Assembly: GCA_035571835.1 (NCBI GenBank) | Contig: DATNBU010000011.1 | Span: 62,001-126,000, forward strand | DNA length: 64,000 nt | Direction: 5' to 3' | Source of the DNA: Candidatus Limnocylindrales bacterium | GTDB lineage: Bacteria; Desulfobacterota; Binatia; UBA1149; CAITLU01 | Shown: piece after piece, positions 1-64,000 of the stretch | Layout of the letters: every line of letters starts with the position of its first letter | How positions within the stretch are numbered: position 1 is the stretch's first letter | The notes under the pieces: generated by a model | Database searches by the model: none | What the model saw: the letters and a program-made list of their open reading frames with translations, nothing else | What the model was told of the DNA's origin: nothing | Program-made: the position numbers and the translations under genes

Positions 1-1231
1 CGTCTGGTTCTTCGACTGGAGCAACTCGAGGCCGGACGTCACGGCGTACTGGGATGCGGCGCTGCGGTTGCGACACGGCGAAGCGCTGTACGTCCCGCCG
101 CCGCCAGGGGTTTCGCCGAAGGCTTACCTGTATCCACCGGCATTTGCCGTGCTGTTCTCGCCGCTGACGCTGCTCGCTCCGGTGACCGGCTATGCGGTCT
201 GGATGGCGCTGCACTTCGTGTTTCTCGCCGTGATGGTTGTTGGATGTATCCGCCTGGCGAGAATCCGCGACGCGCGTTCGCTGCTCGTCTACGCCGGGCT
301 GCTCGTTGCCTGGCTTCCGGCGCCGGTTGGAGGCGACTTCCAGGAAGGGCAGACGAACCTGCTGGTCGCGTGCCTCGTGGTCGTCGGATTGCGATGGATC
401 GAGAACCGGCGATGGCGGGCGGGCGCCGGCATGCTCGCGTTCGCCGTGCACATCAAGCTGCTGCCGATCGTGCTGTTCGCGGCGCTTCTTGCGCAGCGCC
501 GCTATCGCGCGGTCGCAGCCGGCATTGCCGCAACGACTGCGCTCATCCTGCTACCGGCCGTCGTCACCGTTCCGCGCGAAGGGCTGACTGCGGGAGTCGG
601 CCATGCGATCGCGATGCATTTCGATTACGTGCGCGTCGTGCTCGCACCGGCGGCGTTCGACGCGAAAGTTGTCGGGGCGGAGCAGTTCTACGTCCTCAAC
701 AACTCGATCGTCGCCGTGCTGCACAGGCTCTTCGGCGATGGCGTGGCGTTTTCGCCGTTTCCGGAGCTGGGCGGATGGCACGGGCCTCTGCTGTTCGCAC
801 TGCCGCGAGGCGCGCTGCGACTTGTCGGCGGCATCGTCGGTGCGCTGCTGGTTGCGGCTTCGCTCGTGTTCGCGCGCCGCTCGGCGGATTCGCCGACGGG
901 ACGCGTAGCTGCGTATGCACTTTGCCTCGCGGCGATCGAGCTCGCGACACTCAACTGCTGGGAGCATCACCTTGTGTTTGTCGCGCTGATGCTCGCGCCG
1001 CTGGCTGCCGGGCAGCACGAACCGCAGCGGCGGCTCCTTGCACTGAGCGCCGCCGTTGCGGTGCTCTGGACCGGGCCATATCTGCTGCATCCGATCGCGA
1101 GCGCAGCCGGGATCGAAGCGTTCGGTGCGGTGCTTTCGACGGTTCGGACCTGGGGTGTGCCGACGCTGGCGGTGCTTGTTCTGGCGACTATCGTCAGCGG
1201 CCAGAGCGGGCGCGCGCTGCTTCGACGCTAG
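1..1231 (+). CDS. GT87-like (DUF2029) membrane glycosyltransferase, 5' end cut by window
   Basis: The frame is open from base 2, so the gene starts before the window. The first visible residues (VWFFDWSNSRPDVTAYWDAA) fit the loop found near the N-terminus of GT87/DUF2029 polyprenol-phosphate-mannose-dependent transferases, which carry an acidic residue before a YWDAA-like motif followed by G-E-x-L-Y. The rest is a multispanning membrane protein with at least eight hydrophobic stretches, including a cytosolic-loop motif FQEGQTN and an N-C-W-E-H-H motif near the last helices. The family transfers sugars from lipid-linked donors on the outer side of the inner membrane. Family assignment rests on topology and short motifs; substrate unknown. 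The TTG at 68 is internal, not the start. Confidence 0.72.
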   Translation, partial: VWFFDWSNSRPDVTAYWDAALRLRHGEALYVPPPPGVSPKAYLYPPAFAVLFSPLTLLAPVTGYAVWMALHFVFLAVMVVGCIRLARIRDARSLLVYAGLLVAWLPAPVGGDFQEGQTNLLVACLVVVGLRWIENRRWRAGAGMLAFAVHIKLLPIVLFAALLAQRRYRAVAAGIAATTALILLPAVVTVPREGLTAGVGHAIAMHFDYVRVVLAPAAFDAKVVGAEQFYVLNNSIVAVLHRLFGDGVAFSPFPELGGWHGPLLFALPRGALRLVGGIVGALLVAASLVFARRSADSPTGRVAAYALCLAAIELATLNCWEHHLVFVALMLAPLAAGQHEPQRRLLALSAAVAVLWTGPYLLHPIASAAGIEAFGAVLSTVRTWGVPTLAVLVLATIVSGQSGRALLRR

Positions 1232-1309
1232 AAGCGACAGCCAGCCGGCGAAAATGCTGCACGCCGGAGAGTCGGGGACAGCCCGGTTCTCCGGCGCGAG
1301 CGTTAATTC

Positions 1310-3220
1310 CTACGGCAGAACGGTGCGCGTGCAGGGTTCGCACACCATCGACTGTTTGCTCACTCCGAGATGGAGCGTGCTGCCGTCGAGGCTGATCGCA
1401 TCGATGATGGACGTCGCAGAGAGCGCGGGACCGGTTGCCTTGTAGCAGCACTGATGCGCCGTCGAGTCGGTGACCGCCGCAGCGCCGAGCGCCACCGGTG
1501 CGCAGTACAGTGCCGGCTTGCTGACCTTCACGCTGTCGGTGGCGAGGCCATCGGTCACGGCGAGACTGTCCAATGCAGAGAAAGCCGGGTTCTTGAGATC
1601 CTTGACCTTGTAGCAGCGCAGCGACTGCTCGGTCGACGCGCTTCCGCCGCACTGGCTGCAGACAAGCGCCTGCTTGCCGACGGCAAGCTGCACGGTTCCG
1701 AGGTGCGCGCCGGTGACTTCGACCGACACCGGCGAGGCCAGCTTCGCGCCGCTTTCCTTGTAGCAGCACATCGGCGCGTCCGGATTCGATACCGGCTCGG
1801 CTCCGAAACCGGCCGGCGAGCAGAACATCGCCGGACTCTTGATGTCGATGGTGTCCGACGCGACGACCTCGTCGCTGGCCGATACGTCATCCTGCGCGGC
1901 GAAAGCCGGAGTCTTCTGATCCTTCGCCTTCCAGCAGCGCAGCTCGTTGCGGCTTTCGCACGACTCCGAACCGGCCGACGGCTGGTAGGTTCCCGCTTCG
2001 CACGCGAGGCACGTCGACGACCCGGACGACGACACGGTGTGCGGATCACAGTCGGTGCATGCCGCGCTCGTCGTTGCGCCGGCGGTGGTTCCGTATTTTC
2101 CGGCCGAGCAGTCAGTGCAGACCGTAACGCCAGTGGCTTCGTTGTAGCTTCCGGCCGAGCAGTCGGTGCACACGGTCGAGGCGAACGTATTGCTGAACTC
2201 GCCCCTGCCGCAGTTCTGGCAAGCTGTTGAAGCGACCGTATCGCTGAATGTGCCGGGATTGCAGTTCGCGCAGAATGTTGCACCCGACGAATCGCTGTAC
2301 GAGCCCGGCGTGCAGCTCGAGCAGCTCGTCACGCCGCTGGTCGAGCTGTACTTGCCTGCGTTGCAATCGGTGCACGCCTCGCTGGTGGTCGCGCCGGCGG
2401 TGGTTCCGTATTTTCCGGCCGAGCAGTTGGTGCAGACCGTGACGCCGGTCGCTTCGTTGTAGCTGCCGGCCGAGCAGTCGGTGCACACGGTCGAAGCGAA
2501 CGTGTTGCTGAATTCCCCCTTGCCGCAGTCCTGGCAATTCGTTGAAGCGACCGTATCGTTGAAAGTCCCGGGATCGCAGCTCGAGCAGGACGTTGCACCC
2601 GACGCATCGCTGAACGTGCCCGGGTTGCAGCTGGAACAGCTCGTCACACCGCTCGTCGAGCTGTACTTGCCGGCGTTGCAGTCCGTGCATGCCTCGCTCG
2701 TGGTGGCGCCGGCGGTGGTTCCGTATTTCCCGGCCGAGCAGTTGGTGCAGACCGTAACGCCCGTGGCTTCGTTGTAGCTGCCGGCAGAGCAGTCGGTGCA
2801 CACGGTCGACGCGGCGGTATCGCTGAACTGTCCCCGGCCGCAATTCTGACAGAGCATTGCACCGGACGAATCGCTGAACGTGCCCGGATTGCAGTTCGCG
2901 CAGTAGGTCGACCCGAAAGTGCTTGTGAACGTTCCCGCGTCGCAGCTGGAGCAGGTGACCGTGCGCGACGAGTTGGAGTAAGTGCCGGGGGTGCAGTTGG
3001 AGCACGTCGTGGATGCGACGTCGTGGCTGAAGGTTCCGGCGGTGCAGTCGTTGCACGTCGTACGCGCCGCCGCCTCGCTGTACGTGCCAGCCTCGCAAGG
3101 CGTGCACGGGTCGTGACCGGTCGGGCTCGAGAAGCCGGGTTCGCAGTCTGCGCCAAAGGCTGTGGAAGTCCCGAGCGCCATCGATGCCGCCAGGCAGAGA
3201 GCGAGAGTAGAATTTTTCAC
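1310..3220 (-). CDS. Secreted GCC2/GCC3-type cysteine-repeat protein
   Basis: I chose the GTG at 3220 because GGAGGGG (3224-3230) sits just upstream and a signal peptide follows at once (VKNSTLALCLAASMALGTS, cleavage near AFGA-D). The mature protein has many ephrin-receptor-like GCC2/GCC3 units of the form C-x2-C-x2-G-[TSK]-[YF]-x(4)-[SA]-x(3-5)-C, probably stacked disulfide loops. Part of this array is a near-identical 105-residue super-repeat. The last 220 residues are two copies of another module of about 105 residues, each starting L-R-C-[WY]-K and containing a K-[SP]-x-A-x-[FY]-C-x-P motif and a C-C-Y-K motif. Such modules occur in extracellular proteins of deltaproteobacterial-type genomes. 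Role unknown; likely surface-exposed or released. Confidence 0.85.
   Translation of the reverse strand: MKNSTLALCLAASMALGTSTAFGADCEPGFSSPTGHDPCTPCEAGTYSEAAARTTCNDCTAGTFSHDVASTTCSNCTPGTYSNSSRTVTCSSCDAGTFTSTFGSTYCANCNPGTFSDSSGAMLCQNCGRGQFSDTAASTVCTDCSAGSYNEATGVTVCTNCSAGKYGTTAGATTSEACTDCNAGKYSSTSGVTSCSSCNPGTFSDASGATSCSSCDPGTFNDTVASTNCQDCGKGEFSNTFASTVCTDCSAGSYNEATGVTVCTNCSAGKYGTTAGATTSEACTDCNAGKYSSTSGVTSCSSCTPGSYSDSSGATFCANCNPGTFSDTVASTACQNCGRGEFSNTFASTVCTDCSAGSYNEATGVTVCTDCSAGKYGTTAGATTSAACTDCDPHTVSSSGSSTCLACEAGTYQPSAGSESCESRNELRCWKAKDQKTPAFAAQDDVSASDEVVASDTIDIKSPAMFCSPAGFGAEPVSNPDAPMCCYKESGAKLASPVSVEVTGAHLGTVQLAVGKQALVCSQCGGSASTEQSLRCYKVKDLKNPAFSALDSLAVTDGLATDSVKVSKPALYCAPVALGAAAVTDSTAHQCCYKATGPALSATSIIDAISLDGSTLHLGVSKQSMVCEPCTRTVLP
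2166..2795 (-). repeat. Tandem 315-bp intragenic duplication
   Basis: Two adjacent 315-bp units (2166-2480 and 2481-2795) encode almost the same 105 residues inside the Cys-repeat gene. Recognisable but more diverged pieces of the same unit continue on both sides (about 2040-2165 and 2796-2940). The near identity at DNA level, including third positions in much of the unit, points to recent duplication or ongoing unequal recombination. Confidence 0.8.
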
Positions 3221-3380
3221 GTGCCCCTCCGTTTCACGACTGAACCAGTTCAGGACCGAACCAGCATCCGACGGCCCGACCGCCATCGAGCAAACGCGGA
3301 GCAAATGCTCTATCAGCCTGCTTCCAGACCGGCAAGGGAAGAAACCGGCAGAATTCGCGAATCTGCGGCGAAAGCTCCGC

Positions 3381-3701
3381 CTAAGACTGGCTCTCCGGGG
3401 TTGTGACTTTCAGCCCGTCGAGGTCGTCACTGACTTTGATCTGACAGCTCAGCCGCGAGTTGTCGGCAACGTTCGGCGCGAACGCCAGCATCGAATCCTC
3501 GGTCTCGCCGCGCGTGCCGACTTTCGCCAGCCACAGCTCGTCGACGAACACGTGGCAGGTCGCGCAGGCGCACTTGCCGCCGCAATCGGCGTCGATACCG
3601 GCCACGTTGTTGCGCCTGGCCGCCTGCATCACCGATTCGCCGCAGTCGGCCTCGACGGTCTGCTGGTTGCCGACGTGGTCGGTGAAAATGATCCTGGGCA
3701 T
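3381..3701 (-). CDS. 2Fe-2S ferredoxin of a P450 system (adrenodoxin/putidaredoxin type)
   Basis: A 106-residue ferredoxin starting at ATG 3701 ([11 protein letters not shown]). The four cluster ligands are Cys40, Cys46, Cys49 and Cys86 in the C-x5-C-x2-C...C spacing of vertebrate-type/putidaredoxin-type ferredoxins; the C-A-T-C-H motif is present and Cys44 is an extra cysteine. It lies last in a minus-strand run behind a P450 and a ferredoxin reductase, so it most likely carries electrons from the FAD reductase to the P450 haem. A 65-bp spacer with two hairpins separates it from the reductase gene. Confidence 0.93.
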
Positions 3702-3713
3702 TGGTCCTCGCTC

Positions 3714-3766
3714 CTCAGGCACGGCATCTGGCCGTGCTTGCTCAGGCACGGCATCTCGCCGTGCTT
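3714..3766 (-). repeat. Two tandem 26-bp hairpin repeats between ferredoxin reductase and ferredoxin
   Basis: The units 3714-3739 and 3741-3766 differ at one base. Each holds a perfect 7-bp stem (GCACGGC/GCCGTGC: 3719-3725 with 3731-3737, and 3746-3752 with 3758-3764) closed by a 5-nt loop. The single difference falls in the loop. They fill almost the whole spacer, so they may affect mRNA stability or the relative output of ferredoxin and reductase. Confidence 0.75.
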
Positions 3767-4993
3767 CTAGACTGCATGGGCGGCTACGATCTGTTTCATC
3801 GACACGTCGGTATCGCCAAGCAAAGCCGGATCCGGCCGGGCGCCGCGTGCGATGAGCTGCTTCGATGCCATGAATTCCATCGGGCTGTTTACCGCATCGG
3901 TCGCTATCAGCCGGCCGTCCTTCAGATAGAACGCGGCGAACCTGCGATCGGCGGGGTTGCCGCGAACGACGATGTGGTCGTGACCTTCGCTCAACCCCGC
4001 AATCTGCAGCTTGAGGTCGTACTGGTCCGACCAGAACCACGGTACGTCTTCGGCCGGTCGCGGGCGGCCGAGAATGGCTGCGGCTGCGAGCTTTCCCTGC
4101 TCGATGGCGTTGTGGACGCTCTCCAGGCGGCCGGCGCGCTCGTAGTGGACGAGCGGACGCCGTGCGCAATCGCCGGCGGCGAATACGCGAGGATCGCTCG
4201 TGCGCGCATCGCGATCGACGACGATGCCGTTGTCGCATTCGATCCCGCACGCGCGCGCAAGCTCGTCGCACGGCTGGATGCCGACGCCGACGACGGCGAT
4301 ATCGGCGGCGATCTGCATGCCGTCGGCGAGTCGCGCTCCCTCGAGCCGTTCGCGCCCTTCCAGCGCCGCGAGCCTGGCGCCGCAGCGGATGTCGACGCCG
4401 CGCGAGCGATGCTCGCTCTCGAAGAATTCGGAGATGACCGGGCCGGCGACGCGCGCGAGCACGCGCGGCATTGCTTCGAGCACCGTCACGTCGAGCCCGC
4501 GCAGCCTCGCGACCGCTGCGACTTCCAGACCGATGTAGCCGGCGCCGACCACGAGCGCGCGCGCACCCGGCACGAGAGCTTCACCGATGCGGCGCGCGTC
4601 GGCCATCGTGCGCAGCTCGAAGACGCCGGCGAGCGACACGCCGGCGACCGGAAGCGCGCGTGGGCGCGATCCGGTTGAGAGCACCAGATTGTCGTACCCG
4701 ACCTCACTGCCGTCGGACAGCGAAACGACTCGCTGCGCGCAATCGATCGCATCGGCAGCGACACCTGTCTTCAGCTCGACACCGTTGTCGCCGTACCACG
4801 CGGCGGTCTTGAAATAGAGGCCGGCCTCGTCGAGCTCGCCTTTCAGGAATTCCTTCGAGAGCGGCGGCCTCTCGTACGGCGGAGCGGGCTCGTCGCCTAC
4901 GAGCGCGATCGTGCCGTCGTGCCCCCACTGACGAAGCGAGAATGCGACCTGCGCACCGGCCTGACCGGCGCCGACGATGACGATACGGGTCAT
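3767..4993 (-). CDS. FAD-dependent ferredoxin reductase (putidaredoxin/rhodocoxin reductase type)
   Basis: 408 residues, the usual size for class I P450 ferredoxin reductases. The N-terminal FAD-binding Rossmann motif is V-G-A-G-Q-A-G at residues 7-13; a second NAD(P)-binding motif G-A-G-Y-I-G-L-E lies near residue 150, and the FAD-contacting A-A-G-D-C-A motif is near residue 275. The protein passes electrons from NAD(P)H to the ferredoxin encoded downstream. It starts 39 nt after the P450 stop, consistent with one transcript; the start ATG has only a weak Shine-Dalgarno sequence, so translation may be coupled. Confidence 0.93.
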
Positions 4994-5032
4994 GATCTGC
5001 GTGGTGCCGGCCGGAATGCTCCGGCAGGTCGC

Positions 5033-6301
5033 TTACGCCGCGGGAATCTCGACCATCATGCGGCTGTATCCCTTGACGAAAGGGTTCGGTACCCGCTCCG
5101 GCTCTTCGAGCACTTCGATACGATCGAAGCGCTGCATGATCTCCTCCCAGAGGATGCGAAGTTGAAGATCGGCCAGGCGGTTGCCGACGCAGCGGTGGAT
5201 GCCGAAGCCGAACGCCATGTGCTGGCGCGCGTTCTTGCGGTCGACGAGAAACGCGTTCGGATTCTCGAAGATGGCGTCGTCGCGATTGCCGGAAACGTAC
5301 CACATCGCCACGCGGTCACCCTTGCGGATCGTCTTGCCGGCAACTTCGCAGTCGGCAATCGCCGTGCGCCGCATGTGCGCGAGCGGCGTCTGCCAGCGGA
5401 TGATCTCGGAGACCATGTTGGGAATGACGCTGCGATCGCGGCGCAGCTTGTCGTACTGGTCCGGGTTCTTGCTGAGCGCGTAGAGGCCACCGGTCATCGA
5501 GTTGCGCGTGGTGTCGTTGCCGCCGACGATCAACAGGATAAGGTTCCCGAAGTACTCACTCGGCGTCATGTTCCGCGTGTTGTCGTGGTGGGCCATCATC
5601 GAGACGAGGTCACCGCGGCGCTCGGGAGAATTGATGCGCTCGTTCCACAGGCCCGTGAAGACCTCGAGGCATTCGAGCATCTCGCGCTCCCACTGCTCGC
5701 GTCCGCCGGGACAGATCGCCTCGTTGTGCTCGCCGGTCGCGACGTCGGACCAGCGCGTGAGGCGCCGGCGATCCTCGAACGGAAAATCGAACAGGGTCGC
5801 GAGCATCATCGTGGTCAACTCGATCGACACGGTGTTGACCCAGTCGAACGCCTCGCCGCGCGGAAGGGTGTCGAGAAGGGTCTGGGTTCGTACGCGGATC
5901 AGCTCTTCGAACTTGCGCAGGAAATCCGGTCCGACGATCGGCTGCACGGTCTGTCGATGCGCGGTGTGTTTCGGCTCGTCCATCGTGATGAATCCGGCCG
6001 GAAACTGCGGATCGGCATCGTAAAGGACGATGCCGCCGTTGTGGACGTCCGACGAAAACACCTTGTGGTTGGTGTCGACGGCCATGATGTCGTCGTAGCG
6101 GGTGATCGACCAGTACGGTCCGCAGAAGCTGTCGGGGCAGTAGTGGACGGGATCCTCGGCGCGAAGCCGCTCGAAACGGTCCCAGAACAGGTCGCGCCGC
6201 CAGAGCTCGGGATCGGCGACGTCGAGCGTCGCAAGATCGACTTCGGCCGCCGGCGGAATCTCCGCTCCAAAGTCGTAGTGAGTCGGATGAAGCTTCGCCA
6301 T
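5033..6301 (-). CDS. CYP153-like cytochrome P450 (likely alkane/fatty-acid terminal hydroxylase)
   Basis: 422 residues from ATG 6301, preceded by GGAGG at 6311-6315. The haem-binding loop is FGFGIHRCVG with Cys371 as thiolate ligand; the K-helix E-x-x-R is in EIIRW; the I-helix reads GGNDTTRNSMTGG, a pattern I associate with the CYP153 family of medium-chain alkane and fatty-acid omega-hydroxylases. With the reductase and ferredoxin genes that follow it makes a complete class I three-component system, as in known CYP153 loci. It is divergent from the zinc-ribbon gene at 6504. Substrate is inferred from family only; a terpene or other hydrophobic substrate is possible. Confidence 0.9.
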   Translation of the reverse strand: MAKLHPTHYDFGAEIPPAAEVDLATLDVADPELWRRDLFWDRFERLRAEDPVHYCPDSFCGPYWSITRYDDIMAVDTNHKVFSSDVHNGGIVLYDADPQFPAGFITMDEPKHTAHRQTVQPIVGPDFLRKFEELIRVRTQTLLDTLPRGEAFDWVNTVSIELTTMMLATLFDFPFEDRRRLTRWSDVATGEHNEAICPGGREQWEREMLECLEVFTGLWNERINSPERRGDLVSMMAHHDNTRNMTPSEYFGNLILLIVGGNDTTRNSMTGGLYALSKNPDQYDKLRRDRSVIPNMVSEIIRWQTPLAHMRRTAIADCEVAGKTIRKGDRVAMWYVSGNRDDAIFENPNAFLVDRKNARQHMAFGFGIHRCVGNRLADLQLRILWEEIMQRFDRIEVLEEPERVPNPFVKGYSRMMVEIPAA

Positions 6302-6503
6302 GGTGCCGGTCCTCCCCGCGGAAACTGAAAGCAGACGATGCTGTGTGAACCGCTTTCGCGGCAGCAGGTCAATCGTCAAAAATCCCGCGAGGTACATCGC
6401 CAACGCCCCGTCACGGTGCTAGACATTTGATGCACTGCGCCCGACGCAGCCGTCATCCACAGCGGGACACGACGGCCTCGGGAAACGATCGGGAGGGGAA
6501 GAC

Positions 6504-7088
6504 ATGAGCGAGACCAGATACCACTGTCCGCAATGCAGGACGCCGCTTGCTGCTCTCAAGGAAGGCGACTTCGACGCCTGGCAATGCCCGGAAGGTCACG
6601 GGATCGGTGTGACGCTGACCGAAGCGTACGGTCATTTTCAGGATGACGAGATTCACGCGATCTGGACTGCGAGCAAATCGGCTCCGAAATCCACGCTGAA
6701 GTCCCCGGTGCTCGGATCTCCGATGGTTGCCGTGACGGTCGTCGTCGACGACGACGAGATCGAAGGAAACGAAGGTCCCGGAGCCCATCTCGTCACGCTC
6801 GACGTGGCCCCCGACGAACAGTTTCTGTGGATCCACGTTGCCGACTTCCGCGGCATGCCGACGGATCTGCCGAATCCGCCGCCGTCGGCCGAGCAGCGCG
6901 CCCGGCTGGATGAGCTGGGCATGGAGTCACGCGCGTCGATCGGCCGCGACCTCGACAGCCGCGAAACCGACGAGAGCAGGCTCGGCTATCGCGTCGGATC
7001 ATGGGCGGCGGCAAAGCTGCACATGACGGGCCTCGTCAATCGGTTGGGCGCGTCGGCGAAGGCGCGCATGAACAAGCCTTCCGCATAA
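6504..7088 (+). CDS. Zinc-ribbon protein of unknown function
   Basis: 194 residues starting MSETRYHCPQC. The N-terminus is a zinc ribbon of TFIIB-like layout (C-x2-C, about 17 residues, then C-P-E-G-H-G), followed by a linker and an acidic beta-rich core (VAVTVVVDDDE...). A basic C-terminal segment of about 40 residues follows. The start is preceded by GGGAGGGG. I do not recognise a characterised family. Position opposite the P450 operon may mean a shared promoter region, but nothing shows a functional link. Confidence 0.7.
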   Translation: MSETRYHCPQCRTPLAALKEGDFDAWQCPEGHGIGVTLTEAYGHFQDDEIHAIWTASKSAPKSTLKSPVLGSPMVAVTVVVDDDEIEGNEGPGAHLVTLDVAPDEQFLWIHVADFRGMPTDLPNPPPSAEQRARLDELGMESRASIGRDLDSRETDESRLGYRVGSWAAAKLHMTGLVNRLGASAKARMNKPSA

Positions 7089-7177
7089 GGCTTTCGGCGC
7101 CTCGCGCGCGCCCGGGCAATTCGGCCAAACGTCGGCAAGCAGCCGGCGGCTCCTTCAGAGGGCTTCTCCGCGCCGTA

Positions 7178-7207
7178 TTGACAGACTTGTAAAAAGCCCG
7201 CTAGCTA
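7178..7207 (+). promoter_or_regulatory. Candidate sigma70-type promoter for the 7250 gene
   Basis: TTGACA (7178-7183), an 18-nt spacer and TAGCTA (7202-7207) lie 42 nt upstream of the start codon of the secreted hydrolase. The -35 matches the consensus; the -10 matches at the key first, second and sixth positions. Predicted by eye only. Confidence 0.4.
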
Positions 7208-7249
7208 GGTCGCAAGCCAAAGAACCAGGGGAGGGAACGAGGTGTCGGA

Positions 7250-9601
7250 ATGCGGCATATCGCCCTGGGAGGAGCGGGCAAGCGTGCGGCTTTGCTCGCC
7301 ATTTGTGTATCTGGTGCGGGTCTGGCCGTCTTCGTCGCCGGCCGCGGGGAGGCGTTCGCGTCGACGGACTGCGCGTCGGCCATCGACCGCGCGAGCGTCC
7401 GCTATGAATCGCGGATCCACAAGGCGCTCGCCGACTGCGAGGTCCGCGCCGCGACCGGCGCCGGATGCAAGACCGACAAGCGTGACGCGACACTCGCGAA
7501 AGCCCGCGACGGGCTCGCGTCGCAGTTGTCGGCGGCGTGCACCGACGAAGACCTTGCCGGTCTCGGATTTCCCGCCGCCTGCGGCGACGACACGGGCGGC
7601 ACGTTCAGCGCAGCCGATCTGACCGACTGCATCGCGTCGACGCATCGCGATGCCATCGATGCCGCGGTCGCAATGGAAGTTCCCGGGAGCTCCGAGCCGC
7701 TCAGCGGGAACGCTGCGGGCTGCCAGAAAAAGATCACGCGCGCGTCGCAGTCGTTTCTCAAAACCAATCTCGACGCTCGCCAGCGATGCGTTGCCGGCGG
7801 CGATGGTGCGGAATGTTTCGAAGAAGGGCCGGCGACCGGGAACAGCGACGCCGACGCGACGCTGGAAGAAGCGGGCTCCGAGCTGACGGACGCCGTCGAG
7901 CGTGCCTGCGCCGATGTCGACCTGGCTCTCCTCGGCTTTCCCGCCGATTGCAATGACGATGCCGCACCGTTCGAAGCCGACGAGCTGGCCGTATGTCTGG
8001 TCGACACGCACGATGCGATCGCGCGCTCGATGCTCGAGAGCGAGCATCCTGCCGCGGCACCGGCAACGACGACGACGACAACCACGTCGACCACGATGAC
8101 GACGACTACCACGACCATGCAGCCGTCGCTGCCCAATCTGCTCAGCATCGTTGCACCGTATGGCGATGCCGATGGCGACGGCTTTGCCAACAACGTCGAG
8201 CTCGCTGCGTGCTCCAACCCGGCCGATGCCGCGAGCACGCCGCTCAGTGACCACAGCCTTTGCGCGAACCAGACGATTTTCTCGGACACGCTCGGCGATT
8301 CGTGGGGTTCGACGAACCGGCAGACCGATCCGACCTACACGCTGGCCGTCAATCTGACGGTCGCACAGAACGCAGCGGATTGTTCGGCGTACTGCGCGTC
8401 GGCAACCAACATCGGATCGCCGCAGGCATGCGAAGGCGTATGGCCGTGGAGCGGAGATCCCGAGTACGCGCACTACACAGCCGGCCGCACCGTGGAAGTG
8501 AACTTCCCCGACGAAGACGGAAATCGTCTGCACGGAACCATCTTCCTTCCGCCCGATGTCAGCTGCGCGCCGACCGACGAGCCGATCTGCGACGGCATCA
8601 CCGACGCGGTCACCTGCAGCGGACCGGGCGGCAAAACCTATCCGGCGGTCGTCATCTGCGACGGCTTCGTCGGCTCGCAGCGCATGTACTACTGGGCCGG
8701 CGAGCGCCTCGCCGAGCAGGGCTTCATTGCGATGGCGTTCGACGTGTCGGGCCAGGGCCTTTCGCAAGGCACGTTCCCGAACGGCGACGCGGGCATTGCC
8801 GACGGAGTCGATGGGAGCGTCGGCGGCGGATTCGCTCGCGATCAGGGCACGGCGCTCAATTTCATGGTGAGCGCGGCCAATCCGGTGCGCGACCTGATCC
8901 GCATCGACCCGGCCGTGATCGTCAACCAGGCGCCGGGCGCCGAGGATCATCTCGAGCCGTACGTGCTCGGCCTCGCGGGCCATTCGGCGGGTGCGACTGC
9001 AGCGATCGCGTACCAGCAGTCGACTGCGCCGGCGTATCCGGTGCGTGCGCGAGCGGTGGTGGCGTGGTCGCATTTCGATGCCGACGGCACCATCGGCAAC
9101 GTACCGATCCAGCTTTTCACCGGAGACAACGACAACGGCTTCATCCAGCCGCCGAGCACGGACAACCGCGAGCCGGAGATGCAGAGCCGCTACAATCGCC
9201 TTGCCGGCGACCGCAATCTCGACGGCACGACGGACTTCGCACCGCACGACCGCCAGATCATCGTCACCGAAGCCGGCACGCATCTCGACTATTCGCACGT
9301 GCCGTGGGCCTACACGCCGAGCTGGGACGAAGACGTCGAGTATCACTACACGCTGGCGTGGTTCGACAAATACCTGAACGGAAACATCCGGCGGCGCATG
9401 GCGCACGTGACGGGCGGCGTCATCCAGAGCGTCGATCGTTACGGCGACTTCGCGCCGTGCGACAGCGGCGCAGACTGCTACAGCGCCGACGAGCGGCTCA
9501 AGATGAGCCACGTGCACCTGTCGGACCTGTGGTGCTCGCGCTACGACATCGGCGCAGCGTCGTCGGGGAGCATGAAAGGCGGGAGCTGTCGCATCGAGTA
9601 G
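7250..9601 (+). CDS. Large secreted alpha/beta hydrolase with duplicated Cys domain and Thr-rich linker
   Basis: 783 residues. A basic start and hydrophobic stretch (KRAALLAICVSGAGLAVFVA) form a signal peptide ending near GEAFA. Next come two diverged copies of a domain of about 110 residues with conserved cysteines and the motif LGFP-x2-C-x-D-D (residues about 40-160 and 165-270). A Thr/Ser run of about 20 residues follows, then a D-G-D-A-D-G-D-G-F calcium-loop-like motif. The C-terminal 400 residues form an alpha/beta hydrolase with nucleophile elbow GHSAG (Ser579) and a late conserved T-H-L-D. Likely an exported esterase or amidase; substrate unknown. GAGG at 7239-7242 sets the start ATG. 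Confidence 0.82.
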   Translation: MRHIALGGAGKRAALLAICVSGAGLAVFVAGRGEAFASTDCASAIDRASVRYESRIHKALADCEVRAATGAGCKTDKRDATLAKARDGLASQLSAACTDEDLAGLGFPAACGDDTGGTFSAADLTDCIASTHRDAIDAAVAMEVPGSSEPLSGNAAGCQKKITRASQSFLKTNLDARQRCVAGGDGAECFEEGPATGNSDADATLEEAGSELTDAVERACADVDLALLGFPADCNDDAAPFEADELAVCLVDTHDAIARSMLESEHPAAAPATTTTTTTSTTMTTTTTTMQPSLPNLLSIVAPYGDADGDGFANNVELAACSNPADAASTPLSDHSLCANQTIFSDTLGDSWGSTNRQTDPTYTLAVNLTVAQNAADCSAYCASATNIGSPQACEGVWPWSGDPEYAHYTAGRTVEVNFPDEDGNRLHGTIFLPPDVSCAPTDEPICDGITDAVTCSGPGGKTYPAVVICDGFVGSQRMYYWAGERLAEQGFIAMAFDVSGQGLSQGTFPNGDAGIADGVDGSVGGGFARDQGTALNFMVSAANPVRDLIRIDPAVIVNQAPGAEDHLEPYVLGLAGHSAGATAAIAYQQSTAPAYPVRARAVVAWSHFDADGTIGNVPIQLFTGDNDNGFIQPPSTDNREPEMQSRYNRLAGDRNLDGTTDFAPHDRQIIVTEAGTHLDYSHVPWAYTPSWDEDVEYHYTLAWFDKYLNGNIRRRMAHVTGGVIQSVDRYGDFAPCDSGADCYSADERLKMSHVHLSDLWCSRYDIGAASSGSMKGGSCRIE

Positions 9602-9613
9602 CGCCGTTGGGCA

Positions 9614-9651
9614 GGCCGAGGCGAGTCGCATCGACCGGAGCTGCCTCGGCC
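9614..9651. terminator. Hairpin between convergent genes
   Basis: A perfect 9-bp stem (GGCCGAGGC 9614-9622 with GCCTCGGCC 9643-9651) and a 20-nt loop fill the 52-bp gap between two convergent stop codons. There is no U-run, so a factor-independent role is uncertain. Confidence 0.4.
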
Positions 9652-9653
9652 GG

Positions 9654-10544
9654 TTACGGCGGAAAACCGAACGCGAGCTTCACCGCGGCATATTCGGGGT
9701 GCACGCTGCCGTCGCGGCAGCGGATCACCAGCGACGGCTCCGTCCACGTGCGGCTTCGCATTGCTTCGGGCAGATCGGCTGCGCGCGACATCGCGAACAG
9801 GCCGAGCAGCGGCGGCTCGCCTTCCTTCAGCTCGACGGGCCGCCATCGCACGATCGCAAGGCCGGCCTCGCGTGCAGCGCGCCGGATCCGTTCGTGCTGC
9901 TCGACCGGCGACACCGGAAAGACGCACGCAAAGGTTCCACCGCCTTCGAGGGATCGCGCAGCCGCAGCACAGTAGTCCGAGATGTCGCCGAGCATTTCGA
10001 AGCGGCACGCGACCTTCTGCGGATGGCCTCCGTGGATGCCTGCTGCCGGCGGGAAATACGGGGGGCTCGCGAGCACGAGGTCGAAACGTTCATCGTCGCG
10101 CACGACGCCGGCTTCGCGAAAATCTCCGCAGCGGATCTCGTAGCGATCTGCCAGTCCGTTCCACTCGGCCGATTTGTGCGCGAGACGCACGCTCTGCGCC
10201 TGCGCCTCGATCGTAACGAAGCGCGCGCCGGGCAGTCGCCATGCGGCGATCATTCCGACCGAGCCAATGCCGCTGCCGAGATCCAGCACGGTGCGCGCGC
10301 TCGCACACCAGGTCGTGCCGTACCAGGCGGTAAGAACATCGTCGGTCGAGAAGCGGTGGCCGTCGGTGAGCTGAAAGATCCGGAAGTGCCCGCTGATCGC
10401 ATCGAGCGTTTCGCCGGTCGCCGGCTCGGGGCCGCGGCCGATTGCGCCGGGCGGAACCGGCCCGGGCTTGGTCCATCCTTTGAACGCGAAGGCGTGCTCG
10501 GTGCGAAGCGGCGCGCCGGATGCTGAAGGTTCGGCGGATTTCAT
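9654..10544 (-). CDS. SAM-dependent methyltransferase, TrmN6/YfiC-like
   Basis: 296 residues from ATG 10544. SAM-binding motif I is LDLGSGIGSVG, followed by an acidic end of strand 2 (F-V-T-I-E-A) and a catalytic-loop motif S-P-P-Y, the variant of N-P-P-Y used by N6-adenine methyltransferases. The nearest recognised group is the tRNA1(Val) adenine-37 N6-methyltransferase family, but the 70-residue N-terminal extension and the S for N change leave the target open. Its start overlaps the alanine dehydrogenase stop by four bases (ATGA), so the two are co-translated. Confidence 0.82.
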   Translation of the reverse strand: MKSAEPSASGAPLRTEHAFAFKGWTKPGPVPPGAIGRGPEPATGETLDAISGHFRIFQLTDGHRFSTDDVLTAWYGTTWCASARTVLDLGSGIGSVGMIAAWRLPGARFVTIEAQAQSVRLAHKSAEWNGLADRYEIRCGDFREAGVVRDDERFDLVLASPPYFPPAAGIHGGHPQKVACRFEMLGDISDYCAAAARSLEGGGTFACVFPVSPVEQHERIRRAAREAGLAIVRWRPVELKEGEPPLLGLFAMSRAADLPEAMRSRTWTEPSLVIRCRDGSVHPEYAAVKLAFGFPP

Positions 10545-11641
10545 CGCCAGTCGTGCCACGGCATCGCGAACGCTTCGGCCACCGGCCGGCTCGCGAGCTT
10601 GCCGCCGGTGCAGCTCACGCCGCGCGCAAGCGCAGGGTTGGCTTCGGCGGCGGCGCGCCAGCCCCACTCGGCAATTTCGAGCGCATAGCTGAGCGTCACA
10701 TTGGTCAATGCGTACGTCGACGTCTGCGGCACCGCGCCAGGCATGTTGGCGACGGCGTAGTGCACGACCTCCTCTTCGATGTAGCGCGGATCGTGATGCG
10801 TGGTCGGCCGCGTCGTCTCGGCGCACCCGCCCTGGTCGACCGCGACATCGACGAACGCCGAACCGGGCTCCATGCGGCGCAGCAGCTCGCGCGAAATCAG
10901 CCGCGGTGCTTTCGCGCCCGGAATCAGCACCGCACCGATCACCAGATCTGCTCCGGCCACCGACTCCTCGATGTTGGCGCGATTCGACATCAGGCTGGTC
11001 ACGTTGCCGCGCAGCACGTCGCACACGTATGCAAGCCGGCGCGGATGGACGTCGAGCACGCGCACGTCGGCGCCGAGGCCGGCGGCGACGACGCATGCAT
11101 TGAAGCCGGCAACTCCTGCACCGAGGATCGTCACGCGACCGCGACGCACGCCGGAGACTCCCGGCAGCAGGATGCCTTTTCCTCCCTGGTACATCTCGAG
11201 CGAAGCCGCACCGGCCTGGACCGCAAGCCGTCCGGCTACTTCCGACATCGGAACCAGCAGCGGCAGGCTTCCGTCGTCGAGCTGGACCGTCTCGTAGGCG
11301 ATCGCCGTGCAGCGGCTCTTCAGCAGCTCGCGCGTCAGCGGCTCGTTGGCCGCAAGGTGCAGGTACGTGAACAGCACGAGATCGTCGCGAAGGAAGCCGT
11401 ATTCGGCGGCGAGCGGCTCTTTCACCTTGAGGACGAGATCGCAGCTCCAGACGTCGCTGGCACTCGCGAGCACGTCGGCGCCGGCTTTCGCGAAGGCTTC
11501 ATCGCTGATGCGGCTGCCGCGTCCCGCGCCGGTCTCGATCGCGACCTCGTGGCCCTGCGCGCGAAGCGCCACGACGCCGGACGGCGTGATGGCCACGCGA
11601 TTCTCATCGTCCTTGATCTCTCTCGGCACGCCGATGCGCAT
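10541..11641 (-). CDS. ald: Alanine dehydrogenase
   Basis: 366 residues, close to the usual 371. It opens with MRIGVPREIKDDENRVA, the family's N-terminal signature, and has the substrate-binding Lys (V-K-E-P), the catalytic His (F-T-Y-L-H-L-A), the NAD-binding loop ILGAGVAGFNA and the late P-Q-T-S-T-Y-A-L-T-N motif. It converts L-alanine and NAD+ to pyruvate, ammonium and NADH in the cytosol, and can work in either direction. It is first in a two-gene unit with the methyltransferase. Confidence 0.95.
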   Translation of the reverse strand: MRIGVPREIKDDENRVAITPSGVVALRAQGHEVAIETGAGRGSRISDEAFAKAGADVLASASDVWSCDLVLKVKEPLAAEYGFLRDDLVLFTYLHLAANEPLTRELLKSRCTAIAYETVQLDDGSLPLLVPMSEVAGRLAVQAGAASLEMYQGGKGILLPGVSGVRRGRVTILGAGVAGFNACVVAAGLGADVRVLDVHPRRLAYVCDVLRGNVTSLMSNRANIEESVAGADLVIGAVLIPGAKAPRLISRELLRRMEPGSAFVDVAVDQGGCAETTRPTTHHDPRYIEEEVVHYAVANMPGAVPQTSTYALTNVTLSYALEIAEWGWRAAAEANPALARGVSCTGGKLASRPVAEAFAMPWHDWR

Positions 11642-11718
11642 CGGTGGTCCTCCAGGCGCGGCAATTTGCGGGTCGCCGGGCTGTCGCGTGTTGGCAGGAG
11701 GATCCGGATAACGCAGGG

Positions 11719-11752
11719 GCAGCGAAAAGTCAGCGGCAGCGAAAAGTCAGCG
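11719..11752. repeat. Two perfect 17-bp direct repeats upstream of ald
   Basis: GCAGCGAAAAGTCAGCG occurs twice without a gap (11719-11735 and 11736-11752), 78 bp upstream of the alanine dehydrogenase start. This could be a regulator binding array or a simple slippage duplication. Confidence 0.6.
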
Positions 11753-11767
11753 GCCGCTCACGAGAGA

Positions 11768-11804
11768 GGCCGGCGACCACACCAGATCGGCATCGTCGCC
11801 GGCC
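11768..11804 (-). terminator. Hairpin downstream of the 11842 gene
   Basis: A perfect 10-bp stem (GGCCGGCGAC 11768-11777 with GTCGCCGGCC 11795-11804) with a 17-nt loop begins 37 bp past the stop of the small secreted protein gene. It has no U-tract. Confidence 0.4.
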
Positions 11805-11841
11805 ATCCCGCATTGCCGGCTCGTGATGCGCCGGCCCCAAC

Positions 11842-12393
11842 TCATTGCGTGCAGCTGAGCATTGCGCCCGAGTACGAGGGGGCGATCGGTCCTTCGTCGA
11901 CGTAGGCGTTCAGATGCACCACGCCCTGGTCGTGCGGCACGAGAATGATCGCCTGATCCATGGCCGGCAGCAGCGTGCAGTCCGGATCGCTCATCGTGAA
12001 CGACACATGGTAGAAACGGCCGGTGCCGTAGCCGGCGCGTTCGGCGCGCAGGTCGATCGAAGAATCGTTGCCGGTGTTGCTGCAGTTGGTCGCATCCGGT
12101 GATGTGTTTCCGTCGCCCTTGCCGTCGAGAGCCTCGTCCTGGCGCGCATCGGTGATCGTGATGTTGCACGCGTCACCGTCGTTGTTCACTGCAGAAATCT
12201 GGATCGTTCTCAGCTTGTGATTCGGCGGCCACAGGACCGCGTCGGAATTCCCGTCGAACTGGGTGTGGACGCCGTCATGCGGGCCGGTGATTGCCGGCGT
12301 GCAACTGTTCGGACAGGTCTGGGCACCTGCTGCCGTGCCCCAGAGAAAAAAAGCCCCGACCATCGTCGCGATAAACTGGACCCTCGCTCGCAT
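11842..12393 (-). CDS. Small secreted protein with WPPNHKL motif
   Basis: 183 residues from ATG 12393. AAAGGAG ends 5 nt before this ATG, while the in-frame GTG six bases upstream overlaps the Shine-Dalgarno sequence. The signal peptide is RARVQFIATMVGAFFLWGTA, cut near AGA-Q. The mature part has six cysteines and an L-W-P-P-N-H-K-L motif, a short signature I know from extracellular beta-sandwich repeats in large secreted bacterial proteins. Here it stands alone as a single domain. Function unknown. Confidence 0.8.
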   Translation of the reverse strand: MRARVQFIATMVGAFFLWGTAAGAQTCPNSCTPAITGPHDGVHTQFDGNSDAVLWPPNHKLRTIQISAVNNDGDACNITITDARQDEALDGKGDGNTSPDATNCSNTGNDSSIDLRAERAGYGTGRFYHVSFTMSDPDCTLLPAMDQAIILVPHDQGVVHLNAYVDEGPIAPSYSGAMLSCTQ

Positions 12394-12629
12394 GTTCACT
12401 CCTTTGTGTTCGTGGTTTTCGGCATCTGCCGGCTTCGTTCCGCCGGGAACCCGCCCGGAGCCGGATGCTTACACGGGAGTAAATAGCCTTGCACGCATGG
12501 CGTCAAGACGGATGAGAAGGGGCAAGCGAGGAATTTCTAAAGGGATTTTAGGCTTTCAAAAGTGTAAATAGCGAAGTTGCGGCCGGCCCGGACGGGCAGG
12601 TGAGGTGGCAGCGGTCCCCGGAAAGGAGG

Positions 12630-14150
12630 TCAGGCGCTCTGCTTGAGCTCGGCCGGTACGTCGCGCCGGAAGAAGTTCCTGGCGGCGCCCGACTTGTTGC
12701 GCAGGTAGAGAGCGGCATTCGACGCAAGCCGGCCGAGAAAGCGCGGCTCGCGGAGCATCAGCATGGCAAGCCCGCGCAGCACGTCGTGCCGCGAGTAGAA
12801 CGTGCGGTAGCACTGGTCGAAGTACGTCTCGAGGATTTCGCGCGTGAGTCCGTTCGGCACGAACACGAAGTTCATCGCGTTCATCTCTTCCCATTTCTCT
12901 TCGAACGTTCCGTGCGAATGAATCGTCGGGTACGCCGGAGTGCCCGGATACGGCGTGAACTTCGTGATCTGGCACATGTCGAGCTCGACCGTACGCAGGA
13001 ACTCGAGCGTCTCGGAAAGGCTGTCGAGGCCTTCGGTCGGATGGCCGAGCATCACATAACCCTTTGCCCGAATGCCGGCCTGTCGCGTCAGACGAAGCGT
13101 CTCGCGCATGCGCGGGATCTTCACCTCATGCTTGACGACGTTGAGGATGCGCGGTGAGCCCGACTCGATGCCGTAGGCGATCTGCCAGCAGCCGGCGCGC
13201 TTCATGAGCTGCATGGTCTCGAGGTCGAGCAGGTTCGGATGGCTCGTGCAGCTCCACGTGAACTGGAAATTGTTTTCGAGGAACGAGTTGCACAGCTGAA
13301 CCACGCGATCGCGACGCACCGTGAACAGGTCGTCGACGAAAAGGATGTGCCGGACGCCGACGCTTTCGAGATGCCGGCAGAGCTCGACCACATACTCGAT
13401 GCTGTGGAGACGCCCTTTGCGCCCGGACGTCGAGCGGTCGCAGAAGCTGCACGAAAACGGGCATCCGCGCGATGTGATCAGCGAGGCGACCGGCGACTTC
13501 GGATAGCTGAACAGAGTGGGCTGGAAGCGGTGAGGAAAATCCTCGAGCAGGTCCCATGCCGGCGGCGGAAGCTCGTCGAGATCGTCGATGTACGGCGCGC
13601 GCGGATTGGCGACGATGTTTCCATCGCGCCTGTAGGCAAGGCCCGACACCTTGTCGGTCGAACCCCCGGCTTCGAGCTGGTCGAGAAGCTCGAACAGCGA
13701 ATGCTCGCCTTCGCCGATGATGCCGTAGTCGATGTCCGGGAAAGCCTCGAGCGTGCGCTCCGGAATTGCGCTGACGTGCGCGCCGCCGACGATCGTCACG
13801 ACGCCGGGCACCAGATCCTTTACGCGCGAAGCGATCCTCGCGGCGTTCGTGACCGAGATCGTCGTCGCGGAAAGCCCCAGATAATCGGGACGGAGTCTGG
13901 CGATCTCGAGACTGACTTCCTCGAGAGGACGTCCCTGTTCCTTCGCATCGATCAGGTGGACCCGGTAGCCGCGCTCGCGCGCAACGGCGGCCAGGATCAG
14001 CACGCCCATTCCGGGAATCGTCTCTTCGCCTTTGCGAAGGCCGTCCATGCTGCGGTCCCAGAACACGTACGGCGGCTCGCAGAAGACGATGGTCTTCTGG
14101 CGCTGCTCGGGGCGGGGACGAAAGGCGGATTCGGCAGTCACGACAGGCAC
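12630..14150 (-). CDS. B12-binding-domain radical SAM protein
   Basis: 506 residues. Residues about 20-190 form a cobalamin-binding-type Rossmann domain (VGGAHVSAIPERTLEAF, then GIIGEGEHSLFELL), lacking a clear D-x-H-x-x-G base-off histidine motif. The radical SAM cluster motif CPFSCSFC gives Cys230, Cys234 and Cys237. A later Y-G-I-E-S-G-S and G-Y-V-M-L-G-H-P belong to the SAM barrel. Members include BchE and the hopanoid enzyme HpnJ and act on tetrapyrroles, lipids or phosphonates; I cannot choose between them. It stands alone on the minus strand. Confidence 0.88.
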   Translation of the reverse strand: MPVVTAESAFRPRPEQRQKTIVFCEPPYVFWDRSMDGLRKGEETIPGMGVLILAAVARERGYRVHLIDAKEQGRPLEEVSLEIARLRPDYLGLSATTISVTNAARIASRVKDLVPGVVTIVGGAHVSAIPERTLEAFPDIDYGIIGEGEHSLFELLDQLEAGGSTDKVSGLAYRRDGNIVANPRAPYIDDLDELPPPAWDLLEDFPHRFQPTLFSYPKSPVASLITSRGCPFSCSFCDRSTSGRKGRLHSIEYVVELCRHLESVGVRHILFVDDLFTVRRDRVVQLCNSFLENNFQFTWSCTSHPNLLDLETMQLMKRAGCWQIAYGIESGSPRILNVVKHEVKIPRMRETLRLTRQAGIRAKGYVMLGHPTEGLDSLSETLEFLRTVELDMCQITKFTPYPGTPAYPTIHSHGTFEEKWEEMNAMNFVFVPNGLTREILETYFDQCYRTFYSRHDVLRGLAMLMLREPRFLGRLASNAALYLRNKSGAARNFFRRDVPAELKQSA

Positions 14151-14248
14151 GCGCCGCTATAGCACGCACCGCGAATTCGCGCCCAGCCGTGGGCGCTCTT
14201 CCGGGTCGGAAATCCGGCCCGCCCATCCTCGGCGCTCCCGGAGGCGCG

Positions 14249-14881
14249 TCAGAAGCGGCGGGTTACGGAAAGCGAGAAGAAGTAGGTCGGGTTGGAGCCG
14301 CTGCCCGGACCCGGCATGTATCCGGCGTCGCCCGGATAGTGGCTGGTTCCGGTCGGAATGTACGAGAACGAGCCGTCCAGGCCCCAGTTCTCTCCGGCCC
14401 AGCGTAGTCCGGTGTTCAGGCGCAGGCGCTCGTAACCGGTCGGCGAAAAGCCTCCGCGCAGTCCGCCCGCCTTGGCGATGCCGCCGACGAGCGAGAACCT
14501 GCGGAACGGAGAGTACTCGAGCCCGAGAAAGTGTCTCCAGTTCTCGCGCGAGCCGGGATCGCTTCGGGTTCCGTAGGCCAGCGTCTGGTCGTAGCGCAGG
14601 AACGCCGACGTAAGATCGGTTTCCTCGGCGAGGCCGAGCCCGTACGAGGCTTTGAGCCGAGGCGCGATCTTGCGACTGATCCCATGGATGAGGGCGTCGT
14701 CGCTGGTCGAGCCGACGGGCGGCCGCGTCATCAAGTAAGGAGAGAACGTGACACCGCCGTCCTGGGCGAACACCGTCGAAGCATCGAGCGTGAGAAGAAG
14801 GGCGAGCGCCGGCACGAGCATCGTCCGCGACGAGACGCGTCGCGGTATGCTTTCGTGCGTCGCTATTTGCGCCGTTCGCAT
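14249..14881 (-). CDS. Outer-membrane beta-barrel-like protein
   Basis: 210 residues starting at ATG 14881, six bases after AAGGAG. The signal peptide is SSRTMLVPALALLLTLDAST, cut near VFA-Q. The mature chain is rich in alternating hydrophobic/polar strands with aromatic ends (FLGLEYSPFRRFSLVGG, LRLNTGLRWAGENWGLDGSF) and ends in S-V-T-R-R-F, the C-terminal Phe that the Bam machinery reads as an outer-membrane signal. Probably an 8-10-strand barrel. No enzyme motif seen; divergent from the antiporter gene. Confidence 0.75.
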   Translation of the reverse strand: MRTAQIATHESIPRRVSSRTMLVPALALLLTLDASTVFAQDGGVTFSPYLMTRPPVGSTSDDALIHGISRKIAPRLKASYGLGLAEETDLTSAFLRYDQTLAYGTRSDPGSRENWRHFLGLEYSPFRRFSLVGGIAKAGGLRGGFSPTGYERLRLNTGLRWAGENWGLDGSFSYIPTGTSHYPGDAGYMPGPGSGSNPTYFFSLSVTRRF

Positions 14882-15075
14882 CGCATGCTCCTTGCACGTG
14901 GACAGTAACGCCCGGATCCCGTTGTGAGCAATCCCTTTTTGCAGCGCGTTAGTGGCGGTTATTGCAATCTGCGACGATTTGCCTCGATGCGTCGTACCCG
15001 ATGCGGCAAGCGCGCATGGATCGAACGTGCGCGTATCCACTTTGGCGTAGCGGTCGCGCGCGGAGCCGCCGCTCG

Positions 15076-17058
15076 ATGATACTCGTCGACGTCGTCGTGC
15101 TGCTCGGCGTTGCCGTGGCCGGGCTGCTCATTGCCGGCTTTGTCGGCAATCCACTCGCCGAGCGCGTATTCGGACGCCGCATCGGGATACCGCCGATCGT
15201 CGTCTACCTCGTCGTCGGCGTGCTCGCCGGTCCCGGCGTCCTCGGGCTCGCAAAACATTCCGAAAGCACCGATCGGCTGGCCGAGATCGGCGTGGCGCTG
15301 CTGCTGTTCGGAGTCGGAATCGAGTTCTCGCTCGAGAAGCTTCGCCGGCTTGTCGGCTTTCTCGTCATCGGAGGAACGGTTCAGGTGGTCGCGAGCTGGG
15401 CCGCCACGTCGGTCCTGATGTGGATGGCGGGGCTGCCGGGGCCGGCGGCAGTGGTTGCGGGGCCGCTGGTCGCGCTGTCGAGCACCGCGCTCGTCTTCCG
15501 GATGCTCGGCGGACGCGGTGAGCTCGATGCTCCGTTCGGCCAGGCGGCCGCCGCAGTCCTGCTGTTCCAGGATCTCGCGCTGGTTCCGATGATGCTCCTG
15601 CTGCCGGTCTTTGCGGCGCCCGGTGAGTCGCTGCTGGCCGCGACGGCGATGGCGCTTCTTCGCGCTGCGATCGCGGTTGCAACCATCGTCGCGCTCGCGA
15701 GGTTCGTGCTGCCACGCGCGCTCGAGCTGACCGCGCGGGCGCGTCTTCCGGAACTGTTCCCGTCGGTCGCGCTGCTGGTTGCGCTCGGGACGGCACTGGC
15801 CGCGACGAGCCTCGGACTGTCGCTGCCGCTCGGAGCGTTTCTTGCCGGCCTCGCGCTGTCCGGCACGCCGTACGCGCACCAGGTCTTTGCCGAGCTGCTA
15901 CCGCTTCGGGATTCGTTCGTCGCCATCTTCTTCACCAGCATTGGGGCGCTGTTCGATCCGTTCGGACTCGCCGGTCACTGGGAATGGGTTGCGCTGCTGA
16001 TCGGTGCGGTTGCGATCAAGGGCGCCATATCGGGCGTGGTGATCGGCGTGGGCTGGGGCTCGATGCGCTCGGGCCTGCTTGCCGGCTGCGCGCTCGCGCA
16101 GATCGGCGAGTTCTCGTTCGTGCTGTCGCGGCAGGCGGTCGCGCTCGGGCTTCTTCCGTCTGCTTTCGAACAGGCATTTCTCGGTGCGGCCGTCCTCAGC
16201 ATGGCCGCGACACCATTTGTCTATTTCGGCGCGCGCCGGCTCGCGCTCGCGGCCGGCGAGGCAGCGCGGCCCGTGCGAAAAGCCGAGGCTCATGTGGTCA
16301 TCATCGGATACGACGTGACCGGACAGGCCGTCGCGCGCGTGCTCGGGTCGACGTCGATCCCGTTCGTGGTGCTCGACATGGATCCGGCAAGGGTGAGTGC
16401 CGGTACGACTGAGGGACTTCCCGTATTCTTTGGCGATGGATCGAGGCGTGGTGCGTTGGAGACGGCCGGGATTCATTCGGCGCGTGCGGTCGTCATTGCC
16501 GTCAGCGATGCGCTTGCATCGCAGCGAATCACGTCGCTTGCCCGCCAGCTCAATCCGCGGGCGCACATCCTGGTGCGCGCACACGGAGTCGAAGAGATCG
16601 CCGAGCTCGAGCGTCTCGGGGCTTCCGAAGTCGTGCCGGCCGAATTCGAGGCGTCGATCGAGATTTTCGTACGGCTTCTGCAGCGGCTCGGCGTGCCGCG
16701 CCACGTTACGCGCGTGCAGGAAGGCATCATCCGGCTCGGCAACTACCATTCGCTTCGGGGCACCGCGGCAAGCTTCGAGACGATGTCCGATATCGAGCGG
16801 CTGATCGGCGGCGGCATCATCGAGACCGCCGAGGTGATGAAGGGCAGTGAAGGCGACGGGAAATCGATCGGCGAGCTCGACCTGCGCGGCCGCACCGGTG
16901 CGGCAATCCTGACGGTCATCCGCAACGAGACGCCGGTTTCGAACCCGGACGAATCGTTGCGGCTTCAGAGCGGAGACCTTCTCGTCCTGTACGGACCGCA
17001 TGCCGCGATCGCCGAGGCGATCGAAGTCTTCGAGCCGCGGCACCTCCAGCCACGCTGA
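15076..17058 (+). CDS. Kef/CPA2-family cation:proton antiporter with TrkA-N and TrkA-C domains
   Basis: 660 residues from ATG 15076 (MILVDVVVLLGV); in-frame codons upstream lack a hydrophobic N-terminus. About 12 transmembrane segments cover residues 1-390, with the CPA2 motifs LAGPGVLGL and LPLGAFLAGLALSG. Residues about 410-530 are a TrkA-N/RCK Rossmann domain (HVVIIGYDVTGQAVA), and the last 85 residues are a TrkA-C domain. The family moves K+ or Na+ against H+ and is gated by nucleotides or thiol conjugates at the RCK domain. It lies in the inner membrane; the ion is not determined. Confidence 0.92.
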   Translation: MILVDVVVLLGVAVAGLLIAGFVGNPLAERVFGRRIGIPPIVVYLVVGVLAGPGVLGLAKHSESTDRLAEIGVALLLFGVGIEFSLEKLRRLVGFLVIGGTVQVVASWAATSVLMWMAGLPGPAAVVAGPLVALSSTALVFRMLGGRGELDAPFGQAAAAVLLFQDLALVPMMLLLPVFAAPGESLLAATAMALLRAAIAVATIVALARFVLPRALELTARARLPELFPSVALLVALGTALAATSLGLSLPLGAFLAGLALSGTPYAHQVFAELLPLRDSFVAIFFTSIGALFDPFGLAGHWEWVALLIGAVAIKGAISGVVIGVGWGSMRSGLLAGCALAQIGEFSFVLSRQAVALGLLPSAFEQAFLGAAVLSMAATPFVYFGARRLALAAGEAARPVRKAEAHVVIIGYDVTGQAVARVLGSTSIPFVVLDMDPARVSAGTTEGLPVFFGDGSRRGALETAGIHSARAVVIAVSDALASQRITSLARQLNPRAHILVRAHGVEEIAELERLGASEVVPAEFEASIEIFVRLLQRLGVPRHVTRVQEGIIRLGNYHSLRGTAASFETMSDIERLIGGGIIETAEVMKGSEGDGKSIGELDLRGRTGAAILTVIRNETPVSNPDESLRLQSGDLLVLYGPHAAIAEAIEVFEPRHLQPR

Positions 17059-17173
17059 CTTTTCGGCAGAAGCCCGCGGCTTTCTTGAAGATGGCCTAAA
17101 TCAAAATATTTTCTGTGCGCGCCTGGGTGACACCCAAACAGGTTCCGTTCTCTAGTGCCGCACCCCATGATGC

Positions 17174-18919
17174 GTGCGAATGGGAGGGACGATCATAGGG
17201 GTATTGTGGGGTGATCGGCGCAGCTCGATCGCGCGAGCTTGCGGCGCAACTGCGCTTCTCGCATCGAACCTTCTTCTCTCCAGCAACGCATCGTCAGCAG
17301 AGCGCATCGTCGAGCGCGACGTCGCCGGCCTCGTCCACGTTCTTCCTCCTCCGCCTTCCGAAAAATCCGTCTCGGTCTCCGCGCACAGATCTTCGATTCA
17401 CTCTCCTTCCGTTCGCGAATCAGCGTCGCGCGAGACTGCTTCGACAGAAGACGAAGCGATTCGTGTTGGAATCCAGAGACTGAGCGCGCGGCGCTCGGCG
17501 TTGCATCGCGGTGTTTCGAAAGATGCGCACGCATCGGCAGACGCCGGCGCGCAACCATCCACCGACGCCGTCTCCGCCGTGCACGAGCTCGACGTCGTCG
17601 AGACAGCCGGAGCTGCAGCCGACGAAACCACGCAGTCCACACGGCGACATCAACCGGCCGTCGCGCATGCAAGGGCCCACGCGCCCGCGACCGTATGGTT
17701 CTCGATCAACGAAGCGACCACGACCGAGCACTCGATCGACGAGACGGCCGACGCCGACTCCGCTGCAGACGCAGCCGCAGAGCATGCTGCGGCCGACGCG
17801 ACGAAAGCCGCGTCGAAGACGCAGCCGCAAGCGGGTTCGTCCCCGCGCAAACGCGCCGCGGCCGTCGAGCTGACCGCGGTGAGCATTGCGCCGCCACCGG
17901 TCGTCCGCAGCCGCAGCACCGAGCGCGAGACGGCGGCTGTGAGCATCGCGCCGCCACCTGTCATTCGCAGCCGAAGCACGCAGAGAGATGCGGCCGCCGC
18001 TACCGATGCGCCCGCGCCGGCCAGCGAAAAGCCTGGAGTGTTCTCGCGACTGTTCGGCGCGCTGACGGCGGGCCGTCAAGGCTCGCGCAGCAAGTCGGAG
18101 AACGACATCGTGCCGCTGCCCGAGCCGAGCCGCGACGAAGCGCTGCTGCTCGAGCTCATCAACACCGAGCGCACGTCGCGCGGCATCTCGCCGGTTCGCT
18201 GGGATGGAATGCTCGCGCAGATTGCCCGTCTTCACGCGGCCGACATGAGCTCGATCCACAAGATGTCGCATCATTCGTCGAGAGACGGCGCGAATTTCGA
18301 AGCAAGACTGTCGCGCAGCGCCTACAGCGCCAAAGGCGCAGCCGAGAACGTTGCCTACAACAGCGACGTGATGAGGGCGCATCGCGCGCTGATGGCTTCT
18401 CCCGGCCATCGCCGCAACATCCTCGACCCGTCGCTGACCGTCGTCGGCCCGGGCGTCATGTCGGAGCCAAGCGGCGAATGGGTCTATGTTGCGGAAGACT
18501 TCGCGACGCCGATGCCGCAGGTTACCGACGACCAGGCGGCCGCCAGGATCGCCAAGCTTCTCGAGGGCGCGCGGTCACGCTCGCGCAGCACTCCGCTCGT
18601 CGAAGACCGTGCGATGTCGAAGCAGCTCAACCGCCAGCTCGAAAAAATGATCGCGTCGGGTGCGGTGCGCGGTACGGCCTCAGGCAGCGTCGGCTGGACG
18701 CTGGCCTTCACGTCGATGGATCTTTCCTCGCCTCCGCCCGGCGCGCTCGAGCATGTGTCGGAGGCCAGCAGCTACGGGCTCGCCGTCACGTTCCGCAAGA
18801 CGAAACAGTATCCGCTGGGAACGTACTGGGCGATCCTGTTTCTCGGCGGCGAAGAGGCGAGCCGGACAACCGCGAGCGCCGCACCGGCCGGCGCGACAAC
18901 CGCCGATTCGACCTGGTAG
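17174..18919 (+). CDS. Secreted CAP-domain (SCP/PR-1-like) protein with long disordered N-terminus
   Basis: Up to 581 residues. The start is uncertain: GTG 17174 and ATG 17180 lack a Shine-Dalgarno sequence, whereas GGGAGGG (17182-17188) would serve TTG 17204. All give a signal peptide (CGATALLASNLLLSSNASSA). Residues about 50-300 are Ala/Thr/Ser/Glu-rich low complexity, including two copies of a VSIAPPPV-[VI]-RSRST motif. Residues about 325-450 are the CAP domain: E-x-I-N-x-E-R, H-x-A-D-M, A-E-N-V and H-R-R-N-I-L. CAP proteins bind lipids or act on cell walls. The C-terminal 130 residues are unassigned. Confidence 0.82.
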   Translation: MRMGGTIIGVLWGDRRSSIARACGATALLASNLLLSSNASSAERIVERDVAGLVHVLPPPPSEKSVSVSAHRSSIHSPSVRESASRETASTEDEAIRVGIQRLSARRSALHRGVSKDAHASADAGAQPSTDAVSAVHELDVVETAGAAADETTQSTRRHQPAVAHARAHAPATVWFSINEATTTEHSIDETADADSAADAAAEHAAADATKAASKTQPQAGSSPRKRAAAVELTAVSIAPPPVVRSRSTERETAAVSIAPPPVIRSRSTQRDAAAATDAPAPASEKPGVFSRLFGALTAGRQGSRSKSENDIVPLPEPSRDEALLLELINTERTSRGISPVRWDGMLAQIARLHAADMSSIHKMSHHSSRDGANFEARLSRSAYSAKGAAENVAYNSDVMRAHRALMASPGHRRNILDPSLTVVGPGVMSEPSGEWVYVAEDFATPMPQVTDDQAAARIAKLLEGARSRSRSTPLVEDRAMSKQLNRQLEKMIASGAVRGTASGSVGWTLAFTSMDLSSPPPGALEHVSEASSYGLAVTFRKTKQYPLGTYWAILFLGGEEASRTTASAAPAGATTADSTW

Positions 18920-18930
18920 AGCCGCCGCCG

Positions 18931-19374
18931 CTACATCCCGCCACGCGCTGCCGTGCGCAGGCGCTCGCGCCACTCGCCGACTTCCCACCCGCGACCGGAT
19001 CCATCGACACACAGGAAGATCACGCCGAGATCGATCACGTAGAACGCCCGCTGCCGGAATCTCGCCGAGACGTCGGCGGCGACCGACAGATCGGCAAACG
19101 CGAATCCGCGCCCGGCTTCGTGATGCCGAAGGTCGGGCGACGCACCGACGACCGCGAACGAATCGATCCGCTCACGCCGCAGATGCTCGGCAAGCGCGCG
19201 CTCGTATTCGTTGTTGGCCTGATCCGGCGCGATCCGGCCGTCCGGATTGTGCGCCGTCACGATCGCGAACCGCGAAGGCCACGGTGACGGCGGGCTCGGA
19301 ACGAGAAAGACCGTTTCGAAGTAGACCGGATCGAACGGCGGCTGGGCGTCGGTCTGCGTGATCAGCGCGCTCAC
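18931..19374 (-). CDS. DUF3293 protein
   Basis: 147 residues from GTG 19374, whose last bases overlap the GH13 stop (GTGA). The core F-A-I-V-T-A-H-N-P-D-G-R, a V-x-G-A-S-P-D-x-x-H-x-E motif and the end R-F-R-Q-R-A-F match the DUF3293 family of small cytosolic proteins. Function unknown; translational coupling to a glucosidase is the only context given here. Confidence 0.82.
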   Translation of the reverse strand: MSALITQTDAQPPFDPVYFETVFLVPSPPSPWPSRFAIVTAHNPDGRIAPDQANNEYERALAEHLRRERIDSFAVVGASPDLRHHEAGRGFAFADLSVAADVSARFRQRAFYVIDLGVIFLCVDGSGRGWEVGEWRERLRTAARGGM

Positions 19375-21008
19375 CGGCTGGCGTGCTCCTGTCGAAGACG
19401 TTCGGGACGCAGAAGCACGGCGGTTTCCGCGCGCACGGTGCCGCCGAACGCGCGGCCTTCGCCCGCGCCGTCCGAGCTGACCTCGACGATTCCTTTGGCC
19501 GCCACGCCCGCATCGCGGCTCGAGAAATTGACGAGCACGATGCGCTCGTCGCCATCGTCGTGCCTGCGAAAGGCGAGGACGGCCGCATCGGTCTCGCCGC
19601 CGAACGACAGGATTTCCTGGTCGCCGGTGCGAAGCGCGCTCGACCCGCGCCGCGCGTCGAGCAGTCGCCGGTAAAGGGCGAGCATCGAAGCCGGGTCGCC
19701 TCGCTGCTGCTCCATCGAAAGCACACCGGCGTCGGGCGGCCACGGCAGCCAGTTGTCGTCCCGAATCCATCCGTGCGTCGCGGACGCATCCCACGGAATC
19801 GGTGCGCGGCAGCCGTCGCGCATCGCAGGATCGACGCGGCGCGGTTCCGGAACGACCGCGTCCGACAGGCCGAGCTCTTCGCCTGCGTAAAGAAAAGGCG
19901 TTCCGCGCAGCAGCGCGACGAGGAATGCGGCTGCACGCGTGCGCGACTCGTTGCCGTAGCGGGTCCGGTGACGCTGGTTGTCGTGATTCGACAACACCCA
20001 CGTCGGCCACGCCGATGCCGGCGCGAGCTCCTGGTCAATGCGCTCGATCTGGTCGCGCCACGCGGCCGCATCGAACGGCGTGTAGAGAGGCGAAAAATTG
20101 AAACACAGGTGCAGCTCGTCCCCGCGACCGTAGTATTCGGCAACCTGCTTGGTATCGAGAAGGAAGACTTCGCCGACGGCGAGGCGGTCGCCTTCGTATC
20201 GTTCCAGCAGGCGCCGGATTTCGCGCAGCAGCGGGTGCGTCTCCGGCCGGTGATTGAGCGGCACGTGCGTCACGCCGCGGATGTCGTCGGGATCGTCGGC
20301 AAGCCCGGGGTCTTTGCCGATCAGATGCACGACGTCCATGCGGAAGCCGTCGACGCCGCGGTCGAGCCAGAAACGCAGCGTCTCGTGCATTGCGCCGACG
20401 ACCGCCGGCTCGTTCCAGTTCAGGTCCGGCTGTTCCGGCAGGAAGCAGTGCAGATAGTACTGTCCGGTGGCTTCGTCGAAGGTCCATGCCGGTCCGCGAG
20501 AGAATTGTCCGACCCAGTTGTTCGGCGGCGATCCGTCGGGCGCCGGATCGCGCCAGACGTACCAGTTGCGCATCGCGCTGCGGCGGCTGCTGCGCGATTC
20601 GACGAACCACGGATGCTCGTCCGACGTGTGGTTCGGCACCCAGTCGATGATCACCCGCAGTCCGCATGCGTGCGCTTCGGCGAGCAGCCGGTCGAACGTC
20701 GCGAGGGTTCCGAAGATCGGATCGACGTCGCAATAGTCGCGCACGTCGTAGCCGAAATCCTTCATCGGCGACGGATAGAACGGCGAGATCCACAGCGCGT
20801 CCACGCCGAGCCAGACGAGATATTCGAGGCGGCGGCGTATCCCTTCGAGATCACCGACGCCGTCGCCGTCGGTGTCGAGGAAGCTGCGCGGATAGATCTG
20901 GTAGAACACCGCCGTCTTCCACCACGGTGCGCGCGCCGCCGGATCGCGCGAGCTCCCGGCTTCGCCGTATTCCAATCGTTTCTCCACTTCCGTCGGCTCG
21001 GTCATCAT
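19371..21008 (-). CDS. GH13 alpha-glucosidase / alpha-amylase-family enzyme
   Basis: 545 residues with the full GH13 barrel. The nucleophile Asp is in GFRMDVVH, the acid/base Glu in VGEVF, and the third Asp in LSNHD; the early barrel motif DWVPNHTSDEHPWF is also present. The layout (MTEP..., AVFYQIYPRSF, about 540 residues) fits the oligo-1,6-glucosidase/maltase group. It releases glucose from maltose, isomaltose, trehalose-like or sucrose-like substrates. No signal peptide, so cytosolic. Subfamily substrate not determined; glycogen synthase elsewhere in the window makes storage-glucan turnover possible. Confidence 0.92.
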   Translation of the reverse strand: MMTEPTEVEKRLEYGEAGSSRDPAARAPWWKTAVFYQIYPRSFLDTDGDGVGDLEGIRRRLEYLVWLGVDALWISPFYPSPMKDFGYDVRDYCDVDPIFGTLATFDRLLAEAHACGLRVIIDWVPNHTSDEHPWFVESRSSRRSAMRNWYVWRDPAPDGSPPNNWVGQFSRGPAWTFDEATGQYYLHCFLPEQPDLNWNEPAVVGAMHETLRFWLDRGVDGFRMDVVHLIGKDPGLADDPDDIRGVTHVPLNHRPETHPLLREIRRLLERYEGDRLAVGEVFLLDTKQVAEYYGRGDELHLCFNFSPLYTPFDAAAWRDQIERIDQELAPASAWPTWVLSNHDNQRHRTRYGNESRTRAAAFLVALLRGTPFLYAGEELGLSDAVVPEPRRVDPAMRDGCRAPIPWDASATHGWIRDDNWLPWPPDAGVLSMEQQRGDPASMLALYRRLLDARRGSSALRTGDQEILSFGGETDAAVLAFRRHDDGDERIVLVNFSSRDAGVAAKGIVEVSSDGAGEGRAFGGTVRAETAVLLRPERLRQEHASR

Positions 21009-21132
21009 CGCGGCTATCGACGCATCACCCGCGCTGCATCACCGGTGAGGATAGGCGGTGCACCGGTGTCGTGGAACCTCGGCGACCTCGCAGGTTGGGT
21101 GCGAACACGGAGTGGGCTAGGGTCCCGTCCCC

Positions 21133-21759
21133 ATGAAACAGTCGACACTGCTCGTTATTGCACTGGTACTTCTCGGTGGCTCCGCGCTCTGGATCACGAG
21201 CCTCAAGCTCGAAAACTACGAGCTGAAGGTGGAGCAGGCGAACCTGCGCTCCCAGCAGGCCAGCCTGTCCGCGAAAGCCGCCGCTCCGCGGCCTGCGGCC
21301 GCGCGGGCAGCCGCCGCTCCGGCCAATGCGTCGGGTCGTACGGTCGATGAGACTGCCCGCCAGATGATGATCGACGCGCTCGCCGAGGCCACGGGCGACG
21401 AGAAGAAGGCGTGGATCCGCGTCGATCCGCGGGACCGCGAGGCCTCGTCGTTCGCCAACCAGATCGCCGCCGTGTTTCGCGACCAGGGATGGGACACCAA
21501 GGTGCTCGACAACGAAGGCCTGCGCTTCAAGCCCGGCCTGCTCTTCTTCGTCGGCGACGAGACGGAGCCCCCGTCGTACGTAACGGCGGCCCAGAAGGCG
21601 ATCGAGGCCATCGGCGAGGAAGTCACGAGCGGCCGGGGGTATCGATCCTACTACGAGAACAAGAAGAAGGAGTCGCCCGACTGGCAGGGCTCGAGCTTCG
21701 CCCCGGAGCAGACCTTCGTGCTGATCGTCGGCAGGAAGCCGGCGCCGGCGGCCGAGTAG
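21133..21759 (+). CDS. Membrane-anchored coiled-coil protein, unknown function
   Basis: 208 residues. An N-terminal membrane anchor (TLLVIALVLLGGSALWITSL) leads into a short coiled coil (ENYELKVEQANLRSQQASLS), an Ala/Pro linker and a soluble domain of about 120 residues (residues 75-200). The soluble domain contains the motifs W-I-R-V-D-P-R-D-R, F-x-P-G-L-L-F-F-V-G-D-E and Y-Y-E-N-K-K-K-E. I do not recognise the domain. It faces the periplasm if the anchor is uncleaved. No clear operon partner. Confidence 0.75.
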   Translation: MKQSTLLVIALVLLGGSALWITSLKLENYELKVEQANLRSQQASLSAKAAAPRPAAARAAAAPANASGRTVDETARQMMIDALAEATGDEKKAWIRVDPRDREASSFANQIAAVFRDQGWDTKVLDNEGLRFKPGLLFFVGDETEPPSYVTAAQKAIEAIGEEVTSGRGYRSYYENKKKESPDWQGSSFAPEQTFVLIVGRKPAPAAE

Positions 21760-21796
21760 ATCACCGCGGATTCAGCTCACGCCAGCGGTCACCGGC

Positions 21797-22519
21797 TCAG
21801 CTGGCGGCAGCCGCCTCGGCGGAGAACAGCGGCGTGTACGGCGCGAGCTCGGTGACGCCCAGCTCGCGGCGAACTTCGGCAAGCGGCCTCTCGAGCAGCG
21901 CTTCCCAGTCGGCTGCGGCGAAGAACCCTGCACGCCGTCCCCGGAAATACGCGCCGCGGCTGAGCGCGAGCCCGTCGCGGTAGCCTTCGCGCCATTCCTT
22001 GAGCATCGCGATCAGCACGATGAACCCGATGCCGCCGTTGCGAATCTGCGCATAGGTAAACGCGAGCAGCGCGACTTCGCCGAAGAGGTCGCGCTGGTAC
22101 CCCGTCACCACGTGCCACAGATCGTGAATGTCGCGCAGCCGGCGGCTCAGCAGCTCGGCGCGGTCGTCGAGGAAAACCGAATCGTCGAATCCGTCGCTCG
22201 CTTCGACCAGGCCTTCGGCGCTGATGCCCTCCTGGTCGAGGAACCGCGCGTATTCGCGCCCGAGCGTTCCCTCGGGGAGTTGCCGCAGGCGGTCGCGGTC
22301 CTGAAGGACCGGAAGGATGTCGCGCCGCTCGTTCAGGATCCTCGACCCGACCGGGTCGGCGAGGACCCGCTGGAAGAGGCGCTCGAAGCTGTTGCCCGAC
22401 AGGGCCCGTATGATGCGGAAGACCTGGGCGGTATCGTCGGGATCGTCGATCAGCGCGCCCATCGCGCGCATCGCGGTCTTCAACTGCAAAGGACGGGGTG
22501 TAACGCCACGGGTTCTCAT
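21797..22519 (-). CDS. Coq4 family protein
   Basis: 240 residues from ATG 22519, with AGGAG ten bases upstream. The diagnostic Coq4 zinc motif H-D-x-x-H-x(11)-E is present as HDLWHVVTGYQRDLFGE, followed by the R-x-G-G-I family region (I-R-N-G-G-I-G-F). Coq4 proteins act in ubiquinone biosynthesis; in mitochondria Coq4 organises the complex and has been linked to C1 decarboxylation/hydroxylation of the ring. A bacterial copy suggests an aerobic, ubiquinone-using cell. It stands alone. Confidence 0.88.
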   Translation of the reverse strand: MRTRGVTPRPLQLKTAMRAMGALIDDPDDTAQVFRIIRALSGNSFERLFQRVLADPVGSRILNERRDILPVLQDRDRLRQLPEGTLGREYARFLDQEGISAEGLVEASDGFDDSVFLDDRAELLSRRLRDIHDLWHVVTGYQRDLFGEVALLAFTYAQIRNGGIGFIVLIAMLKEWREGYRDGLALSRGAYFRGRRAGFFAAADWEALLERPLAEVRRELGVTELAPYTPLFSAEAAAAS

Positions 22520-22595
22520 GATCCGACCGCTCCTCGCTCCCCACACATGCTCAATCTGACCACCACCAAAATGGAAAAACCTTCGGGATGACGCG

Positions 22596-22624
22596 AAGGT
22601 ACGTTCAACCTACAGTGTTGTCAA
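22596..22624 (-). promoter_or_regulatory. Candidate sigma70-type promoter for coq4-like gene
   Basis: On the minus strand, TTGACA (22624-22619), a 17-nt spacer and TACCTT (22601-22596) stand 77 nt upstream of the Coq4 start codon. The -35 is consensus, the -10 moderate. Confidence 0.45.
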
Positions 22625-22745
22625 TAGATGAATTCCCGGTGCTGTCCCGGGCTATCGGCCGTCGCGCTGGCCGTCGGCGCCTTGCCTCCTCGGCCGGGTT
22701 TGGTCACAGCGGAGCCATGCCGGCGACAAAAAGGAGTCAGGTGCG

Positions 22746-24497
22746 TTGAGCGTTGACCTGCGTCTTTGCGGCAGGCTGATGGCGATCCTGGCCGCCGCGG
22801 CTGTGACGTCCTGCACACGAGCCCCGGACCCGGCCACCCTCAAGCTGCAGCCCGCTTTCCCCGTAGTGTTCGTCCTCGTCGACGCGATGCGCGCAGATCG
22901 CGCGCTCGCCGTGCGAAACGGAGTCGAGCTGGCGCCGAACATCGCAATGCTCGCAAGAGACGGCGTCATCTTCCGCAATGCATTCTCGTCGGCGCCGAAA
23001 ACGATTCCGTCCGTCCCGCAGATTCTTACGTCGCGCTACTTTCCCGATCTCCAGCATGAGACGACCCTGCTCACGGTTCTCCGGCAGGCCGGCTACGAAT
23101 CGACCGGCGCGTTCATCCACAATCCGTACGTGACGAAATGGACCGATCGCCTCGTCCCCACGTTCGATCATCTTGGTGGAGGCGATCTCGATGCGGCTGC
23201 GCTGACGAACAATGCGATCGATTGGTTTGGCGCGCGCAGGTCGGACCGGATCGCGATGTACATGCACTACCTCGACGTGCACGTGCCGCTGAACCCTCCG
23301 GCCGACATCGCGGCGAAGCTCGTCGACCGCTCGTACCACGGTCCGATCGGGCTCGAGTTCCACGACATCGCGGGCGCGTGGAACGGGCGCTACGACGACG
23401 CCGACCGGCGCCGCATTGCCGACCTCTACGATGCCGCCGTTGCCGCGACTGACGTCGAGCTCGGAAAGCTGCTCGACGGATTGCGCTCGGCCGGCCTCTA
23501 CGATCGCGCGCTCATCGTGCTGACCGCGGACCACGGGGAGGAGCTCTGGGATCACGGAGGATTCTTCCACGGCCACACGCTGTACGACGAGCTGCTGCAC
23601 GTGCCGCTGATCGTGAAATTCCCCGATGGATGGGCAGCCGGCGCGTCGGTCGACGCTCTGGCGCGCACGGTCGACATCCTGCCGACGATTGCCGATCTTC
23701 TGCATCGCGCGTCGCCGGAGGTCGAGACGCCGCCGTCCGACGGCGCGTCGCTGGTGCCGCTCGTTGCCGGCGACGCGCCGGCGCGCACGCTGTTCGCGAC
23801 GATCGGCCGCAACGACGATCGCAGCCCGCCGCTCGCCGCCGTCCGCACCGCGACGTCGAAGCTCATCTACGACATGCGCAGCGGCAGTGAAGAGCTCTAC
23901 GACGTCGTGCACGATCCCGGCGAGCGCGAGAACATCGTCGACAAGCGGGCCGGATCGCGTGAGCTCGCCGACCTGCGATCGCTGGTCAACGCCGGGCTCG
24001 AGACTCTACGCAACACCGGAATCCACGTGCGCCTGTCGAACGGCACTGCGGCACCGATCCGTTACCGGATTGCGATCGGGCTCAAGCCGCTCGCGCCGTT
24101 TCTCGATCTTGCGAGATTCGACATGGAGAAGGGCGACGATCTTGCGCAGAATCCGCGCGCCGACGGGATGAGCGCTTCCGGCCTGCTCGCGCCCGGAGAT
24201 TCCGACGAAGTCCGCTTCGCGGTTCTCTCGACCGATGCCGCCGTGCTGGCGAATGTCGTGACCGAGCCGAACGCGACGCTCGAAGTCTGCATCGCGGGCG
24301 AATCCTGTACGCCTTCGGTCGACGGCAGCGCGACGTTGCCGCTGGCGCGTCTTGCGATGACATCGTCACCTCCTGTGCGCGGCGGCTCCGCGTTGCAGAT
24401 GCACGCATGGATGCTGCCGTCGGAGAGCGCGCCGATCACGAACGTGCTGAGCCCGGCCGACAGGGAGCGTCTGCGCGCACTCGGCTATGCGGAGTGA
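22746..24497 (+). CDS. Sulfatase-fold (alkaline phosphatase superfamily) lipoprotein
   Basis: 583 residues from TTG 22746, nine bases after AAGGAG. The signal ends in a lipobox-like V-T-S-C, so the protein is probably lipid-anchored. Metal-site motifs are V-D-A-M-R-A-D and T-A-D-H-G-E-E with H-G-H-T. Where sulfatases have C/S-x-P-S-R, this protein reads P-K-T-I-P-S-V-P, with Thr in the nucleophile position, as in phosphoglycerol-transferase-like members. So it probably acts on phosphate or phospholipid esters rather than as a formylglycine sulfatase. Residues 415-583 are an unassigned C-terminal domain. A catalytic-dead role cannot be excluded. Confidence 0.83.
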   Translation: MSVDLRLCGRLMAILAAAAVTSCTRAPDPATLKLQPAFPVVFVLVDAMRADRALAVRNGVELAPNIAMLARDGVIFRNAFSSAPKTIPSVPQILTSRYFPDLQHETTLLTVLRQAGYESTGAFIHNPYVTKWTDRLVPTFDHLGGGDLDAAALTNNAIDWFGARRSDRIAMYMHYLDVHVPLNPPADIAAKLVDRSYHGPIGLEFHDIAGAWNGRYDDADRRRIADLYDAAVAATDVELGKLLDGLRSAGLYDRALIVLTADHGEELWDHGGFFHGHTLYDELLHVPLIVKFPDGWAAGASVDALARTVDILPTIADLLHRASPEVETPPSDGASLVPLVAGDAPARTLFATIGRNDDRSPPLAAVRTATSKLIYDMRSGSEELYDVVHDPGERENIVDKRAGSRELADLRSLVNAGLETLRNTGIHVRLSNGTAAPIRYRIAIGLKPLAPFLDLARFDMEKGDDLAQNPRADGMSASGLLAPGDSDEVRFAVLSTDAAVLANVVTEPNATLEVCIAGESCTPSVDGSATLPLARLAMTSSPPVRGGSALQMHAWMLPSESAPITNVLSPADRERLRALGYAE

Positions 24498-24601
24498 ACC
24501 CGGCCCGGGGATCGCCTTGCCATCCCGTTGATCGCCTCGCGGCACGCCGCTCGTCGTCCCCGGGTTGCGGGAGGCGGTGACGCAAAATAAGTTGCAACGC
24601 G

Positions 24602-25393
24602 ATGATTGAGCTCGAGCCACGCAGCACTTCCTCCGACGCATCGGATCCGGATGGCGTGCGTGTGGTCGCGCGCGACCCCGCGGGCCGCCGCCAGCAGAGG
24701 ATAATGCAGGGAGTTGCGCTGTTTCTCGCCGCCGCGTGCGCAGGTTACGTGCTGATGCCACGACAGGTTTCTCAGGCCGGCCCCGACAACACTCCGAAGA
24801 GGCCCGAACCCCGTCCGACGATCGGAGCAGAGTCCGCGAATCACCCGGTCGCTGCTTCCGCTGCTGGAACCGCGGCCGCGACTCCGGAGAACGTTGCCGC
24901 GGCAGTGCCCGGCACGCCGCAGGCTCAGCCTGCGACTCCCACGCCAAGAAGGCTCACGCCGCGGCGCGCTCCGAGTCATTCCTCTCAGAATGCCGACGAC
25001 GAACCCGGCCAGCAGCCCGAGCTCGTCGGAATCCCGCGCGACGTGACCGCGGCCGAATACATCCAGGCGTTGCACGACGCCGGCATCTACGAAGGAATCG
25101 GGGCGTTCAATCCGCCGGGAACGAGCCCGCCTCTCGACGGCCTTGCCGTTCCCGAGGATTACGTCCTGCCCGAAGGCTACGTGCGTCATTATCAGACCAC
25201 CGACGACGGTCAGGACATCGAGCCGATCCTGATGTACTCACCCGACTACGAGTTCTTCGACGAGAACGGCAACCCCGTTCCGATCCCCGAGGATCGCGTA
25301 GTGCCGGCCGACAAGGCGCCGCCCGGTTTTCCGATTCGTCCGATCGAGATTCCCAAGCCGCGAGAAAGAGAACCAGGGGATACCGGCCGCTGA
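24602..25393 (+). CDS. Membrane-anchored protein of unknown function, upstream of lnt
   Basis: 263 residues with one membrane segment (IMQGVALFLAAACAGYVLMP, residues about 34-53), an Ala/Pro/Thr linker to residue 130, and a C-terminal acidic, proline-rich part. The latter has two similar short motifs, L-P-E-D-Y-V-L-P-E-G-Y-V-like and P-I-P-E-D-R-V-V-P. No known domain. Its TGA stop overlaps the apparent CTG start of the Lnt gene, so the two are translated together. That is the only clue to function. Confidence 0.75.
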   Translation: MIELEPRSTSSDASDPDGVRVVARDPAGRRQQRIMQGVALFLAAACAGYVLMPRQVSQAGPDNTPKRPEPRPTIGAESANHPVAASAAGTAAATPENVAAAVPGTPQAQPATPTPRRLTPRRAPSHSSQNADDEPGQQPELVGIPRDVTAAEYIQALHDAGIYEGIGAFNPPGTSPPLDGLAVPEDYVLPEGYVRHYQTTDDGQDIEPILMYSPDYEFFDENGNPVPIPEDRVVPADKAPPGFPIRPIEIPKPREREPGDTGR

Positions 25394-26991
25394 TCGAATC
25401 CCCGCGTCTTTCGTCCGCAATCCAGACGTTCGCCGGCATCGCCGCGGCGACGATCGTCCTCGCGCTGTGCTCGCCGATCCGCGGCAACACATACCTGCTC
25501 GATTTTTTCGGCCTCGTGCCGTGGCTGCTGGTTCTTTCTCGTACGCGCACGCTCGCGGGTGCGGCGGCGTCCGGCTACTTCATGTGTCTCGCGTTCGTGC
25601 TCGCGATTTTCGCATGGTTCGGGCTCGCGATTGCCGTGTATTCGGCCGGAGCGGCCTTCGCCGGGATCGTCGTGCTCGCGCTTGCGGCGCCGCTGCTGCA
25701 GCCGCAGTTCCTTGTGTTTGCGATCGTGCGTCACGCGGCACGCCGTTTTCACGGACCTCTTCTGGCCGCGATTGCGGGTGCGTCGGCGTGGGTCGCGGCC
25801 GAATGGATGTTCCCGAAGCTGCTCGCGGATTCGCTCGCGCACGGCTTCTATCCTTCTCCGGTGCTGCGGCAGACCGCCGATCTCGGCGGCATCGCGGGAA
25901 TCACGTTCCTGATCGTGCTCATCAATGAAGCGCTGTGCGAGGCATTGTCCGCAGCCGTGCGGCGCGATCCGCGCGCGTCGCTCGCCGCCGTGTCGTGCGC
26001 GGCACTGATCATCGCGGCCATGGCCGGATACGGGACATGGCGGCTCCACGCGCTTGCCGCATCGCAGGGCATTCCTCCGGTGCGCGTCGGCCTCGTGCAG
26101 TCGAACATTTCTGCTTACGACCGATTGAAGCGCGAAATGGGAGCGTACGAAGCCGTGCGCCACGTGCTCGATACGCACTTCGCGATGTCGCGTGAGGCGG
26201 TAGACAAGAACCACGTCGATGCGCTCGTCTGGTCGGAGACCGTATTTCCGACCACGTTCGGCAAGCCGAAGAACGAAACCGGCGGCGAGCTCGACCAGGA
26301 GATAGAGGACTTCGTTGCGCGGCTGGGCGTTCCGCTGGTGTTCGGCTCGTACGACCGCGACGAAGACGGCGAGTACAACTCGGCGGTCTTCCTCGAGCCG
26401 GGTGCCGTCGGTGCTCCCGCGAAGTTTTCGGTTTACCGCAAGACCCGGCTCTTCTTCCTGACCGAATACGTGCCGGCATGGCTAGACGGCCCGCGCGCGC
26501 GGCAGTGGATGCCATGGGCCGGCACGTGGAAGCCAGGCCCCGGCGCCAAAGTGCTTCCGCTGCGCCTGCGCGGCGGTCGTACGGTGCCGGTGCTGCCGAT
26601 GATCTGTCTCGACGACGTCGACGTCGGCCTCGCCGTCGAGGGCGCGCGGCGCGGCGCCGAGATGATCGTGACGATGTCGAACGATTCGTGGTTCACCGAG
26701 CACGCCGAAGGTGCGTGGCTGCATCTGGTGGTCGCGGCGTTCCGAAGCATCGAGACGCGCCTTCCGCAGATTCGCGTGACCAACAACGGCATCACGGCCG
26801 TCATCGATCCGACCGGCGAGATCACGTCGAGCGCCGGCGTCGGTGAGCGCAGCACGCTGGTTGCCGACGTGGTGCCGCAAAAGCCCGCGCGAACCCTCGT
26901 GGTCGCGCTCGGCGACTGGGTCGGTCCGACCGGTCTTGTCGTCGTGCTGCTGCTCGTCGGCGTTCCGCTCGTGCGTCGCCGCGGTCGCTGA
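25390..26991 (+). CDS. lnt: Apolipoprotein N-acyltransferase
   Basis: 533 residues when started at CTG 25390. No in-frame ATG, GTG or TTG lies within about 40 codons upstream, and the next one downstream is inside the first membrane region. A G-rich AGGGGAT nine bases before the CTG can act as Shine-Dalgarno, and the CTGA overlap suggests coupling to the preceding gene. Six or seven helices precede the nitrilase-type domain, whose triad is Glu283 (W-S-E-T), Lys351 (Y-R-K-T) and Cys406 (M-I-C-L-D), equivalent to E. coli E267/K335/C387. It adds the third acyl chain to lipoproteins in the inner membrane. The usual I-C-Y-E is I-C-L-D here. Confidence 0.9.
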   Translation: MIESPRLSSAIQTFAGIAAATIVLALCSPIRGNTYLLDFFGLVPWLLVLSRTRTLAGAAASGYFMCLAFVLAIFAWFGLAIAVYSAGAAFAGIVVLALAAPLLQPQFLVFAIVRHAARRFHGPLLAAIAGASAWVAAEWMFPKLLADSLAHGFYPSPVLRQTADLGGIAGITFLIVLINEALCEALSAAVRRDPRASLAAVSCAALIIAAMAGYGTWRLHALAASQGIPPVRVGLVQSNISAYDRLKREMGAYEAVRHVLDTHFAMSREAVDKNHVDALVWSETVFPTTFGKPKNETGGELDQEIEDFVARLGVPLVFGSYDRDEDGEYNSAVFLEPGAVGAPAKFSVYRKTRLFFLTEYVPAWLDGPRARQWMPWAGTWKPGPGAKVLPLRLRGGRTVPVLPMICLDDVDVGLAVEGARRGAEMIVTMSNDSWFTEHAEGAWLHLVVAAFRSIETRLPQIRVTNNGITAVIDPTGEITSSAGVGERSTLVADVVPQKPARTLVVALGDWVGPTGLVVVLLLVGVPLVRRRGR

Positions 26992-27047
26992 TGAAATCGG
27001 GGACAGACACCGATTTCCGGAAATCGGTGTCTGTCCCCGATTTCATC
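26990..27047. repeat. 58-bp perfect palindrome between convergent genes
   Basis: Bases 26990-27018 are the exact reverse complement of 27019-27047, 29 bp per arm with no spacer. The arms contain GGGGACAGACACCGATTT. The left end overlaps the last two bases of the Lnt stop codon, and the right end is 11 bp from the stop of the convergent gene. It may end transcription in both directions. Its sequence resembles REP-type elements I have seen in other proteobacteria, so it may be a mobilised palindrome. I saw no second copy in this window. Confidence 0.9.
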
Positions 27048-27058
27048 GTTTCAGATGG

Positions 27059-28042
27059 TCATCCGAGTGCGCGGGCGCGATCGCGTGCGGTGGCGAAGCG
27101 GTCGGCAAGCTCGTCGATGGTGGCGTGAAACTCGCGAACCGTGCGCTCGAGGATCTCGGCCACCGGCTCGACACGGTCGATGCGTCCGGCAACCTGGCCA
27201 CCCAGCCCGATCGCCGCCTCCATGTCGCCACCGAAATACAGGTCGAGAATCCGGCCGAACTCCGTCATCGGCACGTGGTCCTGGCGCTCGAGCGCTTCGG
27301 TGCGTGTCGTGCGGATCGCGCGAAGACCGGGCCGGCTGTGACGGTTGAGAAATACGGTGTCGGTTTCGGCTGCACCGGTGATGGCGGCCTTGTAGTTGGC
27401 ATGCACCGGCGACTCGGCCGCCGAGACCATGCGCGTTCCCATCTGCACGCCTTCGGCGCCGAGCGCGAAGGCTGCGGCCATCGACCGGCCATCGCAGATT
27501 CCACCGGCCGCGATCACGGGCACATCCACTTTCGAGCAGACGAGCGGCAGCAGCACCATCGATGCGACGTCGCGCGGATTCTTGAATCCGCCGCCTTCTC
27601 CGCCTTCGACGACAAGCCCGTCGACGCCTGCAGCAACCGCCTTGAGCGCGGTCTTCAGCGTAGGCACGACGTGAAAGACGACGAGGCCGGCGTCTTTCAG
27701 CTTGCTGGTGTACTGGGTCGGATCGCCGGCCGACGTCGTCACGAATCGAACGCCCTGCGCGACGACGAAGTCCGCAATAGAGGGGTCGCGCACGAACAGC
27801 TGCGCAATGTTCACGCCGAACGGCTTGTCGGTCAGCTCGCGCATCTTGAGGATCTCGCCGCGCACGGCATCGAGCTCACCCGAAGACGTTTCGATGATTC
27901 CGAGCCCGCCGGCGTTGGAGACCGCAGAGGCGAGTTGTGCGCGTGCGATCCAGCCCATCGGGGCCTGCACGATCGGATAGCGGACGCCGAGAAGCTCGGA
28001 GACGCGAGTGCGAACTGGTGGCGCGGACGACTGCGTTTGCAT
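27059..28042 (-). CDS. Nitronate monooxygenase / 2-nitropropane dioxygenase family flavoprotein
   Basis: 327 residues from ATG 28042 (MQTQSSAPPVRTR). The TIM-barrel FMN enzyme family is shown by P-I-V-Q-A-P-M-G-W, S-N-A-G-G-L-G, G-V-D-G-L-V-V-E-G-G-E-G-G-G and V-I-A-A-G-G-I-C-D-G. Members oxidise nitronates, or act as FabK-like enoyl-ACP reductases; motif content does not separate these, though length and ending favour the former. Cytosolic. Convergent with lnt, separated only by the long palindrome. Confidence 0.88.
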   Translation of the reverse strand: MQTQSSAPPVRTRVSELLGVRYPIVQAPMGWIARAQLASAVSNAGGLGIIETSSGELDAVRGEILKMRELTDKPFGVNIAQLFVRDPSIADFVVAQGVRFVTTSAGDPTQYTSKLKDAGLVVFHVVPTLKTALKAVAAGVDGLVVEGGEGGGFKNPRDVASMVLLPLVCSKVDVPVIAAGGICDGRSMAAAFALGAEGVQMGTRMVSAAESPVHANYKAAITGAAETDTVFLNRHSRPGLRAIRTTRTEALERQDHVPMTEFGRILDLYFGGDMEAAIGLGGQVAGRIDRVEPVAEILERTVREFHATIDELADRFATARDRARALG

Positions 28043-28107
28043 CGCGGCAACTTGGCGGGGCCGCCCGACAGGGGCAAGCCGATCGCCGCGACCGCGACGC
28101 TGCCGAG

Positions 28108-28701
28108 TTACGGCGCGGCAGATGCCGGAGCGATCCCGCACGCGACGCGCATGCCGCCGCCGCCGAGCGGAGCCGGATGGTCGGAATGGTTGTCGCCGCC
28201 GGCATGAATCATCAGCGAATGTCCGAGCAGGTCCGCAACCTTGAGGCGCGGCGCAAGTACGGGGTACTCGGCCTTGCCGTCGGGGTCGACGTACAGGGCA
28301 GGAAGGTCACCGAGATGACCTGTTCCGTACGGTCCCTCGTGGCGTCCGGTCTTGGCCGGATCGTAATGGCCGCCGGCCGCTTGCGCGGCCGTCATCTGAC
28401 CGTCCTTTTCGGCCGGATCGCACGACGGATTTTCGTGCACGTGAAAGCCGTGCAGCCCTGGCGGCAACCCGTTCAGGGCAGGCTTGAGCATCAGTCCGTA
28501 GCCGGTATCGGATGCCGTCACGGTGCCGACGGGTTTGGCCTCGCCCTTGGCGTCGACGAGATTCATCGTGATCTTGACCGGGCCTGACGCAGTTGCGGCT
28601 GCCGGAGGCTGCGCATTCGACACGCCGACCACGATGAGGGTGCCAAAGGTCGAGACAGTCAGCGAGAGAATCGAAGAGGTGAGCGCATTCATATGTTGCA
28701 T
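28108..28701 (-). CDS. sodC: Periplasmic Cu/Zn superoxide dismutase
   Basis: 197 residues with a signal peptide ([19 protein letters not shown], cut near SNA-Q). The copper-site motif [10 protein letters not shown] and the second signature [10 protein letters not shown] are intact, with further metal-binding histidines in A-G-G-H-Y-D-P and [11 protein letters not shown]. It turns superoxide into peroxide and oxygen in the periplasm. ATG 28701 and ATG 28692 are both possible starts. Its presence fits aerobic life. Confidence 0.94.
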
Positions 28702-28810
28702 GATGTGACCCTAGTCCTCAGAAAGCCGTCGATCAAGTTCCACGAAACCGCTCCCTCGTGATAACGACCCCAGCCGGCGGCAGGTTTTCCCGACGGTTGG
28801 CACCTCAGCG

Positions 28811-30355
28811 ATGGACACCACGACAACCGGCGACCGCAAGCCGCGTATTCTCATCTGTACTCCGGAGATCACGGAGCTTCCGGAGGGCATGGGCAACGCT
28901 GCGCAGAACATCCGCGCAAAGGGCGGCGGCCTCGGCGATATCTCTGCGGGGCTGATTCAGTATCTTCACACCGACGGCCGCTTCGAGCTGCACGTGGTGC
29001 TGCCGCGCTACGATGCCAGGATCCGCGACCTCGCACGCATCACGTATCGCGAGATCGATGCGATGGGACGCGTGCTCGGGCGCCAGGGCGTGCATCTGGT
29101 CACCGACAGTGCGTTCTCGTCGCTGACCGATGTCTACGGCGAGCAGGAGGCCAACCCGCGAATCCGTCGCGCGGAGGCTTTTCAGCGCTACATCATCAAC
29201 GACCTGATGCCGCGTCTGGAGCCGGACCTCGTGCACTGCAACGACTGGATGACAGGGCTGGTTCCGGCGGCGGCGCGTGCGGCCGGAATCAAGAGCGTCT
29301 TCACGCTGCACAACGTGTTCACCGAGCACGCGCCCCCTGCCGACATTGACCGCAGCGGCATCGACATCCGGCGCATCTACGAGTTCCTCTATTTCAAAGA
29401 CTATCCGATCGACACGGCCGAGAACTGGAGGCAGAACGGCGTCGATTTCACCGCCACCGGAATTCACGCCGCGGATGTCGTCAATACCGTGAGTCCGACC
29501 TTTCTCGAGGAGATGATCTCCGGACAGTTCGACGAGATCGTACCGCCGGGCGTGGCGCACGCGATGCGCGAGAAGCACGCTGCCGGCCGCACGCTCGGCA
29601 TCCTCAATGCGCCGGCCGACTCCGACGACCCGCGCATCAATCCGCACGTGTCCACGTACGACGTCCACGACGTCATCGAGGGCAAGCGCACCAACAAGGA
29701 GTTGTTCCAGAAAGAGATGGGCCTGCGCGTCGAGCCCGACGCTCCGCTGTTTTTCTGGCCGAGCAGGCTTTACGCGCAGAAAGGCCCCGAGCTTCTGGCT
29801 GCGATCGCATCGGCTGCCGTGCGGCGCCACGGACTGCAGATCGCGCTGGTGGCGAGCGGAGACCGCGCCGTCGAAGCCGTTTTCCGCAAGCTTGCCGCGA
29901 CCAGCGACGGACGCATCGCGCATCGTCCGTTTCGCGAGGACCTCAGCATGCGCGCGCTCGCAGGATCCGACTTCGTGCTGATGCCTTCGCTGTACGAGCC
30001 GTGCGGCCTGCCGCAGATGATGGGCCCTCGCTTCGGCACGCTCGCGGTCGCGCGCGCGACGGGCGGCCTCAAGGATACGGTGATGCCGCTCGATGCATCG
30101 CGCGAGGCCGGCAACGGTTTCGTGTTCAAGCCCCACACGGCGAGCGGCCTGGCTGGCGCGATCACCGAGGCGGTTCATTTCTATCGCGAGCCGGAAGAGG
30201 TGCGCAGGGCTGTGCTTCAGCGCGTGATGCAGGAGAGTCTCGACCGTTTCACGCTCGCGAATACGGCCCGCGCCTACATCGAGCTCTACGAGAAACTGAT
30301 TGCCGAGAGTCGCGGGCCGGCCGGCGCCGGCGAAGCCGCCGCTCCGTTCGTCTGA
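28811..30355 (+). CDS. GT5 glycogen/starch synthase-like glycosyltransferase
   Basis: 514 residues, slightly longer than the usual 480 for GlgA. The N-terminal ADP-glucose-binding K-x-G-G-L is present as K-G-G-G-L-G-D (Lys37), preceded by an insert compared with the normal K-T-G-G-L spacing. The C-terminal half has W-P-S-R-L-Y-A-Q-K-G, E-P-C-G-L-P-Q-M and A-T-G-G-L-K-D-T-V. GT5 enzymes lengthen alpha-1,4-glucan from ADP- or UDP-glucose. No other glycogen gene is adjacent, so the product may be glycogen or a specialised glucan. Confidence 0.87.
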   Translation: MDTTTTGDRKPRILICTPEITELPEGMGNAAQNIRAKGGGLGDISAGLIQYLHTDGRFELHVVLPRYDARIRDLARITYREIDAMGRVLGRQGVHLVTDSAFSSLTDVYGEQEANPRIRRAEAFQRYIINDLMPRLEPDLVHCNDWMTGLVPAAARAAGIKSVFTLHNVFTEHAPPADIDRSGIDIRRIYEFLYFKDYPIDTAENWRQNGVDFTATGIHAADVVNTVSPTFLEEMISGQFDEIVPPGVAHAMREKHAAGRTLGILNAPADSDDPRINPHVSTYDVHDVIEGKRTNKELFQKEMGLRVEPDAPLFFWPSRLYAQKGPELLAAIASAAVRRHGLQIALVASGDRAVEAVFRKLAATSDGRIAHRPFREDLSMRALAGSDFVLMPSLYEPCGLPQMMGPRFGTLAVARATGGLKDTVMPLDASREAGNGFVFKPHTASGLAGAITEAVHFYREPEEVRRAVLQRVMQESLDRFTLANTARAYIELYEKLIAESRGPAGAGEAAAPFV

Positions 30356-30365
30356 TGCAGCAGAC

Positions 30366-31388
30366 CTACGGCCGAAGCAGGACCTTTCCGATGTTTTTCC
30401 TGTCCTGCACGTAGTGATGGGCCGCTGCCGCTTCGGCAAACGGAAACACCTTGTCGACGTGCGGGCGAATGACGCCGGCTTTCCACAACTCCAGGAGATC
30501 TTCGGCCCAGATGCGGATGCGAGGGATCTCGCCCCAGAGATGTCCGAGATTGACGCCGAACACTCCCTTGTTCGCATTGAGCAGGGCCGGCGGGTTGAAC
30601 TGCAGCCACGGCATCGACGCCACGGTCTTGAGCGCGGCGACGATGCTGCGCTCCTTGCCGACCGCCGCCGACGACATTCCGAACATTCCGAGGCGTCCGG
30701 TCGGAGCGAGAATGCGAAAGCCTTTCTTGAACGAGTCGCCGCCGACTGCATCGAGGATCAGCTCGACTCCCTGTCCGCCGGTAATCTCCATCGTGCGCTT
30801 CTCGAAATCCTCGGTGCGGTAGTCGATCAGCGCATCGACGCCGATGCCGCGCAGGAAATCGTGCTTGCCGCGCGACGCCGTGCCGATCACGGTTGCGCCG
30901 AGATGCTTGGCAATCTGCGTCGCGGCAATGCCGACTCCGCCGCCGACCGAATGCACGAGCACGGTTTCGCCTGCGCGCAGGCCGCCCATCACCACGATGA
31001 GCTGCCAGGCGGTGAAATAGTTGACCGGCAGCGCAGCGCCGTCTTCGGCCGTCATCCCCGCCGGACGAGTGAAGACCTGGCTCGCCGGAACGCAGACGAC
31101 GTCCGAGTAACCGCCGAAGCGCGTCATTGCGAAGACGTCTCGTCCGACCCACGACGAATCGACGCCGCTTCCGACGGCGTCGACGCGTCCGCCGACTTCG
31201 TAGCCCACGACGACAGGCATCTTCGGAAGGTCCGGATAGATTCCGAGCCGTCCCATGATGTCGGCGAAATTTACGCCGGTCGCTTCGACGCGAATGCGCA
31301 TCTGGTCCGGCCCCGGCGAGGGATCGGGCGCTTCTTTGACCTCGAGCACTTCGGGGGCACCGGCTTTCGTGATCCATATCTGTCGCAT
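30366..31388 (-). CDS. Zinc-independent quinone oxidoreductase-like MDR protein
   Basis: 340 residues of the medium-chain dehydrogenase/reductase fold. V-N-F-A-D-I, G-Y-E-V-G-G-R-V and the NADPH-binding motif V-H-S-V-G-G-G-V-G-I-A-A place it in the quinone oxidoreductase/VAT-1-like group; there are no structural-zinc cysteines. It likely reduces quinones or enoyl compounds using NADPH. Its stop is 10 bp from the convergent glycogen synthase stop. Confidence 0.88.
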   Translation of the reverse strand: MRQIWITKAGAPEVLEVKEAPDPSPGPDQMRIRVEATGVNFADIMGRLGIYPDLPKMPVVVGYEVGGRVDAVGSGVDSSWVGRDVFAMTRFGGYSDVVCVPASQVFTRPAGMTAEDGAALPVNYFTAWQLIVVMGGLRAGETVLVHSVGGGVGIAATQIAKHLGATVIGTASRGKHDFLRGIGVDALIDYRTEDFEKRTMEITGGQGVELILDAVGGDSFKKGFRILAPTGRLGMFGMSSAAVGKERSIVAALKTVASMPWLQFNPPALLNANKGVFGVNLGHLWGEIPRIRIWAEDLLELWKAGVIRPHVDKVFPFAEAAAAHHYVQDRKNIGKVLLRP

Positions 31389-31565
31389 GGCGCGAGTATG
31401 GTTTCAGGCCCGTTCCGTGTCGACCGCTCGTGCCAGGCGGCATCGGCGGTCGCGCCTGCGCGTTGCTTCCTTATGATCGGCTTGATCGGCGCAGCCGGAA
31501 CATTGGGTAACCGGCCGAATGCAAGTCCGAAGCTCGAGCCCGATCGCAACGTGGAGAAGATCGAC

Positions 31566-31970
31566 GTGAAGAAGATGACATTGTTTCGTGCCCGACGGCT
31601 TTGGCGTCATGCGTTTGGCGTAGCCTGCTGCATGGTCGTGCTCGTCGCCGCGCCGGTGCGGGCCGAAGATGTTCCTCCCGACGTGCAGAAAGAAGCCGAC
31701 ACGATCTGGCAGAGCCGCTGTTCGACGTGTCACGGTGCAGCCGGCAAAGGCGATGGAGCGGCGGCGGCGGCGCTGACGCCGAAACCGAGGGACTTCTCCT
31801 CGGCGAGCTGGCAGGCGTCGGTATCCGACGAACACATCGAAAAGATCATCGCCGAAGGCGGCCAATCCGTCGGGCTCAGCATGCTGATGCCGGCCAATCC
31901 GGACCTCGTCGCGAAGCCCGCCGTCATCAAGGCCCTGCGCGCGCACGTGCGCGGGCTGGCCGCGCACTGA
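31566..31970 (+). CDS. Small periplasmic c-type cytochrome
   Basis: About 134 residues from GTG 31566 (GGAG nine bases upstream; ATG 31575 is the alternative). The signal peptide is AFGVACCMVVLVAAPVRA, cut before E-D. One haem motif C-S-T-C-H follows at about residue 55, with G-A-A-G-K-G-D-G-A and a distal Met in M-L-M-P-A-N-P, the layout of class I cytochrome c (cbb3-subunit-like) domains. An electron carrier; partner unknown. Confidence 0.88.
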   Translation: MKKMTLFRARRLWRHAFGVACCMVVLVAAPVRAEDVPPDVQKEADTIWQSRCSTCHGAAGKGDGAAAAALTPKPRDFSSASWQASVSDEHIEKIIAEGGQSVGLSMLMPANPDLVAKPAVIKALRAHVRGLAAH

Positions 31971-31976
31971 TCGGCG

Positions 31977-32333
31977 TCAGTCTTCGCGCAGCCGGTAGTT
32001 CGAAACGCCGATGCGCCGGCCGTCCGGATCACGAACGTAAACTGTAAACGGCGTCTCGCCGTCGTAACAGTCGCGTTCGCGGGCTCTCTCACGGACGTGC
32101 GAGAGAGTTCGCTCATCGGCGCGGAACGCGACCAGCTCCATCGATCCGGCTGCAATGGGCGTCTCGGCGTCCGTGCGCGCTTCGATCATCAGGACTGCGT
32201 CCGCGCCGAGGGCGAGCCAGAGCGACTTCGGCAACGCGTCGCGCACTACTTCGAAGCCGAACATCTCGCGATAGAACGACGCCAGCGCTGCGACGTCCGC
32301 GGTTCGAAATGCGAGGTGGTGCAGCGCCATCAT
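31977..32333 (-). CDS. VOC (glyoxalase/bleomycin-resistance fold) protein
   Basis: 118 residues beginning MMALHHLAFRTADVAALASF. The paired beta-alpha-beta-beta-beta modules end in F-T-V-Y-V-R-D-P-D-G-R-R-I-G-V-S, where the usual metal-binding Glu of that strand is replaced by Gly/Val, so the metal site may be altered. The first His (L-H-H-L) is kept. Function unknown. Divergent from the NamZ-like gene. Confidence 0.8.
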   Translation of the reverse strand: MMALHHLAFRTADVAALASFYREMFGFEVVRDALPKSLWLALGADAVLMIEARTDAETPIAAGSMELVAFRADERTLSHVRERARERDCYDGETPFTVYVRDPDGRRIGVSNYRLRED

Positions 32334-32407
32334 TCGTAGAGATTCTCCACCCCGAAAAGTTCGCCGAAAAGCTCGGAACGTTGTACACGGCCGGGTATGA
32401 TCGGTCC

Positions 32408-33577
32408 ATGCAGACAGGTCTCGAACGATTTCTCGACGATCCGACACGCTGGGTTCGCGGCGCGCGCGTCGGGCTGATCGCCAACCCGACAACTGTCGAT
32501 CGCCGGTTCCGCCATGCGATCGACCTTCTCCATTCCCATCCCGACGTGAACCTCGTGCTCCTTTTCGGACCGGAGCACGGCATCCGCGGCGCCGCGCAGG
32601 ACATGATCCATGTCGGCGACGCCCACGATCCGGTCACGCATCTGCCGGAGGTGAGTCTTTACGGAAAGACCTTCGAGTCGCTGACGCCGCGTGCGAAGGA
32701 TCTCGAGCGCATCGATGTGATGCTCTTCGATATCCAGGACGTGGGCGCGCGCTATTACACGTATGCGGCAACCATGGCGCTGGCAATGCAGGCGGCAGCG
32801 AAGGCCGGCGTACGGTTTGTCGTGCTCGACCGGCCCAATCCGATCGGCGGCGCGCAGGTCGAAGGCGGCGGTCTCCAGAGCGGCCTCGAAAACTTCTGCG
32901 CGCTGTATCCGGTGCCGCAGCGGCACGGGATGACCGTCGGCGAGCTCGCGCGTCTCTACAACACGACGTTCGCGATCGGATGCGACCTCGACGTGATCGC
33001 GTGCGAAGGGTGGAACCGCACCCAGTATTATGAGGAGACGGGACTTCCATGGGTCATGCCGTCGCCGAACATGCCCACGGTCGATACCGCGGTCGTCTAT
33101 CCCGGAATGTGTCTGCTCGAAGCCACGAATCTGTCCGAGGGGAGAGGCACGACGCGGCCGTTCGAGCTGTTCGGCGCGCCGTTCATCGACGGCCGCGCCC
33201 TGGGTGCGGAGCTCGATCGATGCGGTATCGAAGGCGCGATCTTTCGCGCGTGCTCGATCGAGCCGACCTTTCACAAGCACGCGCGACAGCCGTGCGGCGC
33301 CGTGCAGATCCATGTCACCGAACGTGCGCGCTTCGATTCGTATCGCACGGGACTCGCGGTGCTGGCCTCGGTCAAAAAGCTCTGGCCCGAGGATTTCCGG
33401 TGGAGGACCGAGGCGTATGAGTTCCGCGACGACGTTCCGGCGATCGACCTGCTGACGGGGCATCCCGCCGTTCGAGAGGCGATCGACGCCGGCGGCCCGT
33501 TCGACGACATCGTGGCGCTGTCCGTTGCCGGCAGAGAGCGCTACGACGCCGGGCGAGGTGCCGCGCTCCTTTACTGA
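32408..33577 (+). CDS. DUF1343 / NamZ-like exo-beta-N-acetylmuramidase (GH171)
   Basis: 389 residues from ATG 32408; no strong Shine-Dalgarno sequence. The family motifs V-G-L-I-A-N-P-T, F-G-P-E-H-G-I-R-G, F-D-I-Q-D-V-G-A-R-Y-Y-T-Y, L-D-R-P-N-P-I-G-G and W-V-M-P-S-P-N-M-P-T are all present. NamZ enzymes remove terminal MurNAc from peptidoglycan fragments during cell-wall recycling. No signal peptide was seen, so the protein may act in the cytosol, unlike the secreted Bacillus form. Confidence 0.9.
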   Translation: MQTGLERFLDDPTRWVRGARVGLIANPTTVDRRFRHAIDLLHSHPDVNLVLLFGPEHGIRGAAQDMIHVGDAHDPVTHLPEVSLYGKTFESLTPRAKDLERIDVMLFDIQDVGARYYTYAATMALAMQAAAKAGVRFVVLDRPNPIGGAQVEGGGLQSGLENFCALYPVPQRHGMTVGELARLYNTTFAIGCDLDVIACEGWNRTQYYEETGLPWVMPSPNMPTVDTAVVYPGMCLLEATNLSEGRGTTRPFELFGAPFIDGRALGAELDRCGIEGAIFRACSIEPTFHKHARQPCGAVQIHVTERARFDSYRTGLAVLASVKKLWPEDFRWRTEAYEFRDDVPAIDLLTGHPAVREAIDAGGPFDDIVALSVAGRERYDAGRGAALLY

Positions 33578-33645
33578 ACGTCGACTGCGCGCTCTCGATT
33601 GAACTTCGGCCTGGCGCAATGGCCCGTCAGACGGGTGCCCCCCAG

Positions 33646-34035
33646 TCAGTCGGAGTCCGGCCGCTCGATCAGCTCAATCGGATAACCAGTCGGGTCGCGG
33701 ATGAACGCAATCACAGTCGAGCCGTGTTTCATCGGCCCTGGCTCGCGGGTGATCGGGACTCCGTCGGCCCGCAGACGCTCGCAGAGCGCGTGGATGTCCT
33801 CGACACCGATTGCGACATGGCCGAATCCGGTCCCGACCTCATAGTTGCGGCCGTCCCAATTCCACGTCAGCTCGATTTCGTGCCCGCTTTCTCCGGGGAT
33901 GCCGACGAACGCCAGGGTGAACTCGCCACCGGGGTAGTCCGTGCGGCGCCGGAGCTCCATTCCGAGCTTTCCGCAGTAAAACCCGATTGACTCGTCGAGA
34001 TCTTTGACGCGGAGCATCGTGTGAAGGAATTTCAT
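33646..34035 (-). CDS. gloA: Lactoylglutathione lyase (glyoxalase I)
   Basis: 129 residues starting MKFLHTMLRVKDLDESIGFY, the standard GloA opening. Metal ligands are all visible: His5, Glu in E-I-E-L-T-W-N, His in G-F-G-H-V-A-I and Glu in P-I-E-L-I-E. It converts the hemithioacetal of methylglyoxal and glutathione to S-lactoylglutathione, which implies a glutathione-using cell. Cytosolic. Confidence 0.94.
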   Translation of the reverse strand: MKFLHTMLRVKDLDESIGFYCGKLGMELRRRTDYPGGEFTLAFVGIPGESGHEIELTWNWDGRNYEVGTGFGHVAIGVEDIHALCERLRADGVPITREPGPMKHGSTVIAFIRDPTGYPIELIERPDSD

Positions 34036-34484
34036 ACGGCAGTCCTTACCCGTATTTCTGCGCTTCTGTAAGGGCCGCGCGATGCCGGCAGATCGGAGAG
34101 GAATCTCACAGACAGCGCTGTAAGTATTTGATTTTCCTCCATATGAGGGAGCGCCGATCGTCCTTGGCCGGCCGTCCGGCCCGTGCCGGAACTCCGATTC
34201 AGTTTCGCCCCGCAATCCCCGAAGTTCATGTTGCCGCTCCCCGATGTGGGCGAATTCGCTTGTACTACTGGTGAACACGGGGCATTTAAGAGACCGTCAG
34301 GTGCGCGAAAACGCGTGCGTGATCTGTATTCCGTCGACGCGGCGGTAGACCTGGAAGCCGCGATTTGAGGAATGGCCGTCGAGGGAAGTTCGGCGGCCGA
34401 CATCGGTACGGGGGAAGAGTCGGCCTGGTCCGCCGGTTCTCCATAGACAGACGGTCGGCTTTTCTGGAGGCAAAGGAAACACAA
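34036..34484. other. Gene-free upstream region
   Basis: 449 bp between divergent genes gloA and the Cys-repeat protein. Open frames here have no coding character. It should hold the promoters of both genes, but I see no convincing -35/-10 pair. A Shine-Dalgarno region (GGAGG 34466-34470 and AAAGGA 34472-34477) sits just before the 34485 start. I looked for a cyclic-di-GMP riboswitch and found none. Confidence 0.5.
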
Positions 34485-36656
34485 ATGGAAACCTCAAGCA
34501 TCTCAACGCTTCATGCGAGGGTCGCTCGTTCGACCACCTCGCTCGCGGTGGCGGCAATTCTTGCTGCGGTCGGCTGGAGCAGCAGTGCATCTGCTGCGCA
34601 GTGCCTCGCAGACGCGGCCGGCACATCGGTCAACTGTACAGCCAACGACCTCGGGCTCGCCGGCGCAACCAACGTCACCGGTGACACCACCAACTGTACG
34701 CAGAACGGCGGAACGTTGACGTTCAGCGGAGACCTCGATGTCGACGCGGCGTCGCCGACCCGCTACGACATCGGCTTCTACATTGCCTCCGACAGCGTCC
34801 AGGCCCTTACCGGCCAGTGCACGGTGGTCGCCGCTCCGGCAACTGGAGTCTACGACATCGACAGCGATCAGTGCGGCGACGTACCCGGCAGCACTCCGCT
34901 GTCGGTTCATGTCACCGACGTGACCGTCGCCTGCAAAGATCAGGACAGCGATGGTTTCTTCGATATCTTCGTATGTGCGGGCTACGCCCAGAACGCGCAG
35001 ACCGAATGCAACGGGCCGGACGATCTCGCGGCCGGCACCAAGTCGAAGTGCCAGTGCGACTTCGTGCCCACCGATCTTCCGACTCCGCACTGCACGGACG
35101 ATCCGACCCTCTGCGTCGACGACGGCAACCCCTGCACCGACATCGTGTGCCACCCGAGGGGCGAGGCCGGCGGCGACTTCTTCGGATGCGAGACCGTCAA
35201 CAACAGCACCCCGTGTCCGGACGGCCTCTTCTGCAACGGCGTAGATGTATGCGCGGGCGGCACCTGCACGCATCCGGGCAACCCGTGCACCGGCGGCGGC
35301 GTCTGCGAGTCCTGCAACGAGACCGACGACAACTGTTTCGCCGCGGCCGGCACTCTCTGCCGTGGTGCGGTGAACCTCTGTGACATCGCAGAGAACTGCA
35401 CGGGTTCGTCGACGAGCTGCCCGGCCAACCAGTTCCAGCCGACCACGATCGTCTGCCGCGCATCGGCCGGCGTCTGTGATCCGCAGGAAGTCTGCACCGG
35501 CACGAGCGCAGCCTGTCAGGCGACCGGCTTCCTGCCGAGCAACACGGTCTGCCGTGCGTCGACCGGCGTTTGCGATCCGGCCGAGCTCTGCACCGGTTCG
35601 ACCGGCGCATGCCCGGGCGATTCGTTCCTCCCGAGCAGCACGATCTGCCGCGCTTCGGCCGGCGAGTGCGACGTGGCTGAGCAGTGCACCGGTTCCACCG
35701 GCCCCTGCCCCGGCGACGGCTTCAAGGGCAACGGCACCGGCTGCACCCCGGACTCGAACATCTGCACGGACGACGAGTGCAACGGCGTGGATGCAACCTG
35801 CCACCACCCGAACAACAGCGACCCGTGCAATGACAACAATCAGTGCACCGAGGGCGACATCTGCAGTGGTGGCACGTGCACCGGTGGATCGCCGCTCAGC
35901 TGCGACGACCAGGACGACTGCACCGAGGACACCTGCGTGCCCGCGAGCGGCTGCGTCAACAACCTGATCTGCGCCGACATCTGCCGCAGCCCGGGCTACT
36001 GGGCGACCCACAGCGGCTACGAGAAGGACGGCTCGGTCAACGTCGCGCAGACGCTGCTCGACATCGTCGGACCGCTCTCGGTTTGCGGCCAGACGATCAG
36101 CGCAACCAGCAACCAGGACAGCCCGTTCCTCGACGGACTCGGACTGACCTCGGACCTGCAGGGTCTCTGCATGAAGACGAAGGGCGTCCATCAGAGGCAG
36201 CTCTACCGTCAGCTGGTGGCTGCGGCCCTCAACTGTGCGGCGAGCGGCGCGACCGACTGTGACAACGTGGCCAACACGTACATGGACGTCGACTTCCAGG
36301 ACTGCAGCGACATCTGCGCAGGCCTCCCGGTCGTCGATCCGCCGACGGTTGGCGAGTGCATCGGTCAGCTCGACTGCTTCAACAACGGCGGACAGGTCAT
36401 TCTCGGCACCGGCAAGTGCGCGACGGGAACCTGCCCGAACGAGCAGGTGCTCACCTACTGCGGTGGCGACTTCGGCGCGTGCCCGCTGATCAACGAAGTC
36501 GCGCAGGATTGCGTGGCGTTCGAGAACAACTGCCACGCGCAGGCGATGTGCAACGAGGAGATCAACTTCTGTCCGAAGAACACTCCCGCTTCGAGCCCCA
36601 AGGCTTGCCAGGAAGCGAGGTTCGACGACTGCACGATCGACGACTGCGCACCGTAA
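34485..36656 (+). CDS. Secreted disulfide-rich protein with four 32-residue Cys repeats
   Basis: 723 residues from ATG 34485; signal peptide ARSTTSLAVAAILAAVGWSS, cut near ASA-A. Residues about 20-200 are an unassigned domain ending in a C-x-C segment. Then come C-D-D-G-like disulfide loops and four 32-residue repeats (bases about 35355-35740) with cysteines at repeat positions 2, 9, 15 and 22 and the motif CDxxExCTG. A C-D-D-x-D-D-C-T-E-D-T-C segment and a C-terminal domain of about 210 residues with S-P-G-Y-W-A-T-H follow. The repeat is the same one found 39 times in the convergent gene. Probably a surface or extracellular protein; a GNRA-loop terminator follows. Confidence 0.85.
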   Translation: METSSISTLHARVARSTTSLAVAAILAAVGWSSSASAAQCLADAAGTSVNCTANDLGLAGATNVTGDTTNCTQNGGTLTFSGDLDVDAASPTRYDIGFYIASDSVQALTGQCTVVAAPATGVYDIDSDQCGDVPGSTPLSVHVTDVTVACKDQDSDGFFDIFVCAGYAQNAQTECNGPDDLAAGTKSKCQCDFVPTDLPTPHCTDDPTLCVDDGNPCTDIVCHPRGEAGGDFFGCETVNNSTPCPDGLFCNGVDVCAGGTCTHPGNPCTGGGVCESCNETDDNCFAAAGTLCRGAVNLCDIAENCTGSSTSCPANQFQPTTIVCRASAGVCDPQEVCTGTSAACQATGFLPSNTVCRASTGVCDPAELCTGSTGACPGDSFLPSSTICRASAGECDVAEQCTGSTGPCPGDGFKGNGTGCTPDSNICTDDECNGVDATCHHPNNSDPCNDNNQCTEGDICSGGTCTGGSPLSCDDQDDCTEDTCVPASGCVNNLICADICRSPGYWATHSGYEKDGSVNVAQTLLDIVGPLSVCGQTISATSNQDSPFLDGLGLTSDLQGLCMKTKGVHQRQLYRQLVAAALNCAASGATDCDNVANTYMDVDFQDCSDICAGLPVVDPPTVGECIGQLDCFNNGGQVILGTGKCATGTCPNEQVLTYCGGDFGACPLINEVAQDCVAFENNCHAQAMCNEEINFCPKNTPASSPKACQEARFDDCTIDDCAP

Positions 36657-36691
36657 ACGGTTCGCCGGCGTAAGCCGGCAGTCGTAAGCCG

Positions 36692-36733
36692 AAAGGGCGG
36701 GTGTCGCGAAAGCGGCACCCGCCCTTTTCTTTT
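36692..36733 (+). terminator. Rho-independent terminator with GAAA tetraloop
   Basis: A 16-bp stem with a single T-G wobble (36692-36707 with 36712-36727) is capped by GAAA (36708-36711). It is followed by TCTTTT on the plus strand, 35 bp past the stop of the Cys-repeat gene. Confidence 0.88.
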
Positions 36734-37184
36734 GGCGACCATTCCAACGGCGGTGCAGACGATGGTGGTTGTCGCGCACCGCGGCCGCAGCGCCTGTCGA
36801 CGCTGCCTTCGTCCGAGGCGCCGTGGGATGCGGCCCTTGCGAATGGGCTGCCAGCTGCCGTGACTGCGAGAAATCCTCCAGTCATCTGCAGTGCTTCATG
36901 GACGACGGGCGACGACCGGTTGCTGCTCGTCGCCTACATCAACAAGCTTCGATGTGGGCAATGTTTTCGACGCCTGGATGCGGCCGTCCGAGCAGGCCCC
37001 TGCCGGTTCGCTTCCGCAACGACTCACAGCCTTTTTTCACCGGGGCTCCGGTCTTGCAGGTGACACGATCGACCGTCGCTGACCTTCTTGCGGCGATATC
37101 AACGTGCGCCGTTGCCGTCGCACTCATGGATGACACCGCACGTGCATCACCGGGATGAGCGGCGATGCGGTCGGTGTGTCCGAT
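36734..37184. other. Gene-free region between convergent Cys-repeat genes
   Basis: 451 bp between the terminator of the 34485 gene and the stop of the giant repeat gene. Short frames on both strands lack start signals and coding character. I see no obvious terminator hairpin for the minus-strand gene here. Confidence 0.5.
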
Positions 37185-40100
37185 TCAGTTCGCCTCGGGC
37201 AGCGTCGTCGTCGTCGACGCTTCGCCCGATTCGTCGGCGGCTGCCGCAGCGGGACAGTGCGGCGTGCCGCTCAGGCCGACTGCCTTGCGCAGGATGGCGA
37301 GCGCATCGGCGGCACTGACCTTGTTGTCGCCGTTGTAGTCGCACCGCACCAGAGGACAGGTTCCCGTTCCAACCGCGGTTCGCAGCGCCGCAAGGGCATC
37401 GCCGGCGCTCAGCTTGTGGTCGTCGTTGGCGTCGCCGCAGAGGATTTCATCCCGCAGCGTCGTCGTCGTTACCCCGCATGAAGGAATCGAGATGCCGGCG
37501 CAGGTGCCGTTCGCGCAGATATCGTTCTGCGTGCACTCGTCGCCGTCGTTGCACGGGCTGCTGTCGGAATCGGCCGCGCTGCAGTTGTCGAGGGCCTCGT
37601 TGCACGACTCGCTGCAGTTGCCGTCACCGTCCGGACCGGGGCAGGGGTTACCGGCGTGGAGGCTGCACGTCCCGTTGTTGCAGGTGTCGGCGCCGTCGCA
37701 GAATGCGCCGTCGTCGCACGGCGAAGAGTTGCTGACGTGTGTGCACGAATCGGTGGCCTCGTTGCACGAATCGTTCGTGCAGGCCGTCGTGTCGCTGCAG
37801 TCGCGGGCCGTACCGGCCGTGCAGGCGCCGCCGACGCATTTCTCGCCCACCGTGCAGAACGCAGAATCGTCGCACGGAGCCTGGTCGGGCCTGGCCGTGT
37901 GCGAGCAGATGTCGCCACCCTCGTCGCAGCCGTCGTCGGTGCAGGGATTGGTATCGCTGCAGTCGCGCGTCGTTCCCGAGCACGCGCCGTCCTTGCACGT
38001 GTCGGCGGAAGTGCAGAACAGACCGTCGTCGCACGGCGCCGTGTTGTTGGTGTGCGTGCAGGTGTCGTTGACCTCGTCGCACGCATCGGTCGTGCAGGCG
38101 TTGGTATCCGCGCAGTTGCGCGGAGTACCCGAGCAGACGCCGCCGTTGCAGATGCCCTCGGTCGAACAGAACGCCGCGGTGCCGCAGCTCTGGCCGTTCG
38201 TGTTGATTTCGGCCGGGCATGCAATCGAGGTCCCGCTGCAGATCTCCGCCGTGTCGCAGATGCCGGTGGAAACCCGGCACACGGTCTGGCTCGTCGCGAG
38301 CAGATCGGCGGGGCAGGTTGCGGACGAACCCGGGCACAGCTCTGCAACGTCGCAGGCTCCTGCGGCGCTGCGACAGACGGTCTGGCTGGTGGCGAATGCA
38401 TCGGCCGGGCAGGCCGTCGACGATCCGGAACAGAGCTCGGCGGCGTCGCACGCACCGACGGCAGTGCGGCAGACCGCCTGACTCGAAGCGAACGCGTCGG
38501 CAGGACACGCCGGCGACGCTCCGGTGCAGCTCTCGGCCACATCGCACGAGCCGGACGCGCTTCGACAGACCGTCGACGAACCGGCAACCGCATTTGCCGG
38601 ACATGTCGCTGCTGCGCCGGTGCAGGTTTCGGCGGGATCGCACACGCCGGTCGATTCGCGGCACAGCGTCTGGCTCGATGCGAACGTATCCGACGGGCAC
38701 GAAGCGGAAGTGCCGGTGCACCCTTCGCTCGAGTCGCAGATGCCCGTCGATGCGCGGCACAGCGTGTTGAACGCAACCAGCGTGTCCGCCGGACAGGCGG
38801 CCGACTGCCCGGAACAGATCTCCGCAACGTCGCACGGGCCCGCCGATGCACGGCACGTCAGGTTCGAAACGAACGTGTCGGCCGGACACGCCTGCGACGA
38901 TCCCGGACAGAGTTCGGCTGCGTCACAGATTCCCGCGGCCGAGCGGCAGGTCGTTCCGGTAAGGAACGAGTCGGACGGACACGACGCGCTCGTTCCACTG
39001 CACGTCTCGGTCGCGTCGCATATGCCGGTTGATGAGCGGCAGATTGCACCGGACGCGAATGCATCGACCGGGCAGGCGGCTGCTGTACCCGAGCAGCTTT
39101 CCGCAGCGTCACAGATTCCAGCCGACGCGCGACACGTCGTAGCCGGCGACAGGAACGTGTCGACCGGACACGCGGGGCTGGTCCCGTTGCACTGTTCGAT
39201 CGTATCGCACGGTCCCGACAGCTGGCGGCACGTCGTTCCCGACGGGACGAGGCCGTCGGCCTGGCAATCCGGGCTCGCGCCCGAGCAGACCTCGCCCGGA
39301 TCGCATCCACCTGCCGACGGACGGCAGACGGTCGTGCTCGTCAGCAGCGAATCGGCAGGACACACAGCGCTCGATCCCGAGCATGTCTCGGCGGCGTCGC
39401 ATACGCCGACGGATCCGCGACACGTCGTCGCGGCCGAAAGGAACGAGTTGACCGGGCAGTTGACGCTGAGTCCGCTGCACGTCTCCGCCGAATCGCACAC
39501 GCCGCTCGACGTGCGGCAGATCGACGCCGTAGAGAGCACCGAGTCGGCCGGACACGCGGGACTCGTACCCGTGCAGGTCTCGACCGAATCGCACACGCCG
39601 GCCGCGCCGCGACAGATCGTGGCCGGTGATGCGAACGTATTTGCCGGACACGCAGCGGCCGATCCGCTGCAGGTCTCCGCACTGTCGCACGCATCGCTCG
39701 ATGCTCGGCACGTGACGGAAGGCGATGCGAACAGGTCCGTCGGACACGCCGGCGCGGTCCCGCTGCAGACTTCGACCGAATCGCAGACGCCGCCGGAGGC
39801 TCGGCATACCGTGTCGACCGCCACGAACGCATCGAACGGACACGCCCCCGATACTCCGGAGCAGAACTCCGCAGTGTCGCAGCTGCCTGCGGACGCGCGG
39901 CACGGAGTGGTCGTGGGCAGGAACGAATTGGCAGGGCACGAAGGGCCCGCTCCATTGCAGGTCTCGGCGACGTCGCACACGCCGGCCGAAGAACGACATG
40001 TCGTCGCAGTACCGAGGAACGAGTCCGCCGGGCACGACGCGCTGCCGCCGGTGCACGTCTCCGCCGTATCGCAGACGCCGGCGGAAGTGCGGCACGTCGT

Positions 40101-43100
40101 GGTGCTCGCGACGAACTGATCCGACGGGCAAGCGATCGCGTCTCCGGTGCAGCTCTCGGCCGTATCGCAGGCGCCGGCTGCGCTCCGGCACGGGACATTC
40201 GATGCAACGAATCCGTTTGCCGGGCAGCTTGCCGACGCGCCCGTGCAGGTTTCCGCCGCATCGCATACGCCGGCCGAGGCGCGGCACGTCAGCGTCGATG
40301 GAAAGAAGGAATCGAACGGGCAGGCTGCGCTGTTGCCGGAGCACGATTCTGCGCTGTCGCAGATTCCCGCCGAAGGCCGGCAGGCGGTGCTGGATGGGAG
40401 GAACGCATTGGCCGGGCAGGCGGCCGCCGAGCCGGAGCAGGTCTCGGCGGCATCGCAGATCCCATTCGACGTCCGGCACACGGTTGCCGTGGTCAGGAAC
40501 GAGTCTGTTGGGCATGCCGCGGCGGTTCCCGTGCACGCCTCGCTGGTATCGCAGACGCCGCTTGCCGGGCGGCACGTGACCGTCGAGGCCACGAAATCGT
40601 TGGCCGGACATGTCGCCGACGCTCCGGTGCAGGCCTCGGCAACGTCACAGATGTCCGCGGCGGCGCGACACGTGATGTCCGACGCGAGGAAAGAATCCGC
40701 AGGACATGCGGCGCCGCCCCCGGTGCACGACTCGACGCTGTCGCAGCTTCCGGCAGCAGCCCGGCAGACCGTGCTCGACGCAACGAATCCGTTGGCCGGG
40801 CATGCGGCCGTCGTGCCGGTGCAGCTCTCGGCCACGTCGCAGACGCCGGTCGAGCTGCGGCACACCGTCGACGCCGGCAGGAACAGATCGCCGGGACACG
40901 CGGCGCCGGTTCCGCTGCACGATTCACTGGTGTCGCAGACACCGGAAGCGGCGCGGCAGATCGACGACGTGGCGATGAACGCGTTGGTGGGGCAGGCCGC
41001 GGCGGTTCCGGTGCAGGATTCCGCGGTGTCGCAGACACCGGCCGACGCGCGGCAGACCGTCGTCGTCGGCACGAACGCATTGCCCGGGCACGCAGCGGAA
41101 GTTCCCGTGCAGCTCTCTACCGTGTCACAGATGCCGGCCGAGCCGCGGCATGTGACATCCGAAGCCCGGAACACGTCGGCCGGACATGCGGACGTCGACC
41201 CGCTGCAGAATTCGACGGTGTCGCAGACGCCCGCAGCCGTGCGGCACGCGGTATCGGACGCGGCGAAATCATTCGACGGACAATCGGGCGATGCGCCGTT
41301 GCAGTCTTCTTCGAGGTCGCACACTCCGGTGGCGTCGCGGCAGACGGTCGGGAAGTCGAGGAAATTGTCGATCGGACATGCACCCGACGATCCGGTGCAC
41401 GATTCGGCCGCGTCGCATACGCCGGCCGTCTGCCGGCAGACCGTGCTCGACGGCTGGAAAATATCGGCAGGACAACCGGCCGACGCTCCGGTGCAGAGCT
41501 CGGCCGTGTCGCAGACCCCCGTGGTCGCCCGGCACAGCGTGCTCGACGCAAGGAAGCCGTCGGCCGGACAAAGCGCGCTCGAGCCGGTGCAGGATTCGAC
41601 AGCATCGCAGACGCCGACCGTCGAGCGACAGACGATGTCGGACGCGACGAAGACGTTGCCCGGACACAGCGCGGTCGATCCCGTGCAACTCTCGGCGATG
41701 TCGCAGACACCGCCGGATTCGCGGCAGACCGTCGACGCTGAAACGAAAAGATCGACCGGGCAGGCGGCGGCCGCGCCCGTGCAGCTCTCGGCCGTGTCGC
41801 AGACGCCGGCGGACGAACGGCAGACCTGCGTGCTGGCGGACAGCGAATCCGAAGGACAGCTCGCCGCGGAGCCGGTGCACGATTCCGCCGGATCGCAGAT
41901 TCCGGCCGAGCCGCGACAGGTCGTTGCGACAGTTCGGAACAGGCACGTCACGGTATTGCAGCAGATGCCCGATTCGCACTGCTCGCTCAGGCCGACCGAG
42001 CCGTCACCGCAGATGCCTTCGACCGCGCCGATATCGCACGCCGTGCCCTGAGGCCGCGTCTCCCCGCGTTGATCGTTCGGCTGGCAGCGACGCAGCGTGC
42101 TTACGAGCGTGCCATCGGGCGTTCCCGGATTGCCGGCGTTCAGCGCGACGCTCGAGGAAGTCAGCTGCAGGTTTCGAGTGGTGCCGCCGTTGGTGGCGAG
42201 TGCGCCCGACAGTCCCGGATTCAGCGGTGCAGCAACCGTTCCGAACTGATCTCCGGTATTCGAAAATCCCGTGCAGCCGCCGATGTCGCGAACACCGATC
42301 AGGTTGTAGCCCTGGGAAACGACGGCTGCCGCGCTCGCGGTCGAGCAGTCGAACACCTTGTTGGCCGCAAGCGGGCTAAGATCCGTGTTGTTGGCGATGA
42401 TCGTGTTGCCGACGTTGACGGTGCCGGCGCCTCGCGCGAGACCGCCGCCGTCGCCGCCGCCGCTGGAATTGGCATCAGCGGTATTGCCCGCGATCGTCAC
42501 GTTGTTCATGAGCAGCACGCTCGACGCATCGCCGGACCAGAAGATCGCGCCGCCGCTGCCATCGGCAGAGTTGGCGACGAAGCTCGAGTTGGTGATGGTT
42601 GCGCCCGCGCCGTTGCTCGTGCTGGAGAACGCGCCGCCGTCGTTTGTGTTGGTATTGCCCGTGAAAAGGCTGCCGCTGATGGTCGTGACCGCGTTGGTAA
42701 CCGCCACACGAACGGCGCCTCCGGCCTTCGCACCGGTCGCCTGATTGCCGGTAAATTCGCAATCGCTGATCGTCAGCGTCGTTCCCGTAGCGGAGTTGAA
42801 GAATATTCCTGCGCCTTCGACCGCGTGACCGTTTCGTATGGTGACCCCCGAGACCGAAAAGTTTCCTTTCGTGATCTCGAAGACGCGTGTCGACGCCGTC
42901 CCCTCGACGAACGTCGCAGCCGCCCCGGCGCCGGTGATGACGAGATTGTTGGGCGTCGTGTCGCCGACGGTCAGTTGTGCGGTCGTCGAGTACGTGCCGG
43001 CCGGAACGAGGATCGTATCGTCGTTATAAGCGCCGCTGCCGACGCAGCCGCCGGTGTCGACGTCGTTGTTCGCGGATGCGATCGCCTCGCGCAGCGAGCA

Positions 43101-43253
43101 TGCTGGGCCGGTTCCGTTTTCGTCGGTCGTCGTATTGACGGTGATGGTTGCAGCGAACCCGCGATCGGCTGCGAGCGAGAGCAATGCGCCGAGCACCAGC
43201 GCACGCGCGGACAGACGGGTACGACGGCCACAAACCGGGCTCGGAAAAATCAT
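37185..43253 (-). CDS. Giant secreted protein: CSLREA/beta-helix, 39 Cys repeats, dockerin-like end
   Basis: 2022 residues from ATG 43253 (GGGGGAG just upstream). The signal peptide is SARALVLGALLSLAADRGFA. A CSLREA motif (C-S-L-R-E-A-I-A-S-A-N-N) opens a right-handed parallel beta-helix of about 360 residues like polymorphic outer-membrane proteins. Residues about 440-1680 hold 39 repeats by my count, nearly all exactly 32 residues, with Cys at positions 2, 9, 15 and 22. Next is about 200 residues of other C-D-D-G/C-x-G-G-x-C disulfide loops, then two EF-hand-like loops (DANDDHKLSAGDALAALR and DYNGDNKVSAADALAILR) as in type I dockerins, with TTTTL linkers. Probably a long, rigid, calcium-binding surface fibre. 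Confidence 0.88.
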   Translation of the reverse strand: MIFPSPVCGRRTRLSARALVLGALLSLAADRGFAATITVNTTTDENGTGPACSLREAIASANNDVDTGGCVGSGAYNDDTILVPAGTYSTTAQLTVGDTTPNNLVITGAGAAATFVEGTASTRVFEITKGNFSVSGVTIRNGHAVEGAGIFFNSATGTTLTISDCEFTGNQATGAKAGGAVRVAVTNAVTTISGSLFTGNTNTNDGGAFSSTSNGAGATITNSSFVANSADGSGGAIFWSGDASSVLLMNNVTIAGNTADANSSGGGDGGGLARGAGTVNVGNTIIANNTDLSPLAANKVFDCSTASAAAVVSQGYNLIGVRDIGGCTGFSNTGDQFGTVAAPLNPGLSGALATNGGTTRNLQLTSSSVALNAGNPGTPDGTLVSTLRRCQPNDQRGETRPQGTACDIGAVEGICGDGSVGLSEQCESGICCNTVTCLFRTVATTCRGSAGICDPAESCTGSAASCPSDSLSASTQVCRSSAGVCDTAESCTGAAAACPVDLFVSASTVCRESGGVCDIAESCTGSTALCPGNVFVASDIVCRSTVGVCDAVESCTGSSALCPADGFLASSTLCRATTGVCDTAELCTGASAGCPADIFQPSSTVCRQTAGVCDAAESCTGSSGACPIDNFLDFPTVCRDATGVCDLEEDCNGASPDCPSNDFAASDTACRTAAGVCDTVEFCSGSTSACPADVFRASDVTCRGSAGICDTVESCTGTSAACPGNAFVPTTTVCRASAGVCDTAESCTGTAAACPTNAFIATSSICRAASGVCDTSESCSGTGAACPGDLFLPASTVCRSSTGVCDVAESCTGTTAACPANGFVASSTVCRAAAGSCDSVESCTGGGAACPADSFLASDITCRAAADICDVAEACTGASATCPANDFVASTVTCRPASGVCDTSEACTGTAAACPTDSFLTTATVCRTSNGICDAAETCSGSAAACPANAFLPSSTACRPSAGICDSAESCSGNSAACPFDSFFPSTLTCRASAGVCDAAETCTGASASCPANGFVASNVPCRSAAGACDTAESCTGDAIACPSDQFVASTTTCRTSAGVCDTAETCTGGSASCPADSFLGTATTCRSSAGVCDVAETCNGAGPSCPANSFLPTTTPCRASAGSCDTAEFCSGVSGACPFDAFVAVDTVCRASGGVCDSVEVCSGTAPACPTDLFASPSVTCRASSDACDSAETCSGSAAACPANTFASPATICRGAAGVCDSVETCTGTSPACPADSVLSTASICRTSSGVCDSAETCSGLSVNCPVNSFLSAATTCRGSVGVCDAAETCSGSSAVCPADSLLTSTTVCRPSAGGCDPGEVCSGASPDCQADGLVPSGTTCRQLSGPCDTIEQCNGTSPACPVDTFLSPATTCRASAGICDAAESCSGTAAACPVDAFASGAICRSSTGICDATETCSGTSASCPSDSFLTGTTCRSAAGICDAAELCPGSSQACPADTFVSNLTCRASAGPCDVAEICSGQSAACPADTLVAFNTLCRASTGICDSSEGCTGTSASCPSDTFASSQTLCRESTGVCDPAETCTGAAATCPANAVAGSSTVCRSASGSCDVAESCTGASPACPADAFASSQAVCRTAVGACDAAELCSGSSTACPADAFATSQTVCRSAAGACDVAELCPGSSATCPADLLATSQTVCRVSTGICDTAEICSGTSIACPAEINTNGQSCGTAAFCSTEGICNGGVCSGTPRNCADTNACTTDACDEVNDTCTHTNNTAPCDDGLFCTSADTCKDGACSGTTRDCSDTNPCTDDGCDEGGDICSHTARPDQAPCDDSAFCTVGEKCVGGACTAGTARDCSDTTACTNDSCNEATDSCTHVSNSSPCDDGAFCDGADTCNNGTCSLHAGNPCPGPDGDGNCSESCNEALDNCSAADSDSSPCNDGDECTQNDICANGTCAGISIPSCGVTTTTLRDEILCGDANDDHKLSAGDALAALRTAVGTGTCPLVRCDYNGDNKVSAADALAILRKAVGLSGTPHCPAAAAADESGEASTTTTLPEAN
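38213..41933 (-). repeat. Array of 39 96-bp coding repeats
   Basis: Each unit encodes 32 residues (three late units encode 31). Cysteine codons are conserved, but the DNA between units is well diverged, so the array is old or under diversifying pressure. The bias creates long, meaningless open frames on the opposite strand. Confidence 0.85.
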
Positions 43254-43473
43254 GACTCCCCCTGTTGCGGGCGTGAGACAGCTATGGATTCCGGCTTTCT
43301 CTTTCGCGCGAACGGCCATCACGCGATCGATTCGCCGGATCCGGCCCGTGGCTCAGCGTCGGCGGGCCCAAATCGCCAACTACAACGGTTTTCACCTGAT
43401 GTCGATGTAAAAATCCGAATGACGCGGGCGTGATGACGCTTGGATCACAGTGCGCTGCGACTAAGGCGCGACG

Positions 43474-44076
43474 TCAGCGCGGCCGCGGATGCTTTGATCC
43501 TGCCAGGCTGCTCTTGCTCGCCGCCGCGCGCTTGCGATCCCGTCGCTCGGGAGCCACCGGCCGCTTCTTTCTTGCTGCCTCCTCGCGCCGGATCACGAGG
43601 CGACCGTCGCTGCCCTCGGTCAGGCACGTCCGGCAACGCCACCGGTGCATCGGGCGCGCGGCGTGGCGCGACCTCTCGCAGTTGGGGCAATGGTGCAGGT
43701 AGACGATGCGGCTCTCGGCGTCCTTGCTGCGGACGACGACAGGGATGCGGACGCGCGGCTCGAAACCGGCCATACGCATCAACTCTTCCCATTCCGAGCC
43801 ATGCGGCCTGGCCGCGTTCCCGTAGAGCTCGAAGACGGCGGCATGCGCGGCTTCGTGGCAGAGAATTTCGGCGAGCAGGTGCGACTGCGAGTCGCGCAGC
43901 GACGGTGTCAGCCGGATGAGCTGTTCTTCCTGGTAACAGCGGCCGAACGCGCGGCGAAGGCGCGGCGAAAATTCGATCCGCAGCGTGTCGGCGAGAGACG
44001 GGGTATCCCAACGCGAAAGCCAGTGAGCCACGCGCTTTTGCAGCCGCTGGGGAAGCTCGGAGTTCTGGAGTGACAT
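43474..44076 (-). CDS. SprT-like zinc metalloprotease-domain protein
   Basis: 200 residues from ATG 44076. The metal site H-E-A-A-H (residues 74-78) and a later G-S-E-W-E-E-L-M-R-M-A-G match the SprT/Spartan fold. A C-terminal zinc ribbon (C-P-N-C and C-R-T-C) and a basic tail follow. Eukaryotic Spartan removes DNA-protein crosslinks; bacterial SprT proteins are poorly defined. The basic tail and zinc ribbon make nucleic-acid binding plausible. Confidence 0.85.
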   Translation of the reverse strand: MSLQNSELPQRLQKRVAHWLSRWDTPSLADTLRIEFSPRLRRAFGRCYQEEQLIRLTPSLRDSQSHLLAEILCHEAAHAAVFELYGNAARPHGSEWEELMRMAGFEPRVRIPVVVRSKDAESRIVYLHHCPNCERSRHAARPMHRWRCRTCLTEGSDGRLVIRREEAARKKRPVAPERRDRKRAAASKSSLAGSKHPRPR

Positions 44077-44215
44077 GGGCGCGGAAGCTAGCACGACGTT
44101 GCGTGCAGTTCCCATTCGCATCCGCCTGCCGGCGGGACCGCTGAATTTGCATCTTCCGGCCGAATGGGCGTCGTCCGGACAGCCGAGCTCTGCGAATATC
44201 GGCTCGATTCTTGAC

Positions 44216-44863
44216 TCAGCCCGGGGTCGCCTCCCTTCGCAGCCTGCGCGCGATCACGTCGACGACGATGTACGCTGTGAACAGAACCACGGCTGCACCG
44301 ACGAACCACAGCAGCTTGGCCTTGAGCACGCGGAGCAGTGCGTCGGGATCGGTCAGGAGATCAGGCTGATCCGATAGTACCTGTCCGCCAAACCACGCGA
44401 GCACGACACTCCAGAGAAACGAGCCGCCGAGCGTCATCGCCGAGAACATGCCGAACGGAACGCGAGCCGCCCCGGCCGGCAACGAGACGAGGTGACGCAC
44501 GACGGGGAGAAGACGGGCGTAGAAGATACCTCCCGCGGAGTAGTGCTGGATCCATCGTTCGGCCAGTAGCCACTTCTTCTCCGGTACCAGTACGTACTTG
44601 CCGTAGCGCAGGATCAGCGGGCGGCCGATCCAGTTCGCAGCGAAATACGAAACGCTCGAGCCGAAATACGAGCCGAGCGTCGACGCGAGGACGATCCCCC
44701 AGAAACTCATCTCGCCCTGCGCAGCCCAGTATGCGGCCGGCGGGACCACGACTTCGCTCGGGATCGGAAAGACGGTCGATTCCACCGCCATCAGCAGAAA
44801 AACGCCGAGATACCCCCAGCGTCTCGACAGCTGGAACCACGTGACGAACAAAGAATGAAGCAT
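44216..44863 (-). CDS. DedA-family membrane protein
   Basis: 215 residues from ATG 44863 (TTG 44872 is an alternative). The DedA/SNARE-associated signature is clear: V-F-P-I-P-S-E-V-V-V-P near the first re-entrant helix, G-S-Y-F-G-S and F-Y-A-R-L-L-P-V-V-R-H-L-V-S-L-P-A-G. Members are inner-membrane proteins, some of which flip undecaprenyl phosphate or other lipids and need the proton motive force. Confidence 0.92.
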   Translation of the reverse strand: MLHSLFVTWFQLSRRWGYLGVFLLMAVESTVFPIPSEVVVPPAAYWAAQGEMSFWGIVLASTLGSYFGSSVSYFAANWIGRPLILRYGKYVLVPEKKWLLAERWIQHYSAGGIFYARLLPVVRHLVSLPAGAARVPFGMFSAMTLGGSFLWSVVLAWFGGQVLSDQPDLLTDPDALLRVLKAKLLWFVGAAVVLFTAYIVVDVIARRLRREATPG

Positions 44864-45120
44864 GGCCGGCAACCATATACGTGCGACGCCCCAGCGTGAA
44901 GCCTTGCCGGCCGGGCGGTTCCCGGTAGTGACTGCTTCGCAACAAACGGAATGTTCGCGAGCATTCGGTCAATCGCGTGGTCCTTCTCGAATACCTCTTG
45001 CTGGCTTTCGTCCGAGCAGGCTAACCAACAGTACAGACGAGCGAGATCTGCGCATTGCGTCCGTGGCTGCAAAAGCGAGATCGCAGGTTCGCGAGCAGGA
45101 TGGGAGAGGTCAAGTCCAAC
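44864..45120. other. Gene-poor spacer
   Basis: 257 bp with no convincing coding frame between the DedA gene and a possible small gene. Together with 45394-45761 (368 bp, also without a clear gene, containing two short perfect 7-bp hairpins), this is the least coding part of the window. Confidence 0.45.
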
Positions 45121-45393
45121 ATGCGAGCCGCAGATTTTTCGCCGATGCCCGTTCCCATCGCGCTGAGCCGGAGCCGCAAGCTTCAAGCCGCACGTCGAAC
45201 CCGCCCACTCGCCGATCCGGGTGTTCCTGCCGCAAGGGAACCGTCTCCGCTCCACTCGTTCGAGGCCCTGGCCGGGGCGGTCTTCGTGGCGTCCATGGCG
45301 GCGTGCTGGATCGCGGTGGCATCGACCACTACGGCCCCGCTGGTTGCGGCCAGTGAGCTGCTGACGCGTGCGGCGCGGGCTTCGGACCGCTGA
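45121..45393 (+). CDS. Possible small membrane protein
   Basis: 90 residues starting MRAADFSPMPVPIALSRSRK, after GGGAGAGG at 45102-45109. A basic N-terminal half is followed by one predicted membrane helix (LAGAVFVASMAACWIAVAST). ATG 45100 is an in-frame alternative. No family recognised. Supported only by the ribosome site and the helix, so it may be spurious. Confidence 0.35.
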   Translation: MRAADFSPMPVPIALSRSRKLQAARRTRPLADPGVPAAREPSPLHSFEALAGAVFVASMAACWIAVASTTTAPLVAASELLTRAARASDR

Positions 45394-45761
45394 CTCCAGC
45401 GTTCAAGGGACCAGTCCGAATCCGAGATGGTCAGGCGGGTTACGAACCGGTCGCCGCGTCTCCTCAGCGAACCTCATCCTCGTCCACTCGCGACGTGGCG
45501 ACCGGCCTCCGCATAGCACCATCGTCACCATGCTGAGCGAAGCCGGCGCCGTGCGTATCTTCTGCGATTGCGGAGCTTCGCGCGGCGAGGACATCGGGGC
45601 GGTCGCACCGCGCGAAGCCGTGGACCCCACCGGAGCGGCCGGCCCGAACCTGTTGTCTCCGCGAAGCGGAGAAGACACCATCGCTCGAGGCGGCGCGCGA
45701 ATGCCGCCTCACATCCAGAAATTGCGTCTATCCGCATGCCGGACAGACCGGGAGGCTCACC

Positions 45762-47198
45762 ATGGCCCAGACTGCGCAGCTTCGTGTCATTCACTCCGCC
45801 GAAAACGAGTGCGAGCGGATCTACAAGATTCAACGCGAAGCCTACCTTCGTCATCCTTATCCGACGGCCGAGGAGCGGCGCGCGAACCTTTCGAAGCTCG
45901 AACAGATTCTCGCGGCCAACGTGGACCAGATCGCAGCGATGATCGGAAAGGACTTCGGACATCGCTGCGCCGAAGAGACCAAGCTTCTGGAAATCTTCAC
46001 GAGCATCGACGGCATCCGTGACGCACGAAAGAAGGTCGGCAAATGGATGGCCCCTGAGCGGCGCCACGTCTCCATCCTGTTTGCGACCGGAAAGAACCGC
46101 GTGATCCCTCAGCCGAAGGGCGTGGTCGGAATCGTCGTTCCGTGGAATTACCCGCTGTTTCTGCTGATGGGGCCGCTGACGAGCGCGCTCGCGGCCGGCA
46201 ATCGCTGCATGGTCAAGATGGCGGCCAATTCGACCAATCTCTGCAAGTTCCTCGCGGGCAAGTTCGCCGAAGTCTTTCCGGAAGACACGGTGGCGATCCT
46301 GCCGGGAGTCAAGGGTTCGGATTTTTCGAGCCTGCCGTTCGATCACCTGCTGTTCACGGGCTCGGCCGATGCCGGGCGCAACGTGATGCGCGCGGCGGCA
46401 GAGAACCTGACTCCGGTCACGCTCGAGCTTGGCGGGAAGTCGCCGACGGTCGTCTGCGAGGACTTCGACGTCGAAACCGCGGCCTCGCGCATCCTGTACG
46501 CGAAATACGTCAACGCCGGCCAGACCTGCCTCGCGCCGGACTACGTGATGGTTCCGAAGGACAAGCGCGACAAGTTCGTCGAGGCCTGCAAGCGCATTCT
46601 CCCGCAGCGGTATCCGGATACGTCCGACCCGAGCTACACGTCGCTGATCGACGACAAGGCCTACAAGCGGCTGCGTGCGACCCTCGATGATGCGGTCGCC
46701 AAGGGCGCCGAAGTGGTGCCGCTCGTTCCCGGCGCGCAGTTCGACGACAAGCTTCGCAAATTTCCCCCGCATCTCGTGCTCAATCCGACCGAAGACATGA
46801 TGGTCATGCGCGAGGAAATCTTCGGGCCACTGCTGCCGGTCAAGACCTACGACCATCTCGACGACGTGCTCCGCTACGTGAACTCGAAGGACCGCCCGCT
46901 CGGCTTCTACCTGTTCACGAACGACAAGGAGCGCGAGGAGAAGCTGATCTACGGCACCATTTCCGGAGGCGTCACCGTCAACAACTGCGTCATGCACGTG
47001 GCGCAGCACGACATGCCGTTCGGCGGCGTGGGTTCGAGCGGCATGGGGCACTATCATGCACGCGAAGGCTTCGTCGAAATGAGCAAGCTGCGGCCGGTGC
47101 ACACCAATCCGAAGCTGCCTGGTGTTGAGCAGTTTTATCCGCCGTACGGCAGGAAGCACTCCCTGCTCTTCAACATGCTGTTGCGGTTCAAGAGATAG
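45762..47198 (+). CDS. Aldehyde dehydrogenase (coniferyl/fatty aldehyde type)
   Basis: 478 residues, GGGAGG seven bases before the ATG. The ALDH motifs are V-P-W-N-Y-P, the general base Glu222 in L-E-L-G-G-K-S-P and the catalytic Cys256 in G-Q-T-C-L-A-P-D-Y, with P-F-G-G-V-G-S-S-G-M-G near the end. The G-Q-T-C-L-A-P-D-Y form and the hydrophobic C-terminal segment (LLFNMLLRFKR) resemble class 3-like fatty-aldehyde and coniferyl-aldehyde dehydrogenases. It oxidises an aldehyde to the acid with NAD(P)+. It could follow the P450 in alkane oxidation, but it is 40 kb away. Confidence 0.9.
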   Translation: MAQTAQLRVIHSAENECERIYKIQREAYLRHPYPTAEERRANLSKLEQILAANVDQIAAMIGKDFGHRCAEETKLLEIFTSIDGIRDARKKVGKWMAPERRHVSILFATGKNRVIPQPKGVVGIVVPWNYPLFLLMGPLTSALAAGNRCMVKMAANSTNLCKFLAGKFAEVFPEDTVAILPGVKGSDFSSLPFDHLLFTGSADAGRNVMRAAAENLTPVTLELGGKSPTVVCEDFDVETAASRILYAKYVNAGQTCLAPDYVMVPKDKRDKFVEACKRILPQRYPDTSDPSYTSLIDDKAYKRLRATLDDAVAKGAEVVPLVPGAQFDDKLRKFPPHLVLNPTEDMMVMREEIFGPLLPVKTYDHLDDVLRYVNSKDRPLGFYLFTNDKEREEKLIYGTISGGVTVNNCVMHVAQHDMPFGGVGSSGMGHYHAREGFVEMSKLRPVHTNPKLPGVEQFYPPYGRKHSLLFNMLLRFKR

Positions 47199-47228
47199 GG
47201 GCTGTTGAGATTCAAGAGCGGGGACGGC

Positions 47229-47475
47229 CGCGGATAAGGGCCCATCTGCTTCGTTGGATTTCGCTTCGCTCGCTACAACGTACGGGAAGTACGCCTCCGC
47301 TCGCGAAGCGAAATCCGCCTCGCATCTGGACCCTTCTCCGCGACCGCTGTCCGCGCGGACGTCGATAAGGGCCCATCTCCTTCGTTCGACATCGGGCCGG
47401 TCGCTTCAACGTGGCTCCGCCACGCCTCAGCTCCCTTTACCCGACGTCTGCCTCGGATCTGGACCCTTCTCGACG
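47229..47475. repeat. Two tandem hairpin elements with covarying stems
   Basis: Element A (47229-47342) and element B (47360-47475) share their end sequences (AAGGGCCCATCT on the left, ATCTGGACCCTT on the right) and a central CAACG...CGCCTC. The paired arms differ in sequence between copies but stay complementary. Outer stems are CGCGGA/TCCGCG in A and CGTCGA/TCGACG in B. Middle stems are 14 bp in A (47256-47269 with 47303-47316) and 9 bp with one mismatch in B (47388-47396 with 47440-47448). Apical stems are CGTAC/GTACG and CGTGGC/GCCACG. They lie between convergent genes. No named family recognised. Confidence 0.8.
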
Positions 47476-47493
47476 CCCGCGGTTTTGTGGTGG

Positions 47494-47516
47494 GCGGGCT
47501 TGAGCCCGCGACCTCT
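47494..47516. terminator. Hairpin followed by T-rich tract
   Basis: GCGGGCT (47494-47500) pairs with AGCCCGC (47503-47509). On the plus strand ACCTCTTTATTTTT follows, overlapping the stop of the convergent permease gene. It could stop transcription from the aldehyde dehydrogenase side and, less clearly, from the permease side. Confidence 0.55.
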
Positions 47517-48857
47517 TTATTTTTGTCTGACGAAGAAGGCGTAGGCGGGGAGGGCTGTGGCGGTTACGGCCAGGGCGGCGGCGCATTCGATCGGGCGGCC
47601 GATGAGCATTGCGATGGCGATGGCGGCGTTGGCTACCAGGTAGAGCGCAGGGACGAGCGGGTAGCCCCATGCGCGATACGGGCGCGGGCGGTGGGGATGG
47701 CGGCGGCGGAGCTGGTAGAGCGCGGCGGTGTCGGCGATCGTTGCGAGCACGATCGCGAACGTCGTGTAGTCGAGGACGCTCGGGAAACGCCGCAGCAGCA
47801 CGATCAGCGCGATCGCGGTCATGGCCTGAACCGCGATCGCGATGTGCGGGGTACGGTAGCGCTCATGCACTCCCTGGACCGAACGGAAGAACAGCCCGTC
47901 GATCGCCATGGCGTAGGCGATGCGAGGTCCGACGAGGATCGTCGCGTTCAGACAGCTCAGGATCGAGCCGAGGATCAGAACCGACGCGATGGTCGCGCCG
48001 TGCTCGCCGAAGAATACGCGCGCAGCGGCTTCGCCGACGTTGGCGTTTGCGCGCATCGCATCGATCGACAGCGCATCGAGATACGCGAGGTTGACGGCCA
48101 GGTAGATCGCCGTCGAGATGGCGAGGCCGGCGAACAGCGAGAGCGGAAGATTGCGCTCGGGGCGGCGGATCTCACTCGCGACGTACACCGACGCGTTCCA
48201 GCCGAGATAGCTGAACAGCACCGGCGAGAGCGCCAGCCCGAAGCCCATCGCGGTAATCCCGCCGCCGGGGGCAACAGCAGATGGCGCCGGAGCGGGCGTG
48301 GCCGTCCCTGCAAGGTGCAGGAACATCGGTCCGATCACCGCGAGCGCGGCCAGCGCAGCGATCTTAAGGCCGGCGGTTACGTTGTTGAGCCACGCCGCGA
48401 GCCGCACGCCGCGAAAATGAATGGCCGACGTGGCGAGCGTGATCGCGACCGCGAATGCGGTGCGCACTCCTGCGCTCATCGGGACGAAATGCGCCAGTCC
48501 GTCGACGAAGCCGACGGCAAGCGTCGCGACGGTTCCGGCATAGATCACGAAGAACGACAGCCAGCCGATCACGAAGCCGGCGAGCGGATGCCACGCCTCG
48601 CGAAGGTAGACGTAGTCGCCGCCGGCGTGCGGGTACATGGCGCCGAGCTCGGCGTTGGCGAGCGCGCCGGCCAGCGACAGCACGCCTCCGAGCACCCAGG
48701 CCGCAAGGAACGCGCCCGCGCTCGGCAGCGCGGCTGCTACCTGGCCCGGCGTCAGGAAGATCCCGACGCCGATCACCGACGAGACGACGAGCAGCGTCGC
48801 GTCGGCCAGCGACAGGGCCGGCTCGAGGCGATCGAGTGGATGACGATCCGAAGCCAT
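47517..48857 (-). CDS. APC-family amino-acid permease
   Basis: 446 residues from ATG 48857 (GTG 48860 is also possible). Twelve hydrophobic segments and the APC helix-1 motif S-S-V-I-G-V-G-I-F are present, with P-H-A-G-G-D-Y-V-Y-L in helix 3 and G-W-N-A-S-V-Y-V-A-S-E-I-R-R-P near helix 6. The layout fits LAT/YjeH-like amino-acid transporters of the inner membrane. Substrate unknown. Confidence 0.9.
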   Translation of the reverse strand: MASDRHPLDRLEPALSLADATLLVVSSVIGVGIFLTPGQVAAALPSAGAFLAAWVLGGVLSLAGALANAELGAMYPHAGGDYVYLREAWHPLAGFVIGWLSFFVIYAGTVATLAVGFVDGLAHFVPMSAGVRTAFAVAITLATSAIHFRGVRLAAWLNNVTAGLKIAALAALAVIGPMFLHLAGTATPAPAPSAVAPGGGITAMGFGLALSPVLFSYLGWNASVYVASEIRRPERNLPLSLFAGLAISTAIYLAVNLAYLDALSIDAMRANANVGEAAARVFFGEHGATIASVLILGSILSCLNATILVGPRIAYAMAIDGLFFRSVQGVHERYRTPHIAIAVQAMTAIALIVLLRRFPSVLDYTTFAIVLATIADTAALYQLRRRHPHRPRPYRAWGYPLVPALYLVANAAIAIAMLIGRPIECAAALAVTATALPAYAFFVRQK

Positions 48858-48908
48858 CACTGCCTTGCCGTTGCCCGTACCCGGGCGAAACGGCGGCGAG
48901 TCATTCCG

Positions 48909-51900
48909 TTACAGCTTGGGCTTCTTGCACTTCAGCTGATCGTGATCGTCGTTCGGCTCGCAGATGCGCGTGCGCTCGATGCACACGTCACCGATGCGCA
49001 GCTTGAGGAACACGCGCTCGTCCGCCGGTGACGCATCGACCTCGCTCGCCTTGACCTGGAACTTCCAGATTCCTTTCTTGAGCTTGAAACTGACCTTGGT
49101 CACGCCCGGCGCGTCGGCCGAGAACTTGTACGACGTGTTCGAGGTGTTGCCCGTAAAGCTCGCCGCCGGAATCAACTGATTGAACTCGGGCGTGTCCGGC
49201 GAGCCGATCGTGATTTCGACGCTGTTCGCGACCGGGTCGAACCCGCGTCCGGCGGTATTGACGAAGCCCTTGATCTGCAGCTTGTCGTTGCCGGCGCCTG
49301 TCGGGTACTTCATCGAGACCTTCTCGAGCATCGAACGGTATTCGGACGTGCACTCGCCGGACGATGTCGCAACGCCGGAATTGAGGTTGCCGCTTCGATG
49401 GATGTCGCGCGACACCGTTGCCCACTGCACGCTCTTGGTGCCGGAACGCTCGTACGACGCGCCTGTTCCCCACGCGTACAGATTTCCTTCCCGGGTGATC
49501 GCGACGACATCGAGCGTGCCGTTGTTGTCGATATCGCCGGCGGTCGCGGCGCCGACCATCCAGCCGCCGGTGAACTTCGGCCAGCCCGCCGGCTCGCCGC
49601 CGCCGGCCCGGAATGCGTGCAGGTAGTAACCGCCGCTGCCCTGCAGGAGCTCGGCGATCGAGTCGCCGTCGATGTCGGCAACCGCGGGAGAGGAGAGGAA
49701 CTGGAGGTCCTCCTCGCGTTGCGGAAACGCAGGCAGTCCGTGCCCGTCGGATGCCGACCACGCCATGAGCTGATGGTCACCGGGACCCTGGAATGCCGGG
49801 CCCTGGTTGTCGACGAGCTGATGGGCGCCGACGCTCGGCAGCGCAAAATCGAGCGTGCCGTTGGAAAAGAAGTCGCCGACGGCTCCGCTGCTGAGCAGCG
49901 CGAACGTGAGCGGAAAGTCGTCGCTCGATGCGTCCGGATTGCTGGCGAGAGTCAGCGACGGGTTGAAGACGTTGTACTTTCCGGACGTGGATCCGAAGTA
50001 CGACAGGCCCGTGCCCTGCAGGAGATACGCGGGTCCGTTGTTGCCGTTGATGAAGACTTCGTCGTCGCCGTCATCGTCGACGTCGGCAAGCGCCGGCGCA
50101 GCGGTGACTCCGTGTCCCACGGTCGGCAGCAGGTCTTTCGTCAGCATTCCGAGTCTGGCCGGCCAGCCTTCGAGGAACGGTCCGCTCGCGTTGGGCGTCT
50201 CGACGAGCGCGGGATCGTCGTTGCCGAAACGCGACACCGCATAGATTCGGCCGTTCACGTTGTCGAGGGAGTTCGAAAGCAGCCCGAACGTCGGGTTGCT
50301 GATGAAGAAGTTCGAGGTTTCCCCGCGCACGTATTCTTCGTTGGATCCGAGCACGATCTCGAGATGGCCGTCGCCGTCGAGGTCGCCGACCGACGGCGAG
50401 CTGAGCAGCTTGGTGCCGATCGAGCCGACCGGCTGTCCGCTGACGAGCTTCCAGGTCACCTGGTGGTTGGTCGCATTGACGCTCGACATGCGGTCCTGGT
50501 CGACGATCAGCACCGGAAAGCCGGCGTGCGTCGTCCCGTTGCTGTTCCAGACGTACAGATGCCGGTCCATCGCAGCGACCAGGATCTCGAGCGTTCCGTC
50601 GCCGTCGAGATCGGCCAGGGTCGGCGCCGCAAGCACGCCGTAGTCGAGACGGTTGGCTTCGTTGCGGATCGCAGGGTCGGAATAGACGGGATTGAGGGAA
50701 ACCGGGAAGCCCGGAAGCGCGGTTCCGTCGTCGCGGAACACGTAGACCGAGCCGTCCATGTCGGCCGCGACGACCTCGTCGTCGCCGTCGTTGTCGACGT
50801 CGCCGATCGCGACGCCGGCGAGAATCGACGAATGATAGTCGTTGCCGAGCGCGAGCGGAGCGAAGGATGCCGAGCTCGCGAGCTGCATGGGATTGGTCTC
50901 GACCGGCCAGCCGGCAAGCTCGCTGCCGCTGCCGTCGAGGATGTGCAGCTTGCCGTCGGCCGCTCCGAAAATGATCTCCTGTGCGCCGTCACCGTCCATG
51001 TCGTGCAGCAGTGGCGCAGAGTCGCCCGATACGCCGACCTCGATCGGAAAGCCGGGCATCAGCGACGAGTCGTGCTCGAGCGTGACGTTGCGCCGCGCCT
51101 GTCCCACGTTGCCGAGACTGTCCTGGACGGTCACGCGAATGGTGACGGCGTAGGACTCGTCGAAATCATCCTCGTTGGTACGCGGCAGCGTCAGGCTGGC
51201 GAAACCGCATTCGGCGGCTGCGGCTGCCGTGTCGAACGTTGCGAGCAGGCTGTTCTCGATCGGAGTTCCGCCGAGCGCGGCCGAAGCGATCGTGTGGCCG
51301 ATCATCGCGAAATCGGATTCGAGCGGATCGACGCCGCACGCCCAGTCGACCACGTAGCTCGCGTTGTTGGCATCGCGCTGCGCAGCCGCCGTGCCGGTGA
51401 TCGACAGGATCGGCGTCACGGTGGGATCGACGTTGACGAACCACGCCGGCGACTGGATGTCGGCCTCGGGCGGGATCGTGCCCGCGTCGATCGCCTCGAT
51501 TGCCGTGCGCACGTTGGCCCTGCCGTAGCCGAAATACTTGTCGAAGCCGGCGTGCGACGGGAAGCGCTCGTCGATCAGGTCGGGAAACAGGATGAGCAGC
51601 GTCCCGGCGGGCGTCAGCGTCGGGCTGACTGCCGAGAAATCGATATCGTCTGCCGTCATGCGCATCAGCTGGTAGATTTCGGTCGGCGACAGCGGCTTGC
51701 CGCTGGGGTGCGGAGAGATCGCCCCGAGCTCGATCTGGTTTTTTGCGCGCGCGAGCATCAGCGCGAAGATGCCGGCGGCGCGACCGGTGGCTTCCGACGA
51801 GCATGAATTGGATGCGATCGCCGCGTCGGCGCGGCCGCTGTAGTTCGTGCAGCCGTTGAGCAGCAGGTTGGTCGGATTGGTGACCGCCGTGCCGTCTTTC

Positions 51901-52880
51901 GGGCGCACCGAGTTTGCCCAGAAGCCGTGCGTGTATACGGCCGGGAAATTGTGGTGGTAGCTCTGCTCGTCGGCCGCAGACAGCACCATCGGCACGCCCT
52001 GCTCGAACGCGTACTCGACCGCATTCTGCGCGAGCTTGGTGTTGTTGAGGGCTCCGAGCGCCTCGGAAATCACGCTGACGCCGCGGTCGAGCGCGTATGC
52101 CACGCCGGCGCCGAAATCGTTGCCGTCGGCGACGAAGCTGTCGCTCACCTTGATCGGCACGAACATCGCATTCGGCGCGACACCCCACGATCCGCCGTCG
52201 TTCACTTCTCCGCTCGAGTCCTTGGATTCGCCGGTTCCGTGTCCGTAGTCCGCGTCGTCGAACGGATCGTTGTCGTGCTCGTGCGTGTCCCATCCGCAGA
52301 TGTCGTCGACGTAGCCGTTGGCGTCGTCGTCGACACCGTCGCTGAACACGAGGATCAGGTCGCGTGGATCGCGGATTCCGTTTCCGTCGACGTCGCTCAC
52401 CCTCGAATCGGTCGCATAATCGTTGATGTTGAAGACGCCGTCGCCGTTCTTGTCGTAGACGAGGCTGCCTTCGGGTAGCGGCAGCTCGGCCTGGTTCAGC
52501 GCGGCCTTGCGGACGTTGTCGTGGTCGTAGCGGATGCCGGAGTCGAGGTGGGCCACCGTCACGTCGGGACGCCCCGTCGTGAGTTGCCACGCGGTATCGA
52601 TGCTCATGCCGGCCACACCGCCGAGCTCCTCCGGCGTATTCGGCAGCGAAGGATCGACCAGGGACGACGCGCGGAAGTCGTACTGGCCGATCTCGTTCGG
52701 TCTCACGGGCGGCGCGACGACCGCCGTATGCATGTAATCCTTGTAGTCGTTGGGGTCCGCACAGCCGCCGCAGGCCGGGTATGGAAATTCGGCATGGGCA
52801 GGGGCCGTGACGAGGATCGTCGCCAGAACCGAGGCCAGAAAGCGTATCGACGGTCGGAGGCAGGAACTTAGAAGGCTCAT
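48909..52880 (-). CDS. Secreted S8 subtilisin-like protease with FG-GAP repeats
   Basis: 1323 residues; signal peptide IRFLASVLATILVTAPAHA. The catalytic Asp is in A-H-L-D-S-G-I, His in D-Y-G-H-G-T, and Ser in S-S-E-A-T-G-R-A-A-G, where the usual G-T-S-x-A-x-P has Gly for Pro. A calcium-loop insert (D-K-N-G-D-G-V, D-V-D-G-N-G-I-R-D) separates Asp and His. Residues about 610-1150 hold FG-GAP/VCBS units (D-x-D-G-D-G-x-x-E-I), likely a beta-propeller. Residues 1186-1323 are a C-terminal domain also found in the DUF3604 protein. Extracellular or surface-bound proteolysis is likely. Confidence 0.88.
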   Translation of the reverse strand: MSLLSSCLRPSIRFLASVLATILVTAPAHAEFPYPACGGCADPNDYKDYMHTAVVAPPVRPNEIGQYDFRASSLVDPSLPNTPEELGGVAGMSIDTAWQLTTGRPDVTVAHLDSGIRYDHDNVRKAALNQAELPLPEGSLVYDKNGDGVFNINDYATDSRVSDVDGNGIRDPRDLILVFSDGVDDDANGYVDDICGWDTHEHDNDPFDDADYGHGTGESKDSSGEVNDGGSWGVAPNAMFVPIKVSDSFVADGNDFGAGVAYALDRGVSVISEALGALNNTKLAQNAVEYAFEQGVPMVLSAADEQSYHHNFPAVYTHGFWANSVRPKDGTAVTNPTNLLLNGCTNYSGRADAAIASNSCSSEATGRAAGIFALMLARAKNQIELGAISPHPSGKPLSPTEIYQLMRMTADDIDFSAVSPTLTPAGTLLILFPDLIDERFPSHAGFDKYFGYGRANVRTAIEAIDAGTIPPEADIQSPAWFVNVDPTVTPILSITGTAAAQRDANNASYVVDWACGVDPLESDFAMIGHTIASAALGGTPIENSLLATFDTAAAAAECGFASLTLPRTNEDDFDESYAVTIRVTVQDSLGNVGQARRNVTLEHDSSLMPGFPIEVGVSGDSAPLLHDMDGDGAQEIIFGAADGKLHILDGSGSELAGWPVETNPMQLASSASFAPLALGNDYHSSILAGVAIGDVDNDGDDEVVAADMDGSVYVFRDDGTALPGFPVSLNPVYSDPAIRNEANRLDYGVLAAPTLADLDGDGTLEILVAAMDRHLYVWNSNGTTHAGFPVLIVDQDRMSSVNATNHQVTWKLVSGQPVGSIGTKLLSSPSVGDLDGDGHLEIVLGSNEEYVRGETSNFFISNPTFGLLSNSLDNVNGRIYAVSRFGNDDPALVETPNASGPFLEGWPARLGMLTKDLLPTVGHGVTAAPALADVDDDGDDEVFINGNNGPAYLLQGTGLSYFGSTSGKYNVFNPSLTLASNPDASSDDFPLTFALLSSGAVGDFFSNGTLDFALPSVGAHQLVDNQGPAFQGPGDHQLMAWSASDGHGLPAFPQREEDLQFLSSPAVADIDGDSIAELLQGSGGYYLHAFRAGGGEPAGWPKFTGGWMVGAATAGDIDNNGTLDVVAITREGNLYAWGTGASYERSGTKSVQWATVSRDIHRSGNLNSGVATSSGECTSEYRSMLEKVSMKYPTGAGNDKLQIKGFVNTAGRGFDPVANSVEITIGSPDTPEFNQLIPAASFTGNTSNTSYKFSADAPGVTKVSFKLKKGIWKFQVKASEVDASPADERVFLKLRIGDVCIERTRICEPNDDHDQLKCKKPKL

Positions 52881-53166
52881 AGGGACCTCGCGGAAACAGG
52901 CTGGGGACTCAAGGGGGTAAGAAGCCCTGCACGTTGAGCTTCTGGCACGGGTAATTCAATAGTCGGATGACCCGGCGCGGATGCCCCGAATGCTTTACAG
53001 GCCCCCGCTCGGAGCGTAGAACGCACACCTGCGGGTAGCGGGGCTGCCCGTCTCTCAGCAAGGGGAATCGACGCCACGCCGTCGAGAACGGGACGACGGC
53101 GGACGCTGTCGAGTACGGGGATCGGCGACTCGAGTCGCTGCAAAAGTGTTCGGAGGGAGGCAACTC

Positions 53167-55035
53167 ATGTTTGGACGGCTCGTAAGGTCGGCAGCGACAG
53201 CTGCATTGCTATTGTCCGTTGTGTGTTCCGGATCGGTTGCGATGGCCGGCGATGCCTGCCCCGACGAAGTCTGCGGGGTAACCGAGGATTGCATCACCTG
53301 TCCTCAGGACTGCGGGCCGTGCGAGACAGTCCCGCAGGGCTCCACGACGACGTCAACGACGACCTCCACGACGACGTCGACCACGTCGTCCACAACGTCG
53401 ACGACCTTGATGATCGGTTCGACGACCTCAACGACCACCTCGACGAGCACGACCAGCACCACATCGACGACTTCGACGACCAGCGGAGAGCCTACCGGAG
53501 CGTGCTGCTCGGGTGGTTTCTGTACCGACGCGCTCACGCAGGCGTTCTGTGAAGTCGGCACGTGGCATGAGGACCAGATCTGCAGCCAGGCGCTCTGTGC
53601 CACTTGCGGCAACAACTGCGTCGAGTTCGGCGAAACCTGCGACGACGGCGACAGCGACAGCGGGGACGGCTGCGACTCGAGCTGTCATGAAGAGACCTGC
53701 TACTCGTGCTCCGAGAGCTTTGGCGACGTGCAGCCGACTGCTTTCGTGGGTTGCGCCGGGCCGTCGACGTGCCGGCTGACGGGCAACTGCGACGTCTGCG
53801 GTGACGAAGAAGTCGGACCAAGCGAGCAGTGCGACGACGGCAATACCGCCAGCGGCGACTGCTGCAGCTCGACCTGCCAGTTCGAGGCGAACCAGTCGCC
53901 GTGCACCGACGGCCAGTTCTGCAACGGTCCCGAGAAATGCAACGGCGCCGGCGCCTGCGTAAACCAGGAATCGCCGCCGGACTGCTCCGGCGTCAGCACG
54001 CAGTGCGCAGACGGCATCTGCGATCCGCAGCAGAACGCATGCGTGGCTTCGGGCGCCAAGAACGAAGGCTCTCCGTGCACCGACGCCAGCGCATGCACGC
54101 TCGCCGGCAGCGGCGTCTGCACGAGCGGCCAGTGCGTCGGTCAGGGATCGACTCTGTCGCCGTCGTGCCGATGGATCATCGTCGCCGGTAACTGGCATCT
54201 CGTCGCCAATAGTCCGGTTCGGGAAACCTCGGTCGCGGTTCGCAACGGACGCGGCTCTCTCGCGGACGCGAGCTTCTGCGGAGACACCGGCAAAGGCGGC
54301 GGCATGACCGCGGGCAGCTACATCGTCACGGCATCGAGCGGAACGGGAATCCGTTTCGGCAGGACGGCCGAGGTCGACGGCGACATCGCCACCGACGGCG
54401 CGGCCGTCATGAGCACGCTGTACGGAAAGGTCCCGGGGACGCAGGTCAAGAGCGTGCCGGGCGGGACCACGATGGCGAAGCTGCCGACCGGCACGGTGAG
54501 CACCAACGGATCGAGTCAGCTGGTCGATGTCTGCAACAACGACCAGGCGGAGCTGCTCGCAGCGGAAGACACGCTGAACGCGAAGCCGAACACACTGCCG
54601 CTGCTGAATCCGCCCAACACCCCGATCAAGGTCGGCGTCGGCAAGTCGTACTCGCTCGACGTCACCGGTGACGGCATCGTCGTGGTCGAAACGCCGCAGA
54701 TCAAGGTGGCGCACCACGGCTCGATCAACCTGACCGGCGGACCGAACGACGTCGTGATGTTCCGCATCCTCAACGGACGGTTCAGTCTCGGCTACGGCGC
54801 AAAGGTCGTCCTGAACGGCGGGCTCAAGCCGGAGAACGTGCTGTTCTACAGCGAGTGGAAAGTCTGCCGTCTTGCGCCGGGCGTGACAGGTTTCGGAACG
54901 GTCTTCTGCCCGGCTGCCGGCAAGTTCATCATCGGCGCCGGTGTGAACTGGTCCGGTACGTTCCTCGGCGGCACCAAGGAGATCAAGGCCCGCAGCGGGG
55001 CCGACCTCATCCACGTTCCGTTTACCGGATTCTGA
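53167..55035 (+). CDS. Secreted Cys-rich protein with long Thr/Ser linker and DUF4215-like repeats
   Basis: 622 residues from ATG 53167, seven bases after GGAGGGAGG. The signal peptide is VRSAATAALLLSVVCSGSVA. A short C-x-C-rich head (residues 25-55) is joined by a Thr/Ser stretch of about 50 residues, probably O-glycosylated or extended. Then come C-D-D-G-x-x-x-x-G-D-G-C-D-S-S-C loops of the myxococcal disulfide-repeat (DUF4215) type (two or three copies) and other disulfide loops. Residues about 330-622 form a beta-rich domain with few cysteines, which somewhat resembles choice-of-anchor or ice-binding-type solenoids. Function unknown; surface exposure expected. Confidence 0.83.
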   Translation: MFGRLVRSAATAALLLSVVCSGSVAMAGDACPDEVCGVTEDCITCPQDCGPCETVPQGSTTTSTTTSTTTSTTSSTTSTTLMIGSTTSTTTSTSTTSTTSTTSTTSGEPTGACCSGGFCTDALTQAFCEVGTWHEDQICSQALCATCGNNCVEFGETCDDGDSDSGDGCDSSCHEETCYSCSESFGDVQPTAFVGCAGPSTCRLTGNCDVCGDEEVGPSEQCDDGNTASGDCCSSTCQFEANQSPCTDGQFCNGPEKCNGAGACVNQESPPDCSGVSTQCADGICDPQQNACVASGAKNEGSPCTDASACTLAGSGVCTSGQCVGQGSTLSPSCRWIIVAGNWHLVANSPVRETSVAVRNGRGSLADASFCGDTGKGGGMTAGSYIVTASSGTGIRFGRTAEVDGDIATDGAAVMSTLYGKVPGTQVKSVPGGTTMAKLPTGTVSTNGSSQLVDVCNNDQAELLAAEDTLNAKPNTLPLLNPPNTPIKVGVGKSYSLDVTGDGIVVVETPQIKVAHHGSINLTGGPNDVVMFRILNGRFSLGYGAKVVLNGGLKPENVLFYSEWKVCRLAPGVTGFGTVFCPAAGKFIIGAGVNWSGTFLGGTKEIKARSGADLIHVPFTGF

Positions 55036-55047
55036 TCCGGCAACGAT

Positions 55048-55110
55048 GCGGCCGCCTGGCGGCCGCGAAATCGAAGGGCCGATTCCGAAAGGGATCGGCC
55101 CTTCGTGTTT
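55048..55110 (+). terminator. Double hairpin terminator, second with GAAA tetraloop
   Basis: A 9-bp perfect stem (55048-55056 with 55058-55066) is followed by a 15-bp stem with one wobble (55072-55086 with 55091-55105) closed by GAAA (55087-55090). TGTTT follows. The second hairpin has the same design as the terminator of the 34485 gene. Confidence 0.82.
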
Positions 55111-55147
55111 GCCATGAGGCTGCTGGTCGCATAGCTCACAGCTGCCG

Positions 55148-57499
55148 ATGGCGACCGAAGAATCGAGCGCCGGCGGCCCCGGCCTGCGCGAGAATGCGAC
55201 CGCCTTCCTGGTCGCCGGCGCGCTGCTGCTTTTCCAGATCACGTTCACGCGACTGATCAGCTACAAGCTGTTCTACCATTTCGTCTTCTTTGCGATCTCG
55301 CTGTCGATGCTCGGCCTCGGTGCGGCGGGTACATATGTTGCGCTTCACACCAGGCGGCGTGGGGCCGCGATAGGAATCCACCGCTGGCTCGCGATGCTCG
55401 CGGTTTCGGTGCCGATCGTGTTCCTTGCGATCGCCAATCCGGTCGGCGTGACGCACCACCCGCCGGTGCGAACCAAGCTGCTCGGCTCGGATGCGATCGC
55501 CTATCTTCTGTGGTGCGCACCGCTGCTGGTCTGGCTCAATTTCTGCGGCGGTGTCGTCCTGACCACGCTTTTTTCGCGTTTCAGCAGCCGCATGGGACGG
55601 CTCTATGCCGCCGATCTCTGCGGCGCCGCGATGGGCGGGCTCGCGTCGGTCGCCCTGATGCGTTCGTTCTCGCCGCCGGCGGCTTTCGTCTCCGGAGTCG
55701 TTCCGATCGTTGTTGCGCTGGTGGCGTACCGCGCTTCATGGCCGGGCTCGAGCGGGCGCGTACATCTTGCAGCTGTGTGCGCGAGCGCGCTCGCACTGTC
55801 GGCGGCGATCTTTGTCGGACCGGTCTGGCTCCGTAACTTCGAGAACTTCCGCGTCGAGGGCGGACGGCTTCGCAACGTCATCAAGTACGAGTGGAACCAC
55901 ATCATCCGCACCGATCACATGTCCGGATGGTACGTGCTCGACGGCGAAGCGGCCACGCGCATCAATCAGTGGAATCCCAATCCGGCACCACCTCGGACGC
56001 CCGCCTATGGGCTGGCTCCGAAATCGCCGTCGGTTGCGGTCATCGGTGTCGGCGGCGGCCGCGAGCTCGTCGAAGCGCTGCAGGCCGGTGCATCGTCGGT
56101 GCTGGCTATCGATCTGAACCCGACGATTCTTTCGTGGGCGCGCGGCGCCGACCGCGCACTCAACAAGGATCTCTATTACGACCCGCGCGTCGAAACGCAG
56201 CTCGGCGAAGGCCGGCACGTGGTGCGCTCGAGCGATCGCCGCTTCGACATGATCGTGATCCATGCGATCGACACGTATGCCGCAACCTCGGCCGGCGCCT
56301 ACGCGCTGACGGAGAATTTCCTCTACACCAAGGAAGCGTTTGCCGATTACTGGCGCGCGTTGTCGGACGACGGCGTCCTCAGCGTCTCCAGGTGGATGTT
56401 CTATCCGCCGCGCGAAGATCTCCGCCTGTTCGCGACGGCGAAGGCTGCGCTCGAAGACCTCGGTGTCGCCGATCCGCTGCGGCATCTCGTCATGGTCGCG
56501 CCGCTCGGCGACGCGACCAAGCTCGGAGACAAACGGGTCTGGGGTTATCTGTCGATGTCGCGCCGCGAGCTCTCCGACGCGGACGTCGCGAGCCTGAACC
56601 AGGCGCTGCGCAAGAGGCACTGGAGCATTTTGTACGGGCCGGGCCTGAAGACGGGGACGCCGTTCGAGCAGCTCGCGCTGGCGGCGGATCCTTCCGATTT
56701 CCAGCGTACGTACCCGTATCTGGTCACGCCGGTAACGGACGCGAGCCCGTACCTGTTCCAGTTCTTCAATCCACTGAATGCGTCGTCCTACGCATCGAGC
56801 ACCGAGTGGATGACGAGCAACGTCTACCAGTCGTCGGCGGTGATGCTGCTGGTGGCGCTGCTCGTCTGCATCGCCGGCAGCATCATCGTGATCCTGGCGC
56901 CGCTCGCATGGGCGAGTCGCGGCGCGGCGAATGCAGGTAACGAGATCGCTACGCTGCGAATGCGCGAGCTCGCGTACTTCTGCGGCCTCGGCCTCGGATT
57001 CATGGCGCTCGAAGTTCCGATCATCCAGGCGTTGTCGATGTATCTCGGTCACCCGACATACGGGCTGGCCGTAGCGCTCGTGGCGCTGCTGCTTTCGAGC
57101 GGCGCGGGCAGTCTTGTCGCCGACCGCCTCGATCCGGAGCCGTGGCTTCCGTGCGCGATCGCCGCGGCGCTGCTCGCTGCGCTCACCGTCGGTGCGTTTC
57201 CGCTTCTGCACGCGACGCTCGACCTGTCCGATCCCGCGCGCTTCGCGATCGCACTGGTCCTGCTCGCGGCGTGCGGTGTTCCGATGGGCATGCCGCTCGC
57301 ACTCGGCGTTCGACGCCTCGGACGACGCAATCCGGCCGCAGTTGCATGGGCGTGGGGCGCCAACGGCGCATCATCGGTCGTCGGCTCGTGCCTGATCATG
57401 ATCGCGATGGTGTTCGCCGGCTCGTCGGCAGCGCTTGCGATGGGTGCGCTATCTTACGCGATGTGCGCGATCGTCGCGGAGCGGCGTCCGGTCGCGTGA
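55148..57499 (+). CDS. Polytopic membrane protein with spermidine-synthase-like domain
   Basis: 783 residues. About seven helices (residues 15-215) precede a SAM/dcSAM-binding Rossmann domain (V-A-V-I-G-V-G-G-G-R-E, then V-L-A-I-D-L-N-P and F-D-M-I-V-I-H at residues about 300-400) of the polyamine aminopropyltransferase type. Eight or so further helices follow (residues 555-775). The aspartates that bind the amine in true spermidine synthases are not clear, so the small-molecule substrate is open. Such fusions are widespread and largely uncharacterised. Its stop abuts that of the convergent acyl-CoA dehydrogenase. Confidence 0.85.
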   Translation: MATEESSAGGPGLRENATAFLVAGALLLFQITFTRLISYKLFYHFVFFAISLSMLGLGAAGTYVALHTRRRGAAIGIHRWLAMLAVSVPIVFLAIANPVGVTHHPPVRTKLLGSDAIAYLLWCAPLLVWLNFCGGVVLTTLFSRFSSRMGRLYAADLCGAAMGGLASVALMRSFSPPAAFVSGVVPIVVALVAYRASWPGSSGRVHLAAVCASALALSAAIFVGPVWLRNFENFRVEGGRLRNVIKYEWNHIIRTDHMSGWYVLDGEAATRINQWNPNPAPPRTPAYGLAPKSPSVAVIGVGGGRELVEALQAGASSVLAIDLNPTILSWARGADRALNKDLYYDPRVETQLGEGRHVVRSSDRRFDMIVIHAIDTYAATSAGAYALTENFLYTKEAFADYWRALSDDGVLSVSRWMFYPPREDLRLFATAKAALEDLGVADPLRHLVMVAPLGDATKLGDKRVWGYLSMSRRELSDADVASLNQALRKRHWSILYGPGLKTGTPFEQLALAADPSDFQRTYPYLVTPVTDASPYLFQFFNPLNASSYASSTEWMTSNVYQSSAVMLLVALLVCIAGSIIVILAPLAWASRGAANAGNEIATLRMRELAYFCGLGLGFMALEVPIIQALSMYLGHPTYGLAVALVALLLSSGAGSLVADRLDPEPWLPCAIAAALLAALTVGAFPLLHATLDLSDPARFAIALVLLAACGVPMGMPLALGVRRLGRRNPAAVAWAWGANGASSVVGSCLIMIAMVFAGSSAALAMGALSYAMCAIVAERRPVA

Positions 57500-58657
57500 T
57501 CAGCCGGCGGCCGCGCCGTCGAATCCGGGCTGCGACGCATACCGGCCGAGGTGCCAGTCGGCGTCGCCGAACAGGCTCTGCAGCACGCGGATGCGTTTGA
57601 AGTAGAGTCCGACGTCCTGCTCATCGGTGATCGCGATGCCGCCGAAAAGCTGCACGGCGTTTTCCTGCACGAACCAGCCGCCCTGCTGGAGCTGAACCTT
57701 GGCCGCGGAGATCGCCGCCTTGCGCCCGGCCTCGTCGCCCGAGTCGGCGTGGATGGCGGCAAAGATCATCATGCCGCGGCATAGCTCGACTTCGGCGAAC
57801 ATGTCGGCTGCCCGATGCTGCAGCGCCTGGAACGATCCGATCGCCTTGCCGAACTGTTTTCGCTGCTTGAGATAATCGACGGTCATCGCGAGCAGCGCGC
57901 CGAGGCCTCCCTGCGCTTCGGCGCACGCCGCGGCCGCGCCGCGATCGAGCGCCCATTCGATGTCCGCGAGCGCGTGGCCTTCGCTTCCGAGCAGCCGGTC
58001 GGCGCCGACTTCGACGCTGGAAAGCCGGACGAGGCCCGTCGACTGACCGTCCATGCCGTGGACGCGCACGCGCTCGAGACCGGGCGCGTCGCCATCGACG
58101 AGGAACAGCGAGAGCCCTGCAGCGTCGCGCGGACCACCGGACGTACGAGCGACGACGACGAATGCATCGGCTGCGTGCCCGTTGAGCACCCAGACTTTTT
58201 CACCGGTCAGCGTGTAACCTGACGCAGATTTCACGGCTTTGGTCTGGCAGTCGGCCGCTTCGTAGCGCGCCTGCCGCTCGGCGTATGCAAACGCGAGCGT
58301 GGTGCGTCCTTCGAGCATCGGAGCGAGAAACCGTTCGATCTGCTGCGGCGTTCCGAGCCGCGACAGGAGGCCGCCGGCCAGCACGACCGAGGCAATGTAC
58401 GGTTCCGGCACGAGGCCGCGTCCGAGCTGCTCGAGAATCAGCGCGACGTCGACGAAGTTTCCGCCGTAGCCGCCCTGCTCTTCGGGAAACGCGACGGCGA
58501 GCCATCCGTAGTCGGCCATCGCCTTCCAGGTTTTTGCTTCGTAGCCCGCTTCGGTAGTGCGTAGATTGCGAAACCGCGAAATCGGCGAGTCGTTGTCGAC
58601 AAAGCGCCGCACGGCATCGACCATCATCTTCTGTTCGTCAGTCAGCTCGAAGTTCAT
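57500..58657 (-). CDS. Acyl-CoA dehydrogenase, probably the non-canonical partner of a pair
   Basis: 385 residues (MNFELTDEQKMMVDAVRRFV). The fold is shown by A-F-P-E-E-Q-G-G-Y-G-G and a short flavin-binding region, F-A-Y-A-E-R-Q-A-R-Y. The final C-terminal motif usual for the family (Y-G-G-T-x-E-I-Q) is missing; the corresponding place reads L-F-G-D-A-D-W-H-L-G-R. It lies 13 nt after its neighbour. This fits heteromeric acyl-CoA dehydrogenases (as in actinobacterial sterol-chain FadE pairs), in which only one subunit type carries full active sites. Confidence 0.87.
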   Translation of the reverse strand: MNFELTDEQKMMVDAVRRFVDNDSPISRFRNLRTTEAGYEAKTWKAMADYGWLAVAFPEEQGGYGGNFVDVALILEQLGRGLVPEPYIASVVLAGGLLSRLGTPQQIERFLAPMLEGRTTLAFAYAERQARYEAADCQTKAVKSASGYTLTGEKVWVLNGHAADAFVVVARTSGGPRDAAGLSLFLVDGDAPGLERVRVHGMDGQSTGLVRLSSVEVGADRLLGSEGHALADIEWALDRGAAAACAEAQGGLGALLAMTVDYLKQRKQFGKAIGSFQALQHRAADMFAEVELCRGMMIFAAIHADSGDEAGRKAAISAAKVQLQQGGWFVQENAVQLFGGIAITDEQDVGLYFKRIRVLQSLFGDADWHLGRYASQPGFDGAAAG

Positions 58658-58670
58658 CGTGTTTGGTTTT

Positions 58671-59858
58671 TCAGCTCTGCGGCAGGCCGAGGATCATCTT
58701 GGCGATGATGTTTTTCTGGATTTCGTTGGAGCCGCCGTAGATCGTCGCGGCGCGCAGGTAGTTGAAGTTCGAAGCCATCCACAGCTGGTATTCGGGCATC
58801 GCTTCGGTCGGCGAATCGAACCAGCCGAGCGCGTTGTGGCCCATCGCATCCATCGCGAGCTCCGAGAGCTCCTGCTGGAGCTCGGTGCCGGCGATTTTCA
58901 GGATCGAGCTCTCCGGGCCGGGAGCATGTCCAAGCTGAGCGGACGCGAGCGTGCGAAGGTTCGCCATGCCGACGGTGCGCTGACGGATCTCGAGTTTTGC
59001 GAGACGGCGCCGAAACGCGTCGTCGTCCATCAGCGTCTTTCCGCGGACCGGAGTGTCGCGCGCGATGCGACGGATCAGCCGCAGCAGTCTGGCCGATTCG
59101 GCAACGCCGCCGATCGAGGTCCGCTCATGGCCGAGCAGGGCCTTCGCCATCGTCCAGCCCTGGTTTTCCGGACCGACGCGGTTGGCCTGCGGCACGCGCG
59201 CGTTATCGAACCACGTTTCGGAGAATGCCGGCGTGCCGCCGATCGTGAGGAACGGCTTCACTTCGATGCCGGGCGTATTCCTGATGTCGGCGAGCAGGAA
59301 CGAAATTCCTTCCTGCTGCTTGCCGTTCGAGTTGGTGCGCGCGAGCACGAAGATCCAGTGCGCGTACTGCGCATAGGTCGTCCACGTCTTCTGTCCGTTC
59401 AGGACGTAGTCGTCGCCGTCCTTTTCGGCACGAAGCTGGAGGCTTGCCAGGTCGGAGCCCGAATTCGGCTCGCTGTACCCCTGGCACCAGATCTCTTCGC
59501 CGGAGAGGATTTTCGGCAGAAAGCGCTTCTTCTGCTCGTCGGTTCCGAACTGGATGATCAGCGGTCCGACCATGGTCAGGCCGAACGGCGAGAGCGACGG
59601 CGCGTTCGCGCGCGTCAGCTCCTCGCTGAAAATGTGGCGCTGGCCGACGTCCCAGCCGGTGCCACCGACTTCCTTCGGCCAGTGCGGCGCAGCCCATCCC
59701 TTCTCGTAAAGAATCCGGTGCCAGCGCAGCGTGTCTTCGTGCTCGTAGTGGCCGCCGTTCTCGGCCTTGTGCCGCAGCTCGGGCGGCATGGCTTCGGAGA
59801 TGAAACGCCGGACTTCGTCGCGAAACGCGATCTGCTCTGGCGTGAAGGACATGTCCAT
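58671..59858 (-). CDS. Acyl-CoA dehydrogenase, canonical partner
   Basis: 395 residues from ATG 59858 with GGAGGT ten bases upstream. It carries the flavin motif C-Q-G-Y-S-E-P-N-S-G-S-D-L-A-S and the C-terminal Y-G-G-S-N-E-I-Q-K-N-I-I-A. It would introduce the alpha-beta double bond of an acyl-CoA in the first step of beta-oxidation, passing electrons to ETF. Cotranscription with the second acyl-CoA dehydrogenase, and with the TetR gene upstream on the same strand, is likely. Confidence 0.93.
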   Translation of the reverse strand: MDMSFTPEQIAFRDEVRRFISEAMPPELRHKAENGGHYEHEDTLRWHRILYEKGWAAPHWPKEVGGTGWDVGQRHIFSEELTRANAPSLSPFGLTMVGPLIIQFGTDEQKKRFLPKILSGEEIWCQGYSEPNSGSDLASLQLRAEKDGDDYVLNGQKTWTTYAQYAHWIFVLARTNSNGKQQEGISFLLADIRNTPGIEVKPFLTIGGTPAFSETWFDNARVPQANRVGPENQGWTMAKALLGHERTSIGGVAESARLLRLIRRIARDTPVRGKTLMDDDAFRRRLAKLEIRQRTVGMANLRTLASAQLGHAPGPESSILKIAGTELQQELSELAMDAMGHNALGWFDSPTEAMPEYQLWMASNFNYLRAATIYGGSNEIQKNIIAKMILGLPQS

Positions 59859-60019
59859 GGGAAGGCTACCTCCGGAGATTCTGCGCGCATTTCATGCAAA
59901 CCCGGGCGCGCGGCGACGGGACCGTAGCGAGCGCCGGAAATGAAGTAAACAGTGCTCGCTTTAGCGGAATCGTGAGGTCGCCTGGTGTGTCGAGTGGCGG
60001 GAAGACGGGGAAGTCGCGC

Positions 60020-60667
60020 TCACGCGCTGGGAAAGCACGACAGAATCGCGAGCAGCATCGACGTCACGGTCTGCGTCGCACGCTCGGAATCGAGCTCATG
60101 ACGGATGCGCAGCTCGTTCCACGTCTCCCACGATGCGGTCGCCGACAGAGCGGCGACGACGCCCGTGCGCGCGTCTTCGCTGACCGCGGCAATTTCGCCG
60201 GCAAACGTTTTCTCGAGCTCGGTGCGCGCGAGCGCGCGCACCCACGAAAGCCGGCGCGCGACTTCCTCGGAGAACGGTTCGTGAAGAAGGGCGACGCGGC
60301 GAACCGGAGTCACGCGTTCGTTGAGCGTGCACCAGCGCCGCGCCAGATGGGAAGCCCTGTCGGCGACCGGCCCGGATTCGGGCGCCGGGTCCGGAAGGTC
60401 CCTGCCCACCCTCTGGATCTGCAGCGTGGCTGCTTCGCTGTGGAGGGTTTCCATGTCCTGGAAGTGCCGGAAGACCGCGCGCTCGGAAACGCCGGCCTGC
60501 GCGGCAATGGCCTTGGCAGTCGGCCGCATGTCCCCGGAATTGAGCAGGTTCAGGTACGCGTCCGCCACGGCGCGCCGCGTCGTCGCCGAACGGACGGCGC
60601 GGCCGTCTTCTTTTACCGGGTTCCTTTCGGGGCTCTCGGGGTCGAGGATCGTTGCGGCGGTACTCAT
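60020..60667 (-). CDS. TetR-family transcriptional regulator
   Basis: 215 residues from ATG 60667. The N-terminal helix-turn-helix (T-A-K-A-I-A-A-Q-A-G-V-S-E-R-A-V-F-R-H-F) is typical TetR, and the all-alpha C-terminal part is a ligand/dimer domain. There is no Shine-Dalgarno sequence, and the predicted promoter would put the transcript start at or just before the ATG, so the message may be almost leaderless. The gene is upstream of the acyl-CoA dehydrogenases and divergent from the DUF3604 gene; it likely controls itself and one or both neighbours. Confidence 0.9.
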   Translation of the reverse strand: MSTAATILDPESPERNPVKEDGRAVRSATTRRAVADAYLNLLNSGDMRPTAKAIAAQAGVSERAVFRHFQDMETLHSEAATLQIQRVGRDLPDPAPESGPVADRASHLARRWCTLNERVTPVRRVALLHEPFSEEVARRLSWVRALARTELEKTFAGEIAAVSEDARTGVVAALSATASWETWNELRIRHELDSERATQTVTSMLLAILSCFPSA

Positions 60668-60675
60668 CGTTGCGT

Positions 60676-60714
60676 CGATTATCAATTGTCAGGCAGGCTG
60701 ACAACTGTTAGAAC
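60676..60714. promoter_or_regulatory. Divergent promoters sharing a TetR-type operator
   Basis: A 19-bp palindrome, TTGTCAGGCAGGCTGACAA (60686-60704), lies between the TetR and DUF3604 genes. Its two outer TTGTCA hexamers fit -35 boxes of opposite promoters. On the plus strand TTGTCA, 17 nt, TAGAAC (60709-60714). On the minus strand TTGTCA, 17 nt, TAATCG (60681-60676). A repressor bound here would cover both -35 regions. Confidence 0.6.
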
Positions 60715-60754
60715 CCAGCGCGCTCGCAAACCGGGAGTCGGGGAGGAAATGCTC

Positions 60755-63262
60755 ATGCAGATTCATCGTTTGGCCTGTCGTTCCGCGGCGGACACCAGCC
60801 GCGGCTGGGGGCGACTTATGGCCGCGGGGCTCGTCATCGCAACCACGGCCGCCACGCCGGCGGTCACGTCGTTTGCCGATCCGCCTCCGCCCGTCCAGGA
60901 CTGGTCGCGCACCGAAACTCGCGCAGACTGTGCCGAGCACAACGCTTTACGCAACCCATATTTTGGCGACACCCACGTGCACACCAAGTATTCGGCCGAT
61001 GCGGTGCTCGCGCGCACGCGCAACGACCCGCGCGACGCATACCGGTTCGCGATCGGAAAAGATCATCCGGGATTTCCGGATGACGGAACCGTAGGGCTCC
61101 CGCCGTTCGATACCAATGGCGATCCGCTGCGAACCGCGCACATCGACCGGCCGCTCGATTTCACTGCAGTGACCGATCACGCCGAAGGTTTCGGCGAGTC
61201 GAGCATCTGCCTTGATCCGCATCCGGAATACGACGGCGACGGAACCGGCTACAACGCTCCGCTTTGCGTCGGACTGCGCGACACGTTCGACAACGAGTAC
61301 CATCCCGACAATGCGCTGCCTGCGGCGTTCATCTCGTTCTTCACGGCGCTGAGCCTTCCCAATCCGGGGCGCTTCCAGGACATCTGCGGCGACGCGCCCG
61401 GTTATACGAATTGCAGCACCGAAGCCGGAATCATCTGGCAGGCCACGCAGGATGCAGCCGAGGAGGTCTACGACCGGTCGGACGCGTGCTCGTTCACGAG
61501 CTTCGTCGCGTACGAATGGAGCGGCAACACGTACGGCAACAACCTCCACCGCAACATCATCTTCCGCAATGCCGAGGTTCCGGCGCTGCCGATCACGTAC
61601 TACGAGCAGTGGAAGGCGGAAGACCTGTGGGCGCAGCTCCAGAGCCAGTGCCTCGACCAGCCGGGCAACTGCGACGTGCTGGCGATTCCGCACAATTCGA
61701 ACATCGCGCAGGATGCGATGTTCTCGCGAAAGACATCCGACGGCGTGAGCCTGACCGCTGCGCAGGCGGCGGTGCGTGCGTCGTTCGAGCCGGTCATGGA
61801 GCTGACCCAGGTCAAGGGCGACTCCGAGTGCCGCGACGGCGTCGACGGCACCAGCGACGAGCTGTGCAGCTTCGAGAAACTGTCGCGCACGACTCTCCTG
61901 CAGGATCCTTCGAACTGGAACCAGGAATTCTCGCAGTACGCGTATGCGCGCGGCGCCCTCAAGCAGGGTCTGATCATCCAGGGCATCACCGGCGTGAACC
62001 CGTACGAGCTCGGATTCGTCGGAGGCACCGACACGCACAACGGCGTTCCGGGTGCGGTCAGCGAGATCGACTACGGTTCGATCGGCTTCAGCGGCGTCGC
62101 CGACTCGGAGCCGGCCTTCATCCTGGCCGAAGCCACTCCGCCTTCGAAGATCCAGTCGAATCCCGGCGGCCTCTCGGTCGTGTGGGCCGAAGAGAATTCG
62201 CGCGATGCGATCTTCGCGGCCCTGCGCCGCAAGGAGACGTACTCGACGAGCGGCACGCGCCCGATCGTGCGCTCGTTCGCCGGACGCTACCCGCTCGACC
62301 TCTGCACCAACGGCGAGAATTTCGTCGCGGAAGGTTACGACAAGGGCAAGCCGATGGGCGGCGACATCGGTCCGGTCCTCGGCAAGGAGTCGCCGCGCTT
62401 TGCGGTCATGGCGATGATGGACAACGGAACCGTCGAGCGTCCCGGCACGCCGCTGCAGCACATCCAGATGATCAAGGGCTGGATCGACAACGGTGAGACG
62501 TTCGAGAAGGTCTACGAGATTGCCGGCAATCCCGAGAACGGCGCCGGCGTCAACGAAGCCACCTGCGAGGAAACGAATTCCGCGAACGGATTCCCGACTC
62601 TGTGCACGGTCTGGGAGGATCCCGATTTCGATCCGGAGCTTCACGCGTTCTACTACGTGCGCGTCCTCGAGGATCCCGTCTGCCGTTGGAGCAAGCGGCT
62701 GTGCAACACGCTCGGTGTCACTTGCCCGATCGATTCCGAAGATCCGTACGCCGAGTGCTGCGATCCGCACATTCCGACGACGATCCAGGAGCGCGCGGTG
62801 GCATCGCCGATCTGGTACCACCCGGACCAGCTGGGCATCACCAAGGCAGCGGTAAAATTCGGCAAGGACGGCGGCGACGATCGCCTGCAGATCCAGGCGT
62901 TCATTCCGGAGTCGCCGGGCGGCCTCGACCCCGCGGCCGACGGCATCACGCTGACGCTGCGCGACGACGCGACGGTATGGACCGCCGTGATCCCGGCCGG
63001 AGCCATGACCGTCAAGAAGCCCGGCTTCTTCCAGCTCAAGGACAAGGAAGGAACGCACGGCGGCGTGACGGGGCTGTCGATCAAGGTCTCGAAAGGTCTG
63101 GCGAAGATCAAGGTCAAGACCGGAGACCTCGACCTGGCAGCCATCGAGCGTGACCCCGACGTACCGACGACGCTGACACTCGATCTGACGAGCGGCGATT
63201 ACAGCTCGACGACCGTAAGGGAATGGACCTACGAGGCCCCGAAGCTTACCGTCGCATTCTGA
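60755..63262 (+). CDS. Secreted DUF3604 (PHP-like) protein with C-terminal domain shared with the S8 protease
   Basis: 835 residues from ATG 60755, eight bases after GGAGG; a closer ATG at 60749 is too near that site. The signal peptide is WGRLMAAGLVIATTAATPA, cut near SFA-D. The DUF3604 domain shows PHP-like metal motifs: F-G-D-T-H-V-H-T-K-Y-S, D-F-T-A-V-T-D-H-A-E, A-I-P-H-N-S-N and F-V-G-G-T-D-T-H-N. A metal-dependent phosphoesterase-like activity is possible. Residues 697-835 match the end of the S8 protease in length and in a K-x-G-x-G-x-D-x-L-Q-I core. Function of the family is not established. Confidence 0.88.
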   Translation: MQIHRLACRSAADTSRGWGRLMAAGLVIATTAATPAVTSFADPPPPVQDWSRTETRADCAEHNALRNPYFGDTHVHTKYSADAVLARTRNDPRDAYRFAIGKDHPGFPDDGTVGLPPFDTNGDPLRTAHIDRPLDFTAVTDHAEGFGESSICLDPHPEYDGDGTGYNAPLCVGLRDTFDNEYHPDNALPAAFISFFTALSLPNPGRFQDICGDAPGYTNCSTEAGIIWQATQDAAEEVYDRSDACSFTSFVAYEWSGNTYGNNLHRNIIFRNAEVPALPITYYEQWKAEDLWAQLQSQCLDQPGNCDVLAIPHNSNIAQDAMFSRKTSDGVSLTAAQAAVRASFEPVMELTQVKGDSECRDGVDGTSDELCSFEKLSRTTLLQDPSNWNQEFSQYAYARGALKQGLIIQGITGVNPYELGFVGGTDTHNGVPGAVSEIDYGSIGFSGVADSEPAFILAEATPPSKIQSNPGGLSVVWAEENSRDAIFAALRRKETYSTSGTRPIVRSFAGRYPLDLCTNGENFVAEGYDKGKPMGGDIGPVLGKESPRFAVMAMMDNGTVERPGTPLQHIQMIKGWIDNGETFEKVYEIAGNPENGAGVNEATCEETNSANGFPTLCTVWEDPDFDPELHAFYYVRVLEDPVCRWSKRLCNTLGVTCPIDSEDPYAECCDPHIPTTIQERAVASPIWYHPDQLGITKAAVKFGKDGGDDRLQIQAFIPESPGGLDPAADGITLTLRDDATVWTAVIPAGAMTVKKPGFFQLKDKEGTHGGVTGLSIKVSKGLAKIKVKTGDLDLAAIERDPDVPTTLTLDLTSGDYSSTTVREWTYEAPKLTVAF

Positions 63263-64000
63263 TCTCCCGCCTCCAAAGATTGCTCCGCGCTCCGGCCCTG
63301 CATTTTGCAGTGGCCGGAGCGCTGTGTTTTTTCGCGTCGACCCGGTTCGAGACGGTCGCGTCCGATGCGTCGGTCGCATCGCCCGCATCGCGGCGGCTCG
63401 TCATCGACGCGACCCGCATCCGCGGATTGCAGCGCGACTACCGCCTCGCCAACCACGCGTCTCCGACCGAATCCGAGACCAGAGCGCTCGTCGCGGACCT
63501 CATCGACGAGGAGATCCTGTTTCGCGAGGCGATCGCGATGGGGTTCGACAAAGCCGACCGCTCGATCGGCTGGCGGCTCGTCCAGAAAATGCGCTACCTC
63601 GGCGAAGACGCCGGCGAGGACGTGACGACGCTCTACCGGCGCGCGCTCGCGATGGGCCTTCACAAGTCGGATCCGGTCGTCCGCCGCATCCTCGTCGAGA
63701 AGATGCGGCTGATCATCGGGCACTCCGGTCCGAAGCCCACCGATGCGGAGATTGCCGACTGGTTCGCCGCGCATCAGAGCGAGTACGGACAGGCCGCGCG
63801 CGTGACGTTCCGTCACGTGTTCTTCGACAAGGGCAGGCGCGGCGCCGCTGCTGCGGAGCAGGCCGCGCAAGCCGCAGCTGCCGAAGCTGCAGGGCATGGC
63901 GTCGAGATCGCGAAGTCACTTCATGGCGATCCGTTCGTGATGGGCACCGATCTTCCGTCGCAGGCTCGCAAGGATCTCGAAAAGCTCTTCGGCGCGGCGT
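63259..64000 (+). CDS. Parvulin-type peptidyl-prolyl isomerase, 3' end cut by window
   Basis: The frame runs off the window end with no stop. It can begin at CTG 63259, overlapping the DUF3604 stop (CTGA), or at TTG 63280. The N-terminus is L-L-R-A-P-A-L-H-F-A-V-A-G-A-L, a membrane anchor found in PpiC-type isomerases. It continues with L-V-I-D-A-T-R-I and E-I-L-F-R-E-A-I-A-M-G. The parvulin domain starts at R-V-T-F-R-H-V-F-F and P-F-V-M-G-T-D-L. The catalytic domain is incomplete here. It would help fold exported proteins, possibly the DUF3604 protein encoded just upstream. Confidence 0.85.
   Translation, partial: MISRLQRLLRAPALHFAVAGALCFFASTRFETVASDASVASPASRRLVIDATRIRGLQRDYRLANHASPTESETRALVADLIDEEILFREAIAMGFDKADRSIGWRLVQKMRYLGEDAGEDVTTLYRRALAMGLHKSDPVVRRILVEKMRLIIGHSGPKPTDAEIADWFAAHQSEYGQAARVTFRHVFFDKGRRGAAAAEQAAQAAAAEAAGHGVEIAKSLHGDPFVMGTDLPSQARKDLEKLFGAA

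What the first reader, a model, noticed from the sequence alone, without database searches (positions are those of the whole stretch)
47229..47475. Tandem structured elements with compensatory changes in three stems
Two adjacent elements of about 115 bp keep the same loops and end sequences but have different, still complementary, outer, middle and apical stems. Compensatory change in three separate helices is strong evidence that the fold itself is kept. They sit between convergent genes. They may be a non-coding RNA, a bidirectional 3'-end structure, or a folded mobile palindrome. I do not recognise a named family.
Basis: seen in the sequence. Interest (0 to 1): 0.75.

Follow-up and report, generated by a model that had tools for sequence, protein, structure and literature searches.

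The report
Widespread mobile hairpin at stop codons
Two neighbouring DNA hairpins in this genome are copies of an unnamed repeat that occurs 37 times in the genome and in about a dozen bacterial phyla, often right after a gene's stop codon; they are likely non-autonomous mobile DNA, predicted to work through one folded strand.

Summary
The two elements (47223-47349, 47354-47482) are copies of a ~125-nt imperfect hairpin with 37 copies in this genome. In 31 aligned copies 24 of 37 pairs change on both sides and 97.5% of cells pair; slid structures reach 40% at most. Pairing is kept on the minus strand: 79 G-U cells against 2 A-C. A model from this genome alone finds all 80 motif places in 79 loci from about a dozen phyla; a wider model finds it in 74 of 148 genomes of the phylum. 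Rfam has no match. Positions turn over: 1 of 37 copies shares both flanks with a copy of the congener. In related genera the hairpin is the core of a ~155-bp unit with ~20-bp inverted ends; 15 of 22 such units have target duplications of at least 5 bp (swapped flanks 0.7). In other phyla it often abuts a stop codon (40 of 72, random 1.7). I read it as a MITE/REP-like non-autonomous mobile element that folds on one strand. No transposase was identified, and this genome's own copies show no target duplication.

The parts
47223..47349 (-). element 1; the minus strand is the strand whose pairing is conserved
   Evidence: R1 hit 131.6 bits (R1 was built from copies that include it); BLAST family of the genome
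47354..47482 (-). element 2, tandem copy, 72% identical to element 1
   Evidence: R1 hit 111.5 bits (also among the sequences of R1); BLAST 72%
47225..47244 (-). element 1, outer arm, 3' side on the minus strand
   Evidence: MFE structure; covarying helix 1
47327..47346 (-). element 1, outer arm, 5' side on the minus strand
47256..47269 (-). element 1, middle stem arm
   Evidence: 14-nt perfect inverted repeat with 47303-47316
47303..47316 (-). element 1, middle stem, other arm
47277..47283 (-). element 1, apical stem, 3' side
   Evidence: covarying helix 4
47289..47295 (-). element 1, apical stem, 5' side; loop UUCCC between the sides
47325..47326 (-). first GA of an invariant GA/GA internal loop (minus strand CCA-GA-TGC)
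   Evidence: invariant columns in 31 of 31 copies
47245..47246 (-). second GA of the same internal loop (minus strand GCA-GA-TGG)
   Evidence: invariant columns in 31 of 31 copies
45762..47198 (+). upstream gene, aldehyde dehydrogenase; 24 nt lie between its stop codon and element 1
   Evidence: ORF; PF00171
47517..48860 (-). convergent gene, amino-acid permease
   Evidence: ORF; PF13520

Best explanation
The two elements are copies of a widespread repeat that is likely a non-autonomous mobile DNA element (MITE/REP-like), predicted to depend on the folding of its minus strand into a long hairpin. Shown: 37 dispersed copies here, strong covariation, minus-strand pairing, relatives in about a dozen phyla (by record titles, mostly metagenome bins), frequent placement directly at a stop codon in other phyla, and in related genera inverted ends with target-site duplications of about 5 bp. 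Inferred: that a transposase supplied in trans moves it; that insertion into or next to a stop codon is favoured because the first bases of the element restore a stop (target T plus RR of the element); and that the folded strand itself (single-stranded DNA, or an RNA copy) is what is recognised, which would explain why its pairing is conserved. Not known: the transposase, and whether the copies of this genome can still move.
For: Copies: 37 model matches in the genome, plus 4 weak ones on the opposite strand of the same copies. Turnover: 1 of 37 copies shares both flanks with one of the 12 copies held from the congener G004 (test: at least 80 aa at 55% identity or more within 1.5 kb; shared flanks are up to 93% identical); the congener has the same dehydrogenase and permease genes with 1.9 kb of other DNA between them and no R1 hit in that locus. 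Ends: in genus g48, ~155-bp units with ~20-bp inverted ends; one left flank aligns at 90-93% to two relatives up to within one base of the element and stops there; of 36 end pairs (33 from g48, 2 from G118, 1 from G128) 23 have a duplication of at least 5 bp, swapped flanks mean 1.1-1.2, maximum 5; of the 22 that hold the hairpin core, 15 (swapped 0.7, maximum 4). Strand: G-U 115 against A-C 14 in the arms of 79 relatives, 79 against 2 in this genome. Stop codons: 40 of 72 against 1.7 (maximum 6) for random anchors, right side 3 of 76; one such gene has 682 aa against 680-683 in its 15 closest hits.
Against: Copies of this genome show no target duplication at any fixed pair of offsets and no extra outer inverted repeat (z -0.5); their stop-codon spacing is looser. 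No partner transposase was found: Y1 transposase genes are commoner in element-bearing genomes (55 of 74 against 35 of 74), but 11 of 37 genomes with at least 10 matches have none, and 0 of 42 loci fetched for a Y1 gene hold an element; one element locus, L304, happens to have a Y1 gene. Two long end pairs in G081 enclose ordinary genes, read by eye. The G047 boundary has a rearranged right flank, so no complete empty site is shown. In five Pseudomonas loci the element sits at one place after purH, which looks vertical rather than mobile.
Confidence: 0.62

Rival explanations
1. A structured non-coding RNA family read from the minus strand (antisense or independent), multiplied in the genome because it is useful.
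For: G-U pairs are kept on the minus strand, the GA/GA loop and hairpin motifs are near invariant, covariation is very strong, and the Pseudomonas copies are at one place.
Against: The conserved strand is antisense to the neighbouring gene in 47 of 66 loci across phyla and 62 of 89 in the order (simple gene caller); no promoter-like site at 47100-47600 (one consensus type only); positions are not conserved between congeners; sizes, interchangeable cores and target duplications in g48 are those of a transposon.
Confidence: 0.22
2. A bidirectional transcription terminator: GC-rich hairpin with an A run before and a T run after it.
For: Many relatives have AAAAAG before and CTTTTT after the hairpin, directly after stop codons and partly between convergent genes.
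Against: In this genome and in the Pseudomonas loci the runs are missing; no terminator-like site found; a terminator needs neither conserved internal loops nor one-strand pairing.
Confidence: 0.1
3. An attC-like site: a single-strand hairpin recombined by a tyrosine recombinase.
For: Bottom-strand folding, variable stems with conserved unpaired bases, place right after a stop codon (attC features are recalled).
Against: Scattered copies, at most short tandem runs such as four within 0.9 kb, no cassette array seen; inverted ends with target duplications in g48 do not fit integron recombination. Integrases were not searched for.
Confidence: 0.04

Closest known systems
Bacterial MITEs (Correia, ERIC, QMITE, Chunjie of Geobacter uraniireducens), as summarised in the review PMC10969869 (passages seen; the Chunjie paper itself is not held)
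   Same: Short, no gene, tens of copies, intergenic, stable stem-loop; inverted ends and target duplications in g48; the review says that direct repeats wane with age, which fits the copies here
   Different: One hairpin core recurs across about a dozen phyla; strand-specific covariation; close stop-codon abutment. Whether Chunjie belongs to the same sequence family could not be tested
REP / REPIN repeats with RAYT or TIRYT transposases (PMC3733652: abstract, section 16 and part 1 of section 17 read)
   Same: Chromosomal palindromes, mostly downstream of genes, GT pairs in stems, found in several phyla; some RAYT-like genes are flanked by inverted repeats
   Different: About 125 nt rather than 20-40; no conserved unpaired GTAG or CGTC tag; 0 of 42 Y1 loci carry it; target duplications in g48, which Y1 transposases are not known to make (recall)
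Unnamed 'predicted short RNA elements' of Geobacter metallireducens, 24 copies (PMC2700814: passages and figure legends only)
   Same: Central palindrome GRCGTAGCGCTGCTACGCC resembles, by eye, the apical hairpin GGCGTAGC...GCTACGYC of several relatives
   Different: The alignment is in a supplement that was not read; identity not tested

Membership tests
MITE | short (<500 bp), multicopy, no coding capacity | tested here: met
   37 copies of ~125 nt; coding capacity judged from length alone
MITE | terminal inverted repeats | tested here: inconclusive
   met in g48; 19 of 79 relatives have a second right arm with at most 7 of 20 mismatches, 0 of 79 in shuffled segments; not found in this genome
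MITE | target-site duplication | tested here: inconclusive
   met in g48 and relatives, 15 of 22 hairpin units; not met in this genome
MITE | autonomous partner with the same ends | tested here: inconclusive
   none in the two long end pairs examined in G081; one search lists only part of its 123 matches, and no other genome was searched for this
REP/REPIN | unpaired GTAG or CGTC tag beside a 20-40 nt palindrome | tested here: not met
   no such conserved tag in 31 aligned copies; CGTC occurs in some copies but in the paired, variable outer stem; size ~125 nt
REP/REPIN | flanks a RAYT gene | tested here: not met
   0 of 42 loci fetched for a Y1 gene; one element locus has a Y1 gene; G003 has 36 matches at E <= 0.01 and no Y1_Tnp match
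Rfam families | match at gathering score | tested here: not met
   0 in the window; none at the element's place in 20 of the 80 held relatives
Intrinsic terminator | GC stem followed by T run | tested here: not met
   0 found at 47100-47600 (that scan allows loops of 3-8 only)
attC | R and L boxes with an IntI-type recombinase | not tested
   no integrase search was made

The most novel reading that the evidence does not exclude
A class of mobile DNA shared by about a dozen bacterial phyla that is recognised as a folded single strand, inserts into stop codons and restores them with its own first bases, and keeps its hairpin by selection on that one strand, while its terminal repeats can carry different palindromic cores.
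Probability: 0.25. Interest if true: 0.8.

Novelty: new variant of a known kind. Interest (0 to 1): 0.58.

Why it matters
If right, one structured repeat family, without an Rfam match and without a name in the papers searched, sits in half of the sampled genomes of a phylum, often at the 3' ends of genes. It comes with a covariance model and clear ends in one genus, so the missing transposase, the use of stop codons as targets and the role of a folded strand become testable.

Tried and rejected
Known RNA family: rejected after cmscan of the window at gathering score, of 47150-47550 at E up to 10 (only MIR2084, E 4.9), and of 20 relatives. One search gave two matches, both in L176 and away from its element (4811-4935): a c-di-AMP riboswitch at 3267-3500 and TwoAYGGAY at 185-343.

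Y1/RAYT transposase as the mover: association across 148 genomes (OR 3.2, p 0.0013, not corrected for kinship), but 11 of 37 copy-rich genomes lack it and 0 of 42 Y1 loci hold the element; not adopted. In the one element locus with a Y1 gene (L304) the element lies inside the 3' end of the transposase reading frame.

Recurrent neighbour gene: all-against-all comparison of ORFs in 80 loci gave families that I took for generic ones, and a Pseudomonas region that I recognised by eye as purH-purD; no dedicated partner.

Phage or plasmid spread: one relative gave no blastn match in 'plasmids' and 'phages'; the 2 pattern matches in viral contigs have no R1 hit at E <= 1. L147 was dropped as a likely chance match of the pattern: it shows no matching arms by eye and was not given to the model searches.

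Extra outer stem in this genome: not supported. Replication-strand bias: looked at by eye for two one-contig genomes, too few and confounded, dropped. Autonomous element with a gene inside the hairpin: by eye, half-sites in this genome gave no such pair.

Paper searches: a 14-base core string gave 0 papers, a 10-base one 36, of which the 20 listed look unrelated. Two further Geobacter/Pelobacter genome papers were searched for passages only; the passages name no such element (PMC2996986, PMC3543383).

Full report
Observation. The window holds two tandem hairpins between an aldehyde dehydrogenase gene and a convergent amino-acid permease gene. They are 72% identical. Both fold far better than shuffles, and better on the minus strand (z -11.5 and -9.9) than on the plus strand (-6.8 and -4.3).

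Family in this genome. BLAST with the pair found more than 30 further places. A covariance model R1 of 31 copies finds 37 copies in the genome, plus 4 weak matches on the opposite strand of the same copies. In the 31 copies, 24 of 37 pairs have changes on both sides, 97.5% of cells pair (shuffled 84.6%, slid 30-40%), and the covariation score is 0.354 against 0.121 shuffled and at most 0.067 slid. The structure was derived from these same sequences, which favours it in the slid control. Over all 37 copies own arms pair much better than swapped arms (z -9.7).

Strand. On the minus strand the non-Watson-Crick cells are 79 G-U, 2 A-C and 27 others (the structure comes from the minus-strand alignment). 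In 79 of 80 relatives (one lies at a contig end), in arms that lie almost wholly outside the search pattern, the counts are 115 G-U against 14 A-C; read on the plus strand 19 against 103. RNA folding energy is lower on the minus strand in 76 of 79, DNA folding energy in 75 of 79. A GA/GA internal loop is invariant in 31 of 31 copies. So the folded minus strand is what is kept. Whether as RNA or as single-stranded DNA is not decided by these data.

Spread. In the order, 9 of 13 genomes have matches, for example 36 in G003. I dropped L147 as likely chance. In the other 79 loci R1, built from this genome alone, finds all 80 pattern places on the same strand, each over the full model except one cut by a contig end; the loci were chosen by the motif, but the outer arms were not part of it, and they pair far better than swapped arms (31.5 against 18.3). 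Record titles name Deltaproteobacteria, Nitrospirota, Rokubacteria/Methylomirabilota, Pseudomonas and other Proteobacteria, Bacillota, Bacteroidota, Omnitrophota, Chlamydiae, Chlorobiota, Gemmatimonadetes, Melainabacteria, Chloroflexi and a Kaiserbacterium; most are metagenome bins, so single assignments may be wrong. In the 88 matches of these loci covariation is again strong (711 cells changed on both sides, shuffled 207, slid 120-208), on an alignment fitted to the model. With a wider model R2, 74 of 148 genomes of the phylum have it (counts there are capped at 23 candidates); a fuller search gives 58 matches in a 1.8-Mb genome.

Mobility. Of 37 copies in this genome one shares both flanks with one of the 12 copies of its congener G004, and two more share one flank. 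G004 has the dehydrogenase and permease genes (82% and 80% nucleotide identity) with 1.9 kb of other DNA between them and no model hit in that locus. In genus g48 (G047, G081, G107) the hairpin is the core of a ~155-bp unit with ~20-bp inverted ends. One G047 copy begins within one base of where its left flank stops aligning to two relatives (90% and 93%); its right flank is rearranged. Exact 5-base duplications at the best fixed offset occur in 8 of 18 copies (swapped flanks: mean 0.11, maximum 2 in 1000). Allowing small shifts, 23 of 36 end pairs have one of at least 5 bases (swapped mean 1.1-1.2, maximum 5 in 500); 22 of the 36 hold the hairpin core and 15 of these have it (swapped 0.7, maximum 4); 33 of the 36 come from g48, two from G118 and one from G128. 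G081 has 123 matches to the end sequence (backward control 4), in pairs of 68 to 209 bp. By eye several of these units carry quite different palindromic cores, so ends and core look like separable modules. Against this, copies of this genome show no target duplication.

Stop codons. In the orientation gene, stop, element, a stop that ends an open frame of at least 100 codons lies 32 to 17 bases before the motif CATCTGC in 40 of 72 relatives with enough flank; random anchors give 1.7 (maximum 6), the right side 3 of 76. At exactly -22 the triplets include 10 TAG, 5 TAA and 2 TGA of 79. One such gene, a rhamnulose-1-phosphate aldolase/dehydrogenase, has 682 aa like its 15 closest hits of 680-683, so its stop looks native; only this one was tested by search. 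In five Pseudomonas loci and one Bacteroidota bin the element follows a gene that I recognise as purH by its protein end. I infer that the element enters or abuts stop codons, target T plus its own RR restoring a stop. In this genome the spacing is looser.

Mover. Not found. Y1 transposase presence is correlated with the element (55 of 74 against 35 of 74) but neither needed nor adjacent. No whole insertion sequence with the g48 ends was seen in the little that was examined.

Known kinds. Rfam has nothing. MITEs and REPs are the nearest kinds. A Geobacter genome paper describes 24 unnamed elements with a similar central palindrome (legend only). So it works like a MITE or REP, but membership is not complete: ends and duplications are shown only in related genera, and no transposase is known.

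Noticed in passing
window 37185-43322 (-): 2045-aa ORF with 21 stretches matching the Pfam Disintegrin profile, a Cys-rich tandem repeat that seems unusual for a bacterium.
   Followed up: no
window 48909-52880 (-): 1323-aa subtilase with FG-GAP/beta-propeller repeats.
   Followed up: no
L416-L430 (G081): One set of terminal inverted repeats encloses many different palindromic cores, 68 to 209 bp.
   Followed up: partly
L151, L153, L156, L163, L211 (Pseudomonas) and L158 (Bacteroidota bin): Element directly after what looks like the purH stop codon, before purD in Pseudomonas.
   Followed up: partly
L087, L089, L101, L102, L104: Variant with a longer apical insert shared by this genome and its congener G004.
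   Followed up: no
L304 (G019) 1474-2622: Element lies inside the 3' end of a Y1 transposase reading frame.
   Followed up: partly
L091 2001-2073 (this genome, C17:48123-48195): A 73-nt deletion form that keeps the outer arms and internal loop but lacks the upper hairpin.
   Followed up: no
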